Origin: Thermoproteota archaeon
Lineage (GTDB): Archaea > Thermoproteota > Thermoprotei_A > Sulfolobales > Desulfurococcaceae
Direction of reading: 5' to 3'
Length of the DNA: 35,794 bases
Assembly (NCBI GenBank): GCA_030550615.1
Contig: JAUQPA010000011.1
Span: forward strand, 1 to 35,794
In this document: positions 1 through 35,794 of the stretch, piece after piece
Position numbering within the stretch: position 1 is the stretch's first letter
Layout of the letters: each line of letters opens with the position of its first letter
Notes under the pieces: generated by a model
The model's database searches: none
Seen by the model: only the letters and a program-made list of their open reading frames with translations
What the model was told of the DNA's origin: nothing
Program-made: the position numbers and the translations under genes

Positions 1-305
1 ACACCGCCTCTTACACCCAGTTCACCCAGTTTCTCATCAATGTATTCATCCGTGAGCTTTCTACCTCCAGGTATTCTTCCCCTAGCGTAGAGTAACTGTA
101 CTAGTGTTTCTTTATTTATTTCACCCCATGTAACGTAGTCTTTTACTTTCTCCAGCATTCCTTTCAAACCGGGCAAATTAGCTGGGTATAGTACGCAGTG
201 GTATTTTCTATGTAATCTAAGCAGCTTTAAAGTATGTTCTACCTCGTATGGAACATTAACCTGTCCTCTTAATCTAATGATCGCATAAACGGTATTTTGA
301 TTCAC
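1..305 (-). CDS. rpl30: 50S ribosomal protein L30 (uL30), C-terminus cut by window edge
   Basis: Reverse-strand translation MNQNTVYAIIRLRGQVNVPYEVEHTLKLLRLHRKYHCVLYPANLPGLKGMLEKVKDYVTWGEI... from a GTG at 305; position upstream of SecY/L15 side of the spc cluster. Confidence 0.9.
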   Translation of the reverse strand, partial: MNQNTVYAIIRLRGQVNVPYEVEHTLKLLRLHRKYHCVLYPANLPGLKGMLEKVKDYVTWGEINKETLVQLLYARGRIPGGRKLTDEYIDEKLGELGVRGG

Positions 306-310
306 CGAGA

Positions 311-961
311 TCACCTGCTCCAATCTACTGGTGTAACGAATTTGTAAGTGTTATGCAGAGCATTTACTATGGCTTTTGCGAAATTAAGAGTTGTCCGCGT
401 TTCACCATACGACTCAGACCACGCGTCTCTTATGCCAGCTAAACGTAGAATTACTTTAGCAACGTCTCCCACAACAAGTCCTGTTCCACGAGGCGCCGGC
501 TTTAGTACTATCTCCACGCTTCCCGATTTACCTCTAACAGTGAATGGAACAGAGTGTGGTTCACTACATCTACACTCCCAGCTTCCACATCCTCTTCTGA
601 TTGGAGCAGTATTCAACTTAGCGTCCCGGATAGCTTTAGCAAGAGCCTCTGTGTACTGCCTGGCTTTACCTATGCCTATTCCCACGAAGCCGTTTTCATC
701 CCCTACAACTACTATTACTTGGAACTTTGTTCTTCTACCTGCATCAGTCATTTTCTGGACTATTTTAGCATCTATTCTCACATATTTAAGGTTAGGTAAC
801 AGGTAGTCGACGATCTCTGGTTCCAATAGAGGTAGGTTTTTCTCAAATATTTCGTTTAAACTAGTGATTTTACCTTCTAGAACCAATTTACCTGTTTTAG
901 TTCGTGGAACCCATTTCTCGAGGGCTTGCTTATCAATAGCAGGCATAGGGTTATAAGACAT
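311..961 (-). CDS. rps5: 30S ribosomal protein S5 (uS5)
   Basis: Supplied ORF 311..982; conserved VVVGDENGFVGIGIGKA and APRGTGLVVGD motifs; internal ATG at 961 (MSYNPMP) is the more likely start. Confidence 0.95.
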   Translation of the reverse strand: MSYNPMPAIDKQALEKWVPRTKTGKLVLEGKITSLNEIFEKNLPLLEPEIVDYLLPNLKYVRIDAKIVQKMTDAGRRTKFQVIVVVGDENGFVGIGIGKARQYTEALAKAIRDAKLNTAPIRRGCGSWECRCSEPHSVPFTVRGKSGSVEIVLKPAPRGTGLVVGDVAKVILRLAGIRDAWSESYGETRTTLNFAKAIVNALHNTYKFVTPVDWSR

Positions 962-965
962 AGTT

Positions 966-1562
966 TCACCCCGTGAAACCATGTGCTTTGAAAATAGCCT
1001 CTTTTACTTCCTCGAAGTGCTTGGGCAATTGTTCCGGATCCAATCCACGTTCAAGGTACTTGGAAAACCTTGCTTCCAAAGCATTCTTCTCCTTCAGTAA
1101 CCGAGCATATTCTGCTATGTGTCTTCCACTGATCCTATCCTGTGAAGGCACTATTTCCTCGCTAACTGGGACTTTTAATCCAACATCGTTTGCAGCTTTA
1201 ATGGCTGCGAAAACAACGGACCCTTTCACTGGTCTATGTAATCCAATGTCGGGTACAGCATACTTCACTCCCTTCTGTAGAGCTCTGAGCGCTGCCAGGA
1301 GCCCGGTTAGGTAGGCTGCAGAAGTATTAGCGGTTCCCCCTTTCCACGAGAACTTCGTAACTAGTTCCCTTGAATGAGCAGAAGCTATGGTGTAATCGCC
1401 CTCGGGTTTATGCGTTACTACCTGAACCCATAGATACTTATTTGTTCTCCTTACAACGAAGCGTGGATGACCCGATACTACCATGACGTATCTCTTGTAG
1501 TAATTTGTTTTACCCTCGCGCCTCCGTCTTCGCGGGACCTTATATTTTGAACCTTTAGCCAT
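966..1562 (-). CDS. rpl18: 50S ribosomal protein L18 (uL18)
   Basis: [21 protein letters not shown] start typical of archaeal L18; gene order. Confidence 0.95.
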
Positions 1563-1572
1563 ACATAACCAC

Positions 1573-2031
1573 CTATTTCAATTCCTTAACTATCCCCTGC
1601 TCCTTCAAGTATAGTTTAAGAGCAGAAAATGAACTGAAGTAGCCGCCTTTCGCAAGCATGTATAGTCTTCTATATGTTTTTCTATCAATAAGCTTCTTGT
1701 CACGTAGATACCTTAGGAATCTCCTCATCTTCCTTATTCTGTTGACCCATTCTTCTTTAACACCAGCTCTAGCTGTCTTTGAGCCCTCTCGCTTACCATG
1801 TCCACGCCTATGGCCTCTTCTTCGCTTGAGATGTCTTATTTTAGAGCTGTAACCAGTTATACCGTGCTCGGGTTCAACCCATATTGCGCCCTCATCTATT
1901 AGCCTCTTCACATCTTCCCTTGTGATTGCTTGAGAAACATCGCTTATACGGGAAGGATCTATACGTATTCTTGATTCACCAACACCCAATATCTCAGCAG
2001 CTAATCTTTTCTGTAGCGAAACATTCGTCAT
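1573..2031 (-). CDS. rpl19e: 50S ribosomal protein L19e
   Basis: [41 protein letters not shown]. Confidence 0.95.
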
Positions 2032-2034
2032 TTA

Positions 2035-2451
2035 TTAACCACCAATGCTTGTTCTCGGCGGATTTGCCACCCTGAATCCTTTTTCAACAGCTACTTTATA
2101 GATTTCAATAGCCTTTTTTAAGCCAACACCGCTTCCAATGTAGATTATGTGCTTAACTGGATTATACTTATCTAGATCATTAACGTTATGAACCACCGCT
2201 GGTTCAAGGCCCTGCGGGTGTAGCCCTCTTACAATTGATGGTCCACGGTACCCGATCTTAACTATTGGCGGGTACCCCTTCAGCTGAAGCCTCATTTTAT
2301 TATCTATTCCCTTGGGTTTACGCCACTTTAGATCATTCTTGAACTTTGGTTTCTTCCACCATAGATACCTGAGAAACTCTGGCTTCTTCTGTTTAATTTT
2401 CTCTCTCAGCTTCAGGTAATATTCGATATCTTTTTCCTGCGTAGTGCTCAT
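2035..2451 (-). CDS. rpl32e: 50S ribosomal protein L32e
   Basis: ORF; KFKNDLKWRKPKGIDNKMRLQLKGYPPIVKIGYRGP. Confidence 0.95.
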   Translation of the reverse strand: MSTTQEKDIEYYLKLREKIKQKKPEFLRYLWWKKPKFKNDLKWRKPKGIDNKMRLQLKGYPPIVKIGYRGPSIVRGLHPQGLEPAVVHNVNDLDKYNPVKHIIYIGSGVGLKKAIEIYKVAVEKGFRVANPPRTSIGG

Positions 2452-3011
2452 TCAATAACACCTCTTTCATAGATGTAGATGCCATCTGCGAAAATTCTTC
2501 TATCAAGGTCTCTTATCTTTGTAGCTCTCTCTAAAGCTGAGGCAGTGAGACCAACTTCTTCGATATCTATTCCCTCAACTATTATATCCTGGCCTTCAAC
2601 CCGTACTTTGACATTACCGTGTATTTTCGCTATTCTATCAGCTTTTTCCCCCAGGAAGTTCTTAATACGTACTACTTTATTTTTCTCATCAACGACAACC
2701 GTGACGGGGAAGTGCGAGTATATTACTTTTAATTTATATCTATATCCCTTAGTTACACCTGTAATCATGTTCCTTATATGTGCTGCAATAGTTCCTACAA
2801 GTGCTTTCAACTCTCTGTTAGCTCTAAAAGCTTCAACTACTACATTTTTTTCTTCAACGCGAATGCTTATTCCCTTAGCGTGGCTGAAGTCCTTGATTAG
2901 TACGCCTTTAGGTCCACTGACCTTAACCTGTAATCCATTAACCTCAACAGCGACCTCGGGTGGTATCTCAACGGACTCTACTACATGTAGCATCTTCGGC
3001 ATGTTTATCAA
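2448..3011 (-). CDS. rpl6: 50S ribosomal protein L6 (uL6)
   Basis: ORF; VSGPKGVL..., GYRYKLKVIYSHFP; gene order. Confidence 0.95.
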   Translation of the reverse strand: MINMPKMLHVVESVEIPPEVAVEVNGLQVKVSGPKGVLIKDFSHAKGISIRVEEKNVVVEAFRANRELKALVGTIAAHIRNMITGVTKGYRYKLKVIYSHFPVTVVVDEKNKVVRIKNFLGEKADRIAKIHGNVKVRVEGQDIIVEGIDIEEVGLTASALERATKIRDLDRRIFADGIYIYERGVIE

Positions 3012-3014
3012 TCC

Positions 3015-3416
3015 TCAATAGCAATAAGCTACTAAGACTCCACCAATTTTCCTCTGAATTGCTTCCTTATGGGAGAGCACTCCTTGAGGTGTTGAAACTA
3101 TTAGTATACCGATATTGTATGCTGGTAGAAATTTCCTAAGCCAGTAGGGGGGATTAACGAGGTCACTGTATTTAACCGAGAACCTTGGTTTAATAACTCC
3201 GATTTTGTTTATTCTGCCGAGTAGTTGAATTCTTATCTTACCCCATCTACCATCATCTATGTATTCGAATTCACCTATGTAGCCTTCTCTCTGTAGTACT
3301 TTGAGCACGTTAAGTATTAGTTTTGAAGCAGGCCAGGTGACAACTTCTTTTTTCGCTCTTAGCTCAGCATTGTATATTGATGCAAGAGTGTTTGCGAGAG
3401 GATCAATCGCGACCAT
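3015..3416 (-). CDS. rps8: 30S ribosomal protein S8 (uS8)
   Basis: [30 protein letters not shown]. Confidence 0.95.
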
Positions 3417-3428
3417 GAAGAACCCACC

Positions 3429-3593
3429 TTAGTTATACTTCTTGAAGCCTATAGCATAGGCAATTTCCCTGAAGCATTGTCTACATAGGTATAGTCCATA
3501 AGCTTGTATCACAGCGTCCTTAGCTCCGCATCTTCTACACTCCTGGACTCCACGCCCGTATTTATCTACTTTTGGTGGTTTAAACTTCGCCAT
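3429..3593 (-). CDS. rps14: 30S ribosomal protein S14 (uS14), zinc-ribbon type, 54 aa
   Basis: Below the ORF-track cutoff; read directly: MAKFKPPKVDKYGRGVQECRRCGAKDAVIQAYGLYLCRQCFREIAYAIGFKKYN with two CxxC motifs, located between S8 and L5 as expected. Confidence 0.95.
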   Translation of the reverse strand: MAKFKPPKVDKYGRGVQECRRCGAKDAVIQAYGLYLCRQCFREIAYAIGFKKYN

Positions 3594-3602
3594 AAGCACA
3601 CC

Positions 3603-4178
3603 CTAAGATTCAACTATTTCAACACCAAAAAGCCTTTTAAGCAATATCATAGCTTCTAATTTATTAACTCTATGTCTTTTAGGTATGTTAGATCTAGCGC
3701 GCCTTCTCCTCAATACTCTATAGCCTGGTTTCTCTATTGTCACGCAAACATCCATTCCAAATATACCAATCTCGGGGTCGTATTTAACGCCCGGTATTCT
3801 AATATGTTCTTCTATTCCGAAGCAAACGTTCCCGTACTCATCGAAACTCGAAGCCTTCAATCTATATCCTACAGCATCTAGTGCTTTACGTAGAAACTCC
3901 ACGGCGCGGTTTTTACGCAGTGTTACAGCAGCTGCAATAGGTTCTCCTCTCCTAATGCCGAATTCCTTAATTGTTCTCTTAGCTCTTCTGAGTGATGGTT
4001 TCTGCCCTGTTAACTCTTCTAGAACACTCGCTATTTTCTTCAGTCTCTCGAAATTGGAGCCCACGCTAACATTTACTGTTACCTTTGCCAATCTAGGCTG
4101 ATACATTGGGTTCTCTTCCCATTTCTTAACGATTTCAGCCTCTACTTCCGGTGTTATAACAGGCATTTCACCAAGCAC
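3603..4178 (-). CDS. rpl5: 50S ribosomal protein L5 (uL5)
   Basis: ORF; ELTGQKPSLRRAKRTIKEFGIRRGEPI. Confidence 0.95.
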   Translation of the reverse strand: MLGEMPVITPEVEAEIVKKWEENPMYQPRLAKVTVNVSVGSNFERLKKIASVLEELTGQKPSLRRAKRTIKEFGIRRGEPIAAAVTLRKNRAVEFLRKALDAVGYRLKASSFDEYGNVCFGIEEHIRIPGVKYDPEIGIFGMDVCVTIEKPGYRVLRRRRARSNIPKRHRVNKLEAMILLKRLFGVEIVES

Positions 4179-4929
4179 CTTCAGGTAGCGTTATTACTGG
4201 TTTGTCTCTACCTATTGGGAACACGTATTCAAGACTTGTTTGGAAGAGATTTCCGTATTTATCTTGTAGTGTAACAATGTGTTTTCTTCTCTTTAATGCA
4301 CCTGGAATGATATCTAGTATTTTACCAACTCTCCCAACGTTTCTACCGCCGATAACTATTGCGAGAACACCCTTCTCCAACGGTATGTAATCGAGTATTT
4401 TGTTTTCTCCAAGGGACAACAGCACTGTTCCCAAAGTATCATATGTATCTTCCACTGGATTCCTCGGGTCTGATACCTTGATTAACACGTTTCTACCATC
4501 ATGTAGATTCAATTGTATGTGCCCATTTCTCACGGTAGTTTTATTTTCAATTCTACAGGGCTTGATTTTTGCCTCATCAGGTGTTATTTTAACAAGTCCC
4601 AGGACCCTGGTTGGAACAGGTACGACGCGATATACTTCGCCAGCTGCAGGTACTTCAACAACATCCATTACTCCTACGGGGTATTTGTAATTTCGTCTAA
4701 TTCTTCCATCTACTTTAAAATGACCTTCGGCAATTAATCTCCTTGCTTCGCGGGCTGTTTTTGCATATTTCAATACGTCTCGTACAAGTATCAACAGTGG
4801 TATGCAGCGATCAATCGAGTGAGGTCCCGGCGAGGGTTTGACAGCCCATTTATGTTCTTTTCTAAGTATAGGCCAGAACGCAGGGGCCACTAAGGCTTTT
4901 AAATGCTTACTACCACCCATTTTTCCCAA
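4168..4929 (-). CDS. rps4e: 30S ribosomal protein S4e
   Basis: ORF; GGSKHLKALVAPAFWPI, KWAVKPSPGPHSIDRCIPL. Confidence 0.95.
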   Translation of the reverse strand: MGKMGGSKHLKALVAPAFWPILRKEHKWAVKPSPGPHSIDRCIPLLILVRDVLKYAKTAREARRLIAEGHFKVDGRIRRNYKYPVGVMDVVEVPAAGEVYRVVPVPTRVLGLVKITPDEAKIKPCRIENKTTVRNGHIQLNLHDGRNVLIKVSDPRNPVEDTYDTLGTVLLSLGENKILDYIPLEKGVLAIVIGGRNVGRVGKILDIIPGALKRRKHIVTLQDKYGNLFQTSLEYVFPIGRDKPVITLPEGAW

Positions 4930-4931
4930 TT

Positions 4932-5345
4932 CTACTCACCTTTCTCCTCGGTTGTATTACTCGTAGTAGGTGTAGAAACGGATTTTCTTCTCTCAATGAT
5001 TTTTAAACGATACTTATCCGAGAGATCTAATTTAACAATCATTACTTTACTCGGATGAATAGGGTAGTAAACAGGTGTGCCATCAGCTTTCTTTATTTGT
5101 ACGCCTTCAACGAATATTCTAACTCGCTTTAAGTTAACTCTTACTACTTTACCCTCGTGTCCAGCGAAATCTCCACGCATAATTCTAACAACATCACCTA
5201 CTCTTACAGGTAAACGTTTAACTCCATACTTCTCCACTAGCTCCTTTGATAGCTTCGCATTAAATAATTTGTGCCTTAAATGAAGCGGCATATTGTATAA
5301 TCTCTTTCTTTGAACAGATGGTTTAGCGGAAGTATTTAACGTCAT
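4932..5345 (-). CDS. rpl24: 50S ribosomal protein L24 (uL24)
   Basis: ORF; KOW motif [23 protein letters not shown]. Confidence 0.95.
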
Positions 5346-5358
5346 GGCTACAACACCG

Positions 5359-5787
5359 TTACACGATTATTGAAGCTAAGTTGGCTATTTGAGGCCATCT
5401 TTCAGCAGCTTCTCTCGCTATAGGACCACGTATTTCTGTTCCCTTGGGTGTACCTTCAGGAGTCAATATGACAACAGCATTGTCCTCGAAAGCTACCCAG
5501 GTACCATCAGGCCTCCTATATGGTCTTCTCTGTCTAACAACTATCGCCTTGAACACCTTCTTCCTCATCTCAGGAGTTCCTTTCTTAACGCTGACAACCA
5601 CTAGATCCCCTATTCCAGCTGGTGGAACCCTTCTTAATCTCCCTTTGTAGCCCGGTACACCAATAATTAATACCTCTTTAGCTCCACTATTGTCAGTTGC
5701 TTTAGCTATGGATGATACCTGGAGACCGGTGTTCACATGTCGCCTCGAGTAAGCGGGTTTACCTGCTACTGCACGCTTAGCTCCCAT
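5359..5787 (-). CDS. rpl14: 50S ribosomal protein L14 (uL14)
   Basis: [37 protein letters not shown]. Confidence 0.95.
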
Positions 5788-5803
5788 TATTTACCACCTT
5801 CTT

Positions 5804-6148
5804 CTACTTTTTAGCAACACCGAGAACCACGAAAGCAATGGTCTTCGAAATTGGACGTGTTTCACCTATAATAACTTCATCTCCTTCTTTGACGTTAATG
5901 CATGGGGGTAGCCTTGCATGTATATTCTTTTTTCTACGCTCGTACCTCATGTACTTTGGAACATAGTGGAGATACTCGTGTCTAACAACAACAGCTCTAC
6001 TCATCTTCTTTTTAACTACAATACCCCTCAATATCGCGCCTCTAACTTTTAAGTGTCCGTGCCAAGGGCACTTTGGGTCATTGCATGTTCTCTCGGGCGG
6101 ATTTATGCCTGGAATACCTATGTTTTTAACGCTAGTGCTTGAACTCAA
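5804..6148 (-). CDS. rps17: 30S ribosomal protein S17 (uS17)
   Basis: ORF; KVRGAILRGIVVKKKMSRAVVVRHEYLHYVPKYMRYERR. Confidence 0.95.
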   Translation of the reverse strand: MSSSTSVKNIGIPGINPPERTCNDPKCPWHGHLKVRGAILRGIVVKKKMSRAVVVRHEYLHYVPKYMRYERRKKNIHARLPPCINVKEGDEVIIGETRPISKTIAFVVLGVAKK

Positions 6149-6447
6149 ATCAATTCACCTTTAACTGTAAGCACTTTCTTGAGCCTATCCCACGGTCTCC
6201 CAATTATGTCAACGCCTTTTATAATTAATTTTTCATTATTTGGAAGCGTGAATTCAAATACACCATTTGCCTTAAAAACTCTTACTCTCCTACGATCATT
6301 TTTCTCTACAACTAGCGTTTTCAGGGTTTCATCTACTACAGTTCCCTCGATTCCCACTAGGGCTGGATCACTATACTGTAGTATCTTAACTTTTAATCCA
6401 ATAAGCTCATGGAAGTAGATGTTTTTTCTGTTAATGTTGATCCTCAA
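6145..6447 (-). CDS. rnp1: RNase P protein component 1 (p29/Pop4/Rpp29 family)
   Basis: ORF; LKVKILQYSDPALVGIEGTVVDETLKTLVVE; conserved position between L29 and S17 in archaea. Confidence 0.92.
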   Translation of the reverse strand: MRININRKNIYFHELIGLKVKILQYSDPALVGIEGTVVDETLKTLVVEKNDRRRVRVFKANGVFEFTLPNNEKLIIKGVDIIGRPWDRLKKVLTVKGELI

Positions 6448-6644
6448 CTTGTAGATCTCCTTTTCTCTTCGTTTATAATGGTTAAAATACGGGCAATATC
6501 CCTTCGAACGTTTCTTATCCTAGCAGTATCCTTCAGCAAACCCATCTTCGCTTGTAATCTGAGTTTAATTAGCTCTGTTCTAAGCTCCTCCAGTTTCTTC
6601 AATCTATCTTCCATGCTCATTTTTCTTATTTCATCAGCCTTCAA
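6444..6644 (-). CDS. rpl29: 50S ribosomal protein L29 (uL29)
   Basis: ORF; LKKLEELRTELIKLRLQAKMGLLKDTARIRNVRRDIARI. Confidence 0.95.
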   Translation of the reverse strand: MKADEIRKMSMEDRLKKLEELRTELIKLRLQAKMGLLKDTARIRNVRRDIARILTIINEEKRRSTS

Positions 6645-7309
6645 CCACTAACACCTAGCTCTTGTTTTAATTTATCAATCTCAGCTGGTGGAACTTCTTT
6701 TACCTCTACTTGGTCGGGTAATCTTACACCCGGTTTTACTATTACAACTTCGACGCCGAAGATACCAGGTTTAAGCAAAGCTTTAGCTACAGCTCTGTCG
6801 ATTATGTAGTCAACCGGGTCACCTGCTTTGTACACCTTCCCCGCTTTAAGCTTCTCGTAGGTTGCTCTTTCGCCGCGGAGCTTACCGCTAATAGTAATTT
6901 CAACGCCTACAGCACCCGCCTCCATTACTCTTCGAATCATGAACATTATTACTCGGCGGAAGGGTATTCCTTTCTCAAGCGCTCTCACTATTCTGAAAGC
7001 AACGACTCTGGCGTTGAGCTCTGGATCTGTAACAGGTGAAACAGTTATATTAACGTTCTCCAACCCGAACCTAGTTTGCATTATAGTAGCAATTTTCTTT
7101 AGAATAATGCCCCCTCTTCCGATTAATCTACCCGGGTACTCGGCGTATACTACTACTCTATGCCCCAGGGGCGTTTTGTAAAGCTCTACATCAGCGTATC
7201 CAGCATCCTTGAAGTAATTAGCTAAAAACTCGTCTATTATTACCTTCTTTAAGCCGTAGGATAGGAAGTACTCTTTTATCCGAGGCCCTATTCCAACCAT
7301 GTTATCCAA
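6641..7309 (-). CDS. rps3: 30S ribosomal protein S3 (uS3)
   Basis: ORF; KH domain YPGRLIGRGGIILKKI, GVEITISGKLRGERA. Confidence 0.95.
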   Translation of the reverse strand: MDNMVGIGPRIKEYFLSYGLKKVIIDEFLANYFKDAGYADVELYKTPLGHRVVVYAEYPGRLIGRGGIILKKIATIMQTRFGLENVNITVSPVTDPELNARVVAFRIVRALEKGIPFRRVIMFMIRRVMEAGAVGVEITISGKLRGERATYEKLKAGKVYKAGDPVDYIIDRAVAKALLKPGIFGVEVVIVKPGVRLPDQVEVKEVPPAEIDKLKQELGVSG

Positions 7310-7775
7310 CCTCTTTCACTATTACTTCGAGGTGGGATGTTCTTCTAAATTTCGGTGTAGCACGTCCAAAAGCTCTAGGCATATATCTCTTCAGAGTTAT
7401 ACCTTTATGTGCAGCAATGTGAACTATAACTAGTTTAGCTGGATCTAGCCCCTTGTTCTCAGCGTTTGCTCGAACATTTTTAAGCACCTCTAAAGTGTAC
7501 TTCGCCCCCTTCACCGGGTACCTGCCAGCAGGCCACTTGAATCTATCAGCTAATCCTCGTTTGTGACTTACTTTACCATGATATCTTCTGAATGGAATTG
7601 GTTGCTTTAATTTAACAACGTTATCCAGGAACCTGATTGCTTCATCCAGCTTCATGCCCTTAATTGTTTTAGCGATTTCACGCATGTACTTAATAGATAC
7701 AGGTATATCGTACCGAATTGCTTTAGCTATTTTTGATTCGTCAACTAGTTTAACGGAGTAATGCCACGTAGGCAT
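7302..7775 (-). CDS. rpl22: 50S ribosomal protein L22 (uL22)
   Basis: ORF; archaeal L22 features (VSHKRGLADRFKWPAGRYPVKGAK). Confidence 0.95.
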   Translation of the reverse strand: MPTWHYSVKLVDESKIAKAIRYDIPVSIKYMREIAKTIKGMKLDEAIRFLDNVVKLKQPIPFRRYHGKVSHKRGLADRFKWPAGRYPVKGAKYTLEVLKNVRANAENKGLDPAKLVIVHIAAHKGITLKRYMPRAFGRATPKFRRTSHLEVIVKEVG

Positions 7776-7785
7776 TCAACAACAC

Positions 7786-8238
7786 CTACTTTACCGCCAC
7801 GAACCTGCTGCTCTTAGTTGCTTTTAATCCAGGTTCGCCGTGAGTAACTTTCTTGGTGGATGGACTAAATTCACCTAGTCGATGCCCAATCATCTCCGGT
7901 GTTACTTTAACCTGTACATATTCTTTCCCATTGTACACAGCGAAAGTTAAGCCAACCATTTCCGGAAGAATGATCATGTCTCTTACGTGTGTTTTAATAA
8001 CTGCTTTTCTAGCTAGCTCAGGGTTTTTAATGATCTCCCTTACTTTAGCCAGTAATTTGATCTGCGGCTTCGTAAAACCTCTTTGTAAACTACGCCTCTG
8101 CCTAGCTGGAAGCAATTGTGCAAATTCATCAAGCGACATGTTCAAAAGCTCCTCCAGAGTTTTTCCTCTATACTTAAACTTCCTCCAATCAGGCGGCATA
8201 TCGTGGAGATGTGGTGGTAGATTAAATGCCTGCGTCAA
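7786..8238 (-). CDS. rps19: 30S ribosomal protein S19 (uS19)
   Basis: [50 protein letters not shown]. Confidence 0.95.
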
Positions 8239-8312
8239 GTTCTCACCTAGATGTAAGCATGCCTTCGCATATTACAGTATTTAAAATCCTAAAAAACTTA
8301 ATTGGTTTCATA

Positions 8313-9029
8313 CTACTTACCTTTTCTTCGACCAGTTCTTCTAGCTGCAATATGACCTACCTTGCGGCCTGGAGGAGTTGTTCTAGATACGGTTGTTGGT
8401 CTCCCAACGTGCCTGCCGCCACCATGCGGGTGTGAAACCGGGTTCATTGCCAATCCACGTACTCTAGGCCACCAGTAGCTCTTCGCTCTCCACTTGTAGT
8501 AAGCAGCACCAGCTTTCAATAATGGTTTTTCTAACCTACCTCCCCCAGCTATAACGCCGATGGTTGCTCTAGCCTTGCTTGATACCTCTAGAACCTTACC
8601 GCTGGGTAGTTGTATTTTTACCTTGTCTCCTGCTTTGCCAAGAATTATAGCATATGTTCCGCTTGATCTAGCGTATCTTCCGCCATCTCCAGGGTTTTTC
8701 TCAATATTAGCTACTTGTGTTCCTTCAGGTATAGATCCAACTGGTAAGATATTGCCGTTGGCTACTTCAGCGCCAGGCCCAATACTTATTACCTGGCCAA
8801 CGTACATCCCCTCAATGGCTGGAATGTAGAAGACTTGCCCTGTTTCCAACTCTATTTCTGCTAATGGAACCCATCTCCCGGGATCATGTATTAAGTTAGT
8901 TATTATTCCCTTGTATGTTTTATCGGGATCCAGTGGTGGATACCTCGCTGGAGCTATATGGATATGATCTGGGGTTCTCCACGTTGGCGAACCACGGCCA
9001 CGTCTTTGAACAATTATTCTTTTACCCAT
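8313..9029 (-). CDS. rpl2: 50S ribosomal protein L2 (uL2)
   Basis: ORF; RGLAMNPVSHPHGGGRH signature. Confidence 0.97.
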   Translation of the reverse strand: MGKRIIVQRRGRGSPTWRTPDHIHIAPARYPPLDPDKTYKGIITNLIHDPGRWVPLAEIELETGQVFYIPAIEGMYVGQVISIGPGAEVANGNILPVGSIPEGTQVANIEKNPGDGGRYARSSGTYAIILGKAGDKVKIQLPSGKVLEVSSKARATIGVIAGGGRLEKPLLKAGAAYYKWRAKSYWWPRVRGLAMNPVSHPHGGGRHVGRPTTVSRTTPPGRKVGHIAARRTGRRKGK

Positions 9030-9042
9030 GAGCCAACACCTC

Positions 9043-9318
9043 CTACATTATACCTAGCCTAGTAGCCACATCTGTAGCCTTGTACTCAGGTGAAAGCTTA
9101 ACATATGCTTTTTTCTCGCCTTTAGATGTAATCAACGTTCTTACTTCATCTACTTTAACATTAAATAAGTATTCAACAGCTTGCTTAATGTCTTGTTTAC
9201 TTGCGTTTATATCAACTATGAATGTCAAAGTATTTTGTTTATCGATCAGCGTTAAAGCCTTCTCGCTTTGAACAGGGCGTATTATTATCTTTGTTAAACG
9301 CTCTAAATCCCTGCTCAT
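9043..9318 (-). CDS. rpl23: 50S ribosomal protein L23 (uL23)
   Basis: [28 protein letters not shown]. Confidence 0.95.
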
Positions 9319-10154
9319 AGATAAACCACCTTGTATTTACTGATGATTTCATCCAGAGCACTCTTAGATACAACCATTAATCTACCCGGTATTCCTCCCG
9401 GGGCTAGGTGCAGTATACTCAAGTTATTAGGAGTAGCTATGTCAACGCCGGGTAGGTTTCTCACAGCTTTGGCAAATGGTTTATCGTAGCTTGTTAAAAC
9501 AAATAATACACTACGAGGCTCAACATATCTCCTACCGCGCATTTTGCCTTTACCAGCTCTTATTCTTGTTCTTTCATAGCTTCTTTCAATATCGCTCCAA
9601 ACACCTATTTTCTCGAGATACCCCTTAACTTCCTTTGTCTTGGAAAACTTGAGTTCAACATCATCAACTAGCACTATGGGTAATTTATCAGCGGAGAAAA
9701 CGTGTCCTCTCGCCTTCACTAGATCTACTCTTGATGTTGCAGCTAGAGCTGATATTATTGCAATTATCCGCTCATTTTTATTTACTTCTTCACGTAGTCT
9801 TCTATCAGGTCTCGGGGGAAAAGCAATGTGACCTTTCCTCGTAGAAACAACAAACCTCGCGGTTCCATTCGGCAAGCGGGGGACTCTAGCTAAACCGTAT
9901 CCAACTCCCCAATACTTGGCTGTTGTTCTTTTACCAGCCAAAGGATCTCTTCCCTTCGGCTGCAGCATTGCTGTGAACGCTGATAAGAATGCCCTGTTAA
10001 TAACGTCTTTTCTTATGGGATAGTAGAATAGGTCCGGTAACTCTACTTCACCTATTTTTTCTCCGTTGACATCGTAGAGATAAGTTGTTAATTTCGAGCT
10101 CTCTAAGTAAGGATCTCTAATACTAACGAGAACTCTGGTCATGGCTTTACACAC
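9315..10154 (-). CDS. rpl4: 50S ribosomal protein L4 (uL4; archaeal L4/L1e type)
   Basis: [46 protein letters not shown]. Confidence 0.95.
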
Positions 10155-11337
10155 CCTGCTTGCTTTCTAGACTTAGATATGTTATTTTCGGAGCTGAGAG
10201 AGGAAGCCATTTGTGATGGGGTCTTATGGGGTGTCTTAACACCAATAATCTTTTATCTGATCCTATCGTTGTACCTTTAATTAGAATATATGGACCATAT
10301 ATTAAGCCGTAATTCAAAAAGCCTCCTTTAACCACAGCCTCTAAGCCATTTAACCCTATTCTAAGTATTCTTTTATTATATTCTGTTCTTCTATGGAAAC
10401 CCATTTGACCGGGTTGAGGTGGCTCGCTCATAGAGTACGTAAATGCGGGGCCACGTGTTCCTATTTTTCTGCTTCCCTTGCGGTGTTTATGCCATCTCGG
10501 TAATTCTTTGACTCCAAACCTCTTAATTACACCTTGGAATCCATGTCCCTTCGTAACACCTATTACGTCAACGAACTGACCCTCCATGAAAACATCGCTC
10601 GGAGTCAGATACGACCCTAGTATTGATTTAGCGTATTCTATTCTCTCATCTATAGTTTTACCATGTATTTTTATTTCAAGTATTTCAGGCTTCTTCTTGC
10701 CGATACCCGATAGAACTGGGATAGTCGTTACTATTGCGCGTACATCCACTATATCTCCACTTAGTGTTTTTTTGAATTCATCCTCGCTGGATTCCGCCAC
10801 GAACTTAAAGCCGTACTCCCCGCCTGGATCTGGTTTAACTAACCCATGGTTACTTTTTCTTAAACCCAGCAGATATTTTCGGACTATTTCCTTCGGTTCT
10901 AGGTTCCACAACGGATTACTCATGTATAATTCGCTTGCTTTTAGAACAGCGTTTACGGGGTTCGCCCACACTTCGCCAATTGCTCTTAAGTATCCATCAT
11001 AATCTCTCGAATATGTTCTAATACCTATAACTACAACTGGTGGAGCATCTAAAACTGTTACTGGCACAAACACCTCTTTTCCCGTGAACGGTGTATTGGG
11101 TTTATCCTCTATTAGAACAGCGTGTGTCATACCGGCTTTGTAAACAGGGTAAGCAAGTAAAACAGGCTTTGAAACTACTCCTTTACTAGAAGCATCAGCT
11201 CCATACTTCTCTAATACGAGGTCAAACCAGCTTTTTTCAGGCCAGGATTTTATTCTCGGAGTTAGATCCTCAGCTCTCTTTCTAGGTCTAACTCCTAAAC
11301 TACCATGGCGTGGTGCACTTAGCTTCCTATGACCCAA
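10147..11337 (-). CDS. rpl3: 50S ribosomal protein L3 (uL3)
   Basis: [42 protein letters not shown]. Confidence 0.96.
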
Positions 11338-11399
11338 ATTTCTTCACCATTTATTTTTTACATGTGAAAGCACTCATCTAGTGCTCTATTTAGTCTAGT

Positions 11400-11418
11400 C
11401 TTATAGGTTTTTATATTT
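11400..11418 (-). promoter_or_regulatory. Candidate TATA-box promoter for the ribosomal cluster
   Basis: Minus-strand GAAATATAAAAACCTATAAG upstream of L3, in the L3 / SPOUT-gene gap. Confidence 0.45.
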
Positions 11419-11435
11419 CAATCAGCTATTTTGAA

Positions 11436-12275
11436 TCACAGACCCCTTAAAAAAACATTTATAATTCCAAGAGTAATAATGAGAGCTTCCTCTGTTCTAA
11501 CTGAAACAACTTTTTGCCGTGGAATCGTATTCCAAACGTAGTCAACGTAGTCTCCTAGTTCAAATCCCTCCTGGCTCGATATCTCGAATAAGTCGAATCT
11601 TGGTCCACCGAACAGCAAAGTAACATCACTACCACGCATTACTTCAATTAACTCCCTGCCTGGATATACTCCGCTTCTATCAGTAGCAATCACGAACTTT
11701 GAAATAGCTCTGTATTTATCAACTGCTTCTCTCAAACTACCAGTGAATAGAAGCCTAGGACCCGTATACAGTGGAGTTTCTATGCATTCAACGATGCGTC
11801 TTTCTACATTTCTAACGCGGAGTGGTGTTAACCCTGTTTTTTCACATTGATTTACTACGGAGTACACGGCATCATCACCTATTAAAGCCCTTAGTTTCCT
11901 ATTAGAATCTCTATAGATGTAACCTACTCTGATCTCGTTGTTTCTAGGCTTCTTACTAACGTTGAAAACCTCTAGTCTTATCGGCGGAAGCATGCCTACA
12001 TACTTTAATAAAGGATTTATCGGAATAAGCTTTCTACGTAAATATGGCGGAGTAAAGAAGTATTTCCAGTGGTTCTCAATAAGTTTCTTGTGCTCGTTGA
12101 ATTCCTCGAGATCCGTGGATGGCTCCTTGTAGAAAACAACTTCGTGTACGCCAAATATCGAAGTCCAGCGGGCAACCTGGTGTATTCTAATAGATTTAAG
12201 AGCCAGGTGGTGTTCAACGCTAAGAATACTAGTTGGTAAAACAACTCTTAAAAACGTCTCTAGTAACGTGGACAT
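11436..12275 (-). CDS. COG2106-like SPOUT-superfamily RNA methyltransferase (predicted)
   Basis: ORF 279 aa; location immediately upstream of L3 is the usual archaeal position for this family; GGPRFDLFEI and WNTIPRQKVVSVRTEEALIITLGIIN near C-terminus fit SPOUT knot region. Confidence 0.75.
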   Translation of the reverse strand: MSTLLETFLRVVLPTSILSVEHHLALKSIRIHQVARWTSIFGVHEVVFYKEPSTDLEEFNEHKKLIENHWKYFFTPPYLRRKLIPINPLLKYVGMLPPIRLEVFNVSKKPRNNEIRVGYIYRDSNRKLRALIGDDAVYSVVNQCEKTGLTPLRVRNVERRIVECIETPLYTGPRLLFTGSLREAVDKYRAISKFVIATDRSGVYPGRELIEVMRGSDVTLLFGGPRFDLFEISSQEGFELGDYVDYVWNTIPRQKVVSVRTEEALIITLGIINVFLRGL

Positions 12276-12285
12276 TAACTACACG

Positions 12286-12408
12286 CTACTCTGATTTCGA
12301 AGGCTTCTTTTTAACTTCTTTTTCTTTGGGTTTACTCGCGGCTTCTTCCTTCTCCTTTTTAATTGTTTCTTTAATCATGAATATTGTTGTTCTCTGTCTC
12401 CCACCCAT
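12286..12408 (-). CDS. Small basic/acidic 40-aa ORF, MGGRQRTTIFMIKETIKKEKEEAASKPKEKEVKKKPSKSE
   Basis: Read directly from reverse strand; Lys/Glu-rich; lies 10 nt upstream of the SPOUT gene; below ORF-track cutoff. Confidence 0.5.
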   Translation of the reverse strand: MGGRQRTTIFMIKETIKKEKEEAASKPKEKEVKKKPSKSE

Positions 12409-12466
12409 TTATTAGTCACCTCGTGTTGAATCCACCTTGTTGATAATTTAAAACATCCAAATATAT

Positions 12467-14125
12467 TTAACGAGTGAAATTACTTGGTTTAAATGATACT
12501 GGCGTATATGTTTTAATAACTTTTGCTTCTCTCCTGGAAGTACTAACGAAAACTGCTTCTCCAACCCCCAACTTGGGTAGCAGCGTAGCATGTTCTTCTT
12601 TGAGGTTGAAAATTCTCGTTGTTTTATCAACGTAATCCCCGTTCCTAGAGCCGAAGACTACTATGTTATATATGTTCTCCAGTATTTCCCCAGGTATATC
12701 TTCCGGGTTTTGTGTTGATAGTACAACACCGAGTCTCCTACTTCTACCTTCCCTAACTATTTCAACTAGTGTTTTTAAGCCGAGAACACGCCATGCATCA
12801 TCAATTGCTAGTAGAACTCCTGATCCGCGTTCGTTTTCCCTTAGTAATATGTATCTCGAGAGACCAATACATAATCCTATATAGGCATTTTGATAGGATA
12901 CTCCATATCCTTCAACATCTATTAATACCCGCCCCTTCAGCAAATGATCAATCAATACATCTACACGCGAGTTCTTACTTAATAATTCAACGAATGGTAT
13001 TAGAATAGAAGCCTGTGGATTAACAAGTACACCGCTTTCTCCTTCTTTTTCAATAATGTTTAAAGCTCTAAGAACGCTGTCACTTGGTAGATTCCCAGCG
13101 CGTGATAACGCCTCTACGATCATAATTTTCCAATCGGCGGGATCTATCGCCGGAGGTTTAATTAAAATACTTAAAGGCACTTCCCGAGGGGTTATTAAGT
13201 TAATTAACTTATTCTCCAAGTATCGTTTAATATCTCCTTTAAAATCTAATGCAATAACGCTAACTACATCCTCGGAGAGAGCCTGCTCCAATATTCCTGC
13301 GAGAAGAGTTGTTTTTCCACGGCCAGTGGGACCAATTATAGCAGTATGCTTAAAGAATTCTTCAATAGCTACTTCCACCGGGTGTTGTGTATACTTATCG
13401 AACCCTATTACAATTGTTTTATCAAATGAGGGAGGTTTACTTAGAATAAGTGGTTGCATATGCGCTATTCTGTAAGCATCAACCTCCACGGTGTTAATTG
13501 AAGGTTTTTCTATTAAACCCAGCATGCTTAGAACAGCCTGAATAATATCGCTGTATGTGGCTCTCTCGAGTTTTAATCCATAGGTATTTCTAAAAGTACT
13601 GTGTATTATTGTCTCGTAGTAATCAGCTATATTTTTAGCTATACCCTTATCGTGTGATTTAACTCTATAAACTACGACAAGTGATATCTTAATGAACGGC
13701 TTACCGTTTAGTATCATGTCGTACATGTTTCTTAACTTAGACAACCTTATGTTGAGTTTTATTCTCGTTGATTCTTCAATACTGCTTTCAAGATCAACCT
13801 GTGTATTTAAAATTTCATTAGTTAATTTCTTAATCAAATGACTAGTATCTATTTCTTCTTTGACCAAGTACAAATGTACTCCTGAAGGTAGAGAATTAAG
13901 TAATGCTACATAAGATTCCATGAGGGTTCTCAGCGAGTTCTCCGAGAGATCGGAGGCGTTGTAATCAGCGTCTTTAAATATGAGGAATCTATTCAACACT
14001 ATTTTATTATCCGAGATGTAGATAATTAAGTCAGGTGGCTCAATCTCTACCCTAGAGATCCTTCCAGCGAAAACGCTTAGCGAAGCTGTATTTACTGCAG
14101 ATAGAAACTTATCGAGAAACCGCAT
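12467..14125 (-). CDS. HerA/VirB4-type ATPase, candidate CedB
   Basis: ORF 552 aa; Walker A GPTGRGKTTL, Walker B-like VLLAIDDAW, VVLSTQNPEDIP motif; adjacent to CedA/CedA1-like membrane genes. Confidence 0.8.
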   Translation of the reverse strand: MRFLDKFLSAVNTASLSVFAGRISRVEIEPPDLIIYISDNKIVLNRFLIFKDADYNASDLSENSLRTLMESYVALLNSLPSGVHLYLVKEEIDTSHLIKKLTNEILNTQVDLESSIEESTRIKLNIRLSKLRNMYDMILNGKPFIKISLVVVYRVKSHDKGIAKNIADYYETIIHSTFRNTYGLKLERATYSDIIQAVLSMLGLIEKPSINTVEVDAYRIAHMQPLILSKPPSFDKTIVIGFDKYTQHPVEVAIEEFFKHTAIIGPTGRGKTTLLAGILEQALSEDVVSVIALDFKGDIKRYLENKLINLITPREVPLSILIKPPAIDPADWKIMIVEALSRAGNLPSDSVLRALNIIEKEGESGVLVNPQASILIPFVELLSKNSRVDVLIDHLLKGRVLIDVEGYGVSYQNAYIGLCIGLSRYILLRENERGSGVLLAIDDAWRVLGLKTLVEIVREGRSRRLGVVLSTQNPEDIPGEILENIYNIVVFGSRNGDYVDKTTRIFNLKEEHATLLPKLGVGEAVFVSTSRREAKVIKTYTPVSFKPSNFTR

Positions 14126-14273
14126 GTTTCTTCACCGTTCTCGCCACGTACACTACTATCGCAATGAGCAGAAGCGAAATCAAGAAGTAAGTGGAATCAT
14201 TGTTGAAAACACAGAGTACTAATCCATGTATAAATAACATCAATACAAGTAATCGCGTAGATGAAAACCTCAC
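14109..14273 (-). CDS. 54-aa predicted membrane protein
   Basis: Read directly: MRFSSTRLLVLMLFIHGLVLCVFNNDSTYFLISLLLIAIVVYVARTVKKHAVSR; GTG start overlaps upstream stop by one base (TAGTG) and its 3' end overlaps the ATPase start. Confidence 0.6.
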   Translation of the reverse strand: MRFSSTRLLVLMLFIHGLVLCVFNNDSTYFLISLLLIAIVVYVARTVKKHAVSR

Positions 14274-15631
14274 TACAAATTCACCGTTAGCTTCGCTATG
14301 GATGAGGAGACGCCTCCAAGTAATCGAGCTAGATTAAGAGATATTGCCAGTAGAATAGCTATGTAAATCAACGGCAACACAGTTAATTCTATGAATGCAT
14401 AAGTCCCCAGCATGATGATAACTTCGGGCGAGGTAAAGTCCACGTTGAGAGCTCTCAAGGCATATGGATACAGGTCAACATCAAGCGGAGTTGTAGCATA
14501 GTAATTCAGATAAACTGTGACAACATGTTCTCCTGGCGGCAATATATAGCTTCGAACATGGTAATTCACGCTGTACCAATTCTTTGTTTCAAGAGTATAG
14601 TTTTCGGCAGGAACATTGTCTAATAGGACCACCACGTCATCGTCTTTTTCAACGTATAGTTTGAACTCGCCTTGATCAGTGGAAAATAAGCTAATATTAA
14701 CGCTTTTCTCGCCTCTAACTACTCCATTTACATATGTGTTTGAATCAATTAAAACGAAACGGTTTGGAGCTAACGCGATTACATCAGGTAAGTAGAGGGT
14801 GATATTCCATGCATTTTCCTGAGTTCTCCGAAGAGTAGACGCGTATTTTAAGTCAACTACATTAAGCACTACCTCGTGGTCAAAGCACGGGAATCCACTG
14901 TACTTGTTAACCTCAAGAACACCTTTCTCGTTGAAACTATACCTGTACAGTAGTTCACCACTGCTATATCCTTCTATAACTGCTTGTCCAAAAGAATTAT
15001 TTGATGCATCAACGAGCTCAATGTACGCACTACAAACATTGTTCCCGGCGATGAGTGTATAACCCATTGTACTAGTCACTAGATTTATGAATTGAGGCAT
15101 TAAAGGCAAACCAATTGAGAACACAACCGTGATAGCAATTAGAGTAGACCCGACGTTCCTAGTCAATTTGAATGGAACCGCGTGTAGAGCTATTCCTAGT
15201 CCTATTAGTATAGAAGAACCAGCATGTATTATTGAGGACACTATCGAAGTTGCGATAATAGTAGTAAGAGACGTAGATACTAAACCTATAACTTGGCTTA
15301 GAAAGCCTTGGACGAGAAAGTTCAGCCTTATTTTACTCAGTATTAATCCAATGCCTTTTAACGCCGCGAAGATAGTTAGCAGAATACTCGTTTTCTCAGC
15401 AAGCCATAACGCGTAGAAACCCCAATTAGTACCTAGAATTATGCCGAAGTATTCTATTAAGTAAACTATGATCTGATAGGAGAAAGTCAAAACACATGAG
15501 AATATGCTTTCATTCACGAGTGCTCTACCGAGTTTTTTAACTGCGAAGAAGGGTAATGGGAGAGCTTTTAAAGCTAAACCAAGGCAGTACGATAAAACAG
15601 ATAAGTAAAAAGCAAGAGTTAAGAAATCCAT
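14273..15631 (-). CDS. Polytopic membrane protein with a large predicted non-membrane insert, candidate CedA-like
   Basis: ORF 452 aa; about six hydrophobic segments near N-terminus, soluble middle domain and C-terminal TM; next to pilin-like gene and HerA-like ATPase. Confidence 0.65.
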   Translation of the reverse strand: MDFLTLAFYLSVLSYCLGLALKALPLPFFAVKKLGRALVNESIFSCVLTFSYQIIVYLIEYFGIILGTNWGFYALWLAEKTSILLTIFAALKGIGLILSKIRLNFLVQGFLSQVIGLVSTSLTTIIATSIVSSIIHAGSSILIGLGIALHAVPFKLTRNVGSTLIAITVVFSIGLPLMPQFINLVTSTMGYTLIAGNNVCSAYIELVDASNNSFGQAVIEGYSSGELLYRYSFNEKGVLEVNKYSGFPCFDHEVVLNVVDLKYASTLRRTQENAWNITLYLPDVIALAPNRFVLIDSNTYVNGVVRGEKSVNISLFSTDQGEFKLYVEKDDDVVVLLDNVPAENYTLETKNWYSVNYHVRSYILPPGEHVVTVYLNYYATTPLDVDLYPYALRALNVDFTSPEVIIMLGTYAFIELTVLPLIYIAILLAISLNLARLLGGVSSSIAKLTVNL

Positions 15632-15653
15632 TTAAAATACACCGAGAGCTAAT

Positions 15654-15920
15654 TTAAGGCATTTGTGGAGGTTGAGGCATGGGTAGTTGAACAGATGAAA
15701 CAATATAGGCTATGATAGCAAACACCGTTGTACCCATCGCCAACCAGAAAGCTGCCCAAACAGCATCTTCTATTAATCTCCCTCCGAATCTCTTAAGCTT
15801 TAGAAAAGGTATTGGTAGACCTTTAATTAACCAGCCGACAACCCATGCGAGTAGAAATATAAACCACGCGATTATCACAATTGTTGTAATTAGTCCTTTA
15901 ACAAACTCTATTAAATCCAT
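15654..15920 (-). CDS. Small two-TM protein, candidate CedA1-like (VirB2-type) pilin subunit
   Basis: ORF 88 aa: two hydrophobic helices separated by a basic turn KGLPIPFLKLKRFGGRLIED; Pro-rich tail. Confidence 0.65.
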   Translation of the reverse strand: MDLIEFVKGLITTIVIIAWFIFLLAWVVGWLIKGLPIPFLKLKRFGGRLIEDAVWAAFWLAMGTTVFAIIAYIVSSVQLPMPQPPQMP

Positions 15921-15995
15921 GTAATCACCTAATTACATAGAGATTGTTTAATAATAGGGGGGAGTGGTGAAAGTAAACCTAGCGGTGGTAGTAAA

Positions 15996-17930
15996 TTGAA
16001 GGAGATGTGGCCTTTAACAGTTAGGCTTTTCTGGGATCCATGGAGAAATACACCAGTAATTAAACCCAAACAGGAGGAAATAGATCTTTTGTATCAGTTG
16101 AAGCTGAGTGAACCGGGAGATGCACGCCCAGCTTTTCGTGGAGATCATGAAAGATTGAGAACAGCGATAGTCTATGAATTTGGAGATGATAAACTATATA
16201 GAAGATACATCGAAGGCAGATTTCTCCTCCTGAATAAAGTACCGCACTGGGATGTAATGTACGAAGTAGTGAGCTCAGGTAATGTTATAGGTCAACTATA
16301 CTATGATCCTTACATATCAACCTGGCGATTCAGATTAACTTATCAAGGAGCATACTTAGCTTACCAAGACAACATCGTGGACGTGGTTAAAGGCAAGCCC
16401 CCGTTCCATGTGGATAAAGCCATAGAATCAAATATAAGCACTAGTAGCAGGCAGGTAGTAATAGTAGATGAGAAAGGCTCGGTGAGAGGAGTTGGAGAAG
16501 TTATAAGCAATAAAGTTGTTGTAACCAAGGTGTTTTACGATAAAACACTACCTGTTGAGACCAGCGGTAAAACCGCTTCCTTGGAAGATGTCTTGAAGTA
16601 CAATAGAGAAGGATTGGAAGCTCTCGAGGAAAAAGCTATCAAATACCTTAAAAGAATACAAAATCGATATCCAAGTCTTAAACCGGTTGTATCTTACTCA
16701 GGTGGAAAAGATAGTCTTGTAACACTGGATTTAGCCCATAGGGCTTATGGAAGCTTAGAAATAATATTCAACGACACGGGTCTTGAAATGCCTGAGACAT
16801 TAAACAACGTTGAGAAAGTAGCTGATTTATATGGACATAAGCTCTACGTTGCATCAGCAGGAGATATATTCTGGAGAGCTGTAGAGGTTTTTGGTCCACC
16901 TGGGAAAGATTACCGATGGTGTTGTAAAGTAGCTAAACTAGTTCCAATAGCTAAACTAACTAAGACTGTTTGGCCTGGTGGAGCATTAAACCTGGTTGGC
17001 CAAAGAGCGTACGAATCCCTTGATCGCGCGAAAAGCCCTCTTGTATGGAGAAATAAGTGGATTCCACACATGATTAGTACTACCCCCATTCAATACTGGA
17101 GTCAATTAGCGTGTTGGCTATACATATACAAGTACAAGCTACCATACAATAGGCTCTATGAAGAGGGCTTTGATAGACTTGGTTGTTATTTATGTCCTTC
17201 ATGTGCTCTAGCTGAATATCGGGACGTGGAGAGAAAATACCCGGAGCTGTGGAGTAAATGGCTAAGTGTTCTCGAGAAGTGGCGTGATAAATTAAATATG
17301 CCTAGCGAGTGGATCAGCATGGGTTTATGGAGATGGTTAACCCCAGCAACAGCGAAGAAAAGAATAATTCACCGCCTGCCAGGGTATTCTATTAACTGGA
17401 GAGACGAGTACTTGTCGAGAATACGCGGTAGCAGAGTAAGTATTATACCCGAAGAAGTAATAAATGCAAATAAGTCGCTGGTATTGAAGTTTAATAACGA
17501 GTTAGTAACCGAGGAGAAAAGAGAAATCTTCATTAAAAACATTGTTAACGTTGGCTTCAACATAATCAACGAGAACCCGCTGGTTTTCGAGAAGAATGGA
17601 AACGTGTTTGAGTTAACGGGGGAAATATTGAGGGTCACAATGCAGGAGGAAAGCGAGGGATTCGAGGACCTGGTCGATGTATTAAAAGTAGTTTACCGAA
17701 TAAACGGATGCGTTCATTGCGGAAGCTGTGTCTTATGGTCTAAGAAAGGAGCTGTGAAACTAACGCAGAATGGTCCTTATCCCGTGGAGCACTTGAATGA
17801 AAAGCAAGCGAGGTTGTACATAGATGTGTGTCCTATAAGTGATCAGCTAGTAGAGAAAGTAATTGTACCATTAATAACGAATGATTATAAATCATACAAA
17901 AGAAAATCACGTAGAAAACCCATACTATAG
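15996..17930 (+). CDS. Phosphoadenosine phosphosulfate reductase-family (PP-loop) protein with C-terminal Cys motif
   Basis: ORF 644 aa; PVVSYSGGKDSLVTLDLA PP-loop, CCKVAK, CYLCPSC, CVHCGSC; TTG at 15996 or in-frame ATG at 16005. Confidence 0.85.
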   Translation: MKEMWPLTVRLFWDPWRNTPVIKPKQEEIDLLYQLKLSEPGDARPAFRGDHERLRTAIVYEFGDDKLYRRYIEGRFLLLNKVPHWDVMYEVVSSGNVIGQLYYDPYISTWRFRLTYQGAYLAYQDNIVDVVKGKPPFHVDKAIESNISTSSRQVVIVDEKGSVRGVGEVISNKVVVTKVFYDKTLPVETSGKTASLEDVLKYNREGLEALEEKAIKYLKRIQNRYPSLKPVVSYSGGKDSLVTLDLAHRAYGSLEIIFNDTGLEMPETLNNVEKVADLYGHKLYVASAGDIFWRAVEVFGPPGKDYRWCCKVAKLVPIAKLTKTVWPGGALNLVGQRAYESLDRAKSPLVWRNKWIPHMISTTPIQYWSQLACWLYIYKYKLPYNRLYEEGFDRLGCYLCPSCALAEYRDVERKYPELWSKWLSVLEKWRDKLNMPSEWISMGLWRWLTPATAKKRIIHRLPGYSINWRDEYLSRIRGSRVSIIPEEVINANKSLVLKFNNELVTEEKREIFIKNIVNVGFNIINENPLVFEKNGNVFELTGEILRVTMQEESEGFEDLVDVLKVVYRINGCVHCGSCVLWSKKGAVKLTQNGPYPVEHLNEKQARLYIDVCPISDQLVEKVIVPLITNDYKSYKRKSRRKPIL

Positions 17931-20759
17931 ATCCTTCTTCTTATCCTTAAGGTACTTCTTTATCTTCAAGAAATGTAATTCGTATTCGTATAGGACCTTG
18001 ATGAGATCCTCTCCACTCAAGATCTTGTTGATGATCTTAACTGCGTCACGAGTACCAACGCCTGGCGTAGATAATGCTAATACAGCTTTATCACCATATC
18101 TGTATAATAGTATAGCCCGCTCAACTAGATCTTTATGCATCTTCTGCTCCTCGACACTTAATTTTTCCCCTTTCCTAAGTTTCTTTACTAACTCTATTTC
18201 CTCGGTGGCATCTCCTTTAATTAGAGTTAACGTAGCTAAACCACATCTTGGACAGGAGTACTTATTCATTTTAATTACTTCTCCGACTTTGTTTTCCTTG
18301 AAATAACCACATTTAAGGCATAGTATTGAAATGCTTCGGTTTAGTAATCGCTCTAGAAAGCTGTTAGTGTCCAGCGGCGGGATCTCTTTCAACACCGGTA
18401 TTTCAATGTACCCGAGTAATATTAAGTGATGATCTTGAATTTTGTCATATTTTCTTAAAGTAACTTTTATTTTATTAATTGCGATTTTTTCGGTTAATTT
18501 CATGAAGGACTCGATATCATAGTCTCTTATTAAAACCTCCTTTAGAGCCTCTTTTCCAATAATAGTATCGGTAAATGCCTCCAGTAATCTTCTATTTACT
18601 TGTGTTGCTTCAGGCGAGATTGCGCCAAATCTTTGTGCAACCTGGTATATTCTCCACAAGTACTGTGTGCTATCCTTGGCAATTCTTTCTATTACCTCTC
18701 CATTTGCATACTCGTGGAGTTTATTGAGAACTTCATGTATTTTATCAACGGGGTTTCTTCCGGGCTCAAGTATACTTGTTTTCTGAAATTGTATAATAAT
18801 TGAATAAGGCGTTGAATGAACGTTGATCTTCAGGTAGGGATACGTTGATTTTAAAACATATTTTAATATATCTCTAACGAGGGCGTTAACTTTCGTTCCT
18901 CCATATATGTTAATAATAACGATGTCGAATCCTTGAATGTAATCCACTGTTATGTTTTCTACATCCCCTAGATCGCTCGCGCTCTTCAATCGATCGGGAT
19001 CAATACTCTTCTCCAACAAGTTTTCCAGGTGTGGTGGTAATTTAGATTGTTCTTTAATATGCTTCACTACCTCACCTACTTGTTGAGCAACCTCGTATTC
19101 AACTGGTATATTTTCCCCTTCCCAATGAGGAATAATGATTTCTTCTTTGAGTATTCCGGCAGATTCAACGTATAGTTTCTGCTCGTTTTCATCATAACTA
19201 ATAATTCTCCACGGTCTTCCAGCTAGAACTATTATGTCACCTGGATTTAGGTTTACAACGACATATTCTTCATCCAAGGTGCCTACTTTCTTGTTTGACC
19301 CAGCTTCAATGACTTGGACATCTCTCGTTGAAGGTATCATTGATGTTTTATACAGGTATAGTTTGGTTTTTCTAGTTGATTGCACTGTTTTATCATTGAT
19401 TTTAATGACACGAGTATACGCAAGATAATCTAGTACTTCATTAAACTCGCTTCTTGCGAGATTCCTAAATAACGGGTGCGCTGTGATTACATCGTAGAGT
19501 TCATCTACTAGTACCCCATTGGGATGCATGTATACGTATAGGGAGATTGCATACGCTAGGACATCCAGAGGCTTTGGTATTATGATCTCTCGTTCTAATA
19601 ATCCATTGATTGCACGCCACGTTATAACGCATGATTCGAGTAAGTGCAGAAGATTACTTGTTGTGATTACTTCTCCTTTACTCACGTCTCCTAGTTTATG
19701 GCGGCTTCTACCTACTCTTTGAATTAATCTTATTGCTTGTCTCGGAGACATGTACTGTATAACGTATTCAACGTGACCTATGTCTATACCAAGCTCTAGA
19801 CTAGAAGTTGATACGAGCATGTTTAACTTCCGATCTCTGAAGTCGCGTTCAACTTTTTCGCGATGCGCTCTAGATAAGCTGCCATGGTGAACGTCCAGGG
19901 AAATGTTCAGCTGTAGTTCATTTACTAGTTTACCTAGTAGAGCACTTAAGCTTTCTGCCAATGATCTAGTGTTAGTAAATACTAGAATATATTTATTTTG
20001 TTTCGTTTTCTCAACTATGTCTTCAATTCTTGCTGATAGTTCATCATCACCAACTATGCTGTTAATATCGTTACATAGGGGTTTCCCGCAATTAGGATAA
20101 ACAACTTTTACATCAAGTTTTCTAATCGATGGATCCTTCAATACCTTGACGTGATCATTCGCATTAAATGAGATAAGACTCTTAGCTTTTTCCTCGTCGT
20201 TGAGTGTTGCAGATAGCGCTATCTTCACTAATTTCTTTCCAAGAATTTTCTCAACTAGGTAAAGGGAGGTAAATAAAAGCAATCCTCTTTTACTTTCAAG
20301 TAGATCGCGGTATTCATCTATTATAACGTACTCTAAGTTATTCAAGTGTACTCGCATTTCATCATTTACAAGAATATAATTGAAAGTTTCAGGGGTTGTT
20401 ACTAGTATATGTGGAGGTGAATGAGCAATGCTTTTTCTAATTGATGCAGGGGTGTCACCGTGTCTTACACCCACGTTTAAACCAAAGCACTTAGCGATCT
20501 GATTTAATCTTCTCTCTATGTCTCGATTCAACGCTCTAAGAGGCGTAATGTATATTGCCGCTATGGGCTTGCTTTTATTAAGCGATATCTTTAACATCAC
20601 GGGAAAAACTGCTGCTTCGGTTTTACCGCTTCCCGTGGGGGCAACTATTATTAATGATCTATTGTTTTTAACTACCTCTACTAGGCTTTTCTTCTGGATC
20701 TCGGTTAGTTTTTGATAACCCAGGTCTCTAAGACATACTGCTATTTTATTGAAATCCAT
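17925..20759 (-). CDS. Lhr-like superfamily 2 DNA/RNA helicase
   Basis: ORF 944 aa; Walker A APTGSGKTEAA, TPLRALNRD, VTTPETF, STSSLELGIDIG, QRVGRSRH; C-terminal zinc ribbon CLKCG..CPRCG. Confidence 0.88.
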   Translation of the reverse strand: MDFNKIAVCLRDLGYQKLTEIQKKSLVEVVKNNRSLIIVAPTGSGKTEAAVFPVMLKISLNKSKPIAAIYITPLRALNRDIERRLNQIAKCFGLNVGVRHGDTPASIRKSIAHSPPHILVTTPETFNYILVNDEMRVHLNNLEYVIIDEYRDLLESKRGLLLFTSLYLVEKILGKKLVKIALSATLNDEEKAKSLISFNANDHVKVLKDPSIRKLDVKVVYPNCGKPLCNDINSIVGDDELSARIEDIVEKTKQNKYILVFTNTRSLAESLSALLGKLVNELQLNISLDVHHGSLSRAHREKVERDFRDRKLNMLVSTSSLELGIDIGHVEYVIQYMSPRQAIRLIQRVGRSRHKLGDVSKGEVITTSNLLHLLESCVITWRAINGLLEREIIIPKPLDVLAYAISLYVYMHPNGVLVDELYDVITAHPLFRNLARSEFNEVLDYLAYTRVIKINDKTVQSTRKTKLYLYKTSMIPSTRDVQVIEAGSNKKVGTLDEEYVVVNLNPGDIIVLAGRPWRIISYDENEQKLYVESAGILKEEIIIPHWEGENIPVEYEVAQQVGEVVKHIKEQSKLPPHLENLLEKSIDPDRLKSASDLGDVENITVDYIQGFDIVIINIYGGTKVNALVRDILKYVLKSTYPYLKINVHSTPYSIIIQFQKTSILEPGRNPVDKIHEVLNKLHEYANGEVIERIAKDSTQYLWRIYQVAQRFGAISPEATQVNRRLLEAFTDTIIGKEALKEVLIRDYDIESFMKLTEKIAINKIKVTLRKYDKIQDHHLILLGYIEIPVLKEIPPLDTNSFLERLLNRSISILCLKCGYFKENKVGEVIKMNKYSCPRCGLATLTLIKGDATEEIELVKKLRKGEKLSVEEQKMHKDLVERAILLYRYGDKAVLALSTPGVGTRDAVKIINKILSGEDLIKVLYEYELHFLKIKKYLKDKKKDL

Positions 20760-20785
20760 GGTTATTACAAACCGAAGATATAAAT

Positions 20786-22738
20786 TTGGTTAAATCCAAT
20801 TTAAACCTCATGAGTAAAGTGTCGGGAATGAACAAGCATAATATGTTAAAATACAGTAGAACGTACGGCGTAATGGTTATAAATATTATAATGTTCTACA
20901 TGTTCAATGAAATACTAAAGGGAAGATCGATCTCCTCGGGTAGTAGTATAGTAGGTCTCGTTAGCGTAGCTTTCACAACATTCTTTCTTAATTCGATCTC
21001 ATATGTTGCTTTATCGGTAGCACATGTATTAGTAGTTTTAGTACTTACAATGGATTTGCTTTCAGCGTATCTAAATAGAGTCTTGTTTGCACTATACGTG
21101 TTTCTTATTCATGGTTTAAATAGTTACGTTGCTTTAATGGAAGCTTCGAGCTTACTACTATCTATTATAATAGTTAGATTAATTAAGATTGCTCAGATCA
21201 CACTAGCATCGCCTATAGCTAATTTAACTAAAATACAGTGGAGTAAGTCGCGGAGAAAACTTGAAGCACCAGAGTTACCTCTGATACTGGCTTCACACAG
21301 CTTGGCATCATCGCTGCTGTTCTTATTATTTATCCATGTCATCGGCTTCAATGTATTGATCGACAGAGCGCTATTCTTTATTGCATTTAACATAGCTCTG
21401 CCTTTACTACTACTTATAGTAGGTATAATTATAAGCACGAGCTCGGAGATATCGGAGTACGAGCTAGTCGGGTTTGCAAGCGGCTTGAGCTTAATGGGTT
21501 TCGTTCCTTTCCTAGCATCATTATCCACCTCGGAGAACAGTCTTTTCCACTATGATTTAAGAAAAATAGTGTATGCTCACGCCCCAGGACTCTATCTCGG
21601 CGAAGCAGAAGCTTTCTTAACTTACGGTGCCCCCAGGAATATGTATGAAAAACTAGCGAGGCATGGGATCTCGGTGAAAACTAGTGAAAAAACCTGGTAT
21701 TGGCGAAGAACAAGACATCCTATTTACGTTAGATTAGATGAGTTGAACACTCCTCACGTGATCATAATAGGGGCATCGGGCTCCGGTAAAACATCTCTAG
21801 CTAAGCACATAGCTGTGAGTTCAAGTAAGCAATATGGATACAACTTAGTAATAATTGATCCGCACGGTGAATATAAAGACATCGCTGATATAGCGAAGTG
21901 TAGAGTAATAGATGCTTCTAAACATGTTTTTAATCCACTATATCTCGAGAACACCTCGCCGAGAGAAAGAGCTCTTCAATTATCTCACGTTATATCAACG
22001 ATTTTTAAACTAGGCCTTTTACAGAGGCAAATGCTCGAAGAAATAATACTAAAAGCATACGAGTCTAAGGGAATAATCCAAGAGGATCAGTCCACTTGGG
22101 CGAAAACACCTCCCACAATCGATGATTTGGTAGCAACTTGTAGAGAACTAGGGGAAATTTCCCAGGAATACATGCGTGTTTTGCCGTACCTTATTTTACT
22201 ACGAGAAAACATAGGTTCAGGAACATTGCTGAGTATCGATGAATTATTCTCTGGAAACGTTATTATAGACATAAGCGGGTTCTCAAGTGATTTCGCGAGA
22301 GCACTGTTTCTCGATACTTTGATGTACATGTTGATCAACAAAATGTATAGTATGAAAAGCGCCAAGAGAATTCAAATCGTATTCGAAGAAGCAAGGGGAT
22401 TAATGCCGAGGAAACTATCCAGAGAACTTCTTTCTAGGTTATTTACTGAAAGCAGAAAATTCGGTTTCTCCATAATAGTTATCTCTCAGGAACTACATGG
22501 GATACCTAGGGTGTTAATAAATAACGCTGGGTTACGAGTGTTCTTTGTGCTAAATGAACCTAAGAGCATTGAAGGCGCATCTAAGATCATTGCTGGATCA
22601 GATGTAAGGGACAAAATACAGGTGATCTCCGAAGCTCTCAGAGCACTTGATTCCCACGTGTTTATACTGCATGTAACAGGTGTTGAAACAGTATTTGTTG
22701 CCAGATCCCCTCTTTTACCAACCTTATCTAGTCGGTGA
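20786..22738 (+). CDS. Membrane-anchored HerA/FtsK-fold ATPase
   Basis: ORF 650 aa; N-terminal ~250 aa contains multiple hydrophobic segments; Walker A GASGSGKTSL; IDPHGEY; Walker B-like IQIVFEEAR; IIVISQELHGIP. Confidence 0.8.
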   Translation: MVKSNLNLMSKVSGMNKHNMLKYSRTYGVMVINIIMFYMFNEILKGRSISSGSSIVGLVSVAFTTFFLNSISYVALSVAHVLVVLVLTMDLLSAYLNRVLFALYVFLIHGLNSYVALMEASSLLLSIIIVRLIKIAQITLASPIANLTKIQWSKSRRKLEAPELPLILASHSLASSLLFLLFIHVIGFNVLIDRALFFIAFNIALPLLLLIVGIIISTSSEISEYELVGFASGLSLMGFVPFLASLSTSENSLFHYDLRKIVYAHAPGLYLGEAEAFLTYGAPRNMYEKLARHGISVKTSEKTWYWRRTRHPIYVRLDELNTPHVIIIGASGSGKTSLAKHIAVSSSKQYGYNLVIIDPHGEYKDIADIAKCRVIDASKHVFNPLYLENTSPRERALQLSHVISTIFKLGLLQRQMLEEIILKAYESKGIIQEDQSTWAKTPPTIDDLVATCRELGEISQEYMRVLPYLILLRENIGSGTLLSIDELFSGNVIIDISGFSSDFARALFLDTLMYMLINKMYSMKSAKRIQIVFEEARGLMPRKLSRELLSRLFTESRKFGFSIIVISQELHGIPRVLINNAGLRVFFVLNEPKSIEGASKIIAGSDVRDKIQVISEALRALDSHVFILHVTGVETVFVARSPLLPTLSSR

Positions 22739-22750
22739 ACAAGGTTATTA

Positions 22751-22765
22751 ATCCTGATATATAAA
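22751..22765 (+). promoter_or_regulatory. Candidate TATA box for the Rpo13-like gene
   Basis: TCCTGATATATAAAATCCC about 40 nt upstream of the TTG at 22801. Confidence 0.5.
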
Positions 22766-22800
22766 ATCCCGTATAAACTAGTGTTCATAGGTGATGTTTT

Positions 22801-23112
22801 TTGATTAGCGAGGAGGAAATCACGGAAGTTGAAGTTGAGGAGAAACACGAAGAAGAAGAGGAGGCTGAGGAGGAAAAAGCAGAGGTTGTGCTTGATCAAT
22901 TGAAATTGCTTCTAGATGTAACAAAAATATGGCGTAGAGTACTTAGAAATGAAACATCAATCGAGGAGCTTAAATCAGCATCATCAGTAAAGCTGGCTAA
23001 GCAAGCTACTAAAACTAAAATCCGGGGAAAACCCGAGAAGAGGAAAGCAAAGGAAGCTAAGAAAGTTTCTAAGCGCAAAACATCCAAGAAAACAGGTAAG
23101 AGAGCGAAGTAG
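22801..23112 (+). CDS. rpo13: Probable DNA-directed RNA polymerase subunit Rpo13
   Basis: 103 aa: acidic N-tail, central LDQLKLLLDVTKIWRRVLRNETSIEELK resembling Rpo13 helix-turn-helix, Lys-rich C-tail; TTG start with GGTGAT upstream. Confidence 0.65.
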   Translation: MISEEEITEVEVEEKHEEEEEAEEEKAEVVLDQLKLLLDVTKIWRRVLRNETSIEELKSASSVKLAKQATKTKIRGKPEKRKAKEAKKVSKRKTSKKTGKRAK

Positions 23113-23114
23113 TA

Positions 23115-23292
23115 TTTCCGGGGTTCAGCTCTGTTATGGGTTTATGTTGGTTGACTTCATTACCTCATTTTTGTTCCCCTGCATCCCGCTCGGGTTCTCA
23201 TCGGGATTGGGGGCGTTCAGGGCGACCCCGGGCACCCCTGCATCTTGGTGCCTCGGGGAGAGCAGCCATCTAGAGCATCGGGCTGTTCTCAA
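23115..23292. ncRNA. GC-rich structured ncRNA candidate (strand unresolved)
   Basis: Strongly GC-rich block in an AT-rich genome; three hairpins: 23183-23207 (ATCCCG/CGGGAT, outer CCCC/GGGG), 23226-23258 (CCCCG+GGCACC / GGTGCC+CGGGG with one bulged T), 23259-23289 (AGAGCAGCC/GGCTGTTCT); no convincing protein. Confidence 0.6.
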
Positions 23293-23379
23293 CCGTGTAC
23301 TATATAGAGTGCTTATGAATGCTCCAACTACATCAATCAATACAAACTTATGAAACCCAGAACAGTTGCGTTAGGAGCT

Positions 23380-23796
23380 TTAATCTATTTGGCTGTATTC
23401 TATTTCACTATACCCTATCTCTTTCAATGCGTATTCAATTAAATCCTTTGAAACTCTTCTATCAAGTATTATTTCAACGATTTCTTCATTGTTTTCTATT
23501 AGCAATTTAATTTTATGAATTACTACTCTTCCACGAACTGCGTCGGAAGAATCTTTTGGGATAACTAGGTAACCATCGGATTTCCTACGTGCAGCACCGT
23601 AGTACTCGTTAAAGCTGTAGATCACTCTTCTGGCTTCTTCGAGGTCTTTTGTAACACCGTGTCTTCGAGTGATAGCATCGAGGAATTTTAACGCTTGATC
23701 TTTTCTTAACGTGACGTGAGGATACTTCGCTATGTCAACTAATACTTTTATTTTCAACTTCAACACCACAGCTTTATATTCTTTTAAAACCATCAT
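23380..23796 (-). CDS. Conserved-looking hypothetical protein, divergent from PCNA
   Basis: ORF 138 aa; 19-nt gap to the proposed PCNA start; no family recognised. Confidence 0.55.
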   Translation of the reverse strand: MMVLKEYKAVVLKLKIKVLVDIAKYPHVTLRKDQALKFLDAITRRHGVTKDLEEARRVIYSFNEYYGAARRKSDGYLVIPKDSSDAVRGRVVIHKIKLLIENNEEIVEIILDRRVSKDLIEYALKEIGYSEIEYSQID

Positions 23797-23815
23797 AAAT
23801 AATTCTGGGGAGACC

Positions 23816-24568
23816 TTGTTTAAGGCGCTTTACCCTAATGCTAATAAATTAAAGAAGCTTATCCAAGCTCTTGCTAAATTAAGTGATGAGCTTCCATTTT
23901 ATGTAACTAACAATGGCATTGAGATCAAAGTGCTAAGCCCTGATAAAACTATGTTAGCTATAGCTACTTTATCAAGCCTTGAATTCGAGGAGCTTAGCGT
24001 GGAGGAGGAAACAACATTTATTGTATCAACGACGGAGTTAAAGAAGATAATTAGAAGAGCTACAAGAAACGACGTCGTGTTCATGACTATTAACAAGGAG
24101 TCAAATGAATTAGTAATGGTTTTCAGAGATAAGAAAACTGGTGTTGAAAGGGAATTCGGTATACCTATCATACCCAAGCCTCCTGAGCCTATACCAGAGC
24201 TGCAGCTGGATCTATCAGTGTCTTTCACAATGCTTTCCCATGATTTCAAGGATATAGTTGGAGATCTAAATCTCGTAGGTGAAGAGGCAGTATTTATGTA
24301 TGAAAATGGAGCAATTATAATTAAATCTGTGGAGCAGCAGAAAGAGTACGAGTGCATACTTAGGGAAGGAGCTCCTTTAATACTTTTAACTTCAAATGTG
24401 GATAAAGCTAGAGCATCGTATAATATTGAAATGTTGATTGTTGCAGCTCGAGCTGCGTCAGCCTCAAAGAACGTTACTATATCATTTGACACGGATAAAC
24501 CAATTAAAATAGAATACGATCTAGCTGGAGGAGGTAAACTAGCATATTGGATTGTTCCGAGAATATGA
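23816..24568 (+). CDS. pcn: DNA polymerase sliding clamp PCNA
   Basis: ORF 23732..24568; FKALYPNANKLKKLIQALAKLSDELPFYVTNNGIEIKVLSPDKTMLA and C-terminal PIKIEYDLAGGGKLAYWIVPRI; TTG at 23816 preceded by CTGGGGAGA is the likely start. Confidence 0.9.
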   Translation: MFKALYPNANKLKKLIQALAKLSDELPFYVTNNGIEIKVLSPDKTMLAIATLSSLEFEELSVEEETTFIVSTTELKKIIRRATRNDVVFMTINKESNELVMVFRDKKTGVEREFGIPIIPKPPEPIPELQLDLSVSFTMLSHDFKDIVGDLNLVGEEAVFMYENGAIIIKSVEQQKEYECILREGAPLILLTSNVDKARASYNIEMLIVAARAASASKNVTISFDTDKPIKIEYDLAGGGKLAYWIVPRI

Positions 24569-24639
24569 TCTTGAGTTTAATAGCTTAAGCGCAATAGATC
24601 TGAAACAATGTTCTCTTAAATTGTTATTCATGATGCCAA

Positions 24640-24888
24640 CTAACTACTTCTTAGAAGCGATGTTAGTTCTTTGAGTAATTTCTCCTTATCCTCGGAGCTT
24701 AGAGATCTGCGGGGTGGTGTTTGTGGAGAACGTGTCTCAATACGCCACGCGGGCACTGTGCATTTATTCATCCAGTATGGGCAGGCAACGCAGCAGTGTA
24801 CATCAATTGAGATTTCAGGTATTAAACTGCATTTTTTAACAGGTCGATATTGACCACATAGATCACATCTCTCCCAGTATATTGTCAT
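24640..24888 (-). CDS. Small Cys-rich hypothetical protein
   Basis: ORF 82 aa with CDLCG-x7-C-x11-CCVAC-x6-C pattern suggestive of metal binding. Confidence 0.55.
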   Translation of the reverse strand: MTIYWERCDLCGQYRPVKKCSLIPEISIDVHCCVACPYWMNKCTVPAWRIETRSPQTPPRRSLSSEDKEKLLKELTSLLRSS

Positions 24889-24989
24889 GACTAACCCCTT
24901 ATCTTTTCTGAATTATTGATTCAGACACCTTGTCTATTAAAGCAATGTACCCATAAAAACACTCTATTTACTTATATATATAAATCTCT

Positions 24990-25003
24990 TTTGTACATAC
25001 TTG
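24990..25003 (+). promoter_or_regulatory. Candidate TATA box for por operon
   Basis: CTTATATATATAAATC upstream of the first por gene. Confidence 0.5.
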
Positions 25004-25019
25004 TAAGGTGGTGTAATTA

Positions 25020-25598
25020 TTGCTTTACGAGATAATATTTCTAGGTAGAGGAGGACAGGGAGGTGTAACAGCATCTAACATACTGGTTCAAGCAGCTATC
25101 TATGAGAATAAATATGGTCAAAGCTTTCCGTTTTTTGGTGCAGAGCGTAGGGGGGCTCCCGTGGCAGCATACGCTAGGATCAGCGATAAACCGATATTAA
25201 AGCATGGAATGTTTAACGAAGCGGATGTACTTGTTGTTCTCGATGATAGTTTAATTAAACTAGGTGTTGCTAAAAAGTATACCATAAGGGAAAACGGAGT
25301 ACTGGTAATCAACACCCAGGAGAAAATAGTGACAAGAGACCAATTATCAGCGAGAGGAAAAGTAAAGGTATTTGCTGTAAATGCTACTAAGATAGCACGG
25401 GAACTGGGATTAGTAGTGGCGGGATGGCCCCTGGTCAATACCCCGATGCTGGGTGCTTTAATATCATCAAATGGATTTATTTCATTAGAAAACGTTGTTA
25501 AAGCTACATTGAATTACTTCGGAGGTAAATTAGGTGCTAGGAACTCGGAGGCTATTAAACGTGCATATGGAGAGACATCATACGTTGGCGAGGTGTAG
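25020..25598 (+). CDS. porG: Pyruvate (2-oxoacid):ferredoxin oxidoreductase gamma subunit
   Basis: ORF 192 aa; GRGGQGGVTASNILVQAA, FPFFGAERRGAPV. Confidence 0.92.
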   Translation: MLYEIIFLGRGGQGGVTASNILVQAAIYENKYGQSFPFFGAERRGAPVAAYARISDKPILKHGMFNEADVLVVLDDSLIKLGVAKKYTIRENGVLVINTQEKIVTRDQLSARGKVKVFAVNATKIARELGLVVAGWPLVNTPMLGALISSNGFISLENVVKATLNYFGGKLGARNSEAIKRAYGETSYVGEV

Positions 25599-25602
25599 CT
25601 TG

Positions 25603-25887
25603 ATGGTAAAGGTCGTTAAACCACTTGGAGATGATAAACTACCTTTAACAAAACCCATGGTAGGTGTTGCAGGTAAAACAGGTTTATGGAGGAACATGAA
25701 ACCCGTAGTAAATGTAGATAAATGTACTAGGTGCTATCAATGTGAAATATACTGCCCCGTTAACACTATAATTGTCGAACCCGAGACAGGTGCAGTAATT
25801 AACTATGATTACTGCAAGGGATGTGGATTATGCGCGGACGTGTGTCCATCGGGAGCTATAGTAATGGTCCCGGAACTAGGTGAATAG
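25603..25887 (+). CDS. porD: Pyruvate:ferredoxin oxidoreductase delta subunit (2x[4Fe-4S])
   Basis: Two CxxCxxCxxxC motifs (CTRCYQCEIYCP, CKGCGLCADVCP); ATG at 25603 within ORF 25534..25887. Confidence 0.92.
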   Translation: MVKVVKPLGDDKLPLTKPMVGVAGKTGLWRNMKPVVNVDKCTRCYQCEIYCPVNTIIVEPETGAVINYDYCKGCGLCADVCPSGAIVMVPELGE

Positions 25888-27073
25888 TATGGGTTTAAAA
25901 CTAGCTTTAACGGGTAATCACGCAATAGCGTACGCTGTGAAACTCGCCGACCCCGATGTCATAGCGGCTTATCCTATAACCCCACAAACTCCTATTGTAG
26001 AGAAATTAGCTGAAATGATAGAACAAGGGGAGTTGAGAGCTAAAATGATAAGAGTTGAATCAGAGCACTCAGCACTAGCGGCTTGTTTTGGAGCAGCTGT
26101 AGCTGGTGCTAGAACATTTACCGCAACGAGCAGCCAGGGATTACTTTATATGCATGAGTTTGTTCACTGGGTTTCAAGAGCTAGAATACCGGTAGTTATG
26201 GCAATTGTATCGAGGACTATTAACACGCCGTGGAATATATGGCCTGATCATAGCGATTTTGTTGATCAGAGGGATGCAGGATGGGTTATGTCGTATGCTA
26301 TGGATAGCCAAGAAGCATTCGACTTAACTCTACAGGCTTTCAAAATAAGCGAGGATCCCAGAGTTTACCTACCCGTCATGATTGGAATAGAGGGATTTAT
26401 AATAGGGCACACAGCTATGCCCGTTGAAATACCGGATGAGAAGCAAGTCAAGGAATGGCTTGGTGAGAGAAGACAACCATATGTTATAGATGGCTCAGAA
26501 CCCCTGGGTCTAGGTGGCTTAACGTTCCCCGAAGACACCGAGGACATGTTCTACCATATTCAGGAGGCCATGGGTAATGTAAAGAAAGTTATTAAAGAAG
26601 TTGATGAGGAATATGGTAAACTCTTCGGCAGAAGATACGGGGGATTGATTTCATGTTACAATTGTACTGATGCCAAGTACATAGCGGTATCCATGGGGGC
26701 GTGGTCTGGTGATTTAATAGAAGCAGTTAACAAGCTACGTGATGAAGGATACCCGGTTGGAGTTCTACGAGTAAGGTACTATAGGCCATTCCCAATCGAG
26801 GACGTGTGGGAAATAGTGCAAAACGTTAAGGGCATAGTGGTATTCGATAGATCCATAAGCTTTGGTGCGTGGGGTCAAATATACACTGATCTCGCAGCTG
26901 GATTATCATTGTACACGGATAAACTACCACGCATGGCTAACATAGTGGCTGGAATAGCGGGAGTGAATGTTACTTCAGAAGATTTCTATGGCATGTTGAA
27001 ATCGTTTATAGATAAATCAGAATCCGGTTTACTAGATAGAAACTATTTTACATGGATTAAGATCAGGAGGTGA
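25880..27073 (+). CDS. porA: Pyruvate:ferredoxin oxidoreductase alpha subunit
   Basis: ORF 397 aa; AYPITPQTPIVEKLAE, VESEHSALAACFGAAVAGARTFTATSSQGL; probable start ATG at 25889. Confidence 0.93.
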   Translation: MNSMGLKLALTGNHAIAYAVKLADPDVIAAYPITPQTPIVEKLAEMIEQGELRAKMIRVESEHSALAACFGAAVAGARTFTATSSQGLLYMHEFVHWVSRARIPVVMAIVSRTINTPWNIWPDHSDFVDQRDAGWVMSYAMDSQEAFDLTLQAFKISEDPRVYLPVMIGIEGFIIGHTAMPVEIPDEKQVKEWLGERRQPYVIDGSEPLGLGGLTFPEDTEDMFYHIQEAMGNVKKVIKEVDEEYGKLFGRRYGGLISCYNCTDAKYIAVSMGAWSGDLIEAVNKLRDEGYPVGVLRVRYYRPFPIEDVWEIVQNVKGIVVFDRSISFGAWGQIYTDLAAGLSLYTDKLPRMANIVAGIAGVNVTSEDFYGMLKSFIDKSESGLLDRNYFTWIKIRR

Positions 27074-27987
27074 ATGATGTGAGTGGAGTTGAAACCAGGA
27101 AACTCCCATTACCACATGATGCTAGGGGCAGAGTGCTACCAGGTGACGCAGCTTGCCCAGGATGCCCGATACCTATAGCTTTAAAGGTTGTTTCAGCTGT
27201 TTTCGGAGAGAAAGCAATATTAGTCATACCAGCTTGTTGCACATCCGTAATTCTGGGCACGTATCCGGGTCAAGCAATTAAAGCAAGCGTGGTACATGTC
27301 CCATTTGCTTCAGCAGCAGCTGTTGCTTCAGGAGTATCGCAAGCTCTTAGATCCAGGGGTATTAAGGATGCATATGTAATAGCGTGGGCTGGTGATGGCG
27401 GAACTGCTGACATAGGTATGGCAGCGTTAAGTGGTGCAGCTGAGAGAAACGAGGATATTATATACATAATGTACGATAATGAAGCCTACATGAATACAGG
27501 TATCCAGAGGAGTTCATCAACTCCGAAAGGAGCATGGACTACGACAACACCTACGGGTAAAATAGAGAACAAGAAGGATGTAGCACGTATTCTGATAGCT
27601 CACGGTGTTCCTTACGTAGCAACCTCTAGTATAGGGTATCCCCATGACCTATATAGTAAACTTCAAAGAGCAAAGAACATTGAGGGATTTAGATTTATAC
27701 ATGTACATGCACCTTGCCCACCTGGTTGGAGATTTGAACCACAATACACAGTTAGAGTCGCGAAACTAGCCGTTGAAACAGGGTTATGGATCTTATATGA
27801 GTATCACAATGGAAAATTAACGTTATCCGGTCCAAGCAGACCCTACATAGATCCAGCTAAGAGGAAGCCTGTTGAAGAATATATAAAGCTTCAAGGCAGG
27901 TTCAGGGCGGTCACCGAGGATTTGATTAATGAAATAAAGAAATATGTAGATGAAAATTGGCACTGGATTAAGAAAATGTCGCAGTAA
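27070..27987 (+). CDS. porB: Pyruvate:ferredoxin oxidoreductase beta subunit
   Basis: ORF 305 aa; CPGCPIPIAL, TPP-binding AWAGDGGTADIG..., DNEAYMNTGIQRSSSTPKGAWTTTTP. Confidence 0.93.
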   Translation: MNDVSGVETRKLPLPHDARGRVLPGDAACPGCPIPIALKVVSAVFGEKAILVIPACCTSVILGTYPGQAIKASVVHVPFASAAAVASGVSQALRSRGIKDAYVIAWAGDGGTADIGMAALSGAAERNEDIIYIMYDNEAYMNTGIQRSSSTPKGAWTTTTPTGKIENKKDVARILIAHGVPYVATSSIGYPHDLYSKLQRAKNIEGFRFIHVHAPCPPGWRFEPQYTVRVAKLAVETGLWILYEYHNGKLTLSGPSRPYIDPAKRKPVEEYIKLQGRFRAVTEDLINEIKKYVDENWHWIKKMSQ

Positions 27988-28001
27988 TCGTAGTGTAAAC
28001 T

Positions 28002-28511
28002 ATGAGGAAGCTGAATTTACTAATTGATTTTATATGTGAACTAGGTAGTACATCAAGGCTCATCAAGTTCTTCAAGGAGAGGAACATATTACTTAGGCAA
28101 ATATCTTATGATTTAACTAGGCTACGTGTATCTTATGATTTAAATAGAGAACAAGAACATACTTTGCTAAGTAACGTAAGCAATATACTCACGCTTGTAG
28201 ATAATACGAGAAACCTTTGGAAAACCTGTTGTATTGAAGTCTGGGTAGAGGAGAATACTGATACCAGAATCAAGGAGAGCAAGTTGAGTAAAATTGGCGA
28301 AGTATGCACATACGTTAGACCAGGTAGAAGAAACTCTTTAATCAGCAAATTAACTTGGATCGATCAATGCAGCTGGGCAACAGGAACACCCATACCTGAA
28401 AGCATAACGAGGAAATGCATTGATAATACCTATGATATAAACAATATTGAGAAAAGAATAATTGATTTTATTGTAAAAGTCAAAATAAAAGAAGATGAAA
28501 AACCACGATAA
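28002..28511 (+). CDS. Hypothetical protein
   Basis: ORF 169 aa directly after porB; no family recognised. Confidence 0.5.
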   Translation: MRKLNLLIDFICELGSTSRLIKFFKERNILLRQISYDLTRLRVSYDLNREQEHTLLSNVSNILTLVDNTRNLWKTCCIEVWVEENTDTRIKESKLSKIGEVCTYVRPGRRNSLISKLTWIDQCSWATGTPIPESITRKCIDNTYDINNIEKRIIDFIVKVKIKEDEKPR

Positions 28512-28553
28512 TAGTTTTTATTACTCCTCTTTTCCAGTATTTAGATTCTGGGT

Positions 28554-28628
28554 GGGCCCGTCGTCTAGCCTGGTTAGGATGCGGGGTTCGGGTCCCCGTG
28601 ACCCGGGGTTCAAATCCCCGCGGGCCCA
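28554..28628 (+). tRNA. tRNA-Pro (anticodon CGG), intronless, CCA not encoded
   Basis: Acceptor GGGCCCG/CGGGCCC, anticodon stem CGGGG-TTCGGGT-CCCCG (anticodon CGG, G37), T-arm CGGGG-TTCAAAT-CCCCG, discriminator A. Confidence 0.93.
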
Positions 28629-28640
28629 TTACATTCATTG

Positions 28641-29045
28641 ATGTCTTCCACGGGTGTTGCATTGTCTGTTAACTTAACTAGAAAGGAGCTAGAAGAAATT
28701 ATTGCAACTAGTAGTTACAAAATTCCCTCAACAGTCTTTGAGTTAAGATACATAAAACTCAATATCATGGTTAATGAAAACAGAGGAGAAATATGGATTT
28801 ACGCTGGAAGAGAAAGAGACTATATACTACTACCAGGTGTTTTCTGTAGCTGCAAGGATTTCATTTTACGCACTGTTATAAATAAAACATCAAAATACTG
28901 CAAGCATCAACTTGGAGTATATATTGCAATTAGTAGAAAGAAGTACGTGGAATTAAATGTTAAGCTAGAAGAAGCCTACGTCATCATGCAGGAGATTCTT
29001 GACAAAGGATTCTCTATTTCACTAAGAAGAATGATAGCTAAGTAA
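28641..29045 (+). CDS. SWIM zinc-finger domain protein
   Basis: 134 aa; FCSCKDFILRTVINKTSKYCKHQLGVYIAI fits CxC...CxH SWIM pattern. Confidence 0.7.
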   Translation: MSSTGVALSVNLTRKELEEIIATSSYKIPSTVFELRYIKLNIMVNENRGEIWIYAGRERDYILLPGVFCSCKDFILRTVINKTSKYCKHQLGVYIAISRKKYVELNVKLEEAYVIMQEILDKGFSISLRRMIAK

Positions 29046-29112
29046 TAGGCAATACTACCAGTTAATATTAATTACTTTATAAAAATAGAATAGATTACCA
29101 AGGTGTAGGTGC

Positions 29113-29421
29113 TTGGGACGCAGGAGAAAGAGAAGAAAAACTATAGTTAAAAAAACCGTGAAAATACCCACGGTTTTCGAGTGTCCAAGATGCGCATCAC
29201 GCACCCTGAGTATTACTTTAAAAAAGAAAGATGAATACAGCGCGCATGCTATCATAGCATGTGGAACATGTGGTTTGCTCGACGACGAAGACTTCACGGA
29301 TATCCCGGCAATATACCAAGCAGTTGATGTATACGCTAAATTCATAGACCTATATAATAGTGGTCGAGCGAAAATAAAATCAGTGAGCGAAAGCGGTGCA
29401 AATGTTGGGGAAGGTACATAA
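29113..29421 (+). CDS. Elf1-like transcription elongation factor
   Basis: 102 aa; basic GRRRKRRKTIVKK start, zinc ribbon CPRCASRTLSI...IIACGTCGL; TTG start. Confidence 0.85.
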   Translation: MGRRRKRRKTIVKKTVKIPTVFECPRCASRTLSITLKKKDEYSAHAIIACGTCGLLDDEDFTDIPAIYQAVDVYAKFIDLYNSGRAKIKSVSESGANVGEGT

Positions 29422-30148
29422 CTACATAGAAAGCAAGTTAGTGAGCGGCGAGAAACTACACTTTACTTTGATAGACCCGGAGAAAACCAGGGATATCAAT
29501 AAACTAGAGGAAATATCGGAAAAAATGGTCGAAGCAGGCACAGATGCTTTCTTAGTCGGTGGTAGCTTAGGTATAGTGCATGAGGAAGCCGATCTCGTAG
29601 CACAAGTATTAAAGAAACGCGGTAAACCCGTAATATTGTTTCCAGGCAACATTAACTGTTTAACGCGATACGCAGACGCGGTTCTATTCATGTTGCTGAT
29701 GAACACGCTTGAACCATACTACTTAACTCAGATCCAAGTAATAGCTGCACCAATAATAGCTAAATATAGTTTAGAAACCCTCCCAACCGGTTACATCGTT
29801 GTAGATCAAGACACTGCTGTTGCACATATAGGAAGAATTCATCCAATACCTAGAAACAAGCCCGAAATAATATTAGCTTACGCAATGGCTGCTCAAATGC
29901 TTGGGTTGAAATACATATATATAGAAGCAGGAAGCGGTGCCCAGCAGCCGGTACCACCAGAGTTCCCTAAAATAGTTAAAGAACACACGGATCTCGTTGT
30001 GATCGTTGGAGGCGGTATAAGAAACCCTGATACAGCGAAGAAGCTGGCTGAAGCAGGGGCAGACATTATTGTTACCGGGACCATAGTTGAAAAAGACCCG
30101 GAGTTGGCAACTAGGATAATTGAAGCCATTAAGAAAACTAGGGGTTGA
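29402..30148 (+). CDS. Geranylgeranylglyceryl phosphate synthase
   Basis: ORF 29396..30148; HFTLIDPEKT, YIYIEAGSGAQQPVPPE, VVGGGIRNPDTAKKLAEAGADIIVTGTIVE. Confidence 0.92.
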   Translation: MLGKVHNYIESKLVSGEKLHFTLIDPEKTRDINKLEEISEKMVEAGTDAFLVGGSLGIVHEEADLVAQVLKKRGKPVILFPGNINCLTRYADAVLFMLLMNTLEPYYLTQIQVIAAPIIAKYSLETLPTGYIVVDQDTAVAHIGRIHPIPRNKPEIILAYAMAAQMLGLKYIYIEAGSGAQQPVPPEFPKIVKEHTDLVVIVGGGIRNPDTAKKLAEAGADIIVTGTIVEKDPELATRIIEAIKKTRG

Positions 30149-30452
30149 TTCCAGTTAAGTATTTCTTCTTGAATGCTTCATCTAAATCTACTCCAACAAG
30201 GTTCGCTATACTTAGTAACCATGCAAATACATCAGCTATTTCTTCTTCTATAGCCTCTTTGTTCATTTTTATTAACGAATCCGCTAATTCACCTACTTCT
30301 TCAATAAACCAGGTGAAAGTAGAATACAATCCCCTCGTGGAGTCTTTTTCAAAATATTGGTTCTTGATGTATCGTTGAGCTTCCCTAATATCCACTTCTT
30401 TCACCAAAATAGGGGATAAATAAACCTGGAATATATTTAATAAATCTAACAT
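30138..30452 (-). CDS. MazG-family nucleotide pyrophosphohydrolase
   Basis: ORF 104 aa; STFTWFIEEVGELADSLIKMNKEAIEEEIADVFAWLLSIANLVGVDL. Confidence 0.85.
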   Translation of the reverse strand: MLDLLNIFQVYLSPILVKEVDIREAQRYIKNQYFEKDSTRGLYSTFTWFIEEVGELADSLIKMNKEAIEEEIADVFAWLLSIANLVGVDLDEAFKKKYLTGINP

Positions 30453-30478
30453 AGATAATTATAATCCAGGGAGCTGTT

Positions 30479-30658
30479 ATGAGTAGGAAAAGTAGGAGAA
30501 GTCAATCTCCATCAGTAGCTTCAGCGGCTGGATTAGTAAGGTTCTTTGAAGAAGCTGATTTGAAAATAGCGTTGAAACCTCATTTAATAATATTACTTGG
30601 AGCCGTATTTGTTACAATAGTAATAATTCTATCTAAGATGCTTCCACCGAGCTTTTAG
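30479..30658 (+). CDS. Preprotein translocase Sec61-beta subunit (SecG/Sbh), 59 aa
   Basis: Read directly: MSRKSRRSQSPSVASAAGLVRFFEEADLKIALKPHLIILLGAVFVTIVIILSKMLPPSF; typical archaeal Sec-beta with single C-terminal TM; below ORF-track cutoff. Confidence 0.9.
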   Translation: MSRKSRRSQSPSVASAAGLVRFFEEADLKIALKPHLIILLGAVFVTIVIILSKMLPPSF

Positions 30659-30720
30659 AGCTCAGTTGGGGATAATTTCCTCATAGTTAAATCAGTCTCC
30701 CATCGATCTTCATCGCTTTG
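30658..30720 (-). ncRNA. Candidate C/D box sRNA (second of tandem pair)
   Basis: Minus strand: GCGATGA(C)-AGATCGATGGGAGA-CTGA(D')-TTTAAC-TATGAGG(C' weak)-AAATTATCCCCAA-CTGA(D); flanks AGC/GCT can pair. Confidence 0.5.
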
Positions 30721-30747
30721 TTCTCATATAAGCAACTTGATCTTAAG

Positions 30748-30804
30748 ATGATCAGAAACACGGACCTTCTTCACTGATCTGTAAAGTGGCGATTCATCAT
30801 CTAT
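30748..30804 (-). ncRNA. C/D box sRNA, D guide matches conserved 23S/28S sequence GAAACACGGACC
   Basis: Minus strand: ATGATGA(C)-ATCGCCACTTTA-CAGA(D' degenerate)-TCA-GTGAAGA(C')-AGGTCCGTGTTT-CTGA(D); two 12-nt guides. Confidence 0.78.
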
Positions 30805-30894
30805 ATTTAAATAAAATTAAAACCCGTATAAAATATTCTGTTTCACTATACTTATTAAGGAAAGTATGCTTTACCTTAGAGGGCGTGATGATTA

Positions 30895-31605
30895 ATGATG
30901 CAGAGTAGAGGAGTGACCATAGCTATACAGGTAGCTTCAATGATATTATTTGCATTAATTTCCGCTGCTGCACCGGGCTATATGTTGCTGTTTTTCATTA
31001 TATACTTCGCGATAATAATGTTAATTACGTCGAAAATGGCTATGGGAGGATTAAAGAAAGTAGAGCAAATGAAGGGCTCTCCTATTTTCAAAGAAGAAAA
31101 TGCTACTACTGTCATGGCGTCGGATACATTGTTGATTCAAGAGGTGAAAGAGCAGTTTAAATCACCAATGTTAATGATGATCTTGTCTTTTGCATTTGTA
31201 TTAATAATTCCACCTGTCTACTGGAGCTATATTTCCCCATATATCGAGAATCTAATCAAGCAATCTACTACCAACGAGTTCGTTGTTAGATTCATTGTTT
31301 TTCTAGCGTTCTACGTCTTCATGATTGCAGTTTTGTATTTGCCAAGAACGCTGATAATGCGGGGAATAAAGCAGAAGAAACAGCTATACTATCCACGTGT
31401 ATACGCTATTTACAAAGAAGGAGTAGTTATTGAAGGAAGGCTACTCGAGTACTCAAGAGATATGTGTTATAAAGTTAATAGCAAAAGACGTTTCGTTGAA
31501 ATACACGGCGATAAACTACCTTTCATAGTGAGACTATATACGTTGGAGACATCTAAGCTAGCGGATAGACTATACGAGGTTGGTCTCCGTGAGTGCAGAG
31601 CGTAG
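30895..31605 (+). CDS. DUF2208-like crenarchaeal membrane protein
   Basis: ORF 236 aa, about four TM segments then PRVYAIYKEGVVIEGRLLEYSRDM cytosolic domain. Confidence 0.6.
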   Translation: MMQSRGVTIAIQVASMILFALISAAAPGYMLLFFIIYFAIIMLITSKMAMGGLKKVEQMKGSPIFKEENATTVMASDTLLIQEVKEQFKSPMLMMILSFAFVLIIPPVYWSYISPYIENLIKQSTTNEFVVRFIVFLAFYVFMIAVLYLPRTLIMRGIKQKKQLYYPRVYAIYKEGVVIEGRLLEYSRDMCYKVNSKRRFVEIHGDKLPFIVRLYTLETSKLADRLYEVGLRECRA

Positions 31606-31837
31606 GCACCGTTGTATAACATGTGGAAGGCTATTTCCAAGTGGGCAAGGAATAGTAATTAGAATTGGTAATGATGTATTAGAATTTCACAGCTCAAGGT
31701 GTTTTGCCAAATTCGCTAAGTCCTTACTCGAGAGAATACCATATGATGAAATTAAGGGTTATGTAAGGAGAATACGTGAGGAATACGAGGAACTATTGGA
31801 GCAAAAGAGGAAGATTAGAGCAAAGAAGATTATTTAA
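31580..31837 (+). CDS. Small zinc-finger protein (L24e/TRASH-like)
   Basis: CITCGRLFPSGQGIVIRIGNDVLEFHSSRCFAKF: CxxC...F.S.rC..f pattern; probable GTG start at 31589. Confidence 0.6.
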   Translation: MVSVSAERRHRCITCGRLFPSGQGIVIRIGNDVLEFHSSRCFAKFAKSLLERIPYDEIKGYVRRIREEYEELLEQKRKIRAKKII

Positions 31838-31871
31838 CACCTAGAATATTAAGGCTTCTTGAAATACTATA

Positions 31872-31937
31872 TGTCAGATGATGATACTTGTCCCCCTGGG
31901 ACGTGGCAGGATGAAGAAATTACCGCGGCCTGACAGG
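31872..31937 (+). ncRNA. C/D box sRNA, D guide matches the 16S rRNA 530-loop (GCCGCGGUAAU)
   Basis: ATGATGA (31878-31884, box C), degenerate D' CTGG (31896-31899), C' GGATGA (31909-31914), box D CTGA (31930-31933); D guide ATTACCGCGGC. Confidence 0.78.
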
Positions 31938-31947
31938 AATTTCTAAA

Positions 31948-32169
31948 TTAACACTTTGCTTTTTCACCCACAAGTTTTCTTAGTTTATCAAGTGATTCTG
32001 CATCTAGTCCTGCTTGTATAAGAACCTCTATCGCCTTATTCAAGGCCTCGTCGTCGTTAAGAGCTTTCACATTCACTACTATGTTTGTGCCCTTAACACA
32101 TACCCTATACCTCAATTCGCCGAATAACTCATATACCTCCGTTATTTTAAGGTCGCTTTTAGCGATCAC
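31948..32169 (-). CDS. Small hypothetical protein
   Basis: ORF 73 aa, adjacent to the HIT gene on same strand. Confidence 0.5.
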   Translation of the reverse strand: MIAKSDLKITEVYELFGELRYRVCVKGTNIVVNVKALNDDEALNKAIEVLIQAGLDAESLDKLRKLVGEKAKC

Positions 32170-32171
32170 AA

Positions 32172-32672
32172 CTATTCCACCTCACTCCACGCTTTTTTTA
32201 TTATTTCATATGACTCCTGTAGGCTTATGGGAAGTGGTTTAGTATCCGCGATTATGGCTATGAAGTTGGTATCACCCACCCATCTTGGAACTACATGAAT
32301 ATGGAAGTGATCTGGAACACCCGCGCCAGCAGCTCTCCCGATGTTAGCACCTATATTGAATCCATCTGGGTTAAATGCTTTACGTAATGCTTTAAGGGAT
32401 TTGTTCACAAGAAGCATTATTTCAAGTACTGATTCCTCGTTGAGAAACGTAGGTTCAGGCACGTGACTATATGGTGTGATCATGAGGTGGCCCGAGTTAT
32501 AGGGATAAGCGTTTAAAACTACAAACGCGCTTTTACCACGGTAGACAATGTAGGCTTCATCATCTTTCATTTTTTGCAATTTGCAGAATAAACACTCCTT
32601 TCTCTCTTCTTCTTTATTACCACTAAATTGCTTGATGTAGTTGTATCTCCACGGGTTCCATAGAATTCTCAT
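32172..32672 (-). CDS. HIT-family nucleotide hydrolase/transferase
   Basis: ORF 166 aa; CLFCKLQ, HFHIHVVPRW histidine triad. Confidence 0.9.
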   Translation of the reverse strand: MRILWNPWRYNYIKQFSGNKEEERKECLFCKLQKMKDDEAYIVYRGKSAFVVLNAYPYNSGHLMITPYSHVPEPTFLNEESVLEIMLLVNKSLKALRKAFNPDGFNIGANIGRAAGAGVPDHFHIHVVPRWVGDTNFIAIIADTKPLPISLQESYEIIKKAWSEVE

Positions 32673-32739
32673 ATCGAAACCCTTTCTAGAACATTAATTA
32701 ATTGTGAAATAATTATTGTAAGATGTAGTTTAAACAAAT

Positions 32740-33723
32740 TTATTCTTCTACGTCGCGTATACCCTCCTCTGTTATAGAGAACACAGCCTCGCCTTCTGGT
32801 AGATGAGGCGCATCAACAACTCTCGCAATTCTCTTGTTTCCACGAGCCTTCTTTAAATGTACTCTTACACCTGGTACATGTGCTAAGACATGCCCGCCAA
32901 CAGCCTGTGTTGGATCTCCATAGAATACGTCGGGTCTAGCCATAACCTGGTTTGTTACTACTACAGCTATGTTGTATGCCTCGGCGAGCCTTAGCAATTG
33001 ATGTAAGTGAGCATTTAGTTTTTGCTGTCTTTCAGCTAAATGCTCTCTTCCCGGATATTCGGCTCTGAAGTGACTTGTAACACTGTCTACTACTACGAGT
33101 TTCACGTTGTTTCTCGGTACAAAGGAGAAGAGCTCGTCGACAATTGACATCTGGTGATCACTATTATATACCCTCAAGTAGTATATGTTATCCATTGTTC
33201 TCTCGGGGTCAAGTCCGACCGCTCTAGCCATAGCTTCTATTCTTTCCCATCTAAATGTACCTTCTGTATCCAAGTATACCGCGGAAGCATTTAATCCACC
33301 CCGCTCTAGTGGAAGTTGCACGTTCACGGCCAGCTGGTGGCATATCTGAGTTTTTCCTGTTCCAAATTCTCCGTAGAACTCTGTAATGGTTTTTGTTTCT
33401 ATGCCTCCACCGAGTAGTTCATCCAGTGATTTACTCCCGGTTGTTATTTTCTTGACATTTAATCTCTCTTGTTTCACTTCTTTTGCGGTTTTGAATCTTA
33501 TGCCTAGTAACTTACGAGCGTTCTCTATGATCTTTTGTACTGTAACCGCTGGTATTCCTGTTTTTTCAGCTATTTCCTCTGGTTTAGCTACCACCAGTGT
33601 CCATGCTGAAACAAATCCAGCTGATTCTAGTTTATCAGCTATTGCCGGGTTAACTCCGGGAATCTCCCGGATGGATATGAATCCTGGTTCAGCACTGATC
33701 TTCGCATCTTTTTCTTTAGACAA
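32740..33723 (-). CDS. radA: DNA repair and recombination protein RadA
   Basis: ORF 327 aa; helix-hairpin-helix N-terminus, Walker [37 protein letters not shown]. Confidence 0.97.
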
Positions 33724-33804
33724 GATTTAACCCCCCAATTAATAAATTATTGTTTTAAAACGTTTATTATACCATAACACTTTATGTAACTATAAAATCA
33801 TGTA

Positions 33805-35643
33805 ATGAGAGGACGTGGAATGCGGATTTTAGCTATACATGCGAAAACGTTTTCCTACGATATCGTGAAACCGGCGATCGAAGAGCCCGAGAACATCAAT
33901 GACGATTTGAAAAAAGAATTTGAAAACGTCCTAGTTCTATTTACAACTATTGAAAACTCTGATGATGTTGACATCGTTAATAATGCTATCGTGGAAATAG
34001 ACAACTTAATTAAGCAAATTAAGCCAACTGAAGTTTTAATTTACCCATACGCTCATTTATCAACGGATCTAGCTTCACCTGTTAAAGCCGTGGAGATTTT
34101 GAATAAGCTCTATGATGTAGCGTCTAAATCTCTACAAGTACCTGTGTATAAAGCTCCATTCGGCTGGTATAAGTCGTTTAAGCTGGAGTGTTATGGTCAT
34201 CCATTAAGTGAATTGTCGAGAACAATAACTCGAGGAGCAGCTGCGCAACGAAAACCCATCGAGAAAAGATATTTCATTATGACCCAGGATGGAGCATTGG
34301 TTAAGCCAGAGGAATTTGATTACTCTAATTACCCAGATCTCAAGATCCTAGTAGATAAAGAGGTATACGGAAAAGAGCTTGAAGGTGGAGAAAACCGTGT
34401 TAATGACTATAGCGCAAAATTTGGTTTTGAATGGGAGCCGATGAGCGATCATGGCCACATGAGGTACAATCCCCCAGCAGTTGTACTTATGGATGCTGTA
34501 GCAAGGTATTCATGGCAAGTTGCAAAAAGCCTTGGAATACCTGTTTTTAGAGTTATGGGAACAAATATGTTTAATCTCAGGGCTAAACCAGTCTACGAAC
34601 ACGCTGTTCTCTTCGGGGATAGATTGTATGAGCTGGAAGTAGATAATGAAAAGTATGTTTTAAGATATGCAGCGTGTCATCAACAATTCGCTATGATAAA
34701 GGACTGGGTTATAAGCTATAAAGACCTCCCGTTTGGGGTATTTGAAGTAGCAGATAGTTATAGATTAGAGCAGAGGGGGGAACTCAATGTATTGTTTAGA
34801 ACAAGAAAATTCTACATGCCGGATTTACATATACTAACACGAGACCTAAGTGAAGCCGTTGAAGTAGCTAAGAAGGTGCAGGCAAAAATACACGAGGAAG
34901 CAGCTAAACTAGGTAGAAAATACATAGCATTATATAACGTAACAGAGGATTTCCTCCGTGAGAACAGAGATAAATTAATGGAATTCGTTAGAAACGAGAA
35001 TTCACCAGTATTAATAGCTGTTCTTCCGGCAGGAATATATTACTGGGTTATCAATGTAGAATATCACATTATCGATAACTTAAAGCGCCCTAGGGAAATC
35101 GCTACTTTCCAGATAGATATAGGTAACAGTAGGAGATTTGGTATAACTTACACAGATGAAAACGGCGAGAAGAAATACCCAATTATTATTCACACAGCTA
35201 TAATTGGTAGCATTGAGAGATACATATACATGGTGTTCGATACAGCAGCATTGATGGAGAAGCAAGGCAAAGTACCGTACATACCTACTTGGCTTGCACC
35301 AATACAGGTTAGAGTAATACCCGTGTCAAAGGAGTACTTAGACTACGCTACTAAAGTATACGAGGAGATAGCTAAACACGGAATTAGAGTCGACATGGAC
35401 GATCGCGACTTGTCCCTAGGAAAGAAAATACGTGAAGCAGCCATGAACTGGATTCCATACATAGTAGTTGTGGGGCAAAGAGAAGTTGAAACAAACACCA
35501 TAAATGTTAAAATAAGGATAAATAACGATCAAAGGGTAATGAAAACGGAAGATCTTGTCAAGCATATACTCGAAGAGATTAAAGGATATCCACAAGTAGA
35601 GTCAACGTTACCGGAAAGACTCAGTATAAGACCTGTGTTTTAG
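33805..35643 (+). CDS. thrS: Threonyl-tRNA synthetase, archaeal type with N-terminal editing domain
   Basis: ORF 612 aa; N-terminal archaeal editing domain (MRILAIHAKTFSYDI..., APFGWYKSFKLECYGHPLSELSR) plus class II catalytic core and anticodon-binding domain; ATG 33820 likely start. Confidence 0.93.
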   Translation: MRGRGMRILAIHAKTFSYDIVKPAIEEPENINDDLKKEFENVLVLFTTIENSDDVDIVNNAIVEIDNLIKQIKPTEVLIYPYAHLSTDLASPVKAVEILNKLYDVASKSLQVPVYKAPFGWYKSFKLECYGHPLSELSRTITRGAAAQRKPIEKRYFIMTQDGALVKPEEFDYSNYPDLKILVDKEVYGKELEGGENRVNDYSAKFGFEWEPMSDHGHMRYNPPAVVLMDAVARYSWQVAKSLGIPVFRVMGTNMFNLRAKPVYEHAVLFGDRLYELEVDNEKYVLRYAACHQQFAMIKDWVISYKDLPFGVFEVADSYRLEQRGELNVLFRTRKFYMPDLHILTRDLSEAVEVAKKVQAKIHEEAAKLGRKYIALYNVTEDFLRENRDKLMEFVRNENSPVLIAVLPAGIYYWVINVEYHIIDNLKRPREIATFQIDIGNSRRFGITYTDENGEKKYPIIIHTAIIGSIERYIYMVFDTAALMEKQGKVPYIPTWLAPIQVRVIPVSKEYLDYATKVYEEIAKHGIRVDMDDRDLSLGKKIREAAMNWIPYIVVVGQREVETNTINVKIRINNDQRVMKTEDLVKHILEEIKGYPQVESTLPERLSIRPVF

Positions 35644-35700
35644 ATCTCCAGGAGTCTAAAATACCGGTTGAATTACTTTAGAGCAATGTTTTAGATCTCC
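35636..35700. repeat. 14-nt direct repeat TGTTTTAGATCTCC (35636-35649 and 35687-35700) with an inverted repeat on the first copy
   Basis: Two identical copies 51 nt apart; TTTTAGAtCTCC-A-GGAGTCTAAAA at 35638-35661 overlaps thrS stop. Confidence 0.7.
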
Positions 35701-35728
35701 TAGTCACACGAGAAATGGTGATAAAAAC

Positions 35729-35794
35729 TTGCCGAAGAGCAGGGTAAAGTTTTTTGGAAGACACATAATGTTGAAAGGAGCTTACATCGAGAAG
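35729..35794 (+). CDS. 5' end of an unidentified gene, truncated by window
   Basis: TTG-start open frame MPKSRVKFFGRHIMLKGAYIEK with GGTGAT upstream. Confidence 0.35.
   Translation, partial: MPKSRVKFFGRHIMLKGAYIEK

Follow-up and report, generated by a model that had tools for sequence, protein, structure and literature searches.

Experiments in Sulfolobales and in Aeropyrum pernix have established that DNA import by the Ced (exchange of DNA) system requires CedA, CedA1 and CedB, and that CedA1 polymerises together with lipid into a hollow pilus. For the Ted system of the Thermoproteales (TedA, TedB and TedC) we know of no reported counterpart of CedA2. Ted fills the same core roles of pore, ATPase and pilin (PMC9905601), but TedC carries a signal peptide that is cleaved, and its sequence bears no recognisable similarity to that of CedA1. 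A membrane complex of CedA2 with CedA and CedA1 has been reported for Sulfolobales, according to PMC9905601, which refers to van Wolferen 2016 on this point. The same protein has been called not conserved (PMC9905601) and absent from A. pernix (PMC11868833), an attempt at deleting its gene was unsuccessful (PMC11868833), and Ced as a whole has been published as a system without VirB3 or VirB8 (PMC11868833, PMC9905601). The missing VirB3 is a matter of Ced and Ted and not of archaea in general, because homologues have been named in integrative elements of thaumarchaea (PMC6563490).

The window analysed here is a 35,794-nucleotide stretch from the MAG of a thermophilic Desulfurococcaceae archaeon, the 1.29-Mb assembly of which consists of 67 contigs and is 93% complete; the closest named relative is KUA_Bin13 (Desulfurococcaceae archaeon), with a CedA1 identity of 97%. 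The initial annotation had read four minus-strand genes of 88, 452, 54 and 552 aa as Ced machinery in a compact arrangement. All four ORFs are present at their coordinates. Where that annotation spoke loosely of small CedA1/CedA2 membrane proteins, each can now be named: the 88-aa product is CedA1 and the 54-aa product CedA2. In the direction of transcription, the features are as follows:

15924–15929, minus strand: Shine-Dalgarno-like GGTGAT just 5′ of the cedA1 start codon (direct sequence reading)
15654–15920, minus strand: cedA1, 88-aa two-helix conjugative pilin, VirB2-like (NF041797, PDB 8dfu_B, conservation in the order)
14273–15631, minus strand: cedA, 452-aa polytopic pore protein, VirB6-like (NF041796, Sulfolobaceae CedA HMM, AlphaFold)
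14504–15037, minus strand: beta-rich insert of CedA, residues 199–376, probably outside the membrane (AlphaFold, Foldseek, HMM gap)
14109–14273, minus strand: cedA2, 54-aa two-helix membrane protein with a GTG start, candidate VirB3 equivalent (position, size and topology, family HMMs, cedB overlap)
12467–14125, minus strand: cedB, 552-aa ATPase of the HerA/VirB4 family without an N-terminal TM helix (NF041017, tree, AlphaFold/Foldseek)
13310–13333, minus strand: Walker A motif GPTGRGKT of CedB (invariant or nearly so in 43 relatives)

The gap between cedA1 and cedA is 22 nt. The translational overlaps noted earlier for the last three genes are there as well: the stop codon of cedA and the start codon of the 54-aa ORF have one base in common, and the 54-aa ORF extends 17 nt into the ATPase ORF. 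Overall, the cluster is very probably the core of a chromosomal Ced DNA-exchange machine, that is, a domesticated type IV secretion system (T4SS), in a compact, non-Sulfolobaceae form, with the Ced assignment itself nearly certain from profiles, the pilin structure and the ATPase tree, which identify CedA1, CedA and CedB. The Ced system is already known; what is new is that the compact operon with its large CedA is conserved, that CedA2 occurs across the order, and that CedA2 may have a VirB3-like role, which can be tested. What the analysis established are the gene identities, the operon-like layout and the conservation across the order.

As far as the Sulfolobales system is described in van Wolferen 2016 and PMC11868833, all four named components and the order cedA1-cedA-cedA2 are common to both, and CedD is likewise present in the window genome. 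However, cedB lies far from cedA1-cedA-cedA2 in Sulfolobaceae, whereas here it belongs to the same operon; Sulfolobaceae CedA is devoid of the beta-sandwich insert of about 200 aa carried by the window protein; the window CedB lacks a TM helix at its N-terminus; and in the window genome the orthologue of CedD appears split into two ORFs. The system of A. pernix (PDB 8dfu, PMC9905601) resembles the window in its homologous CedA1 pilin, its large CedA and the position of cedB directly downstream. It differs in that cedB follows cedA without an intervening small gene and in that the CedB protein begins with a TM helix. In our survey A. pernix is represented by locus L083 (family f6), the CedA1 of which shows no difference from the 8dfu sequence within the aligned region.

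The 88-aa protein scored 110.8 bits against the NCBIfam equivalog NF041797 (Ced_CedA1), passing the cut-off of 100, and matched the CedA1 pilus subunit of A. pernix (8dfu_B) with an E-value of 1.7e-22; on these matches it is assigned to CedA1, the VirB2-like two-helix pilin. The 452-aa protein scored 131.7 bits against NF041796 (CedA) over residues 2–203, below the 330-bit equivalog cut-off, and the Sulfolobaceae CedA HMM matched it with an E-value of 1.7e-40 over residues 2–188 and 411–445, on either side of an insert. A lack of profile similarity of these two proteins to CedA1 and CedA had been named beforehand as the outcome that would speak against Ced; both proteins match. A better-matching Ced locus elsewhere would likewise have spoken against the reading; in whole-genome scans by family profile searches, the CedA and CedA1 models matched at this locus alone, and this genome, 93% complete, yielded no second locus for either protein.

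The AlphaFold model of CedA, built with 71 sequences, has a pLDDT of 89 and consists of a helical bundle, a beta-rich domain (residues 199–376) and a long C-terminal helix, corresponding to a topology of six N-terminal helices, a beta-sandwich insert of about 200 aa and a C-terminal TM helix. Homology to CedA is clear from the matching flanks, and in the model the insert is probably located outside the membrane. Foldseek retrieved generic Ig/transthyretin-like beta-sandwiches and no specific structural relative of the insert. A VirB8 hidden in it was also considered and rejected, the predicted beta-sandwich and its Foldseek matches not being the NTF2-like VirB8 domain. CedA is 252–310 aa long in the Sulfolobaceae-like family f11 and about 440–580 aa in nearly all other loci, with an insert length of 196–248 residues measured as the HMM gap in 47 large CedA with both flanks matched. 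The large CedA with its soluble insert, bigger than the initial annotation expected, is thus no peculiarity of this organism, being the usual form outside Sulfolobaceae. One further CedA, that of L129, has 281 aa and is probably broken.

As initially proposed, the 552-aa protein is an ATPase of the HerA/VirB4 type, with Pfam matches to DUF87 (43 bits) and HerA_C (41 bits). Within this superfamily it could also be another HerA-family protein (HerA, CedD, VirB4/TedB or TM-HerA) recruited to the operon, and its score against the CedB model NF041017 is indeed low, 85.9 bits against an equivalog cut-off of 700. Nevertheless, it is the best match to this model in the genome, and the region specific to CedB at the N-terminus is matched too (ATPase residues 44–309 to profile positions 74–326). 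Because the NCBIfam cut-offs for CedB and CedD were passed in only 12 of the 98 genomes of the order, all from f11, the NCBIfam CedA/CedB models seem to be Sulfolobaceae-built. In a tree of 90 ATPase domains, one clade (SH 0.98) united the window ATPase and 38 other operon ATPases with the CedB of Sulfolobaceae and with the dispersed f2, f3 and f5 CedB; CedD, HerA and TM-HerA all fell outside it. The operon ATPases and the CedB of f2, f3, f5 and f11 formed two sister groups there, so orthology hangs on one node. The same genome encodes a separate TM-HerA and a separate CedD, the latter (G000:C60:12262-13275) scoring 259 bits over profile positions 186–526 and grouping with Sulfolobaceae CedD in the tree; a CedD was to be expected here because of the published co-occurrence of CedB and CedD (PMC11868833). 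Recruitment of another family member is therefore very unlikely, and by phylogeny the ATPase belongs to the CedB clade. Its AlphaFold model (pLDDT 84) retrieved HerA (4d2i) and the VirB4 of R388 (8rtd_P, E-value 8.6e-15; 7o43) in Foldseek.

The order survey comprised 98 genomes, of which 81 had CedA1; 8–20 kb around cedA1 were taken from the 80 besides the window genome. The synteny check across the order suggested by the initial annotation found cedA directly 3′ of cedA1 in 77 of the 81 loci and cedB directly 3′ of cedA in 39 of those 77. The window locus has genes for ribosomal proteins and an RNA methyltransferase on one flank, and for a helicase and a threonyl-tRNA synthetase on the opposite flank; the adjacency to a ribosomal cluster had been pointed out earlier, and the ribosomal-protein genes do adjoin, with the methyltransferase gene (11436–12275) in between. 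Since CedA1, CedA and CedB are homologous to VirB2, VirB6 and VirB4 (PMC9905601) and VirB4 is carried by archaeal conjugative elements (PMC6563490), such a cluster might also belong to an integrated conjugative element as its secretion module, serving export of that element instead of import of chromosomal DNA. This is extremely unlikely for a locus that sits between housekeeping genes, that retained the downstream methyltransferase neighbour in all 10 loci of the window's family and whose CedA1 occurs in 81 of the 98 genomes. Moreover, the ATPase had no match in plasmid records, and neither a relaxase nor an integrase turned up among the window proteins examined, a subset of the ORFs.

In 57 of the 77 loci, the next ORF after cedA is one of 44–66 aa with two hydrophobic helices. 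By family, it was found in 10/10 loci of f1, 10/10 of f2, 12/12 of f3, 10/10 of f8, 2/2 of f10, 12/12 of f11 and 1/3 of f4, and in none of f5, f6 and f9; the count takes in L059, added by hand after being missed by the hydropathy threshold, and L106 and L119 (both f3). Of 976 other large genes in these loci, 15 (1.5%) were followed by an ORF of this kind, a difference with a Fisher p of about 1e-62 for loci that are related and hence not independent. The dN/dS ratio was 0.06–0.62 in 14 of 17 close orthologue pairs, the remaining three, among them the two pairs that involve the window protein, being too diverged to judge. With dN/dS below 1 in the 14 pairs, the family consists of proteins under purifying selection, and its recurrence at the same place across the order together with these ratios identifies the 54-aa ORF as a real gene.

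Whether these small genes share one origin was judged by running an HMM of each family over about 650 other small hydrophobic ORFs, non-coding ones included. The ten best matches of the f1 HMM outside f1, among 693 candidates, were all genes downstream of cedA, led by f11 CedA2, and the best match of the f11 HMM was L055, the congener of the window (E-value 1e-6). The links f1–f11, f1–f2, f8–f11 and f8–f2 exceeded background. With a pool of this composition, the case for common descent is strong but not perfect. The small ORFs of different families might instead be unrelated membrane proteins of independent origin: identity to the window protein is very low between families (8–30%), the f3 proteins had no sequence link to CedA2 in profile searches and are tied to it by position alone, and hhalign between families was mostly no better than with reversed controls, the best pair, f1–f11, reaching 26% probability. 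Yet seven families agree in slot, length and two-helix pattern, and with the HMM links and the low background frequency behind other genes, independent origins are unlikely. The 54-aa protein had no match to NF041798 (Ced_CedA2, cut-off 80 bits). That model is narrow, as Sulfolobaceae-like CedA2 proteins themselves range from 98 bits (L094 of f11, above the cut-off and thus CedA2) to 23.8 bits. By position, size, topology and family-HMM links, the window protein is assigned to CedA2. The published non-conservation of CedA2 thus applies to A. pernix but does not extend to the greater part of the order.

Gene by gene, cedA1-cedA-cedA2-cedB matches the arrangement VirB2-VirB6-VirB3-VirB4. In monoderm bacteria, VirB3 is defined as a small protein with two TM helices, encoded between virB6 and virB4 and partly overlapping virB4 (2025 review, PMC12857230), and T4SS modules of Gram-positive and Gram-negative bacteria, such as prgH-prgI-prgJ of pCF10, have the same order of pore, small two-TM protein and overlapping ATPase (PMC12857230). 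VirB3–VirB4 fusions sometimes occur; the central hexamer of VirB4 is held at the membrane by VirB3, which has also been proposed to recruit VirB2 (PMC12624023). In 23 loci (f1, f4, f8 and f10), namely the window and 22 further ones, the small cedA2-like gene is immediately 5′ of cedB, usually overlapping it, and thus 3′ of the virB6 counterpart and adjoining the virB4 counterpart. All 54 CedA2 family members have two hydrophobic stretches by hydropathy, and the mean net charge is +1.5 at the N-terminus, −0.2 in the loop and +0.9 at the C-terminus, which suggests that both ends are cytoplasmic, as expected for VirB3.

On the grounds of gene position and topology, CedA2 is proposed here as a possible VirB3 equivalent of Ced: a conserved, fast-evolving two-helix protein that would anchor a soluble CedB ring to CedA and recruit CedA1 pilins. 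We give this tentative reading an even chance or slightly less. CedA2, at about 6 kDa, is half the typical size of VirB3 (10–15 kDa) and has no detectable sequence similarity to it, and no VirB8 was found, the CedA insert having been checked with AlphaFold and Foldseek. No VirB3 or TcpE family was among the Pfam matches listed for 44 CedA2 members, and the 54-aa protein, having no VirB3 profile match, was not filed as a member of the VirB3 family.

It is also quite possible, if somewhat doubtful, that the protein is CedA2 by descent and yet a minor pilin or pore accessory instead of a VirB3-like motor anchor. The reported membrane complex with CedA and CedA1 in Sulfolobales is consistent with such a role, as are the weak match of one Sulfolobaceae CedA2 to the conjugative pilin TraA (E-value 0.017) and the position of cedA2 away from cedB in f2, f3 and f11. 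The pilin slot, however, is already occupied by CedA1, and both the 23 loci with cedA2 directly before cedB and the mean charges of the termini fit the VirB3-like reading better. If CedA2 is such an anchor, an N-terminal TM helix on CedB may take over in the lineages without CedA2. The trade-off expected from this is only partial, a CedB TM helix above threshold being predicted in 12 of 16 loci without CedA2 versus 6 of 23 with it (Fisher p 0.004 for 39 non-independent loci, clustered by family), with neither CedA2 nor a CedB TM helix in two loci.

In the proposed mechanism, CedA would form a membrane pore at the base of the pilus with its beta-sandwich domain outside the membrane, and CedA2 would anchor the otherwise soluble CedB ring under CedA and help to recruit pilin subunits. 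DNA would be driven through the pore by the CedB ring, probably together with the CedD from its separate locus, and incoming homologous DNA would serve recombinational repair.

Since cedB has moved away and CedA is devoid of the beta domain in Sulfolobaceae, the comparison suggests that the model organisms of this group may represent the derived form. If CedA2 is the VirB3 equivalent of Ced, operons of the Desulfurococcales type would keep the ancestral VirB2-VirB6-VirB3-VirB4 order, which Sulfolobus would have broken up, losing the beta-sandwich domain of CedA as well. If CedA2 is both widespread and VirB3-like, the archaeal machine would share a minimal core of pore, anchor and motor with bacterial conjugation.

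The Walker B motif of the window's CedB, the ATPase of the Ced operon, reads DDAWR instead of DEAWR, with Asp replacing the catalytic Glu; among 43 sequences, this variant is present in the window's protein and six close relatives.

12797-12802 (approximate), minus strand: variant Walker B of CedB, residues 442-443
G000:C60, about 11855-13275 (locus L147, 3856-5276): orthologue of CedD, the HerA-family ATPase encoded apart from the operon, on another contig of the same genome

This CedD orthologue seems to be a split gene, in which an ATPase-only ORF is overlapped or adjoined by one of approximately 110 aa, an arrangement repeated in three relatives. CedB itself is distributed over two adjacent genes in families f3 and f5 (L140-L146): one ORF of approximately 190-210 aa for the N-terminal part, and another of approximately 350-400 aa for the ATPase.

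Both CedA1 and a strong CedD are missing from the near-complete genomes G009, G030 and G041, which belong to one genus (g2) of the window's family. This fits a published note that Desulfurococcus possesses VirB4 instead. In one Sulfolobaceae-like complete genome, an in-frame stop codon breaks cedA1, while its cedA and cedA2 are intact.

G066:C1:117749-117974 (locus L109): cedA1 interrupted by an in-frame TAG

Three further genes of note lie upstream of cedA1 in the window.

15996-17930, plus strand: PAPS-reductase-like protein, 644 aa, divergent neighbour of cedA1
17925-20759, minus strand: Lhr-type DEAD/DEAH helicase
20786-22738, plus strand: 650-aa protein whose N-terminal part has many hydrophobic stretches and whose C-terminal part is a HerA/TraG-like ATPase domain

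The PAPS-reductase-like gene lies divergently beside cedA1 in all 10 loci of the window's family, f1, as it does in loci of f2 and f4; the protein is a relative of PRK13795 and, more distantly, of BrxP/DndC. The Lhr-type helicase, found near cedA1 in f1 loci, is immediately upstream and in the same direction in families f3 and f8 and in a single f9 locus, a count of 19 loci; it may take part in processing DNA for Ced. In the tree of ATPase domains, the clade of the 650-aa protein is sister to CedB. Of the 81 loci, 16, spread over four families, carry an ATPase of this type no more than 10 kb from cedA1, and Sulfolobaceae also possess orthologues. The 650-aa protein is a candidate Ced-associated or coupling-protein-like ATPase.
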